Source of the DNA: Aerococcus viridans
GTDB lineage: Bacteria > Bacillota > Bacilli > Lactobacillales > Aerococcaceae
Assembly: GCF_002083135.2 (NCBI RefSeq)
Contig: NZ_NBTM02000001.1
Coordinates: forward strand, 1,798,001-1,862,000
Length of the DNA: 64,000 bases
Direction: 5' to 3'
How positions within the stretch are numbered: position 1 is the stretch's first letter; every line of letters begins with the position of its first letter. The position numbers and the translations under genes are program-made. A model generated the notes under the pieces. It saw only the letters and a list, made by a program, of their open reading frames with translations, did not search any database and had not been told where the DNA came from. Positions 1-64,000 of the stretch are shown in pieces.

Positions 1-346
1 GATAGGCTAAAACTACACCAAATGAGGTTGCTACTGCTTTACCACCATTAAATTTCAGGAATAGTGGGAATGAGTGACCAACGATGGCCATACCACCAAA
101 TAGTAAAGGGTGTAAGCCAAGATTCAACCAGATGGCTAGTAAGACGGGTATTGCCCCTTTTACCATATCACAGATGAAAACAAGGACGCCTCCAGTGGTC
201 CCAAAAGCTCGGAAGGCATTTGTCGTACCGATATTTCCTGAGCCAAATTGGCGAATATCTTTTTTATAGATGAGTTTGCCGATAACTAAACCAAAGGGAA
301 TAGACCCCAATAGGTAAGCGACGACTAGTAATAGAATCGTTAACAT
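1..346 (-). CDS. plsY: Glycerol-3-phosphate acyltransferase PlsY, 3' part cut by window edge
   Basis: Membrane acyltransferase that moves an acyl group from acyl-phosphate to glycerol-3-phosphate, the first step of phospholipid synthesis. The reverse strand from the ATG at 346 reads MLTILLLVVAYLLGSIPFG, then the PlsY motif GSGNIGTTN and the second motif GHSFPLFLKFNGGKAVATS. About 115 residues of the usual ~200 are present; the gene runs off the left edge. A GAAAGGA ribosome binding site lies at about 356-362. It is divergent from parE, an arrangement common in Firmicutes. Confidence 0.93.
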   Translation of the reverse strand, partial: MLTILLLVVAYLLGSIPFGLVIGKLIYKKDIRQFGSGNIGTTNAFRAFGTTGGVLVFICDMVKGAIPVLLAIWLNLGLHPLLFGGMAIVGHSFPLFLKFNGGKAVATSFGVVLAY

Positions 347-487
347 GATTTAATTCCTTTCAATAAATCTATGGGCTTCTTACATTATATCATTAATTGG
401 AAAGAATACAGTTATATGAGACAAATTTAAATATAGCAAACCTAATTAGCTAGTTATGAAAATCAAAAATTTTCCCAAGAATATTTT

Positions 488-516
488 CTTTCTTTCGAAT
501 ATTTTTAGGCTATAAT
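488..516 (+). promoter_or_regulatory. Probable promoter of parE-parC
   Basis: TATAAT at 511-516, with a poor -35 (T-rich, about 488-493) at 17-bp spacing. This would give a 5' leader of about 100 nt before the parE start. Confidence 0.5.
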
Positions 517-619
517 GGATGAGTTGCTCGCAAATAAATGGGCCTATTGATATTGATTCTATTTGGCAAATCAGCGGTTTTAATATATGATGAAAAAGAT
601 TGAAAGTGGGGTAAACGAT

Positions 620-2710
620 TTGGCCAAACCAACAAACCAAAATAATAAATCAACTTATGATGAAAGTTCGATCCAGGTATTAGAAGGCCTGGAAGCAGTT
701 AGAAAACGTCCTGGTATGTATATCGGGTCAACAGATGCACGTGGTTTACACCATTTAGTGTATGAGATTGTCGATAACTCAATTGATGAGGCCTTGAGTG
801 GGTATGCTGACCATATTACAGTAACCCTTGCTAAAGACGGTTCAGCAATTGTTACCGATAATGGACGTGGGATGCCGATTGGTAAACATACTAGCGGTAA
901 GCCGACTGTTGAGGTCATCTTAACGGTCCTTCATGCGGGTGGTAAATTCGGTGGTTCAGGTTATAAAACTTCAGGGGGTCTACACGGTGTAGGTTCATCT
1001 GTAGTAAATGCCTTGTCCAGCAAATTTATTGCCACAGTTCACCGGGACGGCAAGGAATACCACCAGGAATTTACCAATGGTGGTAAACCAGGCAAACCCA
1101 AAACAAAAGCCTTTAAAAGCAAAAACACCGGCACTAAAATCCAATTTTATCCGGATGCTGAAATTTTTGGCAATATTAAATTTGACCCGTCAACTATTCG
1201 GGAACACTTACGTGAATCAGCCTTTTTATTAAAAGACTTACGTATCGACTTTATTGATGAAATTAACGAGACTGAGGAAACCTTCCATTATGCAGAAGGG
1301 ATCAAGGCTTTTGTCGATTACTTAAATGAAGACAAAGACGTTTTACATGATGTCGTCTTTTTCCAAGGGGTTGAAAACGGGATTGAAATTGAATTGGCCT
1401 TCCAATATAACGATGGTTATTCGGAAACAGTCTTATCATTCGTCAATAACGTAAGAACTGCAGACGGCGGGACCCATGAATCGGGGATGCGAACAGGTTT
1501 AACCAAATCTTTCAATGAGTACGCCCGTAAGGTGGACTTGTTGAAGACTAAAGAAAAGAACCTTGAAGGGTCTGACGTACGAGAAGGGTATACAGCTGTC
1601 TTATCGTTACGGGTTCCTGAAGAAATCTTGCAGTTTGAAGGGCAAACCAAGTCTAAATTAGGGACACCACAAGCGCGTTCAGCTTCTGATAAAATCGTAT
1701 CTGAAAACTTAGCGGTTTACCTAATTGAAAACGGGGAAACAGCACAAATGCTGGTCCGTAAAGCTTTAAAAGCACGTGAAGCGAGAGATGCTGCCCGTAA
1801 AGCACGTGAAGCGTCTCGTGGCGCTAAGGGGAAACGTAAGGAAGTCCTATTATCTGGTAAATTAACGCCGGCACAGGGCCGTAATGCCAAGAAGAATGAA
1901 CTTTTCCTAGTGGAGGGAGATTCTGCCGGTGGTTCTGCTAAACAAGGGCGTGACCGTAAATTCCAGGCTATCTTGCCATTGCGTGGTAAGGTATTAAACA
2001 CTGAAAAAGCCAGCATTCAAGATATTCTAAAAAATGAAGAGTTGAACACCATCATCTATACCATTGGTGCAGGTGTAGGGGCTGAATTTGAGGTTGAAGA
2101 TGCTAACTACGATAAAGTCATCATCATGACCGATGCTGATACCGATGGGGCCCATATCCAGGTGCTACTGCTGACCTTCTTCTTCCGCTACATGAAACCT
2201 TTAGTAGAGGCTGGTAAAGTCTATCTCGCTATGCCACCATTGTATAAGGTGTCTAAGGGTAAAGGGAAAAACGAGGTCACTGAATATGCTTGGACGGATG
2301 ACGAGTTAAAAGCTGTGACTGATAAAGTCGGCAAAGGCTATATCTTACAACGGTACAAGGGTTTGGGTGAGATGAATGCGGACCAATTATGGGAAACAAC
2401 TATGGATCCTGAAACTCGTACCCTAGTCCGGGTAACAATTGACGATTTATCCCTAGCTGAAAGACGGGTATCTGTTTTAATGGGGAACAAGGTTGAACCT
2501 AGACGGAAATGGATTGAAGACAATGTGGCCTTCACCATGGATGAGGATGATACCCTACTTGAAAATGTCTCAGATACTGATGCTGGCGACAAGGAAGACG
2601 TTGTCGAGATTTTAGAAAACCAAAATCAAACCAGTATCACTGCTAACGAAGATGCGAATGACTTAGCTGGTGGGCAAATTAATTTATTTGATGAAGATGG
2701 TGATTATTAA
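620..2710 (+). CDS. parE: DNA topoisomerase IV subunit B (ParE)
   Basis: ATPase subunit of topoisomerase IV, which decatenates daughter chromosomes with ParC. It has a GHKL ATPase domain (NGRGMPIG, GGLHGVGSSVVNALS), a transducer domain, and a TOPRIM domain with EGDSAGGSA and TDADTDGAH, then QRYKGLGEMN near the end. The start is uncertain. ATG 587 has no ribosome site. The TTG at 620 is preceded by AGTGGGG and gives MAKPTNQ..., like the MAK start of ParE relatives, so TTG 620 is preferred. The stop overlaps the parC ATG by one base, so the two subunits are translationally coupled. Confidence 0.94.
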   Translation: MAKPTNQNNKSTYDESSIQVLEGLEAVRKRPGMYIGSTDARGLHHLVYEIVDNSIDEALSGYADHITVTLAKDGSAIVTDNGRGMPIGKHTSGKPTVEVILTVLHAGGKFGGSGYKTSGGLHGVGSSVVNALSSKFIATVHRDGKEYHQEFTNGGKPGKPKTKAFKSKNTGTKIQFYPDAEIFGNIKFDPSTIREHLRESAFLLKDLRIDFIDEINETEETFHYAEGIKAFVDYLNEDKDVLHDVVFFQGVENGIEIELAFQYNDGYSETVLSFVNNVRTADGGTHESGMRTGLTKSFNEYARKVDLLKTKEKNLEGSDVREGYTAVLSLRVPEEILQFEGQTKSKLGTPQARSASDKIVSENLAVYLIENGETAQMLVRKALKAREARDAARKAREASRGAKGKRKEVLLSGKLTPAQGRNAKKNELFLVEGDSAGGSAKQGRDRKFQAILPLRGKVLNTEKASIQDILKNEELNTIIYTIGAGVGAEFEVEDANYDKVIIMTDADTDGAHIQVLLLTFFFRYMKPLVEAGKVYLAMPPLYKVSKGKGKNEVTEYAWTDDELKAVTDKVGKGYILQRYKGLGEMNADQLWETTMDPETRTLVRVTIDDLSLAERRVSVLMGNKVEPRRKWIEDNVAFTMDEDDTLLENVSDTDAGDKEDVVEILENQNQTSITANEDANDLAGGQINLFDEDGDY

Positions 2711-5172
2711 TGGTTGAAATTCAAAAATTAACATTAGAAGAGGTAATGGGTGACCGTTTCGGACGGTATTCTAAATACATCATCCAAGACCGGGCGCTAC
2801 CTGACATTCGGGATGGATTAAAGCCAGTACAACGCCGGATTTTGTTCGCAATGTTTCAGGAGGGGAATACCTCTTCTTCAAACTTCCGTAAATCGGCCAA
2901 AACAGTCGGTAATGTAATTGGTAACTACCACCCCCACGGTGATTCATCAGTTTATGATGCCATGGTCCGTATGTCTCAAGACTGGAAGAACCGTGAAGTT
3001 TTAGTAGAAATGCACGGGAATAACGGGTCTATGGACGGTGACTCTGCAGCTGCTATGCGGTATACAGAAGCCCGTTTATCGAAGATTGCCGATGAATTAT
3101 TGCGTGATCTTGATAAAGACACGGTCGAAATGATCCTAAACTTTGATGACACGGCTGAAGAACCAACTGTTTTACCAGCAGGTTTCCCAAACCTATTGGT
3201 TAACGGGGCAACTGGTATTTCCGCTGGTTACGCGACTGAAATTCCGCCGCATAATCTAGGTGAAATTATTGATGCAACAACTTACCTAATCGACCATCCA
3301 AATGCCACAGTCAATAAGTTGATGGACTTTGTTCCTGGGCCAGATTTCCCAACAGGGGCTATTATCCAAGGGAAAGAGGAGTTGAAGAAAGCTTATACTT
3401 CTGGACGCGGGAAAGTCGTTGTTCGGTCTAAGCACCATATTGAAACAGACCGAGGTGGTAAAGAGAAAATCGTGATTACAGAAATTCCATATGAAGTAAA
3501 TAAGGCTAACCTAGTACGTCGGATGGATGAGTTACGGTTGAATCGGTCGATTGACGGGATTCAAGAAGTCCGCGATGAAACGGACCGTAACGGTCTACAA
3601 ATCGTGATTGAATTGAAAAAGGATGCGAGTTCTGACGCCATTCTAAATTACTTCTACAAAAATTCTGACCTGCAAATCAACTATAACTTCAACATGGTAG
3701 CCATTAATAACCAACGTCCTGAATTAGTCGGGATTAGAGAAGCTTTAAACGCTTATATCGGCCACCGTTATGAAATTATTCGTCGCCGGACAACCTTTGA
3801 TTTAAACAAGGCCCAACGTCGTTTACATATCGTAGACGGATTGGTCAAAGCCATGACTATTCTAGACCAAGTGATTGCGACGATTAGAAACTCTAAAAAT
3901 AAATCAGACTCTAAATACAACTTGATTGAAGCTTTTGATTTCTCAGAAGCCCAAGCAGAAGCGATCGTAAGCCTACAATTGTACCGTTTAACCAATACAG
4001 ACGTTACTGCTTTGGAAAATGAACGCCTACAATTAAACGAGGATATTGCTTCTTACCAAGCGATCTTGTCTGATGATAAAGTCCTTTATGGCCGGATGAA
4101 GTCTGAACTAAAAGCGATTAAGAAAGCTTACGCTTCTGAACGTCGTACTGAGATTCAAGACGAAATCCAAGAAGTCATCGTGAAGAAACAATTATTGATT
4201 CCTGAAGAAGACGTTGTCGTTGTAGTAACCCGTGGTGGTTATATCAAACGATCTAGTCTGCGATCATTTAAAGCTTCTGGTATTGAAGAAGTCGGTTTAC
4301 GTGAGGGAGACCATGTCCGATTCCTTGAAAAAATGTCTACTTTGGATCAGTTAGTATTCATAACCAATAAAGGGAACTACATCTTCCAACCAGTTTATGA
4401 ATTACAAGACATCCGTTGGAAAGACTTAGGGGAGCATATTTCGCAAAGAATTGCCTTTGCGAGTGACGAATCAATTATCGGTGTCTTTAAATACGATGAA
4501 AATAGCAAAGATAATCTGTTGCTTGCATCGGCTGCTGGTATGATTAAACAAACGGCATTGTCAGAATTCAAGGAATTCCGCGGTTACAAAAACAAATCAT
4601 CTTTAGCTATGAATTTATCCTCTGACACTGACCAAGTAATTGGTGTCTACCGTATTGACGGCGCAACTGACCAAAGCCAAGCTCAAGTCATCCTAGTGAC
4701 GTATTATGGTTTTACCTTAAGATACAGCATTGATGAAATTTCAATTATTGGTGCGCGTGCTAAAGGGGTTAAATCCATTAACTTGAAACAAGATGATTAT
4801 GTGGTTGGATTGTCCTACGCAGCCGTTCCAGATGACAACTTGCAATTGATGATGGTGACCCAAAGAGGGCATATGAAACGATTGAAATGGGCTGAAATTA
4901 ACGTTCTTGGTCGTGCTAAACGTGGTTTAGTGGCCTTGAAAGAATTGAAAACAAACCCACATCGTATTATTGCTGCCTTTGAAGTCATTGATACTAAACA
5001 GGTATTTGAAGTCATTACAAGCCAATCTCATCGTGAAAACTTTAGAGCAGGTGACGTGGCTATTGCCAACCGTTATTCAAACGGATCTATGCTTGTAGAC
5101 GAGAAAGACCATGGCCAAATTAGCTTAGTAACGCCGTTAATCGACTTCACGTCTTTTGATCCAGAAAAGTAA
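2710..5172 (+). CDS. parC: DNA topoisomerase IV subunit A (ParC)
   Basis: Breakage-reunion subunit of topoisomerase IV, 820 residues, the usual length. The winged-helix catalytic region carries Tyr118 in AMRYTEARLSK. The quinolone-resistance region reads HPHGDSSVYDAM, with Ser79 and Asp83 at the positions known from streptococcal ParC, so it looks like the sensitive form. The C-terminal half holds the beta-pinwheel repeats, for example VTRGGYIKR and VTQRGHMKR. It is cotranscribed with parE and followed by a terminator. The pair lies only about 10 kb from the dif-like site, a suggestive place for a decatenase, though this may be coincidence. Confidence 0.96.
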   Translation: MVEIQKLTLEEVMGDRFGRYSKYIIQDRALPDIRDGLKPVQRRILFAMFQEGNTSSSNFRKSAKTVGNVIGNYHPHGDSSVYDAMVRMSQDWKNREVLVEMHGNNGSMDGDSAAAMRYTEARLSKIADELLRDLDKDTVEMILNFDDTAEEPTVLPAGFPNLLVNGATGISAGYATEIPPHNLGEIIDATTYLIDHPNATVNKLMDFVPGPDFPTGAIIQGKEELKKAYTSGRGKVVVRSKHHIETDRGGKEKIVITEIPYEVNKANLVRRMDELRLNRSIDGIQEVRDETDRNGLQIVIELKKDASSDAILNYFYKNSDLQINYNFNMVAINNQRPELVGIREALNAYIGHRYEIIRRRTTFDLNKAQRRLHIVDGLVKAMTILDQVIATIRNSKNKSDSKYNLIEAFDFSEAQAEAIVSLQLYRLTNTDVTALENERLQLNEDIASYQAILSDDKVLYGRMKSELKAIKKAYASERRTEIQDEIQEVIVKKQLLIPEEDVVVVVTRGGYIKRSSLRSFKASGIEEVGLREGDHVRFLEKMSTLDQLVFITNKGNYIFQPVYELQDIRWKDLGEHISQRIAFASDESIIGVFKYDENSKDNLLLASAAGMIKQTALSEFKEFRGYKNKSSLAMNLSSDTDQVIGVYRIDGATDQSQAQVILVTYYGFTLRYSIDEISIIGARAKGVKSINLKQDDYVVGLSYAAVPDDNLQLMMVTQRGHMKRLKWAEINVLGRAKRGLVALKELKTNPHRIIAAFEVIDTKQVFEVITSQSHRENFRAGDVAIANRYSNGSMLVDEKDHGQISLVTPLIDFTSFDPEK

Positions 5173-5192
5173 ATTTTCAATTAAGAATACGA

Positions 5193-5232
5193 ACGTCTGC
5201 CAAATTTTTATTGTTTTGGTAGGCGTTTTGTT
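5193..5232 (+). terminator. Terminator after parC
   Basis: Stem ACGTCTGCCAAA (5193-5204) with TTTGGTAGGCGT (5215-5226), allowing two wobble pairs, followed by a T-rich tail. Confidence 0.75.
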
Positions 5233-5282
5233 ATAGGCTCAGTTTAGAAAAAAAGACAATTACTTAACTTAGTATTGATAAT

Positions 5283-5311
5283 TAGATATTAATAGCGTTC
5301 TTCGCTATAAT
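5283..5311 (+). promoter_or_regulatory. Probable promoter of the thiolase gene
   Basis: TAGATA at 5283-5288 and TATAAT at 5306-5311, 17-bp spacing, about 65 bp before the start codon. Confidence 0.5.
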
Positions 5312-5377
5312 GAAAGATATGAACATTTATTCGCGTATCTCAATCAAGAAAATGAATAGTTGATAAAGGAGAGTTTT

Positions 5378-6559
5378 ATGGAAGAAGTAGTCATTGTTGC
5401 AGCGAAACGTTCTGCAATTGGAAAATTTGGTGGCCAATTTAAAGGCATTTCAGCAGTCGATTTAGGGGTAGAAGTATTAAGAGAAACACTCGCTTCAATT
5501 GATTTAGACCCAACAAAAGTTGAACAAGTGATCTTGGGGAATGTATTAAGTGCAGGACTTGGCCAAAACGTTGCCCGCCAAGTTGCCCTAAAATCAGGTT
5601 TGTCTAACGAATCAACTGCCGTAACCATTAACCAAGTTTGTGGTTCAGGATTGCGTACTGTCATGATGGGCGCACAAGCTATCATGCTCGGTGACGCTGA
5701 TATTGTTGTCGCAGGTGGTACGGAAAATATGACTCGTGCACCTTACGTGGTTGATTCCGCTCGTTGGGGTCAGCGTATGGGCAACGGTCAAATGATTGAC
5801 ACTATGCTACACGATGGTCTAACTGATGCCTTCTCAAACGATGCGATGGGGATCACAGCAGAAAATATTGCGGACCAATACGGGATTTCCCGTGAAGCCC
5901 AAGATGAATTTGCAGCAGCTAGCCAAGTCAAAGCTGTAGCAGCGAAAGAGGCTGGACGTTTTGTAGAAGAAATTGTCCCAGTGACTATCCAACAAAAAAA
6001 TGGCACGCAAGTAGTGACTGAAGATGAGGGGCCACGTTCGGGTATTACACCAAAACGTTTGGGTAAATTGCAACCAGCTTTTAAAGAAGAGGGGACAGTG
6101 ACAGCAGGTAACTCATCAGGTATCAATGATGGGGCAGCAATGCTTGTCTTAATGTCTAAGCGTAAGGCCGATGAACTAGGGCTTAAACCCATGGTATCCA
6201 TTGCTTCTTACGCAACGGGTGGGGTAGATCCTTCAATTATGGGGACAGGCCCAATCCCAACAACGATCAAGGCCTTAGAAAAGGCCAATATTACAGCAGG
6301 AGACCTAGATTTAATTGAGGCCAATGAAGCCTTTGCATCCCAAGCATTATGTGTAACTACAAGCCTAGAATTGCCAGCTGAAAAGGTTAACGTGAACGGT
6401 GGGGCAATTGCCCTTGGTCATCCGATTGGTGCGTCAGGCGCCCGTATCTTGGTTACTTTGATCCATGAAATGCAAAAACGTCAGTCAGTTTATGGTTTAG
6501 CGACCCTATGTGTGGGCGGCGGTCAAGGGGTATCCGTCATTGTAAAGCAAGCAGTTTAA
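5378..6559 (+). CDS. Acetyl-CoA C-acetyltransferase (thiolase)
   Basis: Condenses two acetyl-CoA to acetoacetyl-CoA, or the reverse; cytoplasmic. The start is ATG 5378, placed by AAAGGAG at 5365-5371, giving 393 residues, typical for biosynthetic thiolases. The active site is complete: Cys88 in NQVCGSGLRT, His348 in GGAIALGHPIGASGAR, Cys378 in TLCVGGGQG. In this order such enzymes can feed the mevalonate pathway, but no HMG-CoA synthase or reductase gene is adjacent. The pathway is therefore inferred, not shown. The gene appears to be monocistronic. Confidence 0.93.
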   Translation: MEEVVIVAAKRSAIGKFGGQFKGISAVDLGVEVLRETLASIDLDPTKVEQVILGNVLSAGLGQNVARQVALKSGLSNESTAVTINQVCGSGLRTVMMGAQAIMLGDADIVVAGGTENMTRAPYVVDSARWGQRMGNGQMIDTMLHDGLTDAFSNDAMGITAENIADQYGISREAQDEFAAASQVKAVAAKEAGRFVEEIVPVTIQQKNGTQVVTEDEGPRSGITPKRLGKLQPAFKEEGTVTAGNSSGINDGAAMLVLMSKRKADELGLKPMVSIASYATGGVDPSIMGTGPIPTTIKALEKANITAGDLDLIEANEAFASQALCVTTSLELPAEKVNVNGGAIALGHPIGASGARILVTLIHEMQKRQSVYGLATLCVGGGQGVSVIVKQAV

Positions 6560-6679
6560 CAAGTAGTGTGCACTAGCCCTTTCTCCAAGATTTAGAGTCC
6601 TGCACAAGCAAATGATTTAGTCTTAAATGAGATCATGGTAAACTAAGAGTAGAATTTTGAATTTGAAGGGAGCTATTCG

Positions 6680-7531
6680 ATGACAATACCAACTTATACG
6701 GCGCATGACGGGACCCAAGTCCCACAAATCGGCTTTGGTACCTACAAACTTAAAGGATATGATGGGGTAGATTCTATCCAGTCAGCCTTAGAAGCAGGTT
6801 ACCGTTACCTAGATTCAGCCTACAACTATGAAAATGAAGCAACAGTAGGTGAAGCTATTCGCCGATCTGGTATTCCAAGAGACGAGATCCAAGTGGCTTC
6901 AAAATTACCTGGTCGTTACCACAAATACGATGATGCCCTAGTGACTATTCAAGAATCATTAATGCGGGCTAACTTAGACTGCTATGATTTTTATTTGATT
7001 CACTGGCCAAATCCAAAAGAAGACACCTATGTTGAAGCTTGGCAAGCACTAATTGAAGCCCAAAGACGTGGCTACATCAAAAATATAGGTGTCAGCAACT
7101 TCTTACCAGAACATATTGACCGCATTGAGCGTGAAACTGGCGTCTTACCAGTGGTTAACCAAGTAGAAATGCACCCTTACTTCCAACAAAAAGCGCAACG
7201 CGCTTACCATGAGGAGAAGGGCATTATTACTCAATCTTGGTCTCCTTTTGTTCGCGCGAATGAAAAGATTGATAAGTCAGTTCTAGAAAATGAAGACATC
7301 AAAGCAGTAGCTGCTAAATACGGTAAGTCTGCTGGTCAAACAATTTTACGCTGGCAAACGCAATTAGGGGCTATGCCAATCCCTAAATCAAGCAAGAAAG
7401 CGCGTCAAATCGAAAACTTAGACTTCTTTGACTTCAAACTGGATGAAGAAGACTTGGCCGTATTTGACCGTTTAGATAAGCCAGACGGCCGTGCAGCCAA
7501 TCAAGATCCAGCGGTGTACCAAGAGTTTTAG
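6680..7531 (+). CDS. Aldo/keto reductase
   Basis: NAD(P)H-dependent oxidoreductase of the aldo/keto reductase superfamily, 283 residues, a TIM barrel of the 2,5-diketogluconate-reductase or prostaglandin-F-synthase-like type. The catalytic tetrad is visible: Asp45 and Tyr50 (YLDSAYNYENE), Lys75 (ASKLPG), His108 (YLIHWPNP). IGVSNF and the C-terminal cofactor segment MPIPKSSKKARQIENL are also present. GAAGGGAG precedes the ATG. The substrate cannot be told from sequence. It stands alone between the thiolase and a strong terminator. Confidence 0.9.
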   Translation: MTIPTYTAHDGTQVPQIGFGTYKLKGYDGVDSIQSALEAGYRYLDSAYNYENEATVGEAIRRSGIPRDEIQVASKLPGRYHKYDDALVTIQESLMRANLDCYDFYLIHWPNPKEDTYVEAWQALIEAQRRGYIKNIGVSNFLPEHIDRIERETGVLPVVNQVEMHPYFQQKAQRAYHEEKGIITQSWSPFVRANEKIDKSVLENEDIKAVAAKYGKSAGQTILRWQTQLGAMPIPKSSKKARQIENLDFFDFKLDEEDLAVFDRLDKPDGRAANQDPAVYQEF

Positions 7532-7568
7532 GCAAATATGACCTGAAATATAGTCAAAAAATCAGCTT

Positions 7569-7607
7569 AAAAGGAATTTTTCGGATTTTTCGAAAAGTTC
7601 CTTTTTT
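7569..7607 (+). terminator. Terminator after the aldo/keto reductase
   Basis: AAGGAATTTTTCG (7571-7583) pairs with CGAAAAGTTCCTT (7591-7603) apart from one wobble, followed by a T run. Confidence 0.85.
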
Positions 7608-7663
7608 CGAATTAATCTATGTTAAAATGTGATTATCATTGAATTCAAAAAGGAGCAATAAAC

Positions 7664-8593
7664 GTGAATAAAATTTTAGTTTTCGGACATCAAAATCCAG
7701 ATACAGATGCTATTACATCTGCTATTTCATATGCCTATTTATTAAACCAACAAGGACTTGAAGCAGAAGCGGTTGCCTTAGGACAAGTTAACGAAGAAAC
7801 TGCCTATGCCTTGAATGAATTTGGTCAAGTGGCACCACGTGTAATTGAATCTATTGGAACGCAAACAGATACAGTTGCTTTAGTAGACCACAACGAGTCG
7901 CAACAATCAGTCGCTGACTTAGCAGAAGTTGAAGTGCATTCAGTTGTTGACCACCACAAAATTGGTGATTTCACAAGTGCCGCACCATTAACTTTCATTG
8001 CTAAACCATACGGTTGTTCTCAAACAATTATTTTCGAATTGTTCCAAGAAAAAGGTATCGAAATACCTAAAGAAATCGCTGGTTTAATGCTATCAGCTAT
8101 CATCTCTGATACTTTATTGTTCAAATCACCAACGACAACGGAAAAAGATCAAGAAGTTGGTTTAGCTTTAGCAGAGATCGCTGGCGTAGATGTTGAAGCT
8201 TACGGTTTAGCTTTATTGAAATCAGGTACAAACGTAGACGCTAAATCTGCAAGTGAAATTGCTGATGGCGACGCTAAATCATTTGAAATGGACGACAAAC
8301 CAGTACGTATTGGTCAAATCAATGTCGTAGATGTTGACGATGTCTTGAAACGTAAAGACGAAGTGATTGCAGCAATGAAAGACTTAGTAGCTGAAAACGA
8401 ATATGCCGCATTCTTATTAGTGGTAACAAACATTTTAACAAGTGATTCAGAAGGTCTTTTAGTGGGTTCTGAAGACTTTATGCAACATGCTGAACAAGCC
8501 TTTGGCGGTCAAGTAAATGACAACCAAATTGCTTTACCAGGCGTTGTATCACGTAAAAAACAAGTTGTACCACCATTACAAGCAACATTTTAA
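7664..8593 (+). CDS. ppaC: Manganese-dependent inorganic pyrophosphatase (family II)
   Basis: Hydrolyses pyrophosphate and so pulls biosynthetic reactions forward; cytoplasmic. It is 309 residues, the normal size. The DHH-superfamily metal motifs are all there: GHQNPDTDAI (His9, Asp13, Asp15), DHN at 75-77, DHHK at 96-99, and the C-terminal SRKKQVVPPL substrate loop. The start is a GTG at 7664 behind AAAAAGGAG. It is monocistronic, with a terminator on both sides. Confidence 0.97.
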   Translation: MNKILVFGHQNPDTDAITSAISYAYLLNQQGLEAEAVALGQVNEETAYALNEFGQVAPRVIESIGTQTDTVALVDHNESQQSVADLAEVEVHSVVDHHKIGDFTSAAPLTFIAKPYGCSQTIIFELFQEKGIEIPKEIAGLMLSAIISDTLLFKSPTTTEKDQEVGLALAEIAGVDVEAYGLALLKSGTNVDAKSASEIADGDAKSFEMDDKPVRIGQINVVDVDDVLKRKDEVIAAMKDLVAENEYAAFLLVVTNILTSDSEGLLVGSEDFMQHAEQAFGGQVNDNQIALPGVVSRKKQVVPPLQATF

Positions 8594-8618
8594 TTAAGAT
8601 TTTTTAAGTAAAATCACG

Positions 8619-8660
8619 AAGTGCCTCCCAAACAAGTTGTTTAGGGGGGCATTTTGTGCT
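8619..8660 (+). terminator. Terminator after ppaC
   Basis: AGTGCCTCCCAAAC pairs with GTTTAGGGGGGCAT over about 13 bases, then TTTTG and a further T run. Confidence 0.85.
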
Positions 8661-8699
8661 TTTTTACCATAACTTTTATCGCAAGTTCTAGGAGGGCAT

Positions 8700-9554
8700 A
8701 TGGATATTGTCGTTGTAGGAGGGGGAAAACTCGGAGAGGACATCCTTCACGGGTTAATTAAAGATGGTCACAACCTGTATCCCGCCTCCATTGCCCAATA
8801 TGATTCAAGAGTGGTTGAGACGATTTTGATGATCGCCATGTTTACCTTTGGGTTAAATTTCAACTTCTTCTACCTTGCTTACGAAAGACGTTGTAAGGAA
8901 ATCTTTAAAGACGAAGAGTTGAAATGGTATGTCTATATTATTTAAGGGTTTTTAGCCATTATTTCTTTGGCCTTAATCTCTTATTACGATAACTTCTTCC
9001 GCATGATACACGATGTGCTCTTTAATATAGTGTCCATCATGTCAACCACGACTTATACCACAGTAGATATTTTGGAATGGCCGCTAGCTGCCCATACCAC
9101 CATTCTATTGTTGATGTTTGTCGGTGCCATGTCAGGGTCTACAGCATCGGGTCTAAAAGTTATCCGGATAGGCATTTATTTGCGGTCTATTAAACAGGAA
9201 ATTCAACATTTACTTGCACCAAATAGGGTGATTCCTATGACCTATAACGGCAAACGTATTGAGAAAAATGTCCACTATGGGATTGTTTACTATCTGATGA
9301 CCTATCTAGCCGTATTCGTTTTACTCCTAGTGGTTCTGTCATTTGATGCACAGAACTTTTCATCCGCATTCTCAGCGACCATCGCTACTATTTCAAATAT
9401 CGGTGGGTCTCTTGATTTACTAGGGCCATCACAAGATTATGCGTCCTTGTCTAATTTTTCAAAAATCGTGATGTCAGTAGGTATGATTATCGGCCGTCTA
9501 GAAATTTATCCAGTGATCATTTTATTATCCAGATCGACTTGGCGAAAATTCTAA
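8700..9554 (+). pseudogene. trkA/trkH deletion scar: TrkA N-terminus fused to the TrkH C-terminal half, with a stop
   Basis: The first ~28 codons (MDIVVVGGGKLGEDILHGLI...) are the start of a TrkA-type NAD-binding potassium-channel regulator, behind a strong AGGAGGG site. The frame then passes directly into the membrane part of a TrkH potassium channel subunit: NLYPASIAQYDSRVVETILM, SIMSTTTYTTV, FVGAMSGSTASGLKVIR and NIGGSLDLLGPS are recognisable pore-region stretches. The frame is continuous from 8700 to 9554 except for TAA at 8943-8945; a TTA leucine codon would fit there. The simplest reading is a deletion removing most of trkA and the first half of trkH, plus a later nonsense mutation. No functional potassium uptake is expected. 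Confidence 0.85.
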
Positions 9555-9596
9555 CCACCACTTGTATATACAATTTTGTTTTAATCTGATTATAAA

Positions 9597-9633
9597 AAGG
9601 GGATTGTGCTACGAAAGCGCATACCCATTTTTT
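9597..9633 (+). terminator. Possible terminator downstream of the trk remnant
   Basis: GGGATTGTGCT and AGCGCATACCC form a stem with a 2-base internal mismatch, loop ACGAA, then a T6 run. It would isolate glpKOF from the remnant. Confidence 0.5.
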
Positions 9634-9747
9634 ATATATTTATCGCCACTTCTGGGACTTGGCGCCAATATTTTGAAATGCAGATTTGTATTTTTATTAA
9701 TCAGATTTCTGGCATTTGTCATTTTTCTGGGTTAAACTTTCTAAGTA

Positions 9748-9762
9748 ATGAAAACGCTTATT
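9748..9762 (+). promoter_or_regulatory. cre-like site upstream of glpK
   Basis: ATGAAAACGCTTATT matches the catabolite-responsive element WTGNAARCGNWWWCA at all but one informative position. It lies 33 bp before glpK, so CcpA repression of the glycerol operon by preferred sugars is likely. The rest of 9634-9747 holds a TTGGCGCCAA palindrome (9659-9668) and half of a 10-bp inverted repeat (AATCTGATTA 9583-9592, TAATCAGATT 9698-9707) of unknown meaning. Confidence 0.6.
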
Positions 9763-9794
9763 TATCCATTGTTTATTAAGTAGGAGGAATTATA

Positions 9795-11321
9795 ATGAGT
9801 GAACAAGAAAAATATATCATGGCGATTGACCAAGGGACAACTTCATCACGTGCAGTAATTTACAACCATAAGGCCGAACCTATTGCTTCAAGTCAGAAAG
9901 AGTTTGAGCAAATTTTCCCTAAATCTGGTTGGGTAGAACACAATGCGATTGAAATTTGGAACTCAGTACAGGCAGTAATCGCTGGTGCATTTATTGATGG
10001 TGGTTTACGTCCTGATCAAATCGCTGGTATTGGGATTACTAACCAACGTGAAACAACTGTTGTTTGGGACAAAAAAACGGGTAGACCAATCTATAACGCA
10101 ATCGTTTGGCAGTCTCGTCAGTCCGCGCCAATTAGTGATAACTTAATTGAGCAAGGGTTAAAAGACAAAATTCAACAACATACTGGTCTAGTGGTTGACG
10201 CTTATTTCTCTGCAACTAAGATCCGCTGGATTTTAGACCATGTTGACGGCGCTCAAGAGCGCGCAGAGAGAGGCGAATTATTATTTGGTACTATTGATAC
10301 TTGGTTACTTTGGAAATTAACTAATGGTGAAGTTCACGCGACTGACTACTCAAATGCTTCTCGTACGATGCTAATGAACATTGAAAAGCTTGAGTGGGAC
10401 GAGGAAATGTTAGCTATGTTAGACATTCCGAAAGCCATGATGCCAGAAATTCGCTCAAACTCAGAGGTTTACGGACATACTGTTGGCTTCCATTTCTATG
10501 GCTACGAAGTACCAATTTCTGGTATGGTAGGGGACCAACAAGGGGCATTATTTGGTCAATTAGCAACTGAAGAGGGTACAGTGAAATCAACTTACGGTAC
10601 TGGTGCCTTCATTGTGATGAACGCGGGTAGCGAGTTAAAACTATCTCAGAATAACCTGTTAACAACAGTTGGTTTCGTGATTGGTGACAAGGTAACTTAC
10701 GCCTTAGAAGGGTCTGTATTCGTGGCTGGTTCAGCTATTCAATGGATCCGCGATGGTTTAGAGTTAATTGATAATGCAGCTGAAACTGAAGCTTTAGCCT
10801 ACCAATCAACAAATGAAGATGAAGTTTACTTAGTACCAGCCTTTACTGGTTTAGGGGCGCCATACTGGGATTCTGATGCTCGTGGTGCTGCATTTGGTAT
10901 CACACGTGGAACAACAAAAGCTGACTTCGCCAAAGCAACTTTACAATCAATTGCATACCAAGTTCGTGATATTACTGATACAATGAATAAGGATACTGGT
11001 ATCGATATTCCATTACTAAAAGTTGATGGTGGTGCAGCAATGAATGGTTATTTGATGCAGTTCCAATCAGATATTACAGGTATCGAAATTGCTCGAGCTG
11101 CAAACCTTGAAACAACAGCTTTGGGTGCTGCTTATCTAGCAGGGTTAGCAGTTGGTTACTGGAAAGATATCGATGAATTGAAATCGTTTACCCAACCAGG
11201 ACAGATTTTCAAACCTAAGATGAATGACTCACATAAAGAAGATCTATATTCGGGTTGGACAAATGCAGTTCGTGCTACACGTGCCTACTCACAATATTTT
11301 AAAGAAGAAACTAACGACTAA
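9795..11321 (+). CDS. glpK: Glycerol kinase
   Basis: Phosphorylates glycerol to glycerol-3-phosphate in the cytoplasm. It is 508 residues with FGGY-family motifs: [10 protein letters not shown] at the N-terminus, [20 protein letters not shown], and [14 protein letters not shown] in the second domain. His233 lies in FHFYGYEVP, the position phosphorylated by the PTS protein HPr in enterococcal glycerol kinase, so activity is probably raised when no PTS sugar is being used. First gene of glpK-glpO-glpF, behind a cre-like site; GAGGAATT precedes the ATG. Confidence 0.97.
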
Positions 11322-11342
11322 TACATAGGAGGTATAGTTTAA

Positions 11343-13178
11343 ATGTCTAAATTATCATTTAAGTATAGAAAAGAAACAGTCGAACAATTAAAAGAAAACC
11401 AATATGATTTATTCATTATTGGAGGTGGTATCACAGGTGCAGGTGTAGCGATTCAAGCCGCTGCATCAGGCCTAAAAACAGCCTTGGTGGACATGCAAGA
11501 CTTCTCTGAAGGGACTTCAAGTCGTTCTACGAAATTAGTACACGGGGGTATCCGTTACTTGAAAAATTTCGACCTAGAAGTGGTTTCAGATACAGTAACT
11601 GAGCGTGCAACTGTACATAACATTGCACCACATATCCCGCAACCAGATCCAATGTTAATGCCTTTATATGACGAACCAAAAGTTACTTTCAATCCATTAC
11701 GCTTACAAATCGCTATGGATATCTATGACTCACTAGCTGGTGTAAAAGATTCTCAATACGCCAACGAAATGTTGTCTAAAGATGAAGTTTTAAGTCGTCA
11801 ACCAGACTTAATGGCTGAAGGTTTAATCGGTGGTGGTAAATACCTAGATTTCAACAACAATGACTCACGTTTAGTAATTGAAAATATCAAACAGGCAAAC
11901 GATGATGGCGCTGATTTATTAAGCCACGCTAAAGTTGTTGGTTTTGAATATGAAAATGACAAAATCGTTGCGGTTAAAGTTGAAGATTTACTATCTGGTG
12001 AAACGTTTACTGTGAAATCTCACGTTGTGATCAACACGACTGGTCCTTGGTCAGATACAATCCGTCAATTAGATGGGTCTGATGAGAAACCAGCGCAAAT
12101 GCGTCCAACAAAAGGTGTGCATTTTGTCGTAGATAAATCTAAATTGACAGTATCGCAACCAATTTACTTTGACACAGGCGAACAAGATGGCCGTATGGTC
12201 TTTGTTTTACCTCGTGAAAATAAAACTTACTTTGGTACAACAGATACTGACTACACAGGTGATTTTGAAAACCCAACAGTGACTCAAGAAGACGTTGATT
12301 ACCTATTACGTGTTGTTAACCACCGCTTCCCATATGCCAACTTATCTATCAATGATATTGAAGCTTCATGGGCAGGTTTACGACCTTTAATTGATTCAAA
12401 TAACGCCTCTGACTACAATGGTGGTGACGCTGGTCGTTTATCAGAACGTACATTTGACGAATTAGTGGCTTTATTCGATGACTACAGCAAAGATAAAGTT
12501 GAACGTAGCGCGGTTGAAGATAAATTACAAGATTTAGGCTCTAATACTTCTGAACGTGGTGATGGAAGCCCATCAAGCGTATCACGTGGCTCAGACTTAT
12601 CTATTTCTGACTCAGGATTATTTACATTAGCTGGTGGTAAAATCACTGACTACCGTAAGATGGCTAAAGGAGCAATGGAAAAAATAATCCCTGCTGTAGC
12701 TGACCTTACTGGTAAAAACTATGATTTAGTACAGTCATCGACTTACCCAGTATCTGGTGGTCAATTTGATCCAAATAGCTATGAAACTGCTATGGAAACT
12801 TTTGCCAATGTAGGTGTAGCTCGTGGTTTAACTTACGGACAGTCACTTAAATTAGCTAAATTGTATGGTTCAAATATGAACCGTGTGATTTCATACCTAC
12901 CAGTAGCCAAAGAATATGCAGCAAAATATGACTATCCAGTTGATATTGCTGTCAGTCTAATTTACGCCTTAGAGGAAGAAGGGGTATACACACCATCAGA
13001 CTTCTTCGCTCGTCGTACAACATTAATGTTGTTCCAACACGACAAGATGCTTGAAGTGAAAGATGCTGTAAGCCAAACAATCGTTGATTACTTTGAATTA
13101 GACCAAGCAAGCGCAGACCAACAAACAGCCGCTTTAGATGCTGAAATTGCTAAGGCTGAATTACAGTACTTAAAATAA
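11343..13178 (+). CDS. glpO: Alpha-glycerophosphate oxidase
   Basis: Oxidises glycerol-3-phosphate to dihydroxyacetone phosphate with O2, giving H2O2. The FAD-binding motif GGGITGAG is at residues 27-34; TLAGGKITDYRKMA marks the second FAD region. At 611 residues it is of the GlpO type rather than the respiratory dehydrogenase GlpD: it carries the extra ~50-residue polar insert (about residues 375-420, SERTFDELVALFDDYSKD and a Ser-rich stretch). AGGAGG lies ahead of the ATG, 21 bp after glpK. Peroxide production during growth on glycerol is expected. Confidence 0.95.
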   Translation: MSKLSFKYRKETVEQLKENQYDLFIIGGGITGAGVAIQAAASGLKTALVDMQDFSEGTSSRSTKLVHGGIRYLKNFDLEVVSDTVTERATVHNIAPHIPQPDPMLMPLYDEPKVTFNPLRLQIAMDIYDSLAGVKDSQYANEMLSKDEVLSRQPDLMAEGLIGGGKYLDFNNNDSRLVIENIKQANDDGADLLSHAKVVGFEYENDKIVAVKVEDLLSGETFTVKSHVVINTTGPWSDTIRQLDGSDEKPAQMRPTKGVHFVVDKSKLTVSQPIYFDTGEQDGRMVFVLPRENKTYFGTTDTDYTGDFENPTVTQEDVDYLLRVVNHRFPYANLSINDIEASWAGLRPLIDSNNASDYNGGDAGRLSERTFDELVALFDDYSKDKVERSAVEDKLQDLGSNTSERGDGSPSSVSRGSDLSISDSGLFTLAGGKITDYRKMAKGAMEKIIPAVADLTGKNYDLVQSSTYPVSGGQFDPNSYETAMETFANVGVARGLTYGQSLKLAKLYGSNMNRVISYLPVAKEYAAKYDYPVDIAVSLIYALEEEGVYTPSDFFARRTTLMLFQHDKMLEVKDAVSQTIVDYFELDQASADQQTAALDAEIAKAELQYLK

Positions 13179-13242
13179 TTTATATTTTAGCGTAAAAATT
13201 CTATAAATAATATATTTTAATAAAAACACAGGAGGTTTTGAT

Positions 13243-13947
13243 ATGGATGGATTTATTGGTGAATTAATTGGTACTTTTTTACTGGTCTTATTAGGGTGTG
13301 GGGTTAATGCTGGTGTAAACTTAAACAAATCGAATTCCAAAGAAAGTGGATGGATTGTTATTACCATGGGTTGGGCTTTAGCTGTAACTATTGGTGTATA
13401 CGCTTCTGGTTTCTTGTCAGACGCCCACTTAAACCCAGCGGTTACTATTGCTTTCGCTGTAAACGGTTCATTTGCTTGGGCTGAAGTGATCCCTTATATT
13501 GCTGGTCAAATGATTGGGGCAATTCTAGGTGCTACGACAGTTTGGTTAGCTTACCACGAGCAATTTGAAGCAACTAACGAAGAAGGTTCAATCTTAGGTA
13601 CTTTCGCAACTGGTCCTCAAGTTGAAAGTCCTGTATGGAACCTAATGACTGAAATCATTGGTACCGCTGTTTTGGTTATTGGTGTTATGGCCTTAGGTGC
13701 AAACCAAATTTCAGACGGTTTAAACCCAATGATCGTTGGTATCATAGTAGGGGCGGTAGGACTTTCATTAGGTGGTCCTACGGGATACGCCATCAACCCG
13801 GCTCGTGACTTAGGTCCTCGTATTGCCCATGCCTTCCTACCAATTTCAGGTAAGGGTGGTTCTAACTGGGGCTACGCTTGGGTTCCAATTGTAGGTCCTA
13901 TCATTGGTGCAATCATTGCAGCCTTAGTATATAACTTGGTATTATAA
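13243..13947 (+). CDS. glpF: Glycerol uptake facilitator (aquaglyceroporin)
   Basis: Channel that lets glycerol diffuse in; 234 residues, six membrane helices. The two half-helix signature motifs are NPAVT (64-68) and NPARDLGPR (from 185); the Asp after NPAR is typical of glycerol-conducting members. AGGAGG precedes the ATG. Last gene of the glp operon: GlpF brings glycerol in, GlpK traps it, GlpO oxidises it. Confidence 0.96.
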   Translation: MDGFIGELIGTFLLVLLGCGVNAGVNLNKSNSKESGWIVITMGWALAVTIGVYASGFLSDAHLNPAVTIAFAVNGSFAWAEVIPYIAGQMIGAILGATTVWLAYHEQFEATNEEGSILGTFATGPQVESPVWNLMTEIIGTAVLVIGVMALGANQISDGLNPMIVGIIVGAVGLSLGGPTGYAINPARDLGPRIAHAFLPISGKGGSNWGYAWVPIVGPIIGAIIAALVYNLVL

Positions 13948-13964
13948 TAAAATTTTAAGTATAC

Positions 13965-13998
13965 AAAAAATCCAGAACAAACGTTCTGGATTTTTTTT
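13965..13998. terminator. Terminator after glpF, also usable from the opposite side
   Basis: AATCCAGAAC (13969-13978), loop AAAC, GTTCTGGATT (13983-13992), flanked by A and T runs. It separates the convergent glpF and acetyltransferase genes. Confidence 0.9.
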
Positions 13999-14013
13999 GG
14001 TTATTTTTACAAT

Positions 14014-14574
14014 TTAAACAAGAGGGCGAATGTCTTTTTCCAGGTAGACAACGTCTAGCCATTGGTCGAATTTGTAACCCATGTTCTTACAGACACCGAA
14101 TTGTTCAAAGCCATGTTTCTTATGGAATTTCAACGATGATTCGTTGGTTCCTGTGACCTGTGACACGAGTTTGTAGATATCAGGGTAATTGTCGATGATT
14201 TCTTGCTCTAGCGCTTGATATAAGCGGCTACCAATGCCTTTAGCCTTAACGTGGGCATCTAGATAGATAGAAATCTCTTTAGAAGGCCGATAGCCTTCAT
14301 AGGAACCAGCGTCAGAGGTGTAAGCAAAACCGATAACATCGCCGTTATAATCAGCCACTAGAAAGGGATTGATTCCAATACGTTCAGTAATTTGTTCTTC
14401 CTTTAAGGAAACGTCAGTTAAGGCAATTCTAAAAGAAATGGTAGTATTTTGAATGTAATAATTGTAGATAGCCGTTAACTGAGCTGCATCAGCAAGTTCA
14501 GCAGGACGGATGGTCACTTGGTCGTTTTCTATAGTATCTATGGTCGTTTCAGTATAAGATAATGGGTCTGTCAT
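14014..14574 (-). CDS. GNAT-family N-acetyltransferase, phosphinothricin acetyltransferase-like
   Basis: Cytoplasmic acetyl-CoA-dependent N-acetyltransferase, 186 residues. The GNAT fold begins at VTIRPAELADAAQLTAIYNYY; EISIYLDAHVKAKGIGSRLYQAL holds the acetyl-CoA loop, and the tail FHKKHGFEQFGVCKNMGYKF is typical of the Pat/Bar subgroup. A polar leader of about 19 residues precedes the domain. AGGAAG lies seven bases before the ATG. The natural substrate is unknown; members act on methionine sulfone or sulfoximine, or on toxic glutamine analogues. Confidence 0.85.
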   Translation of the reverse strand: MTDPLSYTETTIDTIENDQVTIRPAELADAAQLTAIYNYYIQNTTISFRIALTDVSLKEEQITERIGINPFLVADYNGDVIGFAYTSDAGSYEGYRPSKEISIYLDAHVKAKGIGSRLYQALEQEIIDNYPDIYKLVSQVTGTNESSLKFHKKHGFEQFGVCKNMGYKFDQWLDVVYLEKDIRPLV

Positions 14575-14714
14575 AAAAAATCTTCCTAACTTTTTAGTTT
14601 AATACCATCATATCACTAGAGATTAATTGAGGCTAATACAAAATATTGTCGACGAATGATAGGTGGAGGACATCATAGTTTGGACATAGAAATTGTATAT
14701 TTAAAACACTTATA

Positions 14715-14742
14715 GCTTTAAATAATATATGTTATGTAAACT
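14715..14742 (+). other. dif: dif-like XerC/XerD recombination site
   Basis: 28 bp matching, as I recall it, the Bacillus/Staphylococcus dif consensus at about 23 positions. The right (XerD) arm TTATGTAAACT is exact. The centre is TATATG and the left (XerC) arm GCTTTAAATAA is diverged. The site sits at the point where gene orientation flips from mainly rightward to mainly leftward, as expected at a replication terminus. A small palindrome TATAGA-CAGGTA-TCTATA follows at 14749-14766. The rest of 14575-15018 shows no credible gene. Confidence 0.7.
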
Positions 14743-15018
14743 AATAAATATAGACAGGTATCTATAGGAATACGCATGACTACACAGACGGTTTTGACGC
14801 ATTTTGACTCTGTTTATATGGATTAATGCTCATAGACTGTTTTAGATTTATCATAAGCTATCTTATAAAGTATGATTCTATTGTTTTGCTATTCACTTCA
14901 ATTACTATACTTTATAGCGCTAACTTTCTACAATTAATTGATTCATCGACTTATTATTATAAATATCAGCAAATCCAGTCAGCTTCTTCATTTATTTCAT
15001 ACTATCAATCTATGATTT

Positions 15019-15039
15019 AGAACGTATGTTTGGTATAAT
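15019..15039 (+). promoter_or_regulatory. Extended -10 promoter overlapped by a LexA-type SOS box
   Basis: AGAACGTATGTTTG (15019-15032) fits the Gram-positive SOS box CGAACRNRYGTTYC at 12 of 14 positions. It overlaps TGGTATAAT (15031-15039). The core GAACGTATGT is identical to one of the two boxes before lexA in this window. It predicts DNA-damage induction of the recombinase. Confidence 0.65.
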
Positions 15040-15068
15040 TATTTTTAGTATTTTAAGGAGTTTTACAT

Positions 15069-16139
15069 ATGGACAATTACTTTGATAAGGAATCTTTCTA
15101 CGAACTATACGCCGACTATCTATCACAGAAGCAATCCAGCACTAAAGAAAGCTATTTGAAGAACATCAAACCTTTTTTTATTTACCTGGAAAAACAAGCT
15201 ATCACGCATCCAACTTATCATGACATTGAGCGCTATTTTGACGATTTAATCAATCACCCAAGTAAGACCTACATCTTAATCAACGATATAGCTTATGATG
15301 ACGTCTCTGAGGAGCAGCGTCGTGCACTGGACCAATTTCGCTACAAGGATCGGACCATTAAGTCGTACCGTAACATGCTCAACCAATTCTTTAAATGGTT
15401 AGAACGAGAAAATCTATATGAGAATATTGTTGCTAAAGCCAATAATAATATCCCTATACCACACGGCCACGCTAAGGATGCACTGGATATTGAGGATGTT
15501 GAAAAGTTGCTAGATTACCTTAAATCAACCACGGATACACTAATTGGTAAACGTAATTATGCACTTATATTACTAGCTGTTACTACTGGACTTAGAACTA
15601 TTGAACTCAGTCGTGCCAATTTTGAAGACGTCCAACGACGCGGTTTGAACACTGTTATTTATGTACAAGGTAAAGGTCGCCGTGAAAAAGATGAATTCGT
15701 CATAATTCCTCGTAAAACCAAGGAAGTTATTCGAGATTATACACGCTTTCGTGAGGACCAAGGTATCATGATTAACACTGACTTAGCGCCTTTATTCGCT
15801 TCGCACGGTAATCGTAATAAAAGTGGTCGTATGTCAGCTCGGTCAATTTCTAGAGTGATCGCGAATGCTTATGAAGCTGTTGGGATTCATTCATCTAAAA
15901 TTACGCCACATTCACTGAGACATACCGCTGCAACCTTAAGTTTAATTAACGGCGGTAACTTACGGGAAACGCAAAAGATGCTACGGCATTCTAGTGTTCG
16001 AACGACGGAAATCTACGCCCAAGATCTAAATGAAGACTTGAATACTTCTAGTCAGTTGATTGAAGATCTTATTGACCAATCAAGAATTCTCAAAGATTTA
16101 GAAGATAAAAGCAAAGAAAATGATTTGCAAACACCCTGA
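15069..16139 (+). CDS. Tyrosine recombinase, Xer/integrase family
   Basis: Site-specific DNA recombinase of 356 residues. An N-terminal SAM-like core-binding domain spans about residues 10-125. The catalytic domain carries the full active site: Arg176 (TTGLRTIEL), Lys202 (QGKGRREK), His281 and Arg284 (TPHSLRHTAA), His307 (LRHSSVRTT), nucleophile Tyr316 (EIYAQD). It is longer than XerC and XerD (~300) and does not look like XerS in the parts I can compare. AAGGAG precedes the ATG. It lies about 330 bp from the dif-like site and has an SOS box in its promoter. No phage or element genes surround it. It could act on dif, resolve dimers under stress, or be a domesticated integrase. Confidence 0.88.
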   Translation: MDNYFDKESFYELYADYLSQKQSSTKESYLKNIKPFFIYLEKQAITHPTYHDIERYFDDLINHPSKTYILINDIAYDDVSEEQRRALDQFRYKDRTIKSYRNMLNQFFKWLERENLYENIVAKANNNIPIPHGHAKDALDIEDVEKLLDYLKSTTDTLIGKRNYALILLAVTTGLRTIELSRANFEDVQRRGLNTVIYVQGKGRREKDEFVIIPRKTKEVIRDYTRFREDQGIMINTDLAPLFASHGNRNKSGRMSARSISRVIANAYEAVGIHSSKITPHSLRHTAATLSLINGGNLRETQKMLRHSSVRTTEIYAQDLNEDLNTSSQLIEDLIDQSRILKDLEDKSKENDLQTP

Positions 16140-16148
16140 TTATAAATG

Positions 16149-16190
16149 ACAAAAAGCCCCCTCTCTATACCATAGATTTGGGGGCGATTA
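16149..16190 (-). terminator. Terminator for the leftward ATP-grasp/symporter unit
   Basis: GCCCCC (16156-16161) pairs with GGGGGC (16180-16185). The T run needed for termination is on the reverse strand (A5 at 16151-16155 here), so it serves the leftward genes. Confidence 0.6.
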
Positions 16191-16228
16191 CTAAAAAGCT
16201 GAATAAATAGCTGTTTGACTATATAAAT

Positions 16229-16252
16229 ATAGCAAGGGCATTGGCTTGCTAT
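16229..16252. repeat. Hairpin 1 between convergent genes
   Basis: ATAGCAAG, 8-base spacer, CTTGCTAT: perfect 8-bp inverted repeat. No T run follows closely. Confidence 0.5.
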
Positions 16253-16264
16253 TTAAATTCCCTT

Positions 16265-16296
16265 CTATGTCCGCTAAGGGTAATTAGCAGACATAG
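16265..16296. repeat. Hairpin 2 between convergent genes
   Basis: CTATGTCCGCTA and TAGCAGACATAG pair over 12 bases with one mismatch, 8-base spacer. It follows hairpin 1 by 12 bp. Role unknown. Confidence 0.5.
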
Positions 16297-16326
16297 AAAA
16301 TATGTTGATTTGCTATCAGTATTTGT

Positions 16327-17259
16327 TTACACTTTTGCTAATAAGTCACCAGGATATTCAGCTAGTGCTAACATGCCAAATTTTTGTGCAACTTCTTCAG
16401 CGTCTGCATTGTAATTTGTATTGGTGTTGACATCGTAAGCCCACTTCTGCCCGTCTGCCGTTTCAATAAATTCCACTGCTGCTACCTGGATATTTTCAGC
16501 CTTTAAGAAGTTTTCAATCTTTTGAATTTCTTCTTTACTTAATACCCCGTCAACGATTTGGAATTTATCTGGTGTAGATTGGACCTGCCCTGCAATTGGA
16601 ATCTGGCAGTTATCTGCTGGGCATAGTTCAAAACCGTCTGAAGAATCGATGCTGACAACATAATGAAATTTACCACCAATAAATTCTGACCGGTACACCC
16701 TACCATTTACTGGCTTAACGTAGGCTTGAAGTAAACTAATCCCATCAACTGAATCTTCAAAGTAATCACTATTAACGTAGTCTTCTAGCTCTTCAATTCG
16801 GTCAAATAGGTTTACCCCAAGCCCTTTACCCGCCCGGTTATGTTTAATAATAAATGGGAAAGTATCGAGTTTTTTAGCTGCTTGGATAATTTCTTCCTTA
16901 CCAACTGCAGCAATCGTTTTAGGCGTTTGGATACCTGCTTTTTGTAAGGCTAAATACTGCTTAATCTTGCTGACTTCAAGTTCAATTGCGCGACTACCGT
17001 TCACTACACTGGCCTGATGGCTTTCTAACCATGGTAAAACTTGGCTAGTTAATTCAGGTGCATAGCGATGGTCTCTTGTGTGTGACGAAGCAGAAATCCG
17101 GTTATAGAAAATGCCTGCTGGTGGGGTATCTTGAATGTCTACTAGCCCTGTGTCTAGAAACCAAGTGTCATAAGGAATGGACAGTTGGTCTAGTCGTCTA
17201 GTTAAATGTTTTGTCCAATCATCATTTTCGTGGATGATATATACTTTCTTGTCGGTCAA
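16327..17259 (-). CDS. ATP-grasp ligase, RimK-like
   Basis: Predicted carboxylate-amine ligase of 310 residues that uses ATP to form an acyl-phosphate and then an amide bond. An N-terminal preATP-grasp domain (about 1-100) is followed by FPFIIKHNRAGKGLGVNLF (nucleotide-binding loop) and a C-terminal metal-site segment AVEFIETADGQKWAYDVNTNTNYN. RimK-type relatives add glutamate or other amino acids to proteins or small acids; the substrate is not predictable here. The TTG start overlaps the symporter stop (TTGA), so the two are translationally coupled. That hints that the ligase acts on the imported compound. Confidence 0.8.
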   Translation of the reverse strand: MTDKKVYIIHENDDWTKHLTRRLDQLSIPYDTWFLDTGLVDIQDTPPAGIFYNRISASSHTRDHRYAPELTSQVLPWLESHQASVVNGSRAIELEVSKIKQYLALQKAGIQTPKTIAAVGKEEIIQAAKKLDTFPFIIKHNRAGKGLGVNLFDRIEELEDYVNSDYFEDSVDGISLLQAYVKPVNGRVYRSEFIGGKFHYVVSIDSSDGFELCPADNCQIPIAGQVQSTPDKFQIVDGVLSKEEIQKIENFLKAENIQVAAVEFIETADGQKWAYDVNTNTNYNADAEEVAQKFGMLALAEYPGDLLAKV

Positions 17260-18359
17260 ATTGTTGCGCCTTCTTTCTTTTTAATTTTAGTGAATACTGG
17301 CAATTTTGCGCCTTCTGTTTTGGCAATAATAGTCGCTGCTAAAGCATTTCCAACCACATTCAAGGCTGTTCTACCTGCATTTGCGAAGAAATCAATTGAT
17401 ACCAGTAAGGCAACTGCTTCAGATGGTAAGCCTAATTGGTTTGCCGTAGCAAGAAGCACGACAATGGCCCCTGATGGTACTGTAGCGATTGTTTTGGTAA
17501 TAAAAGTAAGAAATACTACTAAAACGACAAAATCAGAAATTGTTAAAGAAGCATCATATACGTTCATTATAAAGGAAATAGCTAAAGATACATAGATAGC
17601 TGCACCACCTAGATTTAGTGTGTAGCCTAGGCACGTTACGCCAGATGAGATCACTTTTGGGACTTTATTTTCTTCTAAGCGTTCGATAAGTGAAGGTAAT
17701 ACAACGCTTGAACCGCCTGTAATAAAGGCGATAAAGCTCAATTCAGAGATAGATTTAAACAATGAAATATAGGATACGCCAAAACTGTACGCAATGATGG
17801 GATAGATTACTAAGGCGACTGTTAGGTATGCGACGTATAGCCAGAATAGGAAACTGAATACAGAAGAAATACCTGAAATTCCATAAGTTGCATCATTATC
17901 AATTGCGATCAGGCCTCCGGCAAGGAAAATAGCAAAGAAGATGATTGGCAATAAGCTACCATCTGCGAAAGTTTGAAAGATATTGCTTGGAATAATACTT
18001 AAGACAAAATCTTGTAAGTTAATCCCAGTCGCAATCCCATCGAGTGATTCGGTAGAGATTTCACCAAGTGCTACATCACCGCCAACATTCACTAGTTTAC
18101 CAAAGACCAGGGTCAAGGCGATCAAAAATGTGGTTACGAGAAAAAAGTAGCCAATTGCCTTAAAGATGACCTTCCCAAGTTGATTTCCACCACCGATTTC
18201 TACTACTGATAAGACAATTAATGGGAAAACGAGCGGTACGACAAGCATTTGGATGAAGTTCATAAAGAGATTCCCCAGAATACCAAAATGACTACTGATG
18301 CCTGGGAAAAAGTATCCAACGGCAATACCTAAAATGGCAACTATGAGTATCTGTACCAA
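17256..18359 (-). CDS. Dicarboxylate/amino acid:cation symporter (DAACS family), probable N-terminal frameshift
   Basis: Sodium- or proton-coupled importer of glutamate, aspartate or C4-dicarboxylates: eight membrane helices and two hairpins. FITGGSSVVLPSL and LNLGGAAIYVSLAISF correspond to the family's first re-entrant and NMDGT-type regions, the latter diverged. The open frame starts only at a TTG (18359) with no ribosome site. A good GGAGGA site and ATG lie at 18377-18379, but that frame stops; the frames join if the A6 tract (T6 at 18368-18373 here) had one more A, giving MFKKTYLLVQ. So the N-terminus is shifted, slippage-dependent, or a sequence error. First gene of a two-gene unit. Confidence 0.78.
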   Translation of the reverse strand: MVQILIVAILGIAVGYFFPGISSHFGILGNLFMNFIQMLVVPLVFPLIVLSVVEIGGGNQLGKVIFKAIGYFFLVTTFLIALTLVFGKLVNVGGDVALGEISTESLDGIATGINLQDFVLSIIPSNIFQTFADGSLLPIIFFAIFLAGGLIAIDNDATYGISGISSVFSFLFWLYVAYLTVALVIYPIIAYSFGVSYISLFKSISELSFIAFITGGSSVVLPSLIERLEENKVPKVISSGVTCLGYTLNLGGAAIYVSLAISFIMNVYDASLTISDFVVLVVFLTFITKTIATVPSGAIVVLLATANQLGLPSEAVALLVSIDFFANAGRTALNVVGNALAATIIAKTEGAKLPVFTKIKKKEGATI

Positions 18360-18660
18360 TAAATAGGTTTTTTAAACATACATGTTCCTCCAATTATCTA
18401 TCAAGACCTACTTTAATTTGTTAACAATAGGTCTCTTATAGCTTGTCTCATAGTATAGCTCTTAGGATTTTATGGTAAATGATCGAATATCGGTCATTAT
18501 TGGTCTAAAAATGAAACACATCAATTACCGAACAGATGCGATGTAGTGTATACATGCGAAGTATGCCGGAAATAAGGGCAATTTTTATAAAATTTCCTAA
18601 ATAACGGATATTTCAAACGTTTTATTTTCCATTATATCGGCAATTAAATATAATTTCCGT

Positions 18661-18666
18661 TATAAT
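18661..18666 (+). promoter_or_regulatory. -10 box of the satD promoter
   Basis: TATAAT directly before AAGGAGG and the satD start; no clear -35. ATAACGGA (18601-18608) and TCCGTTAT (18656-18663) form an inverted repeat, the second arm touching the -10, and may be an operator. Nothing else is evident in 18380-18600. Confidence 0.5.
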
Positions 18667-18686
18667 GGATATTAAGGAGGTGCCTC

Positions 18687-19352
18687 ATGTCTAAAAACTA
18701 TATAGCGATTATCGGAGACTTAATTGATTCAAAAAAATCAGCTGACCGAGAAAACTTACAAGAAAACTTATTAGAAAGTTTTGCTACAATTAACCGAAAC
18801 TACGGTGACATCATCGCATCAAAATTAACGCTAACCTTAGGTGATGAATTTCAAGTGTTGATTAAACCCCATCATCAAGTGTTTCAAATGATAGATGACA
18901 TCCAACGACTTATTCCCCACCCCATTCGCTTTGGGATTGGTTACGGGTCAATAGACACAGAGATTGATCCTGAGATCAGTATAGGCGCAGATGGCCCCGC
19001 ATACTGGCACGCTAGGAGCGCTATTGAATCAGTCAAGCAACACGATTACAGCGGTAATTTACGTCAAGCCTTTATTGGTCTAGAGGGAAAAGATGACACT
19101 ATCAATATCATGCTCTTACTGACAGATACTATCCGGTCAAGTTGGACTAAAACCCAGCTATATGTCTTCAATGGACTTTTAGCGGCGGGAATTTACCAGC
19201 CATCATTTAATCAAAAAGCACTTGCTAAAAAATTAGAATTATCTCCCTCAGCTTTAAGTAAACGACTAAATTCAGCCAATATTAAAATCTATCTAGCTGG
19301 AAAAGAACAGCTGGCACGTTTCATTCAGGAGGTCGATGATACTGATTCATAA
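18687..19352 (+). CDS. satD: SatD-family protein
   Basis: Protein of 221 residues resembling SatD, first seen in the acid-tolerance sat operon of Streptococcus mutans; biochemical role not established. It starts YIAIIGDLIDSKKS, has a central LTLGDEFQVLIK stretch, and ends in a helix-turn-helix-like segment (QKALAKKLELSPSALSKRLNSA, about residues 178-200), so DNA binding is possible. AAGGAGG lies before the ATG. The DUF3307 gene starts inside its last codons. Confidence 0.8.
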   Translation: MSKNYIAIIGDLIDSKKSADRENLQENLLESFATINRNYGDIIASKLTLTLGDEFQVLIKPHHQVFQMIDDIQRLIPHPIRFGIGYGSIDTEIDPEISIGADGPAYWHARSAIESVKQHDYSGNLRQAFIGLEGKDDTINIMLLLTDTIRSSWTKTQLYVFNGLLAAGIYQPSFNQKALAKKLELSPSALSKRLNSANIKIYLAGKEQLARFIQEVDDTDS

Positions 19353-19506
19353 TGCCATCACACTCGTATTATTAACTGCCCACTTTCTAGGTGATTACCA
19401 TTTTCAAAGTGAGAAACGGTCAGAAGCCAAGGGAAAGAGTCACGCCGCTCTTGCTAGACACCTAGCCATCCATGGGGCAATTGTTGTAAAAAATTGGGCA
19501 AAATAA
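19336..19506 (+). pseudogene. Truncated DUF3307 membrane protein, SatD partner
   Basis: ATG 19336 behind AGGAGG, overlapping the satD end by 17 bp, encodes 56 residues: MILIHNAITLVLLTAHFLGD..., then RHLAIHGAIVV. The spacing of HFLGDYHFQSE and a later LAIH resembles the first membrane segments of DUF3307 proteins, which follow SatD elsewhere and are much longer. Here the frame breaks off after IHGAIVV into KNWAK and a stop next to a terminator, so most of the gene has been deleted. Confidence 0.7.
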
Positions 19507-19547
19507 AAAAAGAGTAAGTGAGTTTTGACACTCAATTACTCTTTTTT
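19503..19547. terminator. Bidirectional terminator between satD remnant and dsdA
   Basis: AGAGTAAGTGAG (from 19511) and CTCAATTACTCT pair with one mismatch, flanked by A7 and T6. Confidence 0.85.
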
Positions 19548-19576
19548 CCATAGTGATTTCGACTTATCGATTCACA

Positions 19577-20929
19577 TTATTGATTGGCTTTACCATTTTC
19601 GTAAAATAACACTTGCTCATCTGCTGGTACCATTGACCCACCAGTTGCCCATGCAATATGGGTCATGTTAGCTACTTTATCTGTTAAGTTCTTATGACGC
19701 AGATAGTTTTGCCCCGCTTCAGTAGTGAAGAGTCTTTGAGGACCAACTAATCCTGCTGTGGCTGCTGGCTCTACAAAAATATCTTCTACATCTTTCAATG
19801 TTGTTAGTAGGCGATTAGACTCTTTGTCAGTCAATGTATAACCACCATCAAAGATGCCTGACATTAATTTAGCTACTATTTGAGAGGTTCTAGGTACTGC
19901 TAGACCGTCCATAACGGTTAAGCCATCAATCCCAAAGTCATAGACTGAAATATCTGCAAATTTCTTAGAGATTAATCCTAATAACATAGATGGTACATGG
20001 GTTGGTTGAGCAAAGAAGCAGTGAACATGATCCCCGTAAATTTGTTTCAAACCATAAGTAATACCACCTGGACTACCGCCCACACCACATGGTAGATACA
20101 CCATAAGTGGATGGTCTTCATCGACAACGATTCCTTGATCAGCTAACTGTTTTTCAAGTCTTGATGCTGCTGTTGTATAACCTAAGAACAATTGAATTGA
20201 ATGTTCGTCATCAATAAAGTAAGCATATGGATCAGATTGAGCTGATTGACGCCCTTGGTCTACGGCTTCTGTGAAGTTGGTCTTATGTTCGATTACTTGG
20301 ACACCGTGGCTTCTTAAGTAGTCTTTCTTCCATTGCTTGGCTTCGTGGGACATATGAACTTGGACATTGAAACCAATTTTGGCAGACATCACACCTGAAG
20401 AAATCCCCAAGTTACCTGTAGTCCCTACAACTACAGTGTACTGTTTAAAGAAATCTTGGAATGTCTTAGTCGCAAATTTCGAGTAGTCATCGTCATAACC
20501 TGATAATAATTTCTCTTCAAAGGCTAATGCTTCAGCATGATGCAAGACTTCATAAATAGCCCCTCGAGCCTTAATAGTACCGGCAATCGGTAATAAGTCA
20601 TCCCGTTTTAGGAACATTTGGCCAGGAAATGAAAAATCATAAGTGGTTTCTAACGCAGTCTTGAATTTGTCAATGTCAGAAATTGGCGATTCAATCAGAC
20701 CATCTAAAGCCACCGTATCTTCGAAGACGGCTTTGATAAATGGTGCAAATCGTTTTAATCGTGCCTCTGCGTCTTTAATCTCTAGGACTGACACATCCAG
20801 TTGCCCTTTTAAGTTCTTGAAAGGTACATGGCTATCATTCTCCCAAAAAACGGGCTTACGGTCACGAATATCACCCAATGTTCTTTGATTCACCTGTTCT
20901 CTTGTTTCATATATAGATTCTGTTGACAT
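19577..20929 (-). CDS. dsdA: D-serine ammonia-lyase (D-serine dehydratase)
   Basis: PLP enzyme that converts D-serine to pyruvate and ammonia; 450 residues, the usual length. The PLP lysine is Lys120 in AGTIKARGAIYEVLHHAE; the phosphate-binding glycine loop is VYLPCGVGGSPGG; VGTTGNLGISSGV is also family-typical. AAGGGTGG lies ahead of the ATG. No D-serine transporter or DsdC regulator is adjacent. It would let the cell remove D-serine, which occurs in urine and animal hosts, and use it as a carbon or nitrogen source. Confidence 0.93.
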   Translation of the reverse strand: MSTESIYETREQVNQRTLGDIRDRKPVFWENDSHVPFKNLKGQLDVSVLEIKDAEARLKRFAPFIKAVFEDTVALDGLIESPISDIDKFKTALETTYDFSFPGQMFLKRDDLLPIAGTIKARGAIYEVLHHAEALAFEEKLLSGYDDDYSKFATKTFQDFFKQYTVVVGTTGNLGISSGVMSAKIGFNVQVHMSHEAKQWKKDYLRSHGVQVIEHKTNFTEAVDQGRQSAQSDPYAYFIDDEHSIQLFLGYTTAASRLEKQLADQGIVVDEDHPLMVYLPCGVGGSPGGITYGLKQIYGDHVHCFFAQPTHVPSMLLGLISKKFADISVYDFGIDGLTVMDGLAVPRTSQIVAKLMSGIFDGGYTLTDKESNRLLTTLKDVEDIFVEPAATAGLVGPQRLFTTEAGQNYLRHKNLTDKVANMTHIAWATGGSMVPADEQVLFYENGKANQ

Positions 20930-21163
20930 ATCTATCCACCCTTCATATTATTTATTCGTACAATGCACATTTTTCAACTCAAAAATTATAACGATATTTT
21001 CCGCGTTCGTCAATAAATCCAGATAGTGTAGACAATCCTCATTTGTAATTGCTTTTGATTTGGTCCTTATTTATAATGAATTAGGCGAAGTAGTGATGTT
21101 TAAATCAATATTATGAAAAATGAATATCTTAGATAAAGCGGATTGTTCGGACAAGCTAGCCAG

Positions 21164-21169
21164 TATAAT
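21164..21169 (+). promoter_or_regulatory. -10 box of the chorismate mutase promoter
   Basis: TATAAT 87 bp before the ATG; a weak -35 (GATTGT or TTGTTC, 21141-21148) precedes it. Nothing else is evident in 20930-21163. Confidence 0.4.
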
Positions 21170-21255
21170 GAACTTGGTCGTCGTCTGCCTCCCAATATAA
21201 AATTTTAGACTTACAAAAAATCACAAAATTAAATGATCCACTAAAGGAGAAAGAT

Positions 21256-21534
21256 ATGTTAGAAAAAGAACGTATTGAGATTGACCGCCTTGACCGAGAA
21301 ATCGTGAAATTATTTGAGGAAAGAACGAAAATGGTTGAAAAGGTAGCTGAAGTTAAGCTAGCCAACAATAAAGACATTTTGGATGCTGGTCGTGAAGCAT
21401 TAGTCATTGAGAAAGTTCAAAGCTACTTAGAAAACCCTGAACTTAAAGAAGAATTAGCTGATTTATATACTGAAATCATGCGTATATCTCGCGGTCATCA
21501 AGAGCGTTGGATGGCTAAACAAGAAGAAAAATAA
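21256..21534 (+). CDS. Chorismate mutase, AroQ type
   Basis: Small all-helical protein of 92 residues that converts chorismate to prephenate for Phe and Tyr synthesis. IDRLDREIVKLFEERTKMVEKVAEVK is the first AroQ helix, with the usual Asp/Arg/Lys pattern. ILDAGREALVIEKV holds the second conserved Arg-Glu region, and YTEIMRISRGHQ the closing helix. AAAGGAG precedes the ATG. It is free-standing, followed by a terminator. No other shikimate gene is near, so a role outside bulk aromatic synthesis cannot be excluded. Confidence 0.88.
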   Translation: MLEKERIEIDRLDREIVKLFEERTKMVEKVAEVKLANNKDILDAGREALVIEKVQSYLENPELKEELADLYTEIMRISRGHQERWMAKQEEK

Positions 21535-21576
21535 CCGCTATAAATCAATAAAGCAAATACAAATGTTTGCATTAAG

Positions 21577-21609
21577 AAAATCGCCCGGGTTTCTCCAGGC
21601 GATTTTTTC
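21577..21609. terminator. Bidirectional terminator after chorismate mutase
   Basis: AAATCGCC (21578-21585) with GGCGATTT (21598-21605) and T6. Confidence 0.85.
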
Positions 21610-21615
21610 TATTTC

Positions 21616-22788
21616 CTATACTTTTCGATTAGCAAATTCTGTTTGTATCTCAACTAGTAATTCTGGTTTGCTGATAACATCAACACCAGTAAGCGCCAGT
21701 GTTTCAACAACTTTCATCATCATGTCATAGGCAAATGGTGTTTGGGTACAGTCTCTAAATTCAGGTGTGTGCCCGATAACACGCTTACCATTTGTGATTG
21801 AATAGTAAGAATGGATTGAAGGGACTACATGGCTGACGTCACCCATATCAATTGACCCATTTTCCCCTAATTTCTCGGGAACCATTTCAATACCTAATTC
21901 ACTTGCATTTTCGTTGTAAACTGCAGATAAAGTCTCGTTAGTAATCATATCCTTGTAGATATTTTCAAAGTCTGTGTGCTTCATGGTACAACCACTTGCA
22001 AGTGCTGCGGCCTTAGCACAGTTGATGATTTTCTCCGATAAAACTTCCATATAAGGCGTATCCAAGGCGCGGACATAGAATTCAGCGCGTGTGTATTCAG
22101 GGATCACGTTGGCTGCGTCTCCACCGTGGGTAATAATCCCATGTACACGAGCAGAGGACCGCATTTCTTGGCGTAAGCTATTGATATTATTAAATAGGTT
22201 TAACATAGCATCTAGGGCGTTAATCCCCTCTTCTGGCGCTTCTGCAGCATGGGCCGGTTTACCGAAAAATTCAAAAGCAATTGGGTGGATAGCCATTGAT
22301 GTGCCAGACATAGTATTTTCATCTGAAGGATGGGTACACATAGCCACATCTACGTCGTCAAATACGCCTGAATTAGCCATATCTACCTTAGTTCCAGTTG
22401 TTTCTTCAGCGGGCGTTCCTAAAACAATCACTCGGCCGCCAGTCTGGTTGATCACCTTAGATAAGGCGATACCAGCACCAGTGTCTACAGTCCCAAGCAT
22501 ATTATGACCACAGCCATGCCCAATTGACGGTAAGGCGTCGTACTCAGACAAGTAAGCAATTGTGGGGCCAGGTTGACCTGAATCAAAAGTCGCTCTAAAG
22601 GCCGTATCAAAGCCAGCATACGGGGTTTCAACAGTGAAACCATGTTTTTCAAGCAATGCAATATGGGCTTTTGACGATTTAAATTCTTGATGGCCTAGTT
22701 CTGGATTAGCAAAAATATAATCGCTCAATCCTCTTAAATCTGTTTCTAGGGCGCTAACTTCTTGATGTAATGTTTCTTTTACAGTCAT
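21616..22788 (-). CDS. M20-family amidohydrolase
   Basis: Zinc-dependent hydrolase of 390 residues in the M20 peptidase / aminoacylase / AbgB group. Metal-site motifs: EYDAL at 82-86 and GHGCGHN at 90-96, then the catalytic PAEETTG near 125. A dimerisation domain starts near residue 175 (FFGKPAHAAEAPEEG). Members remove acyl or aminoacyl groups from amino acids and dipeptides. It follows the YfcC-family transporter by 18 bp and shares its lysine-riboswitch leader. An acyl-lysine or lysine-containing dipeptide is therefore the first substrate to consider; this is inference. Confidence 0.88.
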   Translation of the reverse strand: MTVKETLHQEVSALETDLRGLSDYIFANPELGHQEFKSSKAHIALLEKHGFTVETPYAGFDTAFRATFDSGQPGPTIAYLSEYDALPSIGHGCGHNMLGTVDTGAGIALSKVINQTGGRVIVLGTPAEETTGTKVDMANSGVFDDVDVAMCTHPSDENTMSGTSMAIHPIAFEFFGKPAHAAEAPEEGINALDAMLNLFNNINSLRQEMRSSARVHGIITHGGDAANVIPEYTRAEFYVRALDTPYMEVLSEKIINCAKAAALASGCTMKHTDFENIYKDMITNETLSAVYNENASELGIEMVPEKLGENGSIDMGDVSHVVPSIHSYYSITNGKRVIGHTPEFRDCTQTPFAYDMMMKVVETLALTGVDVISKPELLVEIQTEFANRKV

Positions 22789-22806
22789 AAAATTTACTCT
22801 TCCTTT

Positions 22807-24222
22807 CTAGAATGGCCCATAGCCTACAAAATGGGCGAAGATTAAAAATGCCAATCCAATTAAAATATAAATGGTTAGTAATGGCATAAACCATTTAAAC
22901 CATTTGTTATATGGAATTTTAGCCAGTGATAATTCAGCCATCAGGACACCGGATGTTGGAATAATGGCATCCATGAAACCTGAACCTAATTGGAAAGCAA
23001 GTACAGCTGTTTGTCTTGTGACATCTAGTGAGTCTGCAATTGGTAACATGATTGGCATCGTTGCTGCTGCTTGTCCTGAACCAGATGGGATAAAGAAATT
23101 GATCAAGATTTGAATCACGTACATACCAACTGAACCTAGAATAGCTGGGAAAATGTTCACTACTTGTACAAGATAGTAAATAATTGTATCTAAGATCATC
23201 CCATTTTCCATGACTACTAAAATACCGCGGGCAAATACAATGGCAAGTACTGAGAACATCATTTCACCGGCCCCCGAAACGAATGTGTCGGCTATTTTGC
23301 CAGTTGAAAGACCCCCAATTAATGCGGAAACAACTGCCATGGTAAAGAACATTGCGACTAGTTCGTCGATAAACCAACCAATTTGGAAGACACCGTAAAC
23401 CATCATGGCAAAACCAGCTAACAAAGCCACCGAAATCCACTTGTGACGTGCTGAAAATGCTGGTAATTCTTGTTCGCTTAAGTCTTTGTAATCATCTGCA
23501 GCTTTATCAGCAGCTTCTAAATCAGCAACGTCGCTTTTGCTTGGATCAGCTTTGACTTTTTTCGCATAACGCATAATAAAAATCGTTGTCACTGCCCAAA
23601 GAACAATGAATAAGGCGATACGTAAGCCAACACCTGAGAATAATGGTAATTCGGCTAAGGCTTGGGCAACGCCTACTGAGAATGGGTTCATAAAACCGGC
23701 ATTAAAGCCGACTGCAGCCCCAAGAATTAAAACGGCAATCCCTGTCATGGCGTCGTAGCCTAAAGCTCTAGCTAGTGCGATACCGATTGGGATGAAAAGG
23801 ATAATTTCCTCTGATAAACCTAAAGTGGCACCACCTAAACCAGTCACAAAAACAAGAATGGGAATGAAAACTTCCTCGCGTCCTTTTAAGGCACGGACTA
23901 AACGTCCCATTAAGGCTTCAAGAATGCCTGTTTCGTTAATCAATTTGAATGATCCACCTGTGATAAAGAGGAAGAATACGATAGATCCTACCTCAATAAA
24001 AGCTTGCGGTAAGGCCAGAATCAACTGGAAGGGACTTTGTGGGCTAGAATCAATAAAATGGAAAGAATCTGGGACTAAAACAGTCCGATCATCGACCAGT
24101 GTCCGTTCGAACGCCCCTGCTGGAATAACCCAGGTTAAGACCATCATGATGACCATGATTGAAAATAAAAGCACTAATGCATTAGGCATTTGTAACTTTT
24201 TTGGAAAAAGTTTTGATTTCAT
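22807..24222 (-). CDS. YfcC-family membrane transporter, lysine-riboswitch controlled
   Basis: Integral membrane carrier, 471 residues and about 12 helices, of the YfcC/AitC group. ATG 24222, behind AAAAGGAGC, is preferred over an upstream open frame. LGLSEEIILFIPIGIALARALGYD, GAAVGFNAGFMNPFSVGVAQ, FFIPSGSGQAAATMPIMLPIAD and MDAIIPTSGVLMA are the conserved paired stretches. Relatives are annotated as arginine/ornithine- or C4-dicarboxylate-type carriers. A lysine riboswitch in the leader points to lysine or a lysine derivative. The M20 amidohydrolase gene is downstream in the same unit. Confidence 0.88.
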   Translation of the reverse strand: MKSKLFPKKLQMPNALVLLFSIMVIMMVLTWVIPAGAFERTLVDDRTVLVPDSFHFIDSSPQSPFQLILALPQAFIEVGSIVFFLFITGGSFKLINETGILEALMGRLVRALKGREEVFIPILVFVTGLGGATLGLSEEIILFIPIGIALARALGYDAMTGIAVLILGAAVGFNAGFMNPFSVGVAQALAELPLFSGVGLRIALFIVLWAVTTIFIMRYAKKVKADPSKSDVADLEAADKAADDYKDLSEQELPAFSARHKWISVALLAGFAMMVYGVFQIGWFIDELVAMFFTMAVVSALIGGLSTGKIADTFVSGAGEMMFSVLAIVFARGILVVMENGMILDTIIYYLVQVVNIFPAILGSVGMYVIQILINFFIPSGSGQAAATMPIMLPIADSLDVTRQTAVLAFQLGSGFMDAIIPTSGVLMAELSLAKIPYNKWFKWFMPLLTIYILIGLAFLIFAHFVGYGPF

Positions 24223-24242
24223 AAAAAAGCTCCTTTTAAAAA

Positions 24243-24482
24243 TTTGAATAAAAAATACCAAGGCAAGCAAAAGCTCGACTTGGTATTGGTTTAATACAGA
24301 AATCACTTTTGCCCGCAAAATAGAAAGCGCTCCTGGAAGGAATTGGGCATTCCTTTTTGGCAGTGATGCATTTTTTTAATACACCCCCAACAGTAAATCA
24401 TACTGTTTCGGCTAATAACCCTTTCTCCAAATGGATACTGATGTGATTAGCGGCCTCTTTCTATTCCGCATTTATTCATTTA
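24243..24482 (-). ncRNA. Lysine riboswitch (L box) with intrinsic terminator
   Basis: Read on the reverse strand. P1 is AATAGAAAG (about 24457-24465) with CTTTCTATT (about 24318-24327). Inside are AGAGG and AGTA...TTTGGAGAAAGG (24421-24440 region), GCCGAA followed by the hairpin ACAGTA/TACTGT, a GGGGTGTATT-type bulge segment, then ACTGCC with the hairpin AAGGAAT/ATTCCTT ending CCAGGAGCGC. The order and sequences match the lysC-type lysine riboswitch as I know it. A terminator follows: AATACCAAG (24279-24287) with CTTGGTATT (24254-24262) and a T run. Lysine should stop transcription ahead of the transporter. Confidence 0.85.
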
Positions 24483-24488
24483 AGTCTA

Positions 24489-24517
24489 ATCTTATGAAAT
24501 AAAAGGTACAATGTCAA
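24489..24517 (-). promoter_or_regulatory. Promoter of the lysine riboswitch unit
   Basis: Reverse strand TTGACA (24512-24517), 17-bp spacer, TAAGAT (24489-24494). The start would be near 24482, just before the aptamer. Confidence 0.75.
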
Positions 24518-24586
24518 GAAATTTTACAATCGATGTTATATGCTATTGTGCATTCATGACAAAAATTGGTTATATTAAGTCAAAAA

Positions 24587-25264
24587 CTATAAATCGTATA
24601 TTTCATTTAATTGCGCAATATCATAGGTTGGTATTACTGGATCTTTTACTTTTTTCCTTTTTGGGTTATACCAAATGGTGTCGATTCCAGCATTAATACC
24701 TCCTTGAATATCTGACGTAAGCGAATCCCCAATAATGGCTGTTTCTTCTTTTTTAAAATACGGGATTCTTGAAAATACTGTATTAAAGAAATTTATACTA
24801 GGCTTTTGCGCATTCAGTTCCTCAGATATGAACACATCTTTAAAGTACGGGATCAAACCAGATTTTTGTAAACGATAAGATTGCGTTTCAGCAATACCAT
24901 TTGTAACGATATATAAATTTGCCTGTTTAGAAAGTGAATTCACTAGTTCCAAACTATTTTCAACAGGTTTTATACCTTCTTTTAGACACTGCCGGTAATT
25001 TCTTTCCATTTCAACACTATTCACTTCAATGCCTAGTTGATTGAAGAAAATACCAAATCTATCATTTACAACTTGTTCTGAGGTTAAAATCCCTTGTTCG
25101 AATTGACGCCAGAGACTTTGATTCATGGTATTATACATTTTCTCAGTTTCTTCATTATAAGGAATATCCATAGACTCAAATAAAGATTTCAATGCAACCT
25201 TTTGCGCATCTTGGAAATCTAATAAGGTATCATCTACATCAAATAATAAGTTTTTATACTTCAT
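24587..25264 (-). CDS. HAD-superfamily nucleotidase, YjjG-like
   Basis: Magnesium-dependent phosphohydrolase, 225 residues. Motif I DVDDTLLDF (Asp9 nucleophile, Asp11 acid), motif II VTNG, motif III lysine around NAQKPS, motif IV GDSLTSDIQGG are all present. The C1 helical cap and the YRLQKSGL...FISEELNAQKP run are typical of YjjG/YfnB pyrimidine nucleotidases, which clear non-canonical nucleoside monophosphates. The start ATG follows a GAGGTAAAT site. Probably monocistronic, unrelated to its neighbours. Confidence 0.87.
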   Translation of the reverse strand: MKYKNLLFDVDDTLLDFQDAQKVALKSLFESMDIPYNEETEKMYNTMNQSLWRQFEQGILTSEQVVNDRFGIFFNQLGIEVNSVEMERNYRQCLKEGIKPVENSLELVNSLSKQANLYIVTNGIAETQSYRLQKSGLIPYFKDVFISEELNAQKPSINFFNTVFSRIPYFKKEETAIIGDSLTSDIQGGINAGIDTIWYNPKRKKVKDPVIPTYDIAQLNEIYDL

Positions 25265-25311
25265 ATTTACCTCTTTTTATTATGCTAAAACCATAGTATC
25301 ATCCTAAGCGC

Positions 25312-26241
25312 TCAGGAATAAACGCTTTTTAAGATGATTTCTTTCAACCAATTTTCAGCTAGTGGTAGCCATTGTGCGGCAGTTTTATTCACTTGATTGG
25401 GCATGGTTGCAGAAAGCTCGTTAGCCACTGAAAGGCCGTGTGGTCCTTCTTGGAAGATATGCATTTCAAACGGAATTTGATTTTCTTCTAATGCTAAGGC
25501 TAGTGATAAGGAATCACGTACATTAACAACATCATCTTCACGTGTTGCCCAAATAAAAGTTGGTGCAGTATGTTCATTCACAGTAGCTGGGACAGAATAA
25601 CGTTCAATTTCTGCTTCACTAGGTAGTGGTTTTCCAAAGCAAGCTAAAGACATAGCTGTTGCATAGGCCTTGATATTTGGGTCAGGATTGGCAATGTTTT
25701 GGTGATAATAATAGGCAATATCAGTTAGGGCGTAGGCAGAAATATTAAATGCTGGTTTCAAGGCTTTGCCCTTCAAATTTGTTGCATTTTGAATCACATC
25801 TTCATGCCATACATTACTGTACATCCCGGTATTGTGACCACCAGCAGAAAATCCTGCTAGGCCAATCTTATCAGTATCAATGCGCCACTCAGTCGCATAT
25901 TGATGCAAAATTTCAAATGCCTTAGCAGTTTCTTGTAGCGCATGGGGGAAAATAACATCAGGTTTAACCGGAAATTGCCCTTCTGCAATGATTTCTGCAG
26001 TTGTTTTCCCTTGCCCATAGACCGAATATCGCAAGACAAATGCGTGAAAGCCCATAGCATTAAATGCCAATGCCACTGGTTCAGCTTCTCTATCTGAACA
26101 GTACATATATGAACCACCGGGACAGATAATCACGGCCGGTCGTTCAATATTCACATTACTTGTGCGGATTGGATCAATCACGTAGCTAGTTAAGGTCACA
26201 TCATCACGATCATTATATAGCTTTATTACTTCTTTTTGCAT
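25312..26241 (-). CDS. Alpha/beta-hydrolase, acetyl-esterase-like
   Basis: Predicted cytoplasmic esterase of 309 residues. Oxyanion segment CPGGSY (40-45); nucleophile elbow GFSAGG with Ser132; a late Asp in TREDDVVNVRDS; His in EGPHGLS. The layout resembles BD-FAE/AXE-type esterases that remove acetyl groups from xylo- or other oligosaccharides. No signal peptide. It lies next to the carbohydrate island, and a role in deacetylating imported sugars is possible. GGAGAGAAG precedes the ATG. Confidence 0.85.
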   Translation of the reverse strand: MQKEVIKLYNDRDDVTLTSYVIDPIRTSNVNIERPAVIICPGGSYMYCSDREAEPVALAFNAMGFHAFVLRYSVYGQGKTTAEIIAEGQFPVKPDVIFPHALQETAKAFEILHQYATEWRIDTDKIGLAGFSAGGHNTGMYSNVWHEDVIQNATNLKGKALKPAFNISAYALTDIAYYYHQNIANPDPNIKAYATAMSLACFGKPLPSEAEIERYSVPATVNEHTAPTFIWATREDDVVNVRDSLSLALALEENQIPFEMHIFQEGPHGLSVANELSATMPNQVNKTAAQWLPLAENWLKEIILKSVYS

Positions 26242-26300
26242 CAGACTTCTCTCCTCTAAATTTCATTAATGCCATTATAGCATTTGATTTTCATTAGAGA

Positions 26301-26339
26301 AAAAGAAAACCCCCGTCTCCAAATAGTAAGAAACGAGGC
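26301..26339 (-). terminator. Terminator after galK-galT
   Basis: On the reverse strand CCTCGTTTC pairs with GAGACGGGG (two wobbles), followed by TTTTC and TTTTT. Confidence 0.7.
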
Positions 26340-26349
26340 CATGAGAAGT

Positions 26350-27831
26350 TTAAGAAACGATACCTACCGATTGAATAAATCGATTAAAGCCATCTTTTCC
26401 TGCTGGTGTATCTTTATACACACCAGCATCTTCTAAGACGCGTACAAAAACATTTGCAATTTCATCTTTTAAAATAGTATGCACTGTATCTGGAGTCAAA
26501 GTATGGCGATAATTTTGCTTTAATTCTTGTGCCCATGTTAAATGGTAAGCTGCAATATTATTTTCTTTATCTAATAGATAGTCAGTAACTGCCGAGAGTT
26601 CATCCTTTAAGCGTGGGGGTAATATAGCTAAGCCCATTACTTCAATTAAACCGATATTTTCCTGTTTAATATGTTGCACATCTTGATGTGGATGATAAAC
26701 GCCATCTGGATATTGTGATGAAGTATGATTATCACGTAAAACCAAATCTAGTTCGAATTTGTCCCCATTTTTGCGGGCGATAGGTGTAATTGTATGATGA
26801 GCTTCGTCCCCTGTATATGCAATTACATCTAGATTTGGATCTTCATATGTTTGCCAAGCCAGTCGGATTTTATCGGCCAGGGTCACCAAATCTCCGCGCT
26901 CTTTTCCTTGTAGACGTATCACAGACATGGGCCATTTGACAATCCCAGCTTGGATGTTTGGGTAACCTTCAAACGTGAATTGACTTTCAAAGGGCGCCTT
27001 AGCCATAGGGAAATCATGACGTCCCGTTTGATAATGATTATGCGTTAGAATTGAACCTCCTACAATCGGCAAATCGGCATTAGATCCAGCAAAATATCCA
27101 GGAAAAATAGCTACAATGTCTAATAATTGTTCAAATGTTTGTTTTGAAATGACCATGGGGACATGCTGTGTGTTTAATACAATACTATGCTCATTGAAAT
27201 AGGCATATGGTGAATATTGGAACCCCCACTTCTCATCGCCTAATTGAAGACGAATAATTCTGTGGTTAGCGCGCGCCGGATGGTTGATCCTGCCTTGATA
27301 TCCTTCATTTTCCATGCATAGCTGGCAAAGAGGATAACTAGAAGATTGCGCTTTTTTGGCGGCAGCGATTGCCTTGGGATCTTTTTCAGGTTTTGATAGG
27401 TTAATGGTAATTTCCACTGGTCCATAGGCCGTTTGACTTGTATACGCAATGTTCTTAGCAATGGCCCCTACTTTAATATAGTCATTACGTTGACTCAGCG
27501 CATAAAATTCCTGGATTGCCTCTTCTGGAGAAATTTGATAGGTATCCCAAAAGTGTTGATTTAAAACACTAGGGGCTGGCGTGATAAAATCCATTAATGC
27601 AGCACCTAAAGTATCTCGCTCTTCTATTAAATCCCCTACTTTTCCGTTGTCAACAGCAACATCTACTAAGGCATCACGTAAGGAAATAAGGGTGGTTCTA
27701 GTTGTTTCTTGATTGGCACCTGCTTCACCAGTTAATGCTAAGATTCGATTGCGTAAATAAAAATGATCGTCTATTGTATAATCACTATTTTCAATAACCT
27801 GTGTAACAAAGGCATCAATTAGTTTTGCCAT
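26350..27831 (-). CDS. galT: UDP-glucose--hexose-1-phosphate uridylyltransferase, type 2
   Basis: Leloir enzyme that exchanges UMP between UDP-glucose and galactose-1-phosphate. It is 493 residues, the size of the Firmicutes type-2 GalT family. Recognisable stretches are [12 protein letters not shown] (zinc-type Cys pair), [27 protein letters not shown], and the active-site histidine triad region [14 protein letters not shown]. It starts 4 bp after galK, with AAGGAGATGATG as its ribosome site. It makes glucose-1-phosphate from galactose released by the alpha-galactosidase. Confidence 0.95.
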
Positions 27832-27835
27832 GTCA

Positions 27836-29008
27836 TCATCTCCTTGTTAGTACACGCGCGCCACTTGAGATTTCTGCGATATAAAATTGTGGTGGATAGC
27901 CGATTGTTTCAGTATATACACACCCTACTTGCTCTTTAAAAGCATCCACCTTGTCTTTTGCGACGATGGCAATGCCACATCCTCCAAAGCCTGCGCCCGT
28001 CATACGCGCGCCTAATACACCCTCCTGTGCCCACGCTGTATGGACCAAGGTATCTAGCTCGATTCCGGTAACTTCATAATCGTGTTCTAATGATACATGG
28101 GAGGCATTCATTAAGCGACCAAATGCTAATAGATCCCCAGTTTGCAATGCTTGTCGTGCAAGTGACGTTCGTTGGTTTTCCCAAACAGCATGTCGTGCAC
28201 GTTTCAAACGATTACTATCTTGAACTAAATAAGCATATTGATCAAAGGTGTTGGCATCAATCGCACCCAGTGAATCGATGGTCAACTTTTGGTTAAGTTC
28301 GGCGAGTGCTGTTTCACATTCAGTCCGGCGTTCATTGTATTTAGAATCGGCTAATTCACGGCGTTTATTGGTATTCATGATTACAATTACGTTATCAGCT
28401 AAATCTAGCGGAACGAGTTCATAGTCGAGAGAATTTGTATCCAGATAAATCGCACGTTTATCTGCCCCCATCCCGACGGCAAATTGATCCATAATACCCG
28501 AATTCACACCGATAAAATCATTTTCGGTTTTTTTACCAATTTTTACTAAATCTAGTCTTTCTAGTGTTAAATCATACAATTCTTCCGCAACTATCCCTAT
28601 GAGTAATTCAAGTGAAGCTGATGATGAAAGACCGGAACCATTTGGAATATTCCCATATACGTATAGGTCAAAACCGGTATCAATTGGATGACCCGCTTCT
28701 ATTAAAAATTTAATGACCCCTTTAGGATAGTTCGTCCAACTATCTTCCTTTGTTAGAATCAGTTGATTTAGGTTAATTTCAATAATGCCATCATCTTTGA
28801 AATTTGCTGAATAAAAGCGACAGATTTGGTCATCTCGTTTACGGGCAACCCCATAAGTGCCCAGTGAAATAGCTGCTGGGAATACGTGGCCCCCGTTGTA
28901 ATCTGTATGTTCACCAATTAGGTTAATACGTCCTGGTGAGAAAAAAGTTGCATCAGCTTGTTCGTTGAAAATGTCTGTAAAAGCTTGATTTAATGTTGTC
29001 GTGTCCAT
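27836..29008 (-). CDS. galK: Galactokinase
   Basis: GHMP kinase that phosphorylates galactose at C1. ATG 29008 is chosen because AAGGAGA lies seven bases before it; this gives 390 residues. The N-terminal galactose-binding signature is [18 protein letters not shown] (27-44); the ATP loop is [13 protein letters not shown]; motif III is [15 protein letters not shown]. It forms a two-gene operon with galT. Its promoter (TATAAT, reverse strand, 29040-29045) lies next to the tandem operator shared with divergent galR. Confidence 0.96.
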
Positions 29009-29071
29009 AAGCAATCTCCTTGATTTATATGATAATTTTATTATAGATTATTCAGATAAAATATTCGATAT

Positions 29072-30145
<1,074 letters not shown>

Positions 30146-30196
30146 ATATCAAAAAAAGGGTAACCACAAACGATTGCGGTTACCCTTTTTGATATT
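30146..30196. terminator. Long bidirectional terminator between galR and dexB
   Basis: AAAGGGTAACC (to about 30165) and GGTTACCCTTTTT (from 30178), with flanking ATATC/GATAT also pairing. Confidence 0.9.
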
Positions 30197-30202
30197 ATTT
30201 TT

Positions 30203-31828
<1,626 letters not shown>

Positions 31829-31854
31829 TTATGATGTTTTATGTTGTTAAGTCC

Positions 31855-31883
31855 ATTCTACCAGTTTGTGCAAGCGCTTGCAC
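31855..31883 (-). promoter_or_regulatory. dexB promoter with a perfect 16-bp palindromic operator
   Basis: GTGCAAGCGCTTGCAC (31868-31883) is a perfect palindrome and fits cre at 13 of 15 positions. An extended -10 TGGTAGAAT follows on the reverse strand (-10 at 31855-31860), so the palindrome lies upstream of and close to the -10, an operator position. CcpA or a MalR-type LacI protein could bind. Confidence 0.7.
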
Positions 31884-31892
31884 TAATAATAT

Positions 31893-31924
31893 CAAAAATA
31901 GCTGGGAAGTTTTGTCCCCAGCTA
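31893..31924 (-). terminator. Terminator after msmK
   Basis: Reverse strand TAGCTGGG and CCCAGCTA (31917-31924 and 31899-31906) with a T5 run. Confidence 0.85.
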
Positions 31925-31940
31925 AGATATGCTTCGCATA

Positions 31941-33074
31941 TTAACGAATTGCTTGTTCTGTTGCCAAGTCGAAGAAATGTCCCTTCGTAATGTTAAAGGT
32001 TAGGGTAACTTTGTCACCCGCTTCAAATGTGTCACGAGTAGATACACGTGCAATGTATTCAGTTTGACCTAATTTTAGGTATAACATGGTTTCAGAACCA
32101 AGTAATTCAGAAACGACTATCTCACCTGTCACGGTATCCTCTGGGTAGGCTTCAATAGCAATGTTAGTATCCAAAATATCTTCTGGACGAATACCGAAAA
32201 TGACTTCTTTACCCAGGTAACCACGGTCACGTAAGATTTTAGCTTGGCCTTCTGGTATAGCAATGTCCAAACCATCTTGATTGGAAATACGATTCTCCCC
32301 TACTGTTACTGTAAAGAAGTTCATTGAAGGACTACCAATAAAGCCAGCTACGAATTTACTTACGGGTTTATTATATAATTCTTGTGGTGTACCGATTTGT
32401 TCAATGCGACCAATTGTGCCTGAACCATCAGAATTTTTCGTTGCATTCATAATCACAATTCGATCTGCCAATGTCATTGCTTCGGTTTGATCATGTGTAA
32501 CATAAATGGTCGTTGCCTCAATTTTACGGGTGATTTTGGCAATTTCTGTCCGCATGGAAACACGTAACTTGGCATCAAGGTTTGATAAAGGTTCATCCAT
32601 TAGGAATACTTTAGCATCTCGGACAATTGCTCGTCCCATAGCTACACGTTGTCGTTGCCCACCTGATAGGTCTGCTGGTTTACGTTGTAAGAAATCAGTT
32701 AAACCTAGTATTTCTCCTGCTTCATTCACGCGACGGTCAATTTCAGCTTTGTCGTATTTACGTAATTTCAAACCAAAAGCCATGTTATCGTAAACCGTCA
32801 TATGTGGGTATAAAGCATAGTTTTGGAATACCATCGCAATATCACGATCTTTAGGTGATTTGTTATTCACTACTTCACCATCAATTTTTAGTTCCCCCTG
32901 GCTTATTTCCTCTAATCCAGCGACCATACGTAATGTAGTGGATTTACCACAACCAGAAGGTCCGACAAATACAATGAATTCTTTATCTTTAATATCTAAA
33001 TTAAAATCTTCTACAGCGTAGTCAGTGGCGCCGGGGTATTTTTTGTAAATATGGTTTAGGTTTAATTCTACCAT
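31941..33074 (-). CDS. msmK: Sugar ABC transporter ATPase, MsmK/UgpC family
   Basis: ATP-hydrolysing subunit that drives the MsmFG permease. It has 377 residues: Walker A GPSGCGKST at 38-46, Q-loop VFQNYALYPHM, signature LSGGQRQRVAMGRA, Walker B VFLMDEPLSNLD, then the C-terminal TOBE regulatory domain (PEDIL, TLTFNIT). MsmK-type ATPases are known to energise several sugar importers. It lies 14 bp after gtfA; a terminator follows. Confidence 0.93.
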   Translation of the reverse strand: MVELNLNHIYKKYPGATDYAVEDFNLDIKDKEFIVFVGPSGCGKSTTLRMVAGLEEISQGELKIDGEVVNNKSPKDRDIAMVFQNYALYPHMTVYDNMAFGLKLRKYDKAEIDRRVNEAGEILGLTDFLQRKPADLSGGQRQRVAMGRAIVRDAKVFLMDEPLSNLDAKLRVSMRTEIAKITRKIEATTIYVTHDQTEAMTLADRIVIMNATKNSDGSGTIGRIEQIGTPQELYNKPVSKFVAGFIGSPSMNFFTVTVGENRISNQDGLDIAIPEGQAKILRDRGYLGKEVIFGIRPEDILDTNIAIEAYPEDTVTGEIVVSELLGSETMLYLKLGQTEYIARVSTRDTFEAGDKVTLTFNITKGHFFDLATEQAIR

Positions 33075-33088
33075 GTTAAACTCTCTTT

Positions 33089-34534
33089 CTATTCAAAATG
33101 AACGGGACGGTCGTTTTCAAAGATACTGTAGCGTAAATCAAGTAAGTTTATGTTTGCTTCAGCAATTACTGATTTGTCAGCATTATAGCGTGTAATGATT
33201 ATCGTATGTGCATCCGGTGTAGCAACCTCGATACCACCAGCTAAATCAAAAGCTTCACTTTCATTACGAAAGTTAAATAATTGCAATAATTTTTGGACCA
33301 ATGGACGTTGTATTTCACGTCCAATTTCATCACTAGTGTAATAGTGGCGATTGATATTACGCCCCTCTTTGGTATTTTCTAAGAGTTCTAGATCATTTTT
33401 ACCAGCAAGTAGACCCACATAATACACTTGTGGAATTCCTGGTGCGAAAGCTTGAATCAATCGCGCGATGAAATATTTCTTATCATCGTCACCTAGCGCT
33501 GAATAATAGGTGGTATTGATTTGATAGATGTCTAAATTATTATATTCTGCAGAAGAATACTTACGTTTAACGTTAGCCCCTACCTTATAAAGGGCTTTGG
33601 ATGTAAAATCAATTTCTTCATCGGTTAAAATATCCTTTACATCGACAACCCCTATTCCGTCATGGGTATCCAAGGTGGTAAATTGCTTCATGGGGCTCAT
33701 CTTCAACCACTTAGCTAATTGGTCTACGTTACCCGAGAACAGTGAATACAAGGTAACCATTGGTAAAGCAAAGTCATAAACAAAGTAGCCGTGATCAGCA
33801 AGTTTAAAAGGAATTGTATAGTGTTCATGAATTTCAGGTAAAATATCCGCTCCTGCTTCTTGGGCAACCGCTTGCACTCGGTCTAGTAAGTCCCAAATTT
33901 CTGGTTCCACGAAAAAATCATTGGTATCTAGTTTTTTAATTGCATAGGCAAAGGCATCAAGTCGAATCAAATCGCAACCGTTTGCCACTAGCTGTTCAAT
34001 CGTATCTTTGATGAAGTCCATTGTGACTTGATGGCGTATATCTAGGTCGATTTGCTCTTCCCCAAAAGTATTCCATAAATGTTCCGTAGTACCATCGGCG
34101 AAGGTGATGGCTTGCATGGGGGCTTTATCTTTTCTTTTATAGATTAAGTCGATGTCGGCCTGTGTTGGTCGTCCACTTGGCCAGAATTTTTCCCATCTTA
34201 GAAATAAATCGGCATAGTCAGAAGCGTCCTTTTTCTCCTGAAAGTCTTTGTAATACGTGGACTGGCGGGAGATGTGATTAATCATAAAATCGAACATGAG
34301 ATAGTATTTGTCACCTAGGGCTTTGATATCATCCCAGTTACCAAATGCTGGATCAACTTGACCGTAGTCAACCGGAGCAAACCCTCTATCGCCTGTAGAG
34401 GGAAAGAATGGCAGTAGATGCACACCACCGATGGCTTGACCAAAATATTGGTCGATATTCGTCTTCAATTCTTTTAAGTTGCTACCTAAACTATCAGAAT
34501 AGGTAATCAACATGGTTTTGTTTTGAAATGTCAT
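33089..34534 (-). CDS. gtfA: Sucrose phosphorylase
   Basis: GH13 subfamily enzyme that splits sucrose with phosphate into glucose-1-phosphate and fructose; 481 residues, intracellular. [20 protein letters not shown] matches the GtfA start. Catalytic regions are [13 protein letters not shown] (nucleophile Asp), [11 protein letters not shown] (acid/base Glu) and [13 protein letters not shown]. In this operon it uses the sucrose left after alpha-galactosidase acts on raffinose, saving one ATP per glucose. Confidence 0.94.
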
Positions 34535-34561
34535 GTATATGCTCCTCTTCTCAGTAGTAGA

Positions 34562-35395
34562 TTATTTGATGGCCCCGTTGCTCATACCAGAGATAATATT
34601 CTTTTGGAAAATCAGGTAAACGATTGTGATCGTGATGATACCGACCACATATGATGCAAAACTTGGACCGTAATCGTTGAAGTATTGGCCTGTATAGTTG
34701 TACTGGAATAGAGGTAATGTCCACATTTCAGCATTTTTGTTTAGAATCAGCAAAGGTAGCATGAAGTCGTTCCAGAACCATAAAGCATTAATGATGAGTG
34801 TCGTTGCGTGCATTGGTTTCAGCATTGGGAAGATTATTTTACGATAAGTCGTAAAACGATCTGCACCATCAATCATAGCGGCTTCATCTAAAGTATCCGG
34901 TACACTCAATTTGATATAGCCCACGTATAGGAATAAGGTTTGAGGAATGGCATATGTTAGGTACAAGATGATTAAACCCCACATATTTGCTAAGCCTAAG
35001 CGACTCATCATGACAGTGATTGGAATCATAATTACTTGGAATGGTACAAAGATTCCCAAGATCAATAGTGAATACATAATCGCAAAGGCTCTATGTTTCG
35101 ACATGTTTCGGGCGATAGAATAGGCTGCTGCTGGGATAAATAGGGTTACAAGGATTACAGACAGTACCGTAATAACCGCGGAATTCCAGAAATAATGCCC
35201 TATACCATCTGCAATCAACCGAGCATAATTATCAAGTGTTGCTGGATTTGGAAAGGCAAAGAAATGTTGCATGATGTCTTGTGTTGTTTTAAATGATGAA
35301 AATACTGTCGCTAAAAGCGGAATCAAGACTAAGATTGCTCCAACAATTAGGAGGACGTATTTCCAAATTAGATTGAATCGTTCTTCATTTTTCAT
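34562..35395 (-). CDS. msmG: Multiple-sugar ABC transporter permease MsmG
   Basis: Inner-membrane permease of 277 residues with six helices. The MalG-type ATPase-coupling loop EAAMIDGADRFTTYRKIIFPMLKP is present (about 180-203). It forms the translocation pore with MsmF. GGAGG sites and short gaps tie it to the operon. Confidence 0.93.
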   Translation of the reverse strand: MKNEERFNLIWKYVLLIVGAILVLIPLLATVFSSFKTTQDIMQHFFAFPNPATLDNYARLIADGIGHYFWNSAVITVLSVILVTLFIPAAAYSIARNMSKHRAFAIMYSLLILGIFVPFQVIMIPITVMMSRLGLANMWGLIILYLTYAIPQTLFLYVGYIKLSVPDTLDEAAMIDGADRFTTYRKIIFPMLKPMHATTLIINALWFWNDFMLPLLILNKNAEMWTLPLFQYNYTGQYFNDYGPSFASYVVGIITITIVYLIFQKNIISGMSNGAIK

Positions 35396-35407
35396 ATGGT
35401 TTTCCTC

Positions 35408-36274
35408 CTAGATTTCAAAGCGACGTGACAAACGAATTTGAATAATAGAGACAACAGCGATAATTAAGAATAAGACGATGGCAATTGCGTTGGCATAACC
35501 ATATTGATTACTCTTAAAGGCATAGTTGTAAACTAACAGACCGATTGAAGTTGTTGAATTACTTGGACCACCACCGGTTAAGGCAAAAATTTGATCAAAG
35601 GCTGTTAAGCCACCTTTTAATGCCATGATGAATACCATAGAGATACTTGGTAACAAGTACGGTAATTCGATACTGAAGAATGTTTGTTGGCTGTTAGCAC
35701 CGTCAATGGCAGACGCTTCAATTATTTCTTCGGGAATACTTTGTAAACCAGCTAAGAAAATGATAATTGGCATAGCCACACCTTGCCATAAAAGGACAAA
35801 GATAGCTGCAAATACGGCGCCACTAGTTGAACCTAGTAGAGACTCTTGTAACCAGCCAATATTCAATGCTTGACCAATAGCCGGTAAACCATAGTTAAAT
35901 ACCTGTTTAAAAATTAACGATACGGTCAATCCGGAGAGCACTGCTGGAAAGAAATACCAGGCTCTAAAAAAGGTGCGTCCCTTGATTTTTGAATTTAATA
36001 ACCGGGCAATTAAAATGCCAATCACAATTTCACCGACGATTAAAGACACAGTTAAAATCAAGGTGAAACCAATAGCTTTCATAAATTTACTATCAGACAT
36101 CAAGATAATGTAGTTGTTTAGGCCAACAAAATCAAAGTTATATGTTAACCCAGTCCAGTTGGTAAAACTGTAAAAGGCCCCCTGAAACATGGGGAAATAG
36201 AAGAAAATAGCTTGAAGTAGTAGTGGGACAATTAAAAAGGCCCAACCCCAATATTTATTAATTGTTTTTCTCAT
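35408..36274 (-). CDS. msmF: Multiple-sugar ABC transporter permease MsmF
   Basis: Permease of 288 residues, MalF type, with an N-terminal helix and the core of the binding-protein-dependent transport family. The coupling loop is EASAIDGANSQQTFFSIELPYL. It pairs with MsmG and ends 12 bp before it. Confidence 0.93.
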   Translation of the reverse strand: MRKTINKYWGWAFLIVPLLLQAIFFYFPMFQGAFYSFTNWTGLTYNFDFVGLNNYIILMSDSKFMKAIGFTLILTVSLIVGEIVIGILIARLLNSKIKGRTFFRAWYFFPAVLSGLTVSLIFKQVFNYGLPAIGQALNIGWLQESLLGSTSGAVFAAIFVLLWQGVAMPIIIFLAGLQSIPEEIIEASAIDGANSQQTFFSIELPYLLPSISMVFIMALKGGLTAFDQIFALTGGGPSNSTTSIGLLVYNYAFKSNQYGYANAIAIVLFLIIAVVSIIQIRLSRRFEI

Positions 36275-36287
36275 GTGATCTTTCCCC

Positions 36288-37547
36288 CTAGTCTAGGTCT
36301 GCTTTCATTGGATTGAAGAAGGCATTCAGTTCATCCGCTAAAGCTTCTATATCTTGCGTCATTAAGTAGTTGGCTGTTGCGGTGAAGAAGTCATCTTCAC
36401 TCGTCCAATGTTGCGCCATCCATACATAATGTTTGTCAGTGAAGGCTAGTTCATTTAAGGCTTTTAGTGGTGAATCACTATCTTCTTCCACCCCAATTAC
36501 GGCAACTGGCGAACCATCCACGTCATAGTATTTCTGCATAGGCTCTGGCGTTGTCATGTAGGCAACAAAAGTTTCTGCTGCTTCTAAATTTTCCGTCTCT
36601 GCAGCGATAGACAAGGCAAAATCACCAGCTCCCACAGTAGCACTTTGTCCGGGCTCTTCACCTGGGAACGCAAAGGTAGAAATTTCAAAAGTAGGCTCTT
36701 GTTGTCGCATCGCTGCTAGTGCCCATGATCCATTGGTCGTCATTAAAGCATCTTCAGATGTAAATGCAACAATGGCATCGTTATAAGAGGCACCTTTCCA
36801 ATTCGCTTGTTGATTGCCTTCATCAGCTAGTAAATCTAGTTTTGCAGCATCAACTTTTAAGATATCATCATCAGCTGAGATACTGTTTGGTTGTGAATAT
36901 CGCAAGTATTCATTTGCAGCATCTGCGCCGCCAGTTGTCGTAATTAAAGATAATTGATGGTAACCATTCAAGGTCCAACCTTCTGTCCCTGCGATAGCAA
37001 ATGGTGTTTCACCGGCTGCCTTGATGTCATCCACAAGTTGGACAAATTCATCCCATGTTTCAGGTGCTTTTAACCCTAAGGCTTCAAATTTTGTCTTATT
37101 GTAATATATGCCTGATACATTCGCTGTTAAGGGCACATTGTATACCTTGCCGTTAATGGCATATTTATCAGCGTATTGATTTTTTAAATTATCTAGATAA
37201 TCTTGACCAGTCATATCATAGAAGAAACCAGCATTTGCCCATTCTTGGAAGTCAATATTTTGTGGATATAAGTTGATAACATCAGGAACGTCACCTGATA
37301 GCATTCTTGTTTTTAAGACAGTACCAGCATCCGGTACACTCGTCATTTGCACATCTATATCCGGATGTGATTTTTCAAAATCTTGAATAATTTCTTCTAG
37401 AGTACCCTCCATCTCCTTCTTTTGATTAAAAAATTCAATGACCGTTTTGCCATTCGTACTTGTTTCTTCAGTATTACCGCATGCAGCTAACGCAAGCACA
37501 CTGGCAGAGGCAATACCCAAATAACGGAGCTTTTTAAACCTTTCCAT
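36288..37547 (-). CDS. msmE: Multiple-sugar-binding lipoprotein MsmE
   Basis: Extracellular solute-binding protein, family 1, 419 residues, anchored by a lipid. The signal peptide ends in the lipobox LALAAC, with Cys23 the lipidated residue. YYNKTKFEALGLKAPETWDEFVQLVDDIKAAG is a typical sugar-binding-protein segment, and NGSWAL holds a ligand-pocket Trp. It should capture raffinose, melibiose, stachyose and isomalto-oligosaccharides for MsmFGK. Confidence 0.94.
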   Translation of the reverse strand: MERFKKLRYLGIASASVLALAACGNTEETSTNGKTVIEFFNQKKEMEGTLEEIIQDFEKSHPDIDVQMTSVPDAGTVLKTRMLSGDVPDVINLYPQNIDFQEWANAGFFYDMTGQDYLDNLKNQYADKYAINGKVYNVPLTANVSGIYYNKTKFEALGLKAPETWDEFVQLVDDIKAAGETPFAIAGTEGWTLNGYHQLSLITTTGGADAANEYLRYSQPNSISADDDILKVDAAKLDLLADEGNQQANWKGASYNDAIVAFTSEDALMTTNGSWALAAMRQQEPTFEISTFAFPGEEPGQSATVGAGDFALSIAAETENLEAAETFVAYMTTPEPMQKYYDVDGSPVAVIGVEEDSDSPLKALNELAFTDKHYVWMAQHWTSEDDFFTATANYLMTQDIEALADELNAFFNPMKADLD

Positions 37548-37559
37548 GCCACTTTCCTC

Positions 37560-39758
37560 CTAATTCATTGCTTTAAAATGATAACGGTGCGAAACAAAAT
37601 CTTCTGTCATTGGCGCTTCATACCATCCCATCCACTCCAATTCGCTACCCGTAAAAACTTCTTTACTAGCCACATTTTCATAGATTTTATCTGATTGAAG
37701 TCCATGTAATTTCACTTGATGAATCGATGCTTGGGCTGTATTCAATACCCCAAAAGTAAAAACTAATATTTCAGATTTGTCTTCATTGGTAAACATCCAT
37801 GCCGTTGCGTTACCTTCAAAAGGACTTTCTAAACGAGTGAAATCACCGTATTGTACGAGTGGTCGGATCTCTTTATAAACGGCGACTTGTGATTTGACTA
37901 AGTCTTTTTCTGCCGAACTTAGTTGCGTTAAATCCAACTCATAGCCCAATACGCCACTCATTGCTACGTCACCGCGGGTATCAAACGGTGTAATTCGCCC
38001 TGTTTGATGATTGGGTACTGCGGATACATGTGATGTCATCAAGGAAGTTGGATAAAATAAGGATGTTCCGTATTGGATATTTAACCGTGCAAGGGCATCT
38101 GTATTATCACTCGTCCATGATTGGGGCATATAATATGCGAAACCAACATCAAAACGACCACCACCACCTGAACAGCCTTCCCATAAAATATCAGGATATT
38201 TTGTTGTTAAATGTTCTAGCATTTCATACAAACCTAAAGTATATCGATGTAAGACTTCGCCCTGTTGATGTGCAGGTAAATTGGCCGAATAAATATCTGA
38301 AATATGTCGGTTCATATCCCATTTAATATAGTCAATGTAGCCTTCATCTAAAATGGCTTCAATTTGGGCGATGACATTATCTCTAACCTCTTTACGGCCA
38401 ATATCTAATACAAATTGTTGACGACTCGGGTATGGTGTGCGTCCTGGGACTGCTAAACGATAGTCAGGATGTTTACGTAACAATTCAGAATCTTCAGAAA
38501 TCATTTCTGGTTCAAACCATAAGCCAAATTTTAAATCTTGACCGTGGACATAATCGGCAAATTGACGTAATCCTTTAGGGAATTTCCGTTTATCTACGAA
38601 CCAATCTCCAAGTGAACTATCATCATTATCTCGGTGTCCAAACCAACCATCATCTAATACGAACATTTCAATACCTAATTGCTTGGCTTCATCTACGATT
38701 GGACGCAATTTTTCCTCGTTAAAATCAAAATAAGTTGCTTCCCAATTATTCACCAAGATTGGGCGAAGTGCGTGTTGATGATTTCCTCGAGCCACGCGGT
38801 CACGAATCAATCCGTGGAATGTTTGACTCATTTGATTTAACCCGTTATTGGCATACACCATGATGACTTCAGGTGTTTGGAAGCTTTCGCCGGATGCAAG
38901 TTGCCAAGAAAAAAGTTCTTCATTAATACCAATCACCACACGGGTTTGTTGAATTTGATCGCGTTCAATTTCTAACGCATGATTTCCTGAATATACAAGC
39001 GCAAAACCATAGGCTTCACCATGAAACTCGTCTGTATGTCTTTGCGCCAAAATCATCGTATTATTCATTTGATGACTTGAGGTGCCGCGACGACTTGCTA
39101 AACGTGTTTGGCCATATGTCAATGATTGTCGGCTAATATGACGTTCATTGACATGAGCTCCAGGTAAGGAAATCAAATCAAAATCTTGCGCAGGTAAATC
39201 GAGTGCCATAGATGCGATTTTATCAATCATAATAGTTTGATTGGAAATATTTTGTAATTTTACTGACCGCGTAATGACAGAACGTTCAGCATATATGGTA
39301 TAGGATAAAGCTAATTCGAGACCAGCATGGGGATCCACTAACCAAATGACTAACGTTTCAGCCTCATCATCATGGCCTACGTAAGATGACGGAAGTCCCT
39401 CTAGTTCGGGCTTGCCTGAAATGATTTCGTAGCGACTATATATGAATCGAGTGGCTTGACTCCCATTCTCTTGTTTCACTAATATCGCTGGAATACGGTA
39501 GTCACCTTCACCAGTGCCACTATATTCTCTCAGCAAAGTATCAGGTGAATAGCCTCTATCTACACTATCTGGTAAATTACCTGAAAAACCACGGTCAATA
39601 CGTGGGTATTTTCTTTGTCCATGATAGTTTTCAATACGTGATCCGAAATACAGATGACTTAATAAGCCACCTTCTTCAACGCTTAACAGATATGAAATAC
39701 TTGCATTTCTCAGGTGAAAAACCTGTGTTTCCGTATCAAATGTGATGAAATGAGCCAT
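37560..39758 (-). CDS. aga: Alpha-galactosidase (GH36)
   Basis: Cytoplasmic retaining enzyme that removes alpha-1,6-galactose from raffinose, melibiose and related sugars. ATG 39758, seven bases after AAAGGAG, gives 732 residues. FVLDDGWFGHRDNDDSSLGDW, YIKWDMNRH (nucleophile Asp, about 475) and SWTSDNTDALARL (acid/base Asp, about 540) are the GH36 signatures. It is first in the operon aga-msmE-msmF-msmG-gtfA-msmK. Its galactose product goes to GalK and GalT. Confidence 0.95.
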   Translation of the reverse strand: MAHFITFDTETQVFHLRNASISYLLSVEEGGLLSHLYFGSRIENYHGQRKYPRIDRGFSGNLPDSVDRGYSPDTLLREYSGTGEGDYRIPAILVKQENGSQATRFIYSRYEIISGKPELEGLPSSYVGHDDEAETLVIWLVDPHAGLELALSYTIYAERSVITRSVKLQNISNQTIMIDKIASMALDLPAQDFDLISLPGAHVNERHISRQSLTYGQTRLASRRGTSSHQMNNTMILAQRHTDEFHGEAYGFALVYSGNHALEIERDQIQQTRVVIGINEELFSWQLASGESFQTPEVIMVYANNGLNQMSQTFHGLIRDRVARGNHQHALRPILVNNWEATYFDFNEEKLRPIVDEAKQLGIEMFVLDDGWFGHRDNDDSSLGDWFVDKRKFPKGLRQFADYVHGQDLKFGLWFEPEMISEDSELLRKHPDYRLAVPGRTPYPSRQQFVLDIGRKEVRDNVIAQIEAILDEGYIDYIKWDMNRHISDIYSANLPAHQQGEVLHRYTLGLYEMLEHLTTKYPDILWEGCSGGGGRFDVGFAYYMPQSWTSDNTDALARLNIQYGTSLFYPTSLMTSHVSAVPNHQTGRITPFDTRGDVAMSGVLGYELDLTQLSSAEKDLVKSQVAVYKEIRPLVQYGDFTRLESPFEGNATAWMFTNEDKSEILVFTFGVLNTAQASIHQVKLHGLQSDKIYENVASKEVFTGSELEWMGWYEAPMTEDFVSHRYHFKAMN

Positions 39759-39787
39759 AATTTTCTCCTTTTGATTCATTAGTATTG

Positions 39788-39808
39788 ATTTACTAATTTA
39801 TTTACTAA
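39788..39808. promoter_or_regulatory. Tandem ATTTACTAA operator before aga
   Basis: ATTTACTAA at 39788-39796 and again at 39800-39808, 12 bp apart. The same motif is paired in the galK-galR gap. Suggests that GalR also controls the aga operon. Confidence 0.6.
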
Positions 39809-39821
39809 AAGTTTACCAATA

Positions 39822-39838
39822 AGTAAGCGCTTTACAAA
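39822..39838. promoter_or_regulatory. cre-like site in the aga-msmR gap
   Basis: AGTAAGCGCTTTACA is nearly palindromic around GCGC; three mismatches to the strict cre consensus. CcpA control of aga is plausible. Confidence 0.45.
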
Positions 39839-39859
39839 TGGCATTTTGTTTCCTAAACA

Positions 39860-39868
39860 TGGTATAAT
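39860..39868 (+). promoter_or_regulatory. Extended -10 promoter of msmR
   Basis: TGGTATAAT, 27 bp before the msmR start codon; AGGGAGG is the ribosome site. Confidence 0.6.
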
Positions 39869-39894
39869 GTTGCCTAATTAGGGAGGCATAAAAG

Positions 39895-40722
39895 ATGACT
39901 TTAAATACATACAATGAATTTGATAATAATAATTTTGATTTAAACATTGATCATTATGGGTTTGAATCCTGTCCCCCGAATTATGCTTTCGGTCCAAGCG
40001 TTCGTAATAACTTTGTACTACATTATATTATTGAAGGTAGTGGGCAATTCACTATATATAATAAGGTGACGTCATTAGGTGCTGGAGATATTTTTATCCT
40101 ACCTAAAGATGCCGTCACTTACTATCAAGCAGATGGTGATCAGCCGTGGTCTTACATATGGGTTGGTTTTTCCGGATCGAGAGCGGAAAGCATTTTATTG
40201 CAATCTAGTCTTATGGCAAAATGTTTTGCCACAAGTCAAAAGGATTCAAAAATTTTGAATCAAATGTATCGTTTAATTGCCTATGCGGATAAAAAATTTA
40301 CTGAAAGTAATGAATTAGAAATTATAGGTGAATTATATAAATTGTTAGCTTTCTTAATTGAAGAATTTCCAAACCAGGAAGCGCAGGAAAGTCATAACAA
40401 CCACAAGAAGTATATGAAGCAAGCTTTGAAGATTATTCATAGTCAATATGATACCCCCCTACAAGTTACCACAATAGCTGAAAAATTAAATTTGAACCGC
40501 AGTTATCTTTATAAGATATTTAAGGAAGAAACAGGACAGTCAATAAAAGATTATATATTAATGGTCAAAATGAAGAAAAGTTGTGATTTGTTAATCAATT
40601 CCTCCTTGACCATTTCTCAAATTGCTAGTTCCGTGGGTTTTACTGATCCTTTAGCATTTAGTAAGGCATTTAAGAAAACTTATCAGGTTAGTCCCCTTCA
40701 ATTCCGTAAAATCAATGAATGA
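39895..40722 (+). CDS. msmR: AraC-family regulator MsmR
   Basis: Transcription factor of 275 residues. An N-terminal cupin sugar-sensing domain (LHYIIEGSGQFTIYN, GAGDIFILPKDAVTYY) is followed by two C-terminal helix-turn-helix units: VTTIAEKLNLNRSYLYKIFKEETGQS and ISQIASSVGFTDPLAFSKAFKKTYQVSPLQFR. Divergent from aga; in S. mutans MsmR activates the msm genes, so the same role is likely here. There the gene is in line with the operon, here it is divergent. Confidence 0.9.
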   Translation: MTLNTYNEFDNNNFDLNIDHYGFESCPPNYAFGPSVRNNFVLHYIIEGSGQFTIYNKVTSLGAGDIFILPKDAVTYYQADGDQPWSYIWVGFSGSRAESILLQSSLMAKCFATSQKDSKILNQMYRLIAYADKKFTESNELEIIGELYKLLAFLIEEFPNQEAQESHNNHKKYMKQALKIIHSQYDTPLQVTTIAEKLNLNRSYLYKIFKEETGQSIKDYILMVKMKKSCDLLINSSLTISQIASSVGFTDPLAFSKAFKKTYQVSPLQFRKINE

Positions 40723-40766
40723 ACACAAAAAGGATCACTTACCATGAGGTAAATGATCCTTTTTGT
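40722..40766. terminator. Bidirectional terminator after msmR
   Basis: ACAAAAAGGATCACTTA and TAAATGATCCTTTTTGT pair with one mismatch, loop of about seven bases. Confidence 0.9.
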
Positions 40767-40786
40767 TAACGTCTAATATGACGTGA

Positions 40787-41383
40787 TTATTTTAAGATAA
40801 CTTGTTCTTCAGCAGCAATAACTTCTTTTTCTGCAGCTGGTGCTTCAATAGAACCGAATGGCATTTCAGCAACTAATTCCCAAGCTTCAGGTAAATCTAA
40901 CAATTCACGAATTGCTGCGTCAAATCCTTGCTCGTAGCCAATGTTGAAATGTTGTAAGTTTGCACCTAAACCTAATTCAGTTAATGCTAACCAAGCTGTT
41001 AATTGCGCATTTGCTGATTCGTGATTTTTGTAAACTGAACGACGTTCTGGGTTACCAGGGATACCTGCTTCAACAGCGTCACGGTCTTCGAAGAATAAGA
41101 TTGTACCAACTGCTTCACGCGCACCATCCATGATTGGTGTCATGTAGTTTAATGTACCTGCGTCTAATACTTCTGTTTGTACACCTTTAATCAAGTCCCA
41201 AAGTTGTTGGTTTTTTTCACCAGAAACGACAACAACACGTACACCTTGTGAGTTAAATGCACTTGGTACAGTTGGAATCACTTCGTTTAAAGCAGCAGCT
41301 ACATCTGAAGCAGTCACATCAGTGTTAGCACCGATAGCGTAGTGAGAACGACGTTTAGTTAATAAATCTTTAAAAGCTGACAT
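40787..41383 (-). CDS. Nitroreductase-family FMN oxidoreductase
   Basis: Small flavoprotein of 198 residues in the nitroreductase fold, close to the HBN1/Frm2-like fatty-acid-repression subgroup. DLLTKRRSHYAIGAN is the FMN-binding start; VPSAFNSQGVRVVVVSG and NAQLTAWLALTELGLGANLQHFN are family-typical. GAGGAGT precedes the ATG. A palindrome over its transcription start suggests a redox-type repressor. The substrate is unknown; detoxification of quinones or nitro compounds is common in the family. Confidence 0.85.
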   Translation of the reverse strand: MSAFKDLLTKRRSHYAIGANTDVTASDVAAALNEVIPTVPSAFNSQGVRVVVVSGEKNQQLWDLIKGVQTEVLDAGTLNYMTPIMDGAREAVGTILFFEDRDAVEAGIPGNPERRSVYKNHESANAQLTAWLALTELGLGANLQHFNIGYEQGFDAAIRELLDLPEAWELVAEMPFGSIEAPAAEKEVIAAEEQVILK

Positions 41384-41424
41384 AAATTAAATACTCCTCT
41401 TAATTTCAAATTTTTTAAAAAACA

Positions 41425-41475
41425 AGTTCCAATTAGAACTATTTATAGTCTACATGCTTACTTTTTAAAAGTCAA
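41425..41475 (-). promoter_or_regulatory. Nitroreductase promoter with palindromic operator
   Basis: Reverse strand TTGACT (41470-41475), 17-bp spacer, TAGACT (41447-41452). AGTTCCAATTAGAACT (41425-41440), a 16-bp palindrome with one mismatched pair, covers the likely start point. This position suits a MarR/HxlR-type repressor. Nothing is evident in 41476-41604. Confidence 0.65.
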
Positions 41476-41604
41476 TTATCAAGTTCATCAATGTGCAATC
41501 TTCTACTTTTAAGTTATCAAAGGACTATATTCGGTACGCTTTTGGTACCATATCAAAACAATTTAGATAACATACTCATTGGCCCCAATATATTCTTTTA
41601 GGAA

Positions 41605-42309
41605 TTACTTGGTTCTCTCTTCTTTTGGATTAGTGAAGATTTCATCCGGCCGTCCTGATTCAACGACCACCCCATCGTTCATAAAGACAACCCAGTCCGC
41701 AACTTTGCGGGCAAAATCCATTTCGTGCGTCACGATGACTAGTATTGTGTGTCCTTTTGCCAAGTGTTCGATGGTTTCAAGTACCTCATTCACTAATTCT
41801 GGGTCTAAGGCAGACGTTGGCTCATCTAGTAGAATTGATTTAGGTTGTACGGCAAGTGCCCGGGCAATACTTACCCGTTGTTGTTGCCCACCTGATAAAG
41901 TCACTGGGTACTGATTTTTTTGTTTCGACAAGCCCACTTGTTTCAATAATTTTTCACCAAACTCAGCAGCTTCGTCTTTTTTCATGACATTATTTGAAAT
42001 TAACGATAAAGTAACGTTCTCTAAAGCTGTCTTATTTCTGAACAAATTATAGTGTTGGAATACCATGGCAGTTTGCTGTCTTAAGGCAAAGGCATCTTGC
42101 TTCTTGATATCCGGTGCTATGACTTTAACCCCGTTAATTTCAATGGTTCCTGATTCTGGTGATTCCAGTAAGCTTAAACTCCGCAAAAAGGTCGATTTTC
42201 CTGAACCTGACGGCCCAATAATCGCGACAACTTCCTCTTCGTTCACTTGAAAGTCAATCCCCTTCAATACAGTGTTATCATTAAATTTTTTTCCCTTCCA
42301 AGTCTTCAA
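41605..42309 (-). CDS. Orphan polar-amino-acid-type ABC ATPase with N-terminal frameshift
   Basis: ABC ATPase of the GlnQ/HisP type: Walker A GPSGSGKST, Q-loop VFQHYNLFRNKT, signature LSGGQQQRVSIARALA, Walker B ILLDEPTSALDP, H-loop THEMDF. All ATP-site motifs are intact. The open frame begins only at TTG 42309 with no ribosome site and reads LKTWKGKKFNDN. The frame one base off reads AIEDLEGKK up to the A7 tract (T7 at 42286-42292 here), which looks more like a genuine N-terminus. No permease or binding-protein gene is adjacent. Probably a decaying remnant of an amino acid importer, or a slippage-affected gene. Confidence 0.7.
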   Translation of the reverse strand: MKTWKGKKFNDNTVLKGIDFQVNEEEVVAIIGPSGSGKSTFLRSLSLLESPESGTIEINGVKVIAPDIKKQDAFALRQQTAMVFQHYNLFRNKTALENVTLSLISNNVMKKDEAAEFGEKLLKQVGLSKQKNQYPVTLSGGQQQRVSIARALAVQPKSILLDEPTSALDPELVNEVLETIEHLAKGHTILVIVTHEMDFARKVADWVVFMNDGVVVESGRPDEIFTNPKEERTK

Positions 42310-42396
42310 TCGCTTGGACGTCAGAATCAGCTAGCACACCTAAGGTTGTAATTTATTTGCTTAAGACTATTGCAATTCATTATTCCATCATCTTTT

Positions 42397-42405
42397 TGTT
42401 ATAAT
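42397..42405 (+). promoter_or_regulatory. Extended -10 promoter of the CBS-domain gene
   Basis: TGTTATAAT, followed by AAGGAGG before the start codon. Confidence 0.6.
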
Positions 42406-42435
42406 TAAAGTAGTAGATAGAAGGAGGTTGCCAAG

Positions 42436-43197
42436 ATGACCAGTCATTATTCTGAAGAATTTACTAGGGATAAACCCTATTCAGTAACAGTCGCCTTTAT
42501 TAGCCACTTTAACGCCTTACACCAAACCATGAAGAGATTATTAGCGGATGATGATGCTACTTTCTTCCAATGTGTAGAAGAATTGGCCAAAACAAACCAA
42601 GTAATCAAACGTAACCATCAATTTTTAGACCAGATTCGCCAGTTACGCAACTTGTTGACCCACCACAAGACAGAGGTTGAAGTAAACCTGGCTTATCCTT
42701 CTGAAGAAACCAATCAACAACTCTTTGAAATCAACAAATTACTGACAGAAATACCGTCAACTAGAAAATTTATCAAACCAGTTTTTGCCATTAATATGGA
42801 TGATAGTCTAGAAAAAGCCTTGACTGATTTACACCACCATCAAGTATCCCAATTACCCGTCTTCAATAAGGAACGCTTGGTATCCGTTATTTCTGCAGAA
42901 CTCATCACCAAATTTATTGCGGATGAAATTACCAAAAATGCTTGGTTCTATATGGACTTCTCCAAATATCAAGTAAGGCAAATCATCAATCATAGCCATC
43001 ATAAGAAAATTACCAGTAAACAAATCATCTCACCCGATACCCCAATTTTTGAATTAGATGATTTAATGGTCGACTTGATGCGCAACAACCGAAATGAAGT
43101 CTTATTGATTTCGGAAGAAGACGATGTCCGAAAACCTAAAGATATTATTGGAATTGTCACTCAACGGGATATTACGACGATTCTAAATTATTTATAA
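42436..43197 (+). CDS. CBS-domain protein of unknown role
   Basis: Protein of 253 residues. The first ~110 residues are helical and polar (HFNALHQTMKRLLADDDATFF, IRQLRNLLTHHKTEVEVNLAYP). The second half is a CBS pair (FAINMDDSLEKALTDLHHHQVSQLPVFN and ISPDTPIFELDDLMVDLMRNNRNEVLLIS, ending DIIGIVTQRDITTIL). Such modules bind adenine nucleotides and sense energy state. The partner is unknown. The N-terminal part was not recognised with certainty. Confidence 0.8.
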   Translation: MTSHYSEEFTRDKPYSVTVAFISHFNALHQTMKRLLADDDATFFQCVEELAKTNQVIKRNHQFLDQIRQLRNLLTHHKTEVEVNLAYPSEETNQQLFEINKLLTEIPSTRKFIKPVFAINMDDSLEKALTDLHHHQVSQLPVFNKERLVSVISAELITKFIADEITKNAWFYMDFSKYQVRQIINHSHHKKITSKQIISPDTPIFELDDLMVDLMRNNRNEVLLISEEDDVRKPKDIIGIVTQRDITTILNYL

Positions 43198-43210
43198 GAT
43201 GAGGGTAGAC

Positions 43211-43243
43211 AAAAAAGCTAGCGAAAATTGCCGCTAGCTTTTT
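43211..43243. terminator. Bidirectional terminator after the CBS gene
   Basis: AAAAAGCTAGCG and CGCTAGCTTTTT, perfect 12-bp stem. Confidence 0.92.
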
Positions 43244-43268
43244 GATGTGTGCCTTCTTCAACAAGGAC

Positions 43269-45008
43269 TTATTCAGCTTGATGATCAAATTGCGATTGGT
43301 ATAGATTGAAGTACTTACCCTCTTTTTCTAATAAACTTTGATGGCTGCCTTGTTCTAAGACATGGCCGTTTTCCATATATAAGATTTGGTCGGCATTTTC
43401 AATCGTTGACAATCGGTGGGCTACGATAAAGGTTGTATGGTTGACCATCATTGCATCAAAGGTTTCTTGAATCGCCTTCTCCGTCATCGTATCAATTGAA
43501 GATGTCGCCTCATCCAATATCAACATATCTGGGTCTGTCAGCATAATTCGCGCTATACAAATTAATTGTTGTTGTCCTTTAGATATATTAGCCCCGCTTT
43601 CACTTAATTTAAACTGATAATCTTGGTCCATCTGCATGATCATGTCATGGATTTGGGCTTTTTTAGCCACAGCAACCACGTCTTCCATGGTTGCGCCCGA
43701 CTTACCGTATGCAATATTATCGAAAATGGTTCCTTCAAAAATCCAAGAATCCTGTAAAACCATCCCAAAGTTTTGTCGTAGATAGCTACGTTGCATATCT
43801 AAGGTGTTGACACCGTCAATATGAATCCCGCCGGCTACTGGGTCATAAAACCGCATCAGAAGGTTGATAAGGGTCGTTTTCCCAGCCCCAGTAGGACCTA
43901 CAATGGCTACTGTATCCCCAGCCTTTATATGGACGTTTAAGTCTTCAATTAAAGGTCGTTGGCTATCATAATGGAAGGTTAAGTCTTTAAAATCAACTGC
44001 ACCTTCAACCGATGCAATTTCTGCTTGATCGCGTGAAGGTGTCTCTTCCTTAGCTCCCATCAGTTCATGGACGCGAGCAGCCGCAGCTAAAGATGTTTGC
44101 ATTTCATTAATAATAGAAGAAATATCATTAAATGGCTTGTTGTATTGGTTGGCGTAAGTTAAGAATGAAGAGAAAATCCCCACACTCAATTGGCCAGATA
44201 ATACAGTAAAAGCACCAACTACACCCACAACAGCATACACAATGGAGTTTAAAACACGAGACGTAGGGTTAATTAAGGCCCCATAAAATTGTGACCACAG
44301 ACCTGACTCATGCACTTTTTGGTTAATACTGGTAAATTGTTCAATGGCGTCGTCTTCAAAGGTAAAGGCACGGACAATCATTTGCCCTTGGGCCATTTCA
44401 TCCACGTATCCACCGAGTTCCCCACGTAAATTGACCTGTTCAGTAAAGCGGTGGTAGGTTCTACTGGCAATAATATAAGAAACAACCACAGAAATTGGGG
44501 TCAAAATAATGACAATTAGCCCGATTTTAACATCTAGGGATAACATCATCACGATAACCCCGATAATTAAAATCACTCCAGAGAATAAGTTATTAAAACT
44601 CTGTAATAAACCATTACCGACTAAATCGACATCATTAATGACGCGAGAAACGAGATCCCCTAAAGAATGGTTATCCACGTATGATAAAGGCAGTTTTTGT
44701 ATCTTATTAAAAGCGTCTCTATGTAAGTCCGCAATAATATGGTAGGTTAATCGGTTAGACATCTGGTTTTGTAAATACTGAGCTAGGGCTGCAATTAAGG
44801 CGAACACACCCAGCCAGATAATGGCTTGCCACAGAACTTTAAAATCCACTTGGTCCAGGCCAACGATTTCATTCACTGCCTGTCCGATTTGAATGGGTAT
44901 TAAAACTTGAAAAAGAACAGTAATTGTTGAAAATAGGAATAAGCCGATTGTAGTCCAACGGTAACGTTTAATGTAATCCATCAGCCACGAGAATGTTGTT
45001 TTATCCAT
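43269..45008 (-). CDS. Heterodimeric ABC exporter, catalytic-site half
   Basis: Fused membrane and ATPase protein of 579 residues, type IV exporter. Six helices (about 1-320), Walker A GPTGAGKTT, Walker B MLILDEATSSID with the canonical catalytic Glu, H-loop IVAHRLST. The signature is degenerate: NISKGQQQLICIARIML instead of LSGGQ. With its partner it forms one competent and one degenerate ATP site, as in LmrCD, BmrCD and TM287/288. Likely exports drugs, peptides or lipids. It follows the partner gene by 3 bp. Confidence 0.9.
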   Translation of the reverse strand: MDKTTFSWLMDYIKRYRWTTIGLFLFSTITVLFQVLIPIQIGQAVNEIVGLDQVDFKVLWQAIIWLGVFALIAALAQYLQNQMSNRLTYHIIADLHRDAFNKIQKLPLSYVDNHSLGDLVSRVINDVDLVGNGLLQSFNNLFSGVILIIGVIVMMLSLDVKIGLIVIILTPISVVVSYIIASRTYHRFTEQVNLRGELGGYVDEMAQGQMIVRAFTFEDDAIEQFTSINQKVHESGLWSQFYGALINPTSRVLNSIVYAVVGVVGAFTVLSGQLSVGIFSSFLTYANQYNKPFNDISSIINEMQTSLAAAARVHELMGAKEETPSRDQAEIASVEGAVDFKDLTFHYDSQRPLIEDLNVHIKAGDTVAIVGPTGAGKTTLINLLMRFYDPVAGGIHIDGVNTLDMQRSYLRQNFGMVLQDSWIFEGTIFDNIAYGKSGATMEDVVAVAKKAQIHDMIMQMDQDYQFKLSESGANISKGQQQLICIARIMLTDPDMLILDEATSSIDTMTEKAIQETFDAMMVNHTTFIVAHRLSTIENADQILYMENGHVLEQGSHQSLLEKEGKYFNLYQSQFDHQAE

Positions 45009-45011
45009 CTG

Positions 45012-46721
45012 CTAGTCCTCCTTTTCTTCTTGCATCTGTGAAGCAACAATCGCTTGATATATATCACTGGTTGCTAATAAGTCATCGTGACTACCAACAC
45101 CAGCACTGCGCCCATTATTCATGACTAAAATTTGATCAGCCTGTTGTACTGAAGATACTCGCTGTGAAATCATGATAATCGTGGTATTTAATTTGCTTAA
45201 TGCTTGGCGTAATTTCGATTCAGTGGCGAAGTCTAAGGCACTTGATGAATCATCTAGTATTAAAACTTGCGGTTGGCCAACTAGGGCACGGGCAATCGTT
45301 AGCCTTTGCTTTTGTCCACCTGAAAAGTTTTTACCACCTTGTCGAACGGGCATGTCTAAGCCCTGGTCATTTTGAGCGACAAAGTCCTTCGCTTGTGCAA
45401 TTTCTAAAGCTTGCCACAAGTCTTGGTCACTGATATCCTTTTTGCCCATCAATAGATTATCTCTAAGGGTCCCTGTAAATAAAGAGGCTGATTGAGGGAC
45501 TAGACCGATTTTTTGACGGTAGGCATTCAGGTCTAAGTTTTGAATCAAGCTATCGTTAATGATAATTTGGCCCTGGTTGACATCGTCATTACGTAACAAC
45601 AGGTTAACTAAGGTCGATTTACCGGATGCCGTCCCCCCGATAATCCCAAAGAAGGAACCAGGTTTGATATCAGCTGTGATATTTTCAATGGTATTACGCT
45701 CTCCGTATCCAAAAGTTACATCATCAAATTGAATGGCTAAGGGTTCATGCCCAGAAAGTTTGTCCTGGCCACTTAAGATTTCTGGTTTAATGGCTAAAAC
45801 CTCATCAATTCGGTTAATCCCAGCAATCCCGCGACTAAATACAAGCAAGATATTCACAAGTACATTTAAAGCCAAGAGAATATTATTCATATATTGAACT
45901 AAGGCAACGACATCCCCTTGCATAAACTGGCCATTATTTACCAATCTTCCTCCGAAGAACAAGATAAAGGCAATGGCTAAGTTGACTAAGAAAAGGCTTG
46001 ACGGGTTAGCTAGCGCTTGGAAGGCGCCCATGGTTAATTGCTCGCCTCTTAAAGTCAGGTTTTGTTTTTCGAATCGGTCGACTTCATGTTTTTCGTTGGC
46101 GAAGGCACGAATGTCCCGGATGCCTGAAAAGTTTTCACGCACAATACGTGATAATTGATCCATACGACGTTGGATTTGGCCATTTTGTTTATTGGTAAAA
46201 ATATTAATGTATATCAAGATAGCACCAATGACCAATCCACCGATGATAAATATAGGCGCCAAGGTTGGACTCACATAAAACGCCATCACAATTGAACCGA
46301 TTAATAAAACTGGCACACGAGAACCCAGTCGAATCATTAAGGCAATGGCCAATTGTAAGTTTTGTGTATCATTTTCGATTCTTAGAACCACTGACGAAGC
46401 TGTAATACTATCCAATTGCTTTCTATCCATACGGTTTAATGTTTTAAACATTTCTAACCGCACTTCAGTCCCAATATCCTGGGCAACTTTAGAAGCCAAA
46501 TATTGACAAACCAAGGCCGTTAAATAACCTAGTAAAGGCAATACCGCTAACAAGATCCCTTGTCTTATGATTACTGATGGATTGTCTTGATTAATCCCCA
46601 TGTTAATTAATGTAGCCATCACGATAGGCACTAATAACTCTAAAATGGCTTCGGCTACTTTAGCCATAAATGCCAAAAAGGCTTGGCCTTTATTTTTAAG
46701 TAATATATCTTTAACCCGCAT
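45012..46721 (-). CDS. Heterodimeric ABC exporter, degenerate-site half
   Basis: Fused membrane and ATPase protein of 569 residues, first of the pair. Walker A GGTASGKST, a canonical signature NFSGGQKQRLTIARAL, but Walker B ends LILDDSSSALD: Asp replaces the catalytic Glu, and the H-loop His is Gln (MISQRVSS). These changes are the expected non-hydrolytic site of heterodimeric exporters. Its SGGQ completes the active site of the second half. A reverse-strand extended -10 TGGTATGAT lies near 46760. The gap 46722-46950 shows nothing else. Confidence 0.9.
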   Translation of the reverse strand: MRVKDILLKNKGQAFLAFMAKVAEAILELLVPIVMATLINMGINQDNPSVIIRQGILLAVLPLLGYLTALVCQYLASKVAQDIGTEVRLEMFKTLNRMDRKQLDSITASSVVLRIENDTQNLQLAIALMIRLGSRVPVLLIGSIVMAFYVSPTLAPIFIIGGLVIGAILIYINIFTNKQNGQIQRRMDQLSRIVRENFSGIRDIRAFANEKHEVDRFEKQNLTLRGEQLTMGAFQALANPSSLFLVNLAIAFILFFGGRLVNNGQFMQGDVVALVQYMNNILLALNVLVNILLVFSRGIAGINRIDEVLAIKPEILSGQDKLSGHEPLAIQFDDVTFGYGERNTIENITADIKPGSFFGIIGGTASGKSTLVNLLLRNDDVNQGQIIINDSLIQNLDLNAYRQKIGLVPQSASLFTGTLRDNLLMGKKDISDQDLWQALEIAQAKDFVAQNDQGLDMPVRQGGKNFSGGQKQRLTIARALVGQPQVLILDDSSSALDFATESKLRQALSKLNTTIIMISQRVSSVQQADQILVMNNGRSAGVGSHDDLLATSDIYQAIVASQMQEEKED

Positions 46722-46952
46722 ACACTCTCTCCTAGCACGATTATTCTCATTCTAAAATATCATACCACTAATTTTTGATTAGTTGGCAGTATTAAGCCTC
46801 TATCAACTTTCTTAAACAATTCTTTACTAGCTTATTTTTCAAAAAATACAAAAACAGGACAATCAACAGGGGCGCTTTAAAATATATTTGATACTTTATT
46901 GCTCATACAGCAGATTCTCTTTCCAATTTTGCAATACATGATATTATTAACC

Positions 46953-46999
46953 AAAAAAATGCACGAAACTCACCTCTCGGCAATTTCGTGCATTTTTTT
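46953..46999. terminator. Strong bidirectional terminator at the fruA end
   Basis: AAAAAAATGCACGAAA (46953-46968) and TTTCGTGCATTTTTTT (46984-46999): perfect 16-bp stem. Confidence 0.93.
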
Positions 47000-47010
47000 A
47001 TTTTAAGTGA

Positions 47011-48924
47011 TTATCTATCTTCTTCAGCTACTGGTTTTTTCCAGAAACCTAAAACTAAGGCTGAGATAATTGAACCGATAATTACCGCTAAGATTAGTAG
47101 TAATGGTTGGTTACCTAACGCCACCATAGTGATGATACCACCATGTGGTGCAGGTACATTAGTTGCCCAGAATTGTGTTAAACCACCAGCAACTGCAGCT
47201 CCTAGTACACTAGAAGTGATCACGCGTAATGGATCAGCAGCAGCAAATGGGATAGCACCTTCTGTAATGAATGTTAGACCCATAATGAAGTTTGTTAAAC
47301 CTGATTGTTTTTCGGTCTTAGTAAATTTATTTTTGAATAAAACTGACGCCAAAGCGATTGCTAATGGTGGCACCATACCACCAGCCATAACTGCCGCCAT
47401 GAATTTACCATCACCAGTATCTGTAAAGATACCGATAGAGAAGGCATAAGCTGCTTTATTGAATGGTCCACCCATGTCGATGGCCATCATACCACCAAGT
47501 ACGGCACCTAGTAATACTAAGTTAGCAGTACCTAGACTTTCAAGGAAGTTCAACATACCTGTATTGATACCAGCGAAAATTGGCCCTAATACAAAGTACA
47601 TGATGACACCGGTAATTAATAAAGTAAGTACTGGGTAGAATAAGATTGTTCTAGTACCTGCAAGTGATTTTGGTAATCTTTTAAGCATTTCAATGACTAA
47701 AATTGTCACGTAACCAGCAAGGAAACCACCAACTAAACCACCTAGGAATCCGGCACCAGCAGTATTTGCTAAAGCACCAGCAGAGAATCCGGCTACTAAG
47801 GCTGGTTGACCCCCGATAGATTTAGCGATATTACCAGCTAATACTGGAATTAAGAAAGCAAAGGCTGCAGAACCGATACCGTTGAAACCTAAGAATAAGG
47901 CAGATTCGCTACCGGCAAATCGTTCAATTAAGAATGAAATGGCAATAATGATACCACCAGCGATAACGAATGGTAGCATTGCTGAGATACCGTTCATTAA
48001 GTCTTTGTATAATGACTTGAAGTTGAAGCGACCTGAACCTGCACCGTCTTCATTTGAAGCATCATCTTCATCTTGACGGTTAGTCGTGTAAACTGGTGCG
48101 TCGCCAGATAAAGCTAAATTAATCAATTCTTCAGTTTTGTTGATACCGTCAGCAACTGGACGTTCAACCACTTTTTTACCGTTGAAACGACCCATTGGGA
48201 CATTTTTACTAACCGCAACGATGATTCCGTCAGCTTTGTCAATGTCTTCTTTGGTTAAACCATGTTTAACGCCTTCAGATCCACGTGTTTCAACTTTAAT
48301 TTGTACGCCTAGTTCTTGTGCTTTTTTCTTCAAAGCATCTTCAGCCATATAGGTGTGGGCAATACCAGTTGGACAAGCGGTTACCGCAACGATATATGGT
48401 TGCTTTTCGTCAACGTTAGCTGCAGAAACATCAGTAGAAGATTCCTCTTCTTTGTTTTCTGCGTCTAATTGTGCTTGTGCTAAGTTTAAAATACCTGTAA
48501 TAGCTGCAGTATCTTGGGCACCTTTTAAGGCAGCAATGAAGTCTTCGTTCATTAATAACTTAGAAAGTTCAGCAAGTACTTGTAAATGCGTATCCGCAGA
48601 GCCACCTTCAGCAGCGATCATAAAGAATAATTCAGCTGGTTGGCCGTCTAAAGATTCGAAGTCTAAACCGCCTTGTTTTTTAGCAAATACAACTGAGGTT
48701 TTGGTAACTGCTTCATTTTTCGCGTGAGGCATAGCGATACCATTACCTAAACCAGTACTCATAGTATCTTCACGTTTTTGGATGTCTGAACGGAAACTAT
48801 CAAAGTCGCTCACTGCTCCAGTATCTACTAATTTTTGCGCCATTTCGTCTAAAATAGCGGCCTTGTTATCTGCCTTCACATCAAGAATCATTAACTCTTC
48901 ACGTAAAATATCCGTAATTTTCAT
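47011..48924 (-). CDS. fruA: PTS fructose transporter EIIABC
   Basis: Imports fructose and phosphorylates it at C1. It has 637 residues in the order IIA, IIB, IIC. The IIA His67 lies in GIAMPHAKN; the IIB Cys184 in VTACPTGIAHTYMAEDALKKKA; the IIC part (about 310-630) has roughly nine helices with GGMMAIDMGGPFNKAAYAF and FITEGAIPFAAADPLR. Acidic Ser/Glu-rich linkers join the domains. Last gene of fruR-fruK-fruA. Sucrose phosphorylase also releases fructose, but inside the cell. Confidence 0.95.
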   Translation of the reverse strand: MKITDILREELMILDVKADNKAAILDEMAQKLVDTGAVSDFDSFRSDIQKREDTMSTGLGNGIAMPHAKNEAVTKTSVVFAKKQGGLDFESLDGQPAELFFMIAAEGGSADTHLQVLAELSKLLMNEDFIAALKGAQDTAAITGILNLAQAQLDAENKEEESSTDVSAANVDEKQPYIVAVTACPTGIAHTYMAEDALKKKAQELGVQIKVETRGSEGVKHGLTKEDIDKADGIIVAVSKNVPMGRFNGKKVVERPVADGINKTEELINLALSGDAPVYTTNRQDEDDASNEDGAGSGRFNFKSLYKDLMNGISAMLPFVIAGGIIIAISFLIERFAGSESALFLGFNGIGSAAFAFLIPVLAGNIAKSIGGQPALVAGFSAGALANTAGAGFLGGLVGGFLAGYVTILVIEMLKRLPKSLAGTRTILFYPVLTLLITGVIMYFVLGPIFAGINTGMLNFLESLGTANLVLLGAVLGGMMAIDMGGPFNKAAYAFSIGIFTDTGDGKFMAAVMAGGMVPPLAIALASVLFKNKFTKTEKQSGLTNFIMGLTFITEGAIPFAAADPLRVITSSVLGAAVAGGLTQFWATNVPAPHGGIITMVALGNQPLLLILAVIIGSIISALVLGFWKKPVAEEDR

Positions 48925-48953
48925 ATCTATCTCCTTCTTTACGACTGTAACCT

Positions 48954-49871
48954 TTATTTATGTAAAAATGATAGACCGACTGCCCCGTTTAAGGCATCAA
49001 TGTCTTCTTTCTCCGCCAAGTCTTCTTTAAATGCTGTGGCACTCCCACTTTGTACCGCTAGCACGAAAGCTTGAGAAGCTGGTAAACCTTGTTGTAATCC
49101 GGCAACAAATCCGGCAATCATTGAGTCACCAGACCCAACTGTATTGATGACTTGACCTTGAGGTGCATCAGCCTTAACAATACGGTCTTTGTCAATAAAT
49201 AAGGCACCGTCACCACCCAGTGATACAACGACGTTTTCTGCACCTAATTGTTGTAACTTCTTACCATATAAAACAACGTCATCTATTGTATTAATTTCAA
49301 CACCGAATAAGTCACCTAACTCATCCTGGTTTGGTTTGACTAAAAGTGGTCCCATTGGTAAGGCTTCGATTAATTCTTGGCTTGCTGTATCGAAGATAAA
49401 TGGAATACCGCGTTCTTTCAATAAGCTAATTAAGCTTAAGTAGAAATCTTCCGGTAAGCCTTGTGCTTTACTACCTGATAGAACTATCAAGTCTTCTGAA
49501 GTCATCATTTGAATTTGTTGGCGCAATTGGTTAATCGCTTCTTCATCAATGACAGGCCCTGCACCATTAATTTCTGTTTCGCTCGTTCCTTTTGTCTTCA
49601 CATTGATACGTGTTGGACTAGAAATTTCTATAAATTGAGTAGATGACCCCTCTTTTTCCAACCATTCGCGAATAAAGTCCCCTGAGAAACCACCTACAAA
49701 ACCTAAGGCAATATTGGGTACTTCAAATTGGTTTAGGATTCGAGATACATTAATCCCTTTCCCACCTGGTAACATCTGTTCACGCGTTGATCTATTCGTC
49801 TTTCCTGCTTGGATCTCATCAATATACATTAAGTAATCGATTGAGGGATTTAACGTTAGTGTATAAATCAA
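48954..49871 (-). CDS. fruK: 1-phosphofructokinase
   Basis: PfkB-family kinase of 305 residues that turns fructose-1-phosphate into fructose-1,6-bisphosphate. MIYTLTLNPSIDYLMYID is the PfkB start, LPGGKGINVSRIL binds substrate, and NTVGSGDSMIAGFVAG holds the catalytic Asp and anion hole. Its ATG overlaps the fruR stop by four bases (ATGA), so the pair is translationally coupled. Confidence 0.95.
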   Translation of the reverse strand: MIYTLTLNPSIDYLMYIDEIQAGKTNRSTREQMLPGGKGINVSRILNQFEVPNIALGFVGGFSGDFIREWLEKEGSSTQFIEISSPTRINVKTKGTSETEINGAGPVIDEEAINQLRQQIQMMTSEDLIVLSGSKAQGLPEDFYLSLISLLKERGIPFIFDTASQELIEALPMGPLLVKPNQDELGDLFGVEINTIDDVVLYGKKLQQLGAENVVVSLGGDGALFIDKDRIVKADAPQGQVINTVGSGDSMIAGFVAGLQQGLPASQAFVLAVQSGSATAFKEDLAEKEDIDALNGAVGLSFLHK

Positions 49872-50638
49872 TTGTTGACCTCCTTTATTTTATATACTTG
49901 AGTAAAATCTTCTTTTGCATGTCGGTCTTTAAAAATATTTGTAACAACTTGGAATTCGCAATCTAAGTTAACCGTGATTGGATAAGTTCTCTCAAACTTA
50001 CTTTGGTCAATCATGACATGAACGTCTATACTTTGACTGGCTGCCTGTTCTTTCAAAAAGGCTTCCTCTTCGTCAGTTGTCGTCAGTCCATCATCTAAAT
50101 CAATCCCATTCATCCCTAAAAACACATGGTGAAAATGGTATTTCTTTAATTGCTTATGAGCGCTTTGACCAACAATTGCTTGGGTATTCGCCCGTAAGGT
50201 GCCCCCTAATAATTGGATATTCAAGCCTTTACCAGCTGCAACAATCGCTTGATCGACACCATTCGTGACGATGTTTAATTGCATGTCCGGTGTGATGAAG
50301 TCAAGCATTAGTAAGGTCGTTGTACCGGCATCTAGATAAATAGTTTCGCCTTTTTCTATCAGACCCACTGCATGTTGAGCAATGATTCGCTTCTCATTTG
50401 CATTATTGAGTACCTTATCACTAAATCGGGGTTCTTCTCCAATTACAGGATTAGCACCCTTCTTCAATTTCGCGCCACCATGGACGCGAATTAAGAGTCC
50501 TTCATCTTCCATACTATCTAAATCACGACGCAAGGTTGACTCGCTGGCACCAGTCATGGTGACTAAGGTCTGCAAATCGACCATATGATGCTGGTTTAGG
50601 TAATCTAAGATGATCGTTTTTCGTTCCTCTAATAACAC
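49868..50638 (-). CDS. fruR: DeoR-family regulator of the fructose operon
   Basis: Regulator of 256 residues. N-terminal DeoR helix-turn-helix: ERKTIILDYLNQHHMVDLQTLVTMTGASESTLRRDLDSMEDEGLLIRVHGGA (shown here only as a landmark, residues 5-56 region). The DeoRC sugar-phosphate-sensing domain follows (IYLDAGTTTLLMLDFI). It starts at GTG 50638, with AAGGAG ten bases upstream. First in the operon, so it represses itself until fructose-1-phosphate is present. Confidence 0.92.
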   Translation of the reverse strand: MLLEERKTIILDYLNQHHMVDLQTLVTMTGASESTLRRDLDSMEDEGLLIRVHGGAKLKKGANPVIGEEPRFSDKVLNNANEKRIIAQHAVGLIEKGETIYLDAGTTTLLMLDFITPDMQLNIVTNGVDQAIVAAGKGLNIQLLGGTLRANTQAIVGQSAHKQLKKYHFHHVFLGMNGIDLDDGLTTTDEEEAFLKEQAASQSIDVHVMIDQSKFERTYPITVNLDCEFQVVTNIFKDRHAKEDFTQVYKIKEVNN

Positions 50639-50678
50639 CTTTTTCGAACTCCTTACATGTAAATATTTTATAAAGAAA

Positions 50679-50735
50679 ATGCAAACGCTTACTCAATACC
50701 ACAACCATTATACACGCAAAAACATTCAGAATCAA
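50679..50735 (-). promoter_or_regulatory. fruRKA promoter with downstream cre site
   Basis: Reverse strand TTGATT (50730-50735), 17-bp spacer, TATAAT (50707-50712). ATGCAAACGCTTACT (50679-50693 forward) matches cre at 14 of 15 positions and lies just after the start point, a roadblock position for CcpA. A TTACATGTAA palindrome (50653-50662) may be the FruR operator. Confidence 0.8.
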
Positions 50736-50812
50736 TCATTTTCTTTCAAATAACAAAGAGAACATCAAAATTCATGTTCTCTTCCATATCAAATGCTTAT
50801 TATTACGGCCTT

Positions 50813-51283
50813 TTACACAAATCCTTCTTCTGAATAAAACGGTGGCTGCCCCAAATGTTGGATGGCCTCATAACGATTTTGAACAATTTCATCCGCCATA
50901 GTTGGTAAATCAGTCAAGTTCACCCATTTTAAATCATCATGCTTATCAGTTTCCATAATGTGCGGTGTACCCACAAATCGGTCGGTCGTCAGATATATAT
51001 TATAGTAAGTAGTTTCGTCGTCTAAACGTAGGTGGGTTAAGCCAACAAATTCTAAATCGTCTGCTTGAATTAGAATGCCCAATTCTTCATATACTTCTCG
51101 AACCATTGCTTGGCGTACCGTTTCCTGTGCTTCAACATGCCCAGATATACAATCCCACTTATTCGCTAACATTTCCGTTTGCCCTCTGTGTTGTAACAGG
51201 ACTTGCTTTTGCCCACCCAATTTCCGGGTTAAAATTAATATGCCCGCTGAAGGGTTGGTATATCGCAATTTCTTACTTGCCAT
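50813..51283 (-). CDS. Nudix hydrolase
   Basis: Hydrolase of 156 residues for nucleoside-diphosphate-linked compounds. The Nudix box is complete: GHVEAQETVRQAMVREVYEELGI (about residues 47-69), with all the metal-binding Glu residues. KQVLLQHRGQTEMLANKWDC resembles the MutT/pyrophosphohydrolase type that handles oxidised nucleotides, but the substrate is not defined. It follows nnrD by 25 bp and may be cotranscribed with it, a pairing that would fit a housekeeping role. Confidence 0.87.
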   Translation of the reverse strand: MASKKLRYTNPSAGILILTRKLGGQKQVLLQHRGQTEMLANKWDCISGHVEAQETVRQAMVREVYEELGILIQADDLEFVGLTHLRLDDETTYYNIYLTTDRFVGTPHIMETDKHDDLKWVNLTDLPTMADEIVQNRYEAIQHLGQPPFYSEEGFV

Positions 51284-51308
51284 TTCATCACACTTTCTAA
51301 TTCTACTC

Positions 51309-52205
51309 CTAAATTACTTTTTTTGAGATTTCTTTCATTGCATAAGGAATTCGTTTGCTAATTTGACTAGGTAGGACGACATAATGGTCTTCATACAGCT
51401 GGTCACCAATGTAGGAGTGCAAGAAAACTGCCAGCTTAACTGCATCTGCCGTTTTGTTTACTTGACCTGCTAAACCAGCAATCATCCCAGCTAGCGTGTC
51501 CCCCATACCGCCAATTGCCATGCCAGGATTACCCCCGGGATTTCGGTAACTTACCGACTTATTTGGCGCATAAATTTCCGTTGATGAACCTTTCAATACT
51601 AGGATAGCACCCGCTTGATCTACCCAATTCTGAATGCTCGCTTGGTCATCGGCCTGGATTTTTCCTGCAGTCAGTGTACGCCATTCTCCTTGATGCGGTG
51701 TCAAAATGATTTCATGTTGATTGTCCGGGGTAAGTAATTCTTGGATTGTCTTCTCTTCATCTTCTGCCAAATCTGCCGCCAGTAAATTTAAAGCATCTGC
51801 GTCCAAGATAATCTTCAACGAGCGTTTAGCAGATGCAATTATGTTTTTAATTAGCTGCCATAAGTCCAGGTTATTCATTCCGAATCCAGGTCCAACCAAT
51901 AGTACATCCACTTTACCAATCATTTGCTTGATAGCTGACACATCCGCCCAATCGATGATCATAGCTTCCGGCAAAACAGTATGAATAGCAGGCAAGTTAG
52001 CTGAATCAGTTGCAATCGTGGTTAAACCTGCGCCTGAATTGACTGTAGCCATAGTCGCCATTTGAGCTGCACCACCCATGGCACGGTTCCCTGCAATAAT
52101 CAGGACATGACCAAACAGATTCTTATAGGCATCCACGGCACGAACTGGTATGAGATTTTTTATAGCTGTTAAATTTAAATCAACCTTTGATAATGTCACA
52201 ACCAT
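51309..52205 (-). CDS. nnrD: ADP-dependent NAD(P)H-hydrate dehydratase
   Basis: Repairs hydrated NADH and NADPH using ADP. About 298 residues, only the ribokinase-like dehydratase domain; the epimerase domain fused in many bacteria (NnrE) is absent. Signatures: HVLIIAGNRAMGGAAQMATMAT, LLVGPGFG, ILDADALNLL, TPHQGEW, and GGMGDTLAGMIAGL with the catalytic Asp. The start is ambiguous between GTG 52208, ATG 52205 and GTG 52199, the last having the best spacing from AAGGGG. Confidence 0.92.
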   Translation of the reverse strand: MVVTLSKVDLNLTAIKNLIPVRAVDAYKNLFGHVLIIAGNRAMGGAAQMATMATVNSGAGLTTIATDSANLPAIHTVLPEAMIIDWADVSAIKQMIGKVDVLLVGPGFGMNNLDLWQLIKNIIASAKRSLKIILDADALNLLAADLAEDEEKTIQELLTPDNQHEIILTPHQGEWRTLTAGKIQADDQASIQNWVDQAGAILVLKGSSTEIYAPNKSVSYRNPGGNPGMAIGGMGDTLAGMIAGLAGQVNKTADAVKLAVFLHSYIGDQLYEDHYVVLPSQISKRIPYAMKEISKKVI

Positions 52206-52260
52206 CACCCCTTTTCTTTCATTCTAGCACTAGTAAAGGCATATGCCTAACCCTTTACAC

Positions 52261-52293
52261 GCAAAAAGGTTGGCCATATTAGCCAACCTTTTA
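52261..52293. terminator. Terminator after gdhA
   Basis: AAAAGGTTGGC and GCCAACCTTTT, perfect 11-bp stem, loop of seven. Confidence 0.9.
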
Positions 52294-52321
52294 CTTACAC
52301 ATCGTGTGTAATGTATTTGAA

Positions 52322-53686
<1,365 letters not shown>

Positions 53687-53829
53687 TTAATTATTACAAT
53701 ATAATGAGAACAGTACTTATTATATACAAAATCACCAAAGAATAAAAGTTTTTTTGTGATAAAATGATAAACATTTTTACACGGAATTTTGAAAGTACTG
53801 TCTTTTACGTTAGATTATCTGTCATTACC

Positions 53830-55440
53830 CTACTCTGCTGTCTGAATATCGGCCCATCTATAGTTGATATAAGATTGACCTGGTCGATTGATATCAGATA
53901 CTTGTGGATTTTCTAAAATTGCTTGATAGGACTGATACACTGGAATCTGAACAGCATAATCATCTAAGTCAGCTTTTTCAAGATTTATCAGCGTTTCCCA
54001 TCTACCACTTGGGTCAAGTGCTTGCGCCAGACTTTTAGCCACCGATTCATCCAATTCATCATATTGATAATTTCCGCGGGTAATAGAAGAATCAAACCGT
54101 CCTAAATAGTTTATTGGGTCCCCGAAATCAGCTTGCCAGAAAGTGGCACCTAAGTCATAGTCCCCATCAGATAAAGCTGCAAATCGAGCAGATAACGGCA
54201 TAGTCTTTACAGTAACTTCGATACTTGGCAGGTTCTCTGTTAATTGTGATTGAATATACTCCGCAAAAATTTGACTTTCCTCGTCTTCGGCCACAACCAT
54301 CTCCAATGATAAGGAATCTAAGCCAGCCTCCGCCAAACCATTTTTCCAATTTTCCTGGGCATCTTCTAAATCGTAATCTGTTTCAATCGTCGCATCATCT
54401 CTAAAATCAGCATCTGTTTCAGGGTTCCAGGCCACCTCACGTGATACAAAACCATTGGTCGCAACCGACCCGTTTTGTAAAATATTATCTACAAAGGCTT
54501 CCCGGTCAATGGCTTCGTAAATAGCACGGCGGATATTCAAGTTATCTAGACCCGGTGTTTCGTGGTTAACTTCGATATAATTCGTCCGCGGAATTGGATA
54601 AGTCTGGTAGTCTTCATTATTTTGGTTTTGGACTGCAAAATTACCAGTTAATTCGATGACATCTAATTGGCCAGAATCGTATAAATTTAGTGCAGTGGCT
54701 GTTTCAGGTAGGTATTGGAAAATAACCGCATCTAAATTGACATTGTCAGCATCCCAGTAGTGGTCATTTTTCGCAAAAGTCCAAGTGTTTCCAGTCGCTG
54801 CATTCCATTCTTTCAAAACAAATGGTCCGTTATAGACAGCAGAGTCACTGGTAGACCCGTATTGGTCACCTGCTGCTTCAACGACCTCTTGATTTTGCGG
54901 GTAGTAAGCAGGTACGGTCAAAAGATCGGTAAAGTAAGCTGTTGGATTTTCTAAGGTGATTTCCAAAGTTCTATCATCCATTGCCCGAACACCTAATTCA
55001 CTGGTATCTAATTCGCCAGCCATGATTTCTGTGGCATTGTTGATTGTGCCGTCAAACATATAGGCATAAGGTGCACCCAGGTCGGGATCCACCATTCGTT
55101 GCCATGCATAGACGTAATCGTTGGCTGTCACGGGATTGCCGTTCGACCAGGTCGCTGCTTCCTTCAATTTGATGGTGTAAACAGTCCCATCCTCAGAAAC
55201 TGTCGGCATGTCGTTTGCATCCGCCGCAATTAATTGGTTATCCAAATCATAAGTATACAAACTGTTATAAAAGTTCATATTGGCTGTGATTGTTGCAATA
55301 TTCGATGCCGCAAAAGCCGTATCAGCTGATTGAATTTCATCCGTGGATTGGATATTTAAGACCTTTTCTGTAGCTTCTTCATTAGTGCCTCAAGCCGCAA
55401 GCATTACCGCTGACACTATTCCCAACCCTATTTTCTTCAT
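53830..55440 (-). pseudogene. Oligopeptide-binding lipoprotein OppA-like, TGA at the lipobox cysteine
   Basis: Peptide ABC transporter binding protein, SBP family 5. From ATG 55440 (GGAGGT seven bases upstream) the frame reads MKKIGLGIVSAVMLAA, then TGA (55390-55392) as codon 17, then GTNEEATEK and an intact mature protein to 53830 (TIKLKEAATWSNGNPVTANDYVYAWQRMV, NLNIRRAIYEAIDREAFV). The position is exactly the lipobox cysteine (LAA-C-G). One base change from TGC or TGT explains it. The remaining 520 codons are undamaged. Without Cys there would be neither anchor nor protein, unless the stop is read through or translation restarts at ATG 55278, which lacks the signal peptide. Confidence 0.85.
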
Positions 55441-55693
55441 ACATTTTACCTCCCAAATTTCTTGATAGCATTTGATTCATTATACAATTGTCCCCCCTGA
55501 TTTCAAGTTACAAGTGACAGGCACTTTTATTTTTGGTAAAATTTTAACTTGGTTGTTTCAATATTTTTATTGAACGAAGTACCAAATTTGCACTTATAAT
55601 TCCTCATGAATTTTTTAAAAATTTGGAAATTCCCATACATCAGCCTTTTAGCTCAAGTCCTATTGATGAAAAAAAGAATTTAAGCTAAACAAC

Positions 55694-55754
55694 TTGACTC
55701 AGAACTATAAACCCTATATATTGTGTTCATAAGATAAATCACAACTATATGTGG
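55694..55754 (+). promoter_or_regulatory. nrdH promoter with two NrdR-like boxes
   Basis: TTGACT (55694-55699), 17-bp spacer, TATATT (55717-55722). ACCCTATATATTGTGT (55711-55726) closely resembles the NrdR box and covers the -10; ACAACTATATGTGG (55741-55754) is a weaker second copy. The centre spacing (~28 bp) is shorter than the usual 31-32. Nothing else is evident in 55441-55693 apart from the oppA upstream region. Confidence 0.6.
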
Positions 55755-55773
55755 CATATTTAGGGGGATAATA

Positions 55774-55995
55774 ATGGTAACTGTATACACAAAACCAAAT
55801 TGCATGCAATGCAATTTCACAAAAAAATATTTAACTGAAAAAGAAATCGAATTTCAAACAATCGATATTACAGAATCAGAAGAAGCATTAGCTAAAGTTA
55901 AAGGCATGGGCTTCCAAGCTGTACCTGTAATCGTTGCCGAAAACGAAGAAGCTTTCTACGGTTTCCAACCAGACCGTTTAGCAAAATTAGTTTAA
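55774..55995 (+). CDS. nrdH: Glutaredoxin-like protein NrdH
   Basis: Small thiol-disulfide carrier of 73 residues that reduces class Ib ribonucleotide reductase. Redox motif CMQC at 10-13 (the NrdH form), and the C-terminal half has KGMGFQAVPVIVAENEEAFYGFQPDRLAKL, the typical NrdH end. GGGGG-rich site before the ATG. It stands alone: nrdI, nrdE and nrdF, usually beside it, are not in this window. NrdR-like boxes suggest that it is still controlled with them. Confidence 0.93.
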   Translation: MVTVYTKPNCMQCNFTKKYLTEKEIEFQTIDITESEEALAKVKGMGFQAVPVIVAENEEAFYGFQPDRLAKLV

Positions 55996-56007
55996 TCAAA
56001 TCAAATG

Positions 56008-56043
56008 AAACGACTGAAGTTTGACCTTCAGTCGTTTTTATAT
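56008..56043 (+). terminator. Terminator after nrdH
   Basis: AAACGACTGAAG and CTTCAGTCGTTT, perfect 12-bp stem, then T's. Confidence 0.92.
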
Positions 56044-56106
56044 AAAAAGCGTCACGCCCTTTCCCTCATCATCATGATTTAGGATTTGGACTGTGGCGCT
56101 TTTTTG
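56044..56106 (-). terminator. Terminator of the ABC importer operon
   Basis: Outer stem AAAAAGCGTCAC / GTGGCGCTTTTT with one mismatch and a long loop; reverse-strand T run. Confidence 0.65.
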
Positions 56107-56107
56107 T

Positions 56108-56908
56108 TTAAATAGAATTTTCTTGTTCTTGATAGTCTGATTCAGCCAAGTCGGCCATGATTTGGTATAAATCACCTGCTGTCAACTGATCTTTTTCTTC
56201 TTTACTAAAGTCTTTAATGATTTTACCGTGGTGTAAAAGGATCATCCGGTTACCATATAACAAGGCATCTTGGAGATTATGAGTAATCATTAAGGCTGTT
56301 AGGTTATGGTCTTTTACTTGGTCAGATGAAATTTCTAAAATGCGTTTAGATGTCTTTGCGTCTAAGGCTGCTGTATGTTCATCTAATAATAAAATTTCTG
56401 GTTTAGTGATAGTTGCCATCAATAAAGCAATCGCTTGTCTTTGCCCTCCGGATAATAAGCCGATTTCAGCATCCAATCGATTTTCTAAGCCTAAATGTAA
56501 TTGGCTTAAGGCCTCATGGAATTGTTTGCGGTTATCATCCTTAATAGCTAAACCTAGACCTCTTTTTTGACCGCGTTTCAAAGCTAATGATAAGTTTTCT
56601 TCAACCGTCATTCGTGGTGCTGTTCCCATTGACGGGTTTTGGAATACGCGGGAAACAAATTTAGCCCGGTCCTCTTCAGCAAGACGACTAATATCTTTAT
56701 CGTTTAAAGTGATGGCACCTGAGTCTAACAGGAAGGTGCCAGCAATGGCGTTTAATAGGGTTGATTTTCCTGCCCCGTTACCCCCGACAATGGTAATGAA
56801 ATCGCCCTTTTCCACTGTTAATGATAAGTCATCTAAGGCTGCGAAGGCATCCGGTGTTCGTTTGTTAAATACTTTTCTCGCTTGGTTAATTTCTAATAAG
56901 GTCGTCAT
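56108..56908 (-). CDS. ABC importer ATPase, TrpXYZ-like family
   Basis: ATPase of 266 residues. Walker A GGNGAGKST, Q-loop VFQNPSMGTAPRMTV, signature LLSGGQRQAIALLMAT, Walker B ILLLDEHTAALD, H-loop ITHNLQDA. The HTAALD and QNPSMGT variants are typical of the PF04392-linked importers (tryptophan/tyrosine or unknown substrate). It overlaps the permease gene by one base (start A shared with the stop). Confidence 0.88.
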   Translation of the reverse strand: MTTLLEINQARKVFNKRTPDAFAALDDLSLTVEKGDFITIVGGNGAGKSTLLNAIAGTFLLDSGAITLNDKDISRLAEEDRAKFVSRVFQNPSMGTAPRMTVEENLSLALKRGQKRGLGLAIKDDNRKQFHEALSQLHLGLENRLDAEIGLLSGGQRQAIALLMATITKPEILLLDEHTAALDAKTSKRILEISSDQVKDHNLTALMITHNLQDALLYGNRMILLHHGKIIKDFSKEEKDQLTAGDLYQIMADLAESDYQEQENSI

Positions 56909-57798
56909 TATTTAGCCACCTTTCTGTATTCACGGTAGTCGGCTACTTTATTTTGAATGGTTGGAATAGCCAGACATAAAGCAACGATAATTGCTGAGAA
57001 TAGACGGAAATCATTCGCTTCAAAGTTCATCATTAAGACAATCGTTAATAGTAAGCGGTAAATAATTGAGCCCACTAGGATTGTAATAAAACGAACCCCT
57101 AATTTCACATTACGGAATAGGACTTCCCCAATAATAATGGAAGCTAAACCAATCACTACAGTACCAACACCCATTTGAATATCCGCATAGCCGTTATCAG
57201 TAGAAACAATATAACCTGACACAGCGATCAATCCATTGGCTAGCATGTAACCAAGCATAGTCATCTCTGACGTTTCAATCCCTAGTGATTTAGCCATTTG
57301 CATATTATCACCTGTTGCAATCAAAGCTTGCCCCATTTCGGTTTTAAAGAAATAAGTTAACAGGAATATAATTGCTGCTACAATGATCAAACCAATCACA
57401 ATGGTATCTACATTACGTGGCAAGGATAAACCAGCAATCGCAGTTTTTAAAGTCGTCACCGTTGATAAAGACATGTTGGCCTTACCCATGATTTTCAAGT
57501 TGATTGAGTAAATCCCTGTCATGGTAATTATACCTGCTAATAACGGATTAATTTTCAAGCGGGTTACTAAAAAACCTGTAACTGCTCCTGCAGCCATACC
57601 TGCTAAAAATGAAATCAACAATGATGTGAAAGGATCTATATTAAAGTAAAGCATTTGGGCACCAATGGCACCACCCAGTACAAACGACCCTTCAGTTGTC
57701 ATATCCGGTGCATTTAAAATTCTAAAAGTGATATAAATGCCGAGACCCATTACAGCCCAGATTGTCCCTTGAGAAAAAGCACTAATTATCATGTCCAT
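56908..57798 (-). CDS. ABC importer permease, TrpXYZ-like family
   Basis: Permease of 296 residues with about nine helices, of the branched-chain-permease-like fold used by PF04392 systems. GIYITFRILNAPDMTTEGSFVLGGAIGAQ and KMGKANMS/ATGDNMQMAKSLGIETSEM are conserved landmarks. Single permease gene, so a homodimer is expected. Confidence 0.88.
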   Translation of the reverse strand: MDMIISAFSQGTIWAVMGLGIYITFRILNAPDMTTEGSFVLGGAIGAQMLYFNIDPFTSLLISFLAGMAAGAVTGFLVTRLKINPLLAGIITMTGIYSINLKIMGKANMSLSTVTTLKTAIAGLSLPRNVDTIVIGLIIVAAIIFLLTYFFKTEMGQALIATGDNMQMAKSLGIETSEMTMLGYMLANGLIAVSGYIVSTDNGYADIQMGVGTVVIGLASIIIGEVLFRNVKLGVRFITILVGSIIYRLLLTIVLMMNFEANDFRLFSAIIVALCLAIPTIQNKVADYREYRKVAK

Positions 57799-57810
57799 AT
57801 GGTCTCCTCC

Positions 57811-58878
57811 TTATTTGCCAACTAATTCAGCATATTCGTCACTGTTAACATCAATTGCCGCATCGATTAATGCTTGTGGTAGTTGAATGCCCAATTCTTC
57901 AGCTTTAGCCGTATTGATGTAAGTATCTGTCTTATCATTGTAGACAATTGGATAAGTTGCCGTATCCGCGCCTTCAATGACATCTGCTACTACTTTAGCT
58001 GTATCTAAACCGAATTGATATTGGTTGATACCAACAGTCGCTAACCCACCGTCAGCAACCATAGCGTCAACTACTGGAATAACTGGAATGCCTTTTGCAT
58101 CTGTTACTTGAATTAAGGTATCCATAGCACTAGCAATTGTATTGTCATTTGGTACCCAGATAACATCCACTTGACCAGCTAATTGTTCAGCGACTGACGC
58201 TAGATCATTTGTTGAAGTAATGGTAGATTCTACTACGTTCAACCCTCTTGATTCTGCTTCAGCCTTGGCTTCACTAACCGTTTTCGTTACATTCGATTCT
58301 GAAGAATTGTAAATAATGCCGACATCTTCTATATCTGGTAAAATTTCTTCCATTAAATCAAATTGTTCTGCAACTGGTGCCATATCTGTAACCCCTGTGA
58401 CGTTAGCCCCTGGTTGTTCATCAGAGGCGATAAAACCGTTGTTAGCTGGGTCTGATACCGCAGATAAGATCACCGGACGATCGCCGTTAGCGGCATTGGC
58501 TAAAGCTTGCGCAGCTGGGGTTGCGATGCCGACTAAAATATCTGCATTTTCAGCAAGAAAAGCATTCGCAATCATGGCTAAATCAGATTGGTTTCCTTGG
58601 CCATTTTGGTAATCAATTGTGATGTTTTCACCATCTACATAGCCACGTTCAGCCATGCCATCATAGAAACCGTCTCTAATTTGGTCTAATGAAGGATGTT
58701 GGATGAATTGTAATAAACCGATAGTGATGTCTTCTTCTGTTTCCACTAATTGAGATTCATCTACCTCTTGACTGGCGGCCTCTAGTCCCTCTCGTTTTGC
58801 AATAAGGGTTGGCATTACAAGATATAATGCAAAAAGGGCAATCACTAATACCGCACCCATACTTGAAATTTTCTTCAT
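57811..58878 (-). CDS. ABC importer substrate-binding protein (PF04392 type)
   Basis: Extracellular binding protein of 355 residues. An N-terminal membrane segment (MGAVLVIALFALYLVMPTLI) is followed by an acidic linker and then the domain IGLLQFIQHPSLDQIRDGF. It has no lipobox cysteine, so it is held by the uncleaved helix or released. GIIYNSSESNVTKTVSEAKAEAESRGL and DNTIASAMDTLIQVTDAKGIPVIPVVD are family-typical. First gene of the operon, behind a long structured leader. Substrate likely an amino acid; relatives take tryptophan or tyrosine. Confidence 0.87.
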   Translation of the reverse strand: MKKISSMGAVLVIALFALYLVMPTLIAKREGLEAASQEVDESQLVETEEDITIGLLQFIQHPSLDQIRDGFYDGMAERGYVDGENITIDYQNGQGNQSDLAMIANAFLAENADILVGIATPAAQALANAANGDRPVILSAVSDPANNGFIASDEQPGANVTGVTDMAPVAEQFDLMEEILPDIEDVGIIYNSSESNVTKTVSEAKAEAESRGLNVVESTITSTNDLASVAEQLAGQVDVIWVPNDNTIASAMDTLIQVTDAKGIPVIPVVDAMVADGGLATVGINQYQFGLDTAKVVADVIEGADTATYPIVYNDKTDTYINTAKAEELGIQLPQALIDAAIDVNSDEYAELVGK

Positions 58879-59155
58879 GTCTTTCCTCCTAATTTTGACA
58901 ATAAAAAACGTCCTACTCTAAACTGTAGGACGCTAGGTCCCACATAGTTGATTGGTAAATCATTACTATCATGTCTATGTGGGGGGTTATTTTGAAAGGC
59001 TCAAATTTTTCTCCACATAAATACAGTCCAGAAAACTGAAGTTGTATCTATGCGCACTCGTGCAGATACAACTAATTCATGTGGCTTTGCCAGTATTTCA
59101 TTGTTTGCACAGTAGTTAACATTTGAGTGGCTCCCTTCGTCTTTGAAATCTCGTT
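58879..59155 (-). ncRNA. Structured 5' leader with intrinsic terminator, class unassigned
   Basis: Reverse strand. The leader is about 275 nt. Helices seen: CTCAAAT with ATTTGAG; inside it CCACAT with ATGTGG; inside that GTTGTATCT with AGATACAAC and a CAGT/ACTG hairpin. Then CCCACATAG pairs with CTATGTGGG, followed by the terminator CGTCCTAC / GTAGGACG plus T6 (about 58905-58932). A GTGGGACC string agrees with the T-box core GTGGNACC, but the rest of a T-box stem I is not recognised. Likely a riboswitch or T-box-type attenuator sensing the transported compound. Confidence 0.6.
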
Positions 59156-59164
59156 AAACAAATA

Positions 59165-59213
59165 TTAACAAATCATGAGAAAAATGACAAGCATAATATC
59201 TGAAAAATGACAA
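59165..59213 (-). promoter_or_regulatory. Promoter of the ABC importer leader, with a direct repeat
   Basis: TTGTCATTTTTC occurs twice on the reverse strand (59202-59213 and 59179-59190), 23 bp apart. The second supplies TTGTCA as -35, with TAATAT 17 bp later as -10. Confidence 0.55.
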
Positions 59214-59255
59214 TTTCTGCCTAGAAAAAATTTTGTCAGCGAAAAATCGCCTTTT

Positions 59256-59284
59256 TTGCCAAAATTGCCAATTACCCTTATAAT
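59256..59284 (+). promoter_or_regulatory. rqcH promoter
   Basis: TTGCCA (59256-59261), 17-bp spacer, TATAAT (59279-59284). Confidence 0.7.
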
Positions 59285-59309
59285 GAAATGCTAGGAAGGT
59301 GGTGCTTAC

Positions 59310-60974
59310 ATGTCATTTGACGGTATGTTTACCCATGCATTAATTAAAGAATTAAACACAACATTTGCGGGCGGACGCATTCATAAAATCCAACAGCCAT
59401 ACGAGATGGAATTGGTCTTAACAATCCGCGCAAATCGCAAAAACCACAAATTATTGATTTCAGCCCATCCAAGTTTTGGGCGTATCCAAGTTACAGAACA
59501 AGCTTATAATAACCCGGAAACCCCACCAAACTTTACTATGGTATTGCGTAAGTACGTTGAAGGGAACATTATTGATAGCATTGAACAGTACGATAATGAC
59601 CGAATTATCCTCTTCAATTTAACTAGACGAGATGAATTAGGTGACGCCAGCCAACAACAATTAATCGTTGAAATTATGGGCCGTCATTCAAATATCTTCT
59701 TATTAGATAAGGATAAAAAAATTATTGATGCCATCAAACATGTACCCATGTATCAAAATACCTTTAGAACGATTTTACCTGGGGCGACTTACCAACTGCC
59801 GCCAAATCAAAACCAGGTTAACCCCTTTAAGGTTGGCGAAAACTTTGAATCTGACAAGTCCTTAATGACAGCTAAATTCTTACAGAGTCAACTTATGGGA
59901 TTAGGCCGTGACTCAGCAATTGAATTAGCAAGTTTAATTGAAAAAGATCAACGCAAACCTTTTCAAGTGATTCAAGACTTCTGTGCAGGCTTTGAAAATC
60001 CAAATCCAACCTTAGTAGTTCAAGAGGATAAGCAACATTTCTTAGCCTTCCCTTACACGACAATTTCAGGGGAAGAAAGTCATTATGACGATTTGAGTGG
60101 CTTATTAACAGCTTATTATGCAGAGAAAAGTAAGCAAGATTATGTCCGGCAAGTGGGTAATGCTATTATTCAAGTCGTTGAGAAGAATCTGGCTCACCAA
60201 CATAAACGGTTGGCAAATTTAAACCAAGACTTGGAGAAATCCGCTAAGGCCGATACTTTCCAGTTAAAAGGTGAATTATTGACAACCTTCCTTTATCAAA
60301 TTGAAAAAGGTCAAACTGAGGTGACATTAGCCAACTACTACGACAATGATCAACCCATTACCATTAGTTTAGACCCTGCCTTGACACCGTCACAAAATGC
60401 GCAGAAATACTACCATAAGTATAATAAACTACGGAATGCTATTAATCATATCGAAAAACAAAAAGCCGTTGCTGAAGCTGAAATCCAGTATTTGGAATCT
60501 ATCCAAACCCAATTGAACTTCGCGGAACCAAACGAATTAGCGGATATACGGGATGAATTAATTGACCAAGGTTATCTTAAAAAGCAAAAGCAAGATAAGA
60601 AAAAACGGTCAAATAATGCCTCAGCTAAACCGCGTGAATATGAAACTGCGGAGGGTAACCGGATTTTAGTTGGAAGAAACAACAAACAAAACGACCAATT
60701 AACCATGCGTCAGGCCAATAAAAACCACTTTTGGTTCCATACCAAGGATATTCCTGGTTCACACGTTATTTTAGAAACCAGTGACCCTAGTGAAGCTGAA
60801 ATCACCCAAGCAGCTGAATTAGCCGCAGCCTTTTCAAAATATAGCCACTCCAATAATGTGCCCGTTGATTACACGCAAGTAAAACACGTGAAAAAACCAA
60901 ATGGAAGTAAACCTGGATTCGTGAATTATTTTGAACAAAAAACGATCTTTGTCACACCAACAAAAATCGTTTAA
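59310..60974 (+). CDS. rqcH: Rqc2 homolog RqcH (NFACT-family, FbpA)
   Basis: Ribosome rescue factor that recruits tRNA-Ala to stalled 50S subunits and adds C-terminal alanine tails; older name fibronectin-binding protein. 554 residues. NFACT-N domain start MSFDGMFTHALIKELN, with GGRIHKIQQPYE; a helical coiled-coil middle (about 290-430); and NFACT-R near the end: RILVGRNNKQNDQLTMRQ with FWFHTKDIPGSHVIL. AAGGTGG precedes the ATG. The Asp-Arg pair often cited in NFACT-N was not checked. Confidence 0.94.
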   Translation: MSFDGMFTHALIKELNTTFAGGRIHKIQQPYEMELVLTIRANRKNHKLLISAHPSFGRIQVTEQAYNNPETPPNFTMVLRKYVEGNIIDSIEQYDNDRIILFNLTRRDELGDASQQQLIVEIMGRHSNIFLLDKDKKIIDAIKHVPMYQNTFRTILPGATYQLPPNQNQVNPFKVGENFESDKSLMTAKFLQSQLMGLGRDSAIELASLIEKDQRKPFQVIQDFCAGFENPNPTLVVQEDKQHFLAFPYTTISGEESHYDDLSGLLTAYYAEKSKQDYVRQVGNAIIQVVEKNLAHQHKRLANLNQDLEKSAKADTFQLKGELLTTFLYQIEKGQTEVTLANYYDNDQPITISLDPALTPSQNAQKYYHKYNKLRNAINHIEKQKAVAEAEIQYLESIQTQLNFAEPNELADIRDELIDQGYLKKQKQDKKKRSNNASAKPREYETAEGNRILVGRNNKQNDQLTMRQANKNHFWFHTKDIPGSHVILETSDPSEAEITQAAELAAAFSKYSHSNNVPVDYTQVKHVKKPNGSKPGFVNYFEQKTIFVTPTKIV

Positions 60975-61007
60975 GTGTCGATATTAAAAACTCATCACTA
61001 AATATGC

Positions 61008-61082
61008 AAAAAGACCGATTGGCAGATTGCTCACCCCCTAGCTAGCTCGCAAGGGTAGTCATCAAACCAGTCGGTCTTTTTT
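61008..61082. terminator. Composite bidirectional terminator between rqcH and the lipid kinase
   Basis: Outer stem AAAAAGACCGATTGG / CCAGTCGGTCTTTTT with one mismatch (61008-61022, 61067-61082). The 44-base loop contains a CTAGCTAGCT stretch and may fold further. Confidence 0.8.
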
Positions 61083-61095
61083 CTACATATATTTT

Positions 61096-62019
61096 CTAAA
61101 TAATCCGTTTATAAGCGTGTTTCTTCACCTGACAGGTAAATTTTGGTAATTGATAAATTTCCCCATCACAGTTCAGAACCATCGGGCTGCCATCCTTACT
61201 GGCATAAACCACTTCATCACATAATACATTACGTAGCTCTTCCAAATCTTCATGGTTTCCAGCGAAAAACTTGTATAGGACAGTCCATATTTTATGCATA
61301 GGCATAGTTTTTACATAAACCAATTCTAGAAGGCCGTCATTCACTTGACCATCAGGGTTGATCTTGAAACCTCCACCATACATAACCCCATTGCATAATG
61401 CGGCCAGAATATATGGTCCCTCCATCAGCTTCAACTCTGCCCCTTTTTTTCTGGCTGTTAGGCGAATATCGAATGCCGTACCTGCTTGTAAGGCCTTTGG
61501 AACCGAAGCCATGTAGGCGAATTTTTGCAAGAATTTATGCTTTTCTTTAAAGTCATTGGCTTGAAAAACAACATTCGCATCGGCGCCAACACTCAAAATA
61601 TTCATAGTATACAAGTCTAATTCAGGAATATAAATAGCATCCGTTTTGCTCGTTTTACCCTTAAAAATATGGTCAATCTGGTCTTTAACCGAACGGTTGC
61701 CATATAAGCCAGTATATAAGTCATTCCCAGTACCTAAGGGCAAGATAGCAAAAGTAAGCGCAGTATCTATCATCAAATTCCCGATTGAATGGACAGTTCC
61801 ATCCCCACCACAGGCAACAGCTATCCCATCTCGATATTTTTCTGAAAAACGGTCAATCAAAAATTGGCTAGACGCCTTTGATGTCGAATACACTAAAAAG
61901 ATATCGTCTTTATTCAATCCTGCTTTTGAAGCCCGGTCTAATACCAATGCATTTATATCGGCCTTCTTCTTTTTCCCAGCAGCTTGGTTAAAAATAAATA
62001 AGAAACCCTTATTTCCCAT
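61096..62019 (-). CDS. Diacylglycerol kinase / YegS-like lipid kinase
   Basis: Soluble lipid kinase of about 307 residues that returns diacylglycerol to phosphatidate, as DgkB does for lipoteichoic acid synthesis. ATG 62019 follows GAGGTG; the GTG inside that site is unlikely to be the start. IFNQAAGKKK opens the fold; ACGGDGTVHSIGN is the ATP-site motif, LPLGTGNDL the second; GGGFKINPDGQVNDGLLELV closes the catalytic part. Divergent from lexA; its extended -10 (reverse-strand TGGTATAAT) ends at 62065. Confidence 0.88.
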   Translation of the reverse strand: MGNKGFLFIFNQAAGKKKKADINALVLDRASKAGLNKDDIFLVYSTSKASSQFLIDRFSEKYRDGIAVACGGDGTVHSIGNLMIDTALTFAILPLGTGNDLYTGLYGNRSVKDQIDHIFKGKTSKTDAIYIPELDLYTMNILSVGADANVVFQANDFKEKHKFLQKFAYMASVPKALQAGTAFDIRLTARKKGAELKLMEGPYILAALCNGVMYGGGFKINPDGQVNDGLLELVYVKTMPMHKIWTVLYKFFAGNHEDLEELRNVLCDEVVYASKDGSPMVLNCDGEIYQLPKFTCQVKKHAYKRII

Positions 62020-62119
62020 GTTTGACACCTCATTTATCTTATTACGTGTATGATTGTGCCCTCTATTATACCAAATACTAGGCTATTAGACGAATATTGG
62101 TCAGAATTTTCACATTCAT

Positions 62120-62159
62120 CGAATGTACGTTTGTGTTGACCGAACGTATGTGCTATACT
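62120..62159 (+). promoter_or_regulatory. lexA promoter with two SOS boxes
   Basis: CGAATGTACGTTTG (62120-62133) and CGAACGTATGTGCT (62141-62154), each 12 of 14 to CGAACRNRYGTTYC, start-to-start 21 bp (two helical turns). The second overlaps an extended -10 TGCTATACT (62151-62159). Autoregulation by LexA is expected. Confidence 0.85.
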
Positions 62160-62218
62160 GATTATAAATAAAGCGTGAATAGTTAGAACTCATAACCCAC
62201 AAAAAAGGAGTACAGCTA

Positions 62219-62830
62219 ATGAAAGAGCGTCATCTACAAATTCTAAAATGCATCTATTCAAACATTCAAAGTCAAGGTTTCCCCCCAACAGTAAGGGAAA
62301 TCTGTGAAGCCGTGAACCTATCTTCAACTTCTACAGTCCATGGCCACCTTTCTCAATTAGAAAAGCAAGGTTATCTACTTCGGAACGCGACTAAACCGCG
62401 TGCTATGGAAATCACAGACAAAGGCTTGGAGTTGCTAGGTGTATCTAGTCAAGGTATTCCAATGATTGGTACGGTAACTGCCGGTCAACCAATTACTGCC
62501 GTTGAAGAAATTGAAGATTATTTCCCTATTCCACCTACTTTGAAGAACCAATCAGATTCCCTATTTATGTTGAAAATACGTGGTGATTCAATGATTGAAG
62601 CAGGTATCTTAGATGGCGACTTCGTTATCGTTCGTCAAGAATCATCTGCCAAAAATGGTGATATTGTAATCGCCATGACAGACGAAGGTGAAGCTACCTG
62701 TAAACGATTCTTTAAAGAGGATGGGTATATTCGCCTACAACCAGAAAACCATAGCTTAGAGCCTATTATTTTACCAGACGTGCAAATTTTAGGACGCGTA
62801 ATCAGTTTATTTAGAGAACATACTTATTAA
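62219..62830 (+). CDS. lexA: SOS repressor LexA
   Basis: Represses DNA-damage genes and cuts itself when RecA filaments form. 203 residues. N-terminal winged helix ([33 protein letters not shown]); cleavage site Ala88-Gly89 in VTAGQPITA; catalytic Ser124 (RGDSMIEAG) and Lys162 (EATCKRFF). Start ATG behind AAAAAAGGAG. The recombinase near the dif-like site carries a box with the same core, making it a candidate target. Confidence 0.97.
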
Positions 62831-62837
62831 TTCCTTA

Positions 62838-62881
62838 TACCATGGTGGCATCCATTATCCGATGATCATCATGGCTTTTTT
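62838..62881 (+). terminator. Terminator after lexA
   Basis: CCATGGTGGCATC and GATGATCATCATGG pair with wobbles and one bulge, then T6. Confidence 0.7.
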
Positions 62882-62992
62882 GTGCCTTCAAATTAACCAG
62901 GTCGATGCCTATACGACAATCACCTTTTTGCATTTTTGAAATATCCGCTATACTAATTGGAAGAGATATTCCAAATTGAAGGAGCAAAGTAT

Positions 62993-63512
62993 ATGAAGCA
63001 ATATATCGTCGATGCATTTGCAGAACAATTATTTGAAGATAATCCTGCTGCTGTCTGTATCTTAGACAAGTGGTTACCAGAAGACTTGATGATTAACATC
63101 ACAAAGGAAAATAACCTGTCAGAAACAGCCTTCGCGATTAAAGAAGCTGGCAACTACCATTTACGTTGGTTTACCCCCGGCGGTGAAATTGACCTTTATG
63201 GACATGCGACACTTGCGACAGCTTTCGTCATCATGAACTATATCGATTCAAGTTTAAAGCAAGTTTCCTTTGATCCACTTAGTGGCCAATTAACAGTAAC
63301 ACGTGATGGTGATCAATACGTCATGGCCTTCCCGTCTTATAAATTGCAATCTATCCCTGTAAGTGAAGCAATGGTAGCTGTACTAGGCGTAAGTCCTAAA
63401 GAAGCTTGGGCGGGACCGTAAGATGTTCTGTTAGTGAAGATCAGGTCACCTTGGCCGGGGCTGCCGTCTTATGAGCTGAATCTGAATTGAATATTACCGC
63501 CTAATGATGATT
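62993..63512 (+). pseudogene. PhzF-family isomerase/epimerase, truncated and decaying
   Basis: ATG 62993 (AAGGAG upstream) opens MKQYIVDAFAEQLFEDNPAAVC, a PhzF start, with the catalytic Glu in NLSETAFA and the landmark WFTPGGEIDLYGHATLATA. The frame stops at 63421 after AWAGP, at about 143 of ~260-290 residues. Just beyond, DVLLV follows in the same frame, and a shifted frame then reads EDQVTLAGAAVL, so the rest is present in broken form for about 90 bases before becoming unreadable. One insertion plus a frameshift and a 3' deletion are likely. Family members act as isomerases, but no activity is expected. Confidence 0.85.
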
Positions 63513-63539
63513 GTTCGACCAAAATGCTATTCTTTATGC

Positions 63540-63590
63540 AAAAAAAACATGACCAAATCTCGCCCTATGGGGATTTGGTCATGTTTTCTG
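63540..63590. terminator. Bidirectional terminator before apt
   Basis: AAAACATGACCAAATC and GATTTGGTCATGTTTT: perfect 16-bp stem. Confidence 0.92.
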
Positions 63591-63608
63591 TTATTTTACT
63601 ACTTCATA

Positions 63609-64000
63609 CTAGTAGTGCATTAATGAGAATACGTCAGTACCAGCGATTTTTTCTCTGGCTTTGAATTCATCTAATTCTACTAAGAAGGCTGCACCAACAA
63701 CTTCGCCACCTAATTTTTCAATTAATGACACACAAGCTTCGATGGTACCACCAGTTGCCAATAAGTCATCTGCAATTAGAACTTTATCGCCCGGTTTAAT
63801 CGCATCTTTATGGATTTGTAGGGTTGATTGACCGTACTCCAAACCGTAATCGATTGATTCAATTTCACGAGGTAATTTACCTTTTTTACGTGCAGGAACG
63901 AAGCCAATATTTAATGCATAAGCAACTGGACAACCAACAATAAATCCGCGGGCTTCTGGTCCGACAACCACATCTACATCTTTTTCACGTGCAAATTCCA
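63609..64000 (-). CDS. apt: Adenine phosphoribosyltransferase, 5' part cut by window edge
   Basis: Purine salvage enzyme, adenine plus PRPP to AMP. The reverse frame is open to the right edge: [19 protein letters not shown]. The PRPP-binding motif is [30 protein letters not shown] and [14 protein letters not shown] are family-typical. About 40 N-terminal residues lie beyond the window. Confidence 0.95.

Follow-up and report, generated by a model that had tools for sequence, protein, structure and literature searches.

The leader in front of a yfcC-family carrier gene and an M20 hydrolase gene raises the questions of what it senses, in which direction it switches, and what the two proteins bring to the cell. 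In the earlier note it was read as a lysine riboswitch lying behind a good promoter and followed by a terminator, and a search with the Rfam model in Infernal was named as the check. Such a search (cmscan) of the window, that is the whole 64 kb stretch of DNA analysed, returned the lysine riboswitch as the only Rfam match; it spans the full RF00168 model (1-182) with 78.8 bits, the gathering score being 30. The promoter and, at 24287-24254, the terminator hairpin with its U run are both found, and the limits given for the leader, 24243-24517, were correctly placed. The aptamer, the terminator, the gene order and the conserved arrangement are established by sequence; the riboswitch is real and ordinary in its class, and it would be expected to bind lysine. 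It is quite probable that the locus is a lysine-responsive OFF switch (L-box) on the transcription of a two-gene operon, encoding a carrier for cationic amino acids and an M20 dipeptidase, and that the switch makes use of a pseudoknot formed by L5. The features are collected in Table 1.

Table 1. Features of the leader and the operon, in window coordinates; the last line refers to another locus, L161.
Feature	Position	Strand	Basis or remark
Promoter TTGACA-17-TAAGAT, sigma-70-type	24489..24517	-	consensus scan, 10/12 matches
P1, 5' strand UGCGGAAUAGAAAG	24457..24470	-	
Lysine riboswitch aptamer, compact form	24317..24467	-	RF00168, 78.8 bits, E 6.5e-19
P2 with loop-E (AGUA/GAAA) and short capping hairpin UCCAUUUGGA; without K-turn, without L2	24411..24451	-	
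P3, 7 bp, 5-nt loop	24389..24407	-	covariation in compact set
P4	24365..24385	-	covariation in compact set
P5, lengthened, loop GCCCA as cap	24337..24355	-	
L5 strand UGCCC of predicted pseudoknot	24345..24349	-	
P1, 3' strand CUUUCUAUUUUGCG	24314..24327	-	
3'-flank strand GGGCA of predicted pseudoknot, within switching strand GCGGGCAAAAG	24310..24314	-	
Antiterminator, 5' arm GCGGGCAAAAGUGAUUU	24300..24316	-	post-aptamer segment alone folds into hairpin, -22.6 kcal/mol
Antiterminator, 3' arm core CUUUUGCUUGC, overlaps terminator	24263..24273	-	11-bp duplex, -13.6 kcal/mol
Intrinsic terminator and U tract	24247..24287	-	-17.7 kcal/mol
Ribosome-binding site AAAAGGAGC	24229..24237	-	sequence; precedes ATG of yfcC-family gene at 24222
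yfcC-family carrier (IT superfamily, ArcE-like), 471 aa	22807..24222	-	PF03606, 325 bits
M20 hydrolase, HmrA/PM20D2 type, 390 aa	21616..22788	-	TIGR01891 above cut-off
L161, operon-like row: YfcC ortholog, arginine deiminase, ornithine carbamoyltransferase	4487-5899, 2724-4022, 1478-2482		

The aptamer is of a compact form, an aspect of its architecture that the earlier note overlooked. It shares with the canonical L-box (RF00168) the five-helix core, the loop-E motif in P2, the switching by P1 and the terminator platform. Alignment to the consensus gives the junction core as AGAGG, GAAAGG, GCCGAA, UGGG, CUG and GAG.GCU, in columns that are invariant in 31 compact aptamers, and the loop-E (sarcin-ricin) motif of P2 as AGUA/GAAA. 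P1 can be extended to 14 bp (24470-24457 with 24327-24314). In contrast to the canonical form, there is no P2b, K-turn, L2 or L2-L3 kissing loop, and P5 is lengthened, with a loop complementary to the strand that follows P1. The K-turn in P2 and the kissing loop, features that are common but not universal, were looked for in the aptamer alignment and are absent, and the P2 span from AGAGG to GCCGA is 45-46 nt as compared to 63-70 nt in full-length lysine aptamers. Without K-turn, P2b and L2 the kissing loop cannot form. The loop has been called essential in model lysine riboswitches (PMC3764141), and a paper of 2007 remarked on variants that lack the K-turn (PMC2258182), T. maritima also being cited for such a variant. 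The remaining helices are supported by compensatory changes at 16 of 23 predicted pairs of P2 (with its capping hairpin), P3 and P4 in the 31 compact aptamers.

In the Aerococcaceae, compact aptamers precede lysA, dapA, dapF, ABC transporter genes and yfcC (gene names read from translations). None of the compact aptamers was caught by a strict regular expression; it was the Rfam model that found them. Our phylum-wide sample comprised 399 genomes, and the count of compact aptamers in it is a lower bound; among the matches listed, hits of at most 162 nt come from this genome and at least seven others, in three further families. Four of these seven outside genomes have a clean aptamer and a readable downstream gene, and there the aptamer lies before lysA- or aspartokinase-like genes and carries the same motifs. 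One compact lysine riboswitch (L223, genome G034) has no open frame of at least 80 aa starting within 450 nt downstream.

The direction of the switch is suggested by the alternative folds of the leader. In predicted folding P1 contributes -15.7 kcal/mol, next to the antiterminator duplex and the terminator of Table 1, and the whole leader reaches -73.3 kcal/mol with the terminator as compared to -69.2 kcal/mol with the antiterminator enforced, so the aptamer together with the terminator is preferred. The folding beats all of 200 shuffles (z -3.4). When lysine is bound, the RNA would take the five-helix aptamer form with P1, and L5 (UGCCC) would probably pair with GGGCA just past P1. The switching strand GCGGGCAAAAG would thereby be kept from its partner CUUUUGCUUGC, the terminator would form and the operon would be off; without lysine the two strands would pair, no terminator would form and the yfcC and M20 genes would be transcribed. 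There are 95 nt between the 3' end of the aptamer and the start of yfcC, and 18 nt between yfcC and the M20 gene. In related leaders (L006-L010) the flank motif is kept, together with a CUUUUG stretch in the terminator.

In the crystal structure P1 and P5 are packed as a two-helix bundle, which would place L5 near the foot of P1. The GGGCA strand abuts P1 and sits inside the antiterminator arm. P5 of the compact aptamers has a mean length of 11 bp, its loop is mostly (U)UGCCCA and the sequence after P1 mostly GGGCAAAAG, loop and flank being complementary. A pairing score of at least 10 is found in 46 of 49 compact aptamers, whereas on average 17.0 reach it when the flanks are shuffled, and of 1000 partner swaps none attains the observed mean score. 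In a redundancy-reduced set (n=36) the mean score is 12.9, against 11.6 for swapped, 6.4 for shuffled and 8.3 for reversed flanks, with one swap in 1000 reaching the observed mean, and 28 in 1000 when redundancy is cut more strictly (n=18). Compensations could be seen by eye in GUCC/GGAC (L204), GCCA/UGGC (L210), GCCU/AGGC (L010), AUCCC/GGGAU (L206) and GGCCC/GGGCC (L211). In a MAFFT alignment 85.5% of the cells are paired as compared to 83.4% after shuffling, a value that 23 of 500 shuffles reach, and there are two double changes; some flanks are out of register in this alignment, and pairing is 28-54% when the strands are slid. The motif is conserved, which leaves the formal covariation for the pseudoknot weak.

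It is possible, if less probable, that L5 and the flank do not pair with each other, the flank being kept only for its antiterminator pairing and L5 for another contact. This would fit the weak covariation, and the flank is also complementary to the terminator region, but it does not explain the five compensations listed above, nor why compact aptamers have the two motifs together while full-length ones lack both, including the full-length aptamer in this same genome. We lean towards pairing, and consider the compact lysine riboswitches of the Aerococcaceae and some clostridia to be, on balance, a distinct variant in which the lysine-bound state is locked by a pseudoknot of L5 with the switching strand, in place of the K-turn and the L2-L3 kissing loop. 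As L5 would pair with the switching strand after P1, ligand binding and the expression platform would be coupled directly. The cobalamin riboswitch works in a similar manner, a C-rich loop pairing with a sequence outside the core and controlling expression (PMC2258182), but its aptamer, ligand and helix are different.

Two other partners of L5, the UGGG of J3/4-P4 and the GGG after loop-E, were considered and rejected; full-length aptamers conserve these bases as well, and the UGG of the former is already paired in the Rfam structure. When every lysine aptamer with a long P5 is taken together, the swap control favours a pseudoknot (0 of 1000), but there the reversed flank scores alike (10.2 vs 10.4). 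Since this control equals the real flank in the full-length aptamers with a long P5, we do not claim the pseudoknot for them. The full-length aptamers of the Lactobacillales give no pairing signal, 837 of 1000 swaps reaching the observed value. Across the phylum (L236-L319), a C-rich L5 together with a G-rich 3' flank is seen in many of the full-length aptamers whose P5 is long; L290, L294, L301, L314 and L259 have 6-8 complementary bases between the two, with the reversed-flank control equal on average.

No earlier description of the L5 contact was found in the literature searched, the coverage of which is incomplete, and a prior report is possible. A 2026 study of covariation in whole riboswitches does not describe it, and the accessible part of a 2007 mutual-information study, which presented eleven new contacts, names none in the lysine riboswitch. 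The compact form with its likely pseudoknot is probably the part that merits the attention of specialists. Among model RNAs the lysine riboswitch is a standard one, and it has been proposed as a drug target; a natural group without the L2-L3 kissing loop, with a candidate replacement contact at the switch strand, would show one core working on different scaffolding.

The carrier belongs to the YfcC family, as the earlier note had it. It matches PF03606 (DcuC) with 325 bits, where the gathering score is 23.1, and its best NCBIfam model is YfcC (NF008611), the 327 bits being below the cut-off of 500; it is a member of the family and not an equivalog of E. coli YfcC. A search of solved structures with the carrier sequence gave no match. 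The annotation chain YfcC / basic amino acid antiporter places it in the same carrier family as ArcE (TC 2.A.118). ArcE of S. pneumoniae takes up arginine and ornithine with an affinity of about 1 micromolar, binds lysine with high affinity and is an electroneutral exchanger, and its gene adjoins arcT (PMC5300872). The arcE locus has the context of an ADI operon, whereas the carrier gene in the window lies behind a lysine riboswitch. An Aerococcus ortholog (genome G008, locus L161) is found in the order yfcC-arcA-arcB and without a lysine riboswitch, arcA and arcB being read from sequence.

The positions of riboswitches and YfcC hits were compared in 77 Aerococcaceae genomes. An ortholog with at least 46% identity is present in 17 of them, and in 12 of the 17 a lysine riboswitch is located just upstream; five Aerococcus orthologs are without it. 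YfcC proteins of the 77 genomes that are more distant (below 46% identity) all lack a lysine riboswitch upstream. In five of the 12, all from the genus g16 (L125-L129), yfcC is not followed by an M20 gene, which implies that hydrolysis is not obligatory and that carrier and hydrolase need not share one substrate. Outside the family, YfcC-M20 pairs follow lysine riboswitches in Clostridium and Turicibacter (L041, L056, L057, L060, L078, L080). Intestinibacter, Terrisporobacter and their relatives have a T-box instead, before the pair or before M20 or YfcC alone. Seven T-boxes before M20 and/or YfcC in Peptostreptococcaceae and relatives (L062, L065, L069, L070, L073, L082, L024), all above the gathering score, have the specifier AGA (Arg) without exception. 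The specifier column was checked in this genome, where it gives UCC for the T-box upstream of serS and AUG for the one upstream of a metY-like gene, the identities being read from protein sequence. In a tree of 50 YfcC proteins the lysine label clusters, and four YfcC-M20 members with an arginine T-box are nested in a clostridial clade whose other members are mostly lysine-switched.

This comparative context points to the supply of a cationic amino acid, lysine or arginine, and the theme is strengthened by the swaps to arginine T-boxes. That the same cassette is under a lysine riboswitch or an arginine T-box depending on genus also narrows the substrate of a carrier that is uncharacterised in C. 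difficile. Transport of basic amino acids by the carrier is well supported by context, and it most likely imports cationic amino acids (lysine, perhaps arginine) in the manner of ArcE. As a separate observation, three T-boxes of this genome (L145, L147 and L154) have the specifier CGC (Arg), and amino-acid ABC transporter genes follow L145 and L154.

The M20 assignment of the earlier note agrees with the match to TIGR01891 (201.7 bits, above the cut-off), which makes the second protein an M20 amidohydrolase. Its closest solved structures are HmrA (3ram, E 4e-89) and an Xaa-Arg dipeptidase (7yh4, E 2e-75), the next one being at 4e-11, and the metal and catalytic motifs GCGHN, PAEE, HPS and HT are conserved in the alignment. 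The best structural kin are thus PM20D2 / Xaa-Arg dipeptidase and HmrA; PM20D2 is mammalian, the enzyme in the window bacterial. Going by the title of a report on it (Veiga-da-Cunha 2014), PM20D2 has reportedly been identified as a beta-alanyl-lysine dipeptidase. The enzyme is most likely a dipeptidase of the PM20D2/HmrA type, and it most likely acts on small conjugates, Xaa-Lys dipeptides for example, to release the basic amino acid; Xaa-Arg would also be a plausible substrate.

The earlier note had proposed that lysine, or an acylated or dipeptide form of it, is imported and then hydrolysed. A parallel in function is the use of p-aminobenzoyl-glutamate by AbgT with AbgA/AbgB, where an IT-superfamily carrier also stands beside an M20 amidohydrolase. 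That the carrier and the M20 enzyme form such a scavenging pair for conjugated lysine appears rather doubtful. The two genes are usually paired, here at the short distance given above, and the kinship with PM20D2 would suit it; the AbgT profile matches the carrier weakly and below its cut-off, and the AbgB-type structure 3io1 is a weak match to the hydrolase. On the other hand, a lysine-switched yfcC is found with no adjacent M20 gene in five genomes of one genus, YfcC-family ArcE carries free amino acids, and many M20 relatives are without yfcC alongside. The arginine T-boxes, the arcA-arcB neighbour and the riboswitch-yfcC loci without M20 suggest that the carrier probably handles lysine or arginine itself. 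Of the proposal, then, the import of basic amino acids is borne out by the kinetics of ArcE, the T-boxes and the arcA-arcB neighbour, and for an acylated or dipeptide form the likeness to PM20D2 is no more than a suggestion; the hydrolase family stands, and its coupling to import is not obligatory.

It is unlikely that the carrier is instead an exporter or exchanger, for example one that trades lysine or arginine for ornithine or cadaverine, with lysine control serving pH or energy balance. The electroneutral exchange by ArcE and the ortholog placed with arcA-arcB would agree with this, and similar proposals have been made for NhaC/LysW under lysine riboswitches (PMC11477304). But an OFF switch lowers expression at high lysine, which is the wrong direction for exporting an excess, and the two further lysine riboswitches of the genome serve uptake and synthesis, being upstream of an ABC amino-acid transporter and of dapA. 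Import of the free cationic amino acid is the preferred reading for the carrier. It is highly improbable that the hydrolase acts in lysine synthesis as the N-acetyl-diaminopimelate deacetylase (DapL): it is M20D-like and lysine-controlled, and amidohydrolase genes are present in some lysine operons (PMC5584792), but HmrA and PM20D2 are nearest to it among solved structures, another gene of the genome matches the amidohydrolase profile better (290.7 vs 201.2 bits), and such a role is at odds with the arginine T-boxes that precede this gene in other genera.

A 2024 review describes a C. difficile lysine riboswitch before CD3100-3099, which are yfcC and an M20D amidohydrolase gene, and calls YfcC uncharacterised (PMC11477304); with this arrangement already in print, the association is not new. 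It is the same riboswitch class and the same gene order in a different lineage. The aptamers before yfcC in Clostridium and Turicibacter, that of C. difficile not being among them, are full-length, whereas the one in Aerococcus is compact. YfcC is missing from the transporter genes in the table of a 2017 survey of lysine riboswitches (PMC5584792), and a search for lysine riboswitch and Aerococcus together found no report of the yfcC-M20 association in Aerococcaceae. With its counterpart in Aerococcus sp. UBA6277 the M20 gene shares 96% identity. Further downstream in the window lies a D-serine ammonia-lyase gene (19577-20929, minus strand), and a convergent chorismate mutase gene is situated between it and the M20 gene.

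Follow-up and report, generated by a model that had tools for sequence, protein, structure and literature searches.

A probable tryptophan attenuator ahead of a TrpXYZ-type importer operon in Aerococcus viridans

The leader and its importer operon

In the window, by which we mean the whole stretch of 64,000 nucleotides of Aerococcus viridans DNA that was analysed, a leader of 276 nt lies on the minus strand, from about 59155 to 58880, between a probable promoter and trpX (Table 1). The promoter sequence is identical in relatives, including leader L013, which is 81% identical to the window leader. The trpX product scores 392.9 bits against the NCBIfam profile NF041285 (cut-off 390) and also matches PF04392, in agreement with the PF04392-type importer recognised in the first-pass annotation; by its profile matches, the operon downstream of the leader is a TrpXYZ-type tryptophan importer. 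Elsewhere in the window are an ordinary lysine riboswitch (RF00168, 78.8 bits; 24317-24467, minus strand), a 154-aa ORF resembling a truncated PhzF-type protein, possibly a pseudogene (62957-63421), and an OppA-like ORF (53830-55278, minus strand) whose profile is matched only from position 71, so that its N-terminus may be missing or frameshifted.

Table 1. Features of the leader and the importer operon, in window coordinates
Feature	Position	Strand	Basis
Probable promoter, TTGTCA-17-TAATAT, TG before -10	59162..59190	-	consensus scan; consensus match only
Shine-Dalgarno (SD) of uORF, GAAGGGAG	59131..59138	-	read directly; preserved in L010-L013
uORF, putative leader peptide MLTTVQTMKYWQSHMN then stop	59072..59122	-	read directly; position and ending conserved
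Trp codon UGG, proposed stalling site	59090..59092	-	conservation in aligned leaders
Segment 0, GCCACAU, last uORF codons, complementary to segment 3	59079..59085	-	0:3 duplex energy
Segment 1, AGUUGUAUCUGC, partner of segment 2, overlaps uORF stop	59062..59073	-	1:2 covariation
Segment 2, GCAUAGAUACAACU, partner of 1 or 3	59040..59053	-	2:3 covariation
Segment 2b, UCUGGACUGUA, complementary to terminator loop and arm	59022..59032	-	11 pairs; conserved in 8 Aerococcus leaders
Segment 3, UGUAUUUAUGUGG, partner of 0, 2 or 4	59013..59025	-	covariation, duplex energy, mask folding
Segment 4, CCCCACAUAG, partner of 3 or 5	58975..58984	-	3:4 covariation
Segment 5, CUAUGUGGG, 3' arm of hairpin 4:5	58939..58947	-	comparison with relatives; overlaps GTGGGACC (58936-58943)
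Intrinsic terminator T2, AGCGUCCUAC-AGUUUAGA-GUAGGACGUU UUUU	58907..58934	-	10 pairs then TTTTTT
trpX, tryptophan-binding protein	57811..58878	-	NCBIfam NF041285 and PF04392
Importer permease gene (TrpY-like)	56908..57798	-	PF02653
Importer ATPase gene (TrpZ-like)	56108..56908	-	PF00005

The leader folds at -78.8 kcal/mol, compared with -54.8 +/- 4.9 kcal/mol for 200 dinucleotide shuffles (z -4.9), none of which was as stable, and the stretch 58890-59170 behaves similarly (fold z -6.3). The structured leader proposed in the first-pass annotation is thus real, and the nested helices, branched part, alternative hairpins and strong intrinsic terminator described there are all present, the last (T2) being preserved with G-U changes in leaders L010-L013. 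A less fortunate suggestion was that GTGGGACC forms the core of a divergent T-box recognising a tRNA with a C discriminator. Apart from the motif itself, that explanation can draw on Streptococcus suis, where trpX is under T-box control (PMC9382623); however, the genome yields 25 RF00230 matches at E <= 1e-3 and none at the leader, stem I was not found in the leader, and GTGGGACC belongs to one arm of an ordinary hairpin, where related species have other letters, so that we give a T-box virtually no credence.

That the leader had been left unassigned proved right in so far as no Rfam family reaches its gathering score there, yet a described family, RF04312 (the trpB motif), is matched below threshold, at 26-28 bits (best 27.6) against a gathering score of 59. 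Other sub-threshold matches, to Yfr10, miRNA and snoRNA families, were dismissed as chance. The P1 of RF04312 is recognisable in the window leader as the 2:3 hairpin (0.99), with the antiterminator strand in its 3' shoulder (the 3:4 alternative), and these comparisons make the window leader a divergent relative of that family, scoring below its threshold. TrpX homologues occur in 53 of 60 related genomes, many with an RF04312 match directly upstream; matches to the family are present in 159 of 295 genomes of the order and, at a stricter cut-off, in 2 of 398 genomes of a phylum sample. The strongest (L069, 86.6 bits) has a uORF ending WQSR then stop, and its first downstream ORF, which resembles a group II intron reverse transcriptase, may be an insertion that separates the leader from its gene.

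An upstream reading frame and competing helices

Overlooked in the first-pass annotation was a short upstream ORF, in which ATGTTAACTACTGTGCAAACAATGAAATACTGGCAAAGCCACATGAATTAG encodes the 16 codons of MLTTVQTMKYWQSHMN and a stop, with a Shine-Dalgarno sequence, an ATG and one Trp codon, and whose stop sits where a chain of mutually exclusive helices starts. The UGG codon lies outside the helices and is invariant across 42 aligned leaders from other genera. Among 116 leaders retrieved with RF04312, whose model leaves the uORF out, a uORF with an SD ending close to the element is found in 115 (19% of dinucleotide shuffles), a Trp within its last 8 codons in 103 (1.7% of shuffles) and a W-x-x-[WHRQ] ending at the same position in 102 (0.04% of shuffles). 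The window leader thus has what an attenuator calls for, a leader ORF predicted to be translatable, with a codon for the regulated amino acid and conserved in relatives; that it holds a single Trp codon counts against this reading, since in classical attenuators such codons often number at least two.

The segments downstream of the Trp codon can pair in two incompatible series, either 1:2 and 3:4 with a terminator-blocking pairing, or 2:3 and 4:5 with the terminator. Across 67 non-redundant Trp-type leaders, helix 2:3 is 93% canonical with 33 two-sided cells (shuffle maximum 15), helix 1:2 has 26 (maximum 14) and helix 3:4 has 51 (maximum 41), and all three helices thus covary beyond every shuffle in the kind of comparison that the first-pass annotation had called for. 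Helix 0:3, scored in one register in these leaders, was 38.8% canonical and no better than shuffles. Two leader subtypes differ by one base here (registers 27 and 28), and when the better register was taken for own and permuted partners alike, the 0:3 duplex reached -13.2 kcal/mol with its own partner as against -9.9 +/- 0.3 with permuted ones (best of 5000 permutations -11.1). Five pair types occur at one of its positions, and where the third residue of the WQx ending changes (S/N/T/I/F), the opposite strand changes to match. In a separate MAFFT alignment of the 42 leaders from other genera, 0:3 and 1:2 together gave 61 two-sided cells against 19.9 +/- 4.3 in shuffles, and the competing 2:3, 98.3% canonical, gave 9 against 1.3 +/- 0.9, a value reached by 0 of 500 shuffles. 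Given the covariation within 0:3 and 1:2 on the one hand and within 2:3 on the other, both alternative folds look selected. In the window leader itself helix 0:3 is short, and folding without a ribosome leaves it unpopulated, with 2:3 winning. A covariance model of 0:3 and 1:2 including the uORF end (model R1), built from the 42 leaders with Aerococcus excluded, scores the window leader at 50.0 bits (E 2.4e-8), and across the whole genome it matches only this leader and that of a TrpX paralogue.

In most relatives, within Aerococcus and beyond it, a U-run follows hairpin 4:5, and often a second terminator comes after that. The clade of the window (leaders L009-L013) retains hairpin 4:5, has lost the U-run after it and carries a further terminator 3' of it. 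In 8 Aerococcus leaders the duplex between segment 2b and the terminator region reaches -16.1 kcal/mol with its own partner compared with -13.1 for permuted partners, 68 of 40320 permutations being as good. The best-supported reading of these sequences is that the second terminator is the regulated one in the window clade. Helix 5:6 had been considered as the main antiterminator; its pairing was seen by eye and is confined to the window clade, and the genus-conserved pairing of 2b with the terminator was preferred.

Codon type and downstream genes

Most RF04312 matches that lack Trp have Phe/Tyr codons instead (FYFSYFR, YYFSYFR), and the Rfam family RF02863, sRNA_2410, corresponds to this type (YFSYFR then stop). 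A pattern search of GTDB genomes for the Phe/Tyr-type ending returned at least 120 stretches, some of them chance matches in unrelated phyla, and mostly from Enterococcus, Streptococcus, Lactobacillus, Tetragenococcus, Vagococcus, Alkalibacterium and Aerococcus. The codon type goes with the gene: leaders of the Trp type precede a TrpX-family protein in 105 cases and the tryptophan synthase beta chain, TrpB, in 5. Those of the Phe/Tyr type precede a TrpX-family paralogue in 44 cases and other genes in 37, chiefly the genes for shikimate dehydrogenase, DAHP synthase, chorismate synthase, shikimate kinase and prephenate dehydratase. The binding-protein tree requires a single switch of leader type, at a branch supported 100/100, as against about 16.6 for shuffled labels. 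The same genome holds one of the RF04312 matches with Phe/Tyr codons at 1304532-1304754 (L066, L155), where a second TrpX-like operon is preceded by a Phe/Tyr-type leader with the uORF MKMNSLHTNNRFYFSYFR then stop, scoring 69.7 bits for RF02863 (cut-off 61); its TrpX paralogue has an equivalog score of 269, below the cut-off of 390, and is therefore probably not a Trp binder.

These patterns bear on the original proposal for RF04312, that of a riboswitch whose ligand is tryptophan or something related to it. The trpB motif was placed by Narunsky et al. (2024) among the strong riboswitch candidates; they describe a terminator and a P1 whose right shoulder contains an antiterminator, and they explicitly leave room for an attenuator (PMC11109978). 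In our analysis the competing helices and the uORF codons largely explain the conserved sequence, the change from Trp to Phe/Tyr codons falls exactly where the downstream gene changes, and a binding pocket needs neither the SD nor the reading frame that nearly every leader has, all of which makes a ligand-binding riboswitch very unlikely. Of the new riboswitch for the transported compound entertained in the first-pass annotation, the response to the compound survives, a cis-acting, terminator-bearing leader of that kind being most likely; the ligand-binding part is disfavoured, since a conserved uORF that carries Trp codons, or in the sister type those for Phe/Tyr, speaks for attenuation coupled to translation.

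Two leaders found further afield precede other carriers. One outside the order (L295 1330-1700) has the uORF MNYINNFNLKIQIFFNNHFR then stop, with Phe codons and with AACCATTTTAGAT complementary to ATCTATGATGGTT, upstream of an apparent sodium:neurotransmitter-type symporter. Another, of the Phe/Tyr type, lies in Terrisporobacter mayombei, of the Clostridia (L213 2890-3088, minus strand), before a BrnQ-type branched-chain amino acid carrier, a placement that might hint at another substrate for the carrier.

Proposed control and known systems

We consider it very likely that the leader is a ribosome-mediated transcription attenuator for the tryptophan importer, switched on when Trp-tRNA is short. 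As RNA polymerase transcribes the leader, a ribosome would be translating the 16 codons of the uORF. With Trp-tRNA short, the ribosome would stall at UGG and cover segment 0, leaving segment 1 free, so that 1:2 could form and segment 3 could pair with segment 4; segments 2b and/or 5 would then be available to the 5' arm or loop of the terminator, allowing read-through into trpXYZ. With Trp-tRNA plentiful, a ribosome at the stop codon would cover segment 1, and 2:3 would form, taking 2b along with it, followed by 4:5 and the terminator. In most relatives hairpin 4:5 would itself be the first terminator, with a second to follow, and in the Aerococcus clade of the window control would rest on the second.

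This choice by ribosome position, for which the covariation of both folds speaks, is also predicted by folding the window transcript up to segment 4 with the ribosome footprint masked. With a 12-nt downstream edge and the Trp codon in the A site, 1:2 reaches 0.94 and 3:4 reaches 0.90; with the ribosome at the stop, 2:3 stands at 0.99 and 3:4 at 0.02, and without a ribosome 2:3 is again at 0.99. Shortening the edge to 9 nt lowers 3:4 to 0.49. Across 121 leaders, a ribosome placed at the Trp (or Phe/Tyr) codon leaves the 5' arm of the terminator more sequestered than one placed at the stop (49 up, 12 down) or than none at all (44 up, 4 down), an effect of modest size and significant, and of the sign expected if the importer is on when Trp-tRNA is short. 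Equilibrium folding of the full-length transcript does not reproduce the switch: whatever the state of the ribosome, the terminated fold is the most stable, and it is favoured over antiterminated ones by about 10 kcal/mol; the switch thus needs co-transcriptional trapping, and it must be assumed that the outcome is set during transcription, as is the case in attenuators generally.

The recognisable endings of the leader peptides, W-Q-x-W-R-R or Y-F-S-Y-F-R, might instead recall a nascent-peptide arrest switch of the TnaC kind, in which the leader peptide would sense the free amino acid in the ribosome. Of these residues, however, Trp alone is invariant; its neighbours vary (Q/R/H/N/K; S/N/T/I/F/P), and because this variation is matched by the RNA partner strand, RNA pairing largely accounts for the similarity of the peptides. 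An importer induced by starvation, moreover, requires a sign opposite to that of tna, and we regard peptide arrest as highly improbable.

Returning to ribosome-mediated attenuation, it seems fairly probable that RF04312 and RF02863 form one reprogrammable attenuator family of the Lactobacillales, with rare members outside, in which a swap of Trp for Phe/Tyr codons would re-address the RNA to another importer or to shikimate-pathway genes, the uORF codons would pair with the antiterminator and, in the window clade, the first terminator would have decayed and the second have taken over by way of 2b. Such a scheme offers an orphan riboswitch candidate, of which >900 representatives have been published, a testable mechanism and an effector, charged tRNA-Trp. 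It predicts that the Enterococcus small RNA sRNA_2410 represents the attenuated leader of a system for Phe/Tyr, and it provides a rule by which leader codons would predict what a TrpX-family importer carries. A T-box match at 1162797-1163062 of the same genome (L310 2998-3263; 70.6 bits, under the gathering score, E 4e-14) lies ahead of the trpE-G-D-C-F-B operon, and tryptophan synthesis and import thus appear to be controlled by two different RNA mechanisms.

Leader-peptide attenuation itself is of a long-known kind; in the open-access literature we found no published leader peptide for RF04312- or RF02863-type systems, nor the uORF, the 0:3 and 1:2 helices, the RF02863 link or the codon rule. 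As in the E. coli trp leader, a leader peptide with one or more Trp codons is predicted and a stalled ribosome would select the antiterminator; here, however, it would be the terminating and not the stalled ribosome that covers segment 1, there is an additional helix between uORF codons and antiterminator, and there are one or two Trp codons. The Bacillus subtilis bmrB-bmrCD system likewise joins ribosome-mediated transcription attenuation to an ABC transporter in a Gram-positive bacterium, with antibiotics and not an amino acid as the signal (PMC4191407). The trpXYZ T-box of S. suis serves the same importer and responds to Trp shortage, but does so through a tRNA-binding T-box RNA of unrelated structure (PMC9382623). 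RF04312 has its P1 (2:3) and its place before trpX homologues in common with the window leader, and a comparable terminator layout (PMC11109978); the window leader falls below that family's threshold and its first terminator lacks a U-run, and the published model, that of a riboswitch candidate, is without the uORF, segment 1 and the 0:3 helix. RF02863, catalogued as a small RNA gene of Enterococcus faecium (sRNA_2410, PMC5593968), has the same scaffold with a uORF, YFSYFR then stop, that would read Phe/Tyr instead of Trp; it was published as a 195-nt RNA with two Northern bands (PMC5593968), and the 195-nt RNA would fit a terminated leader.
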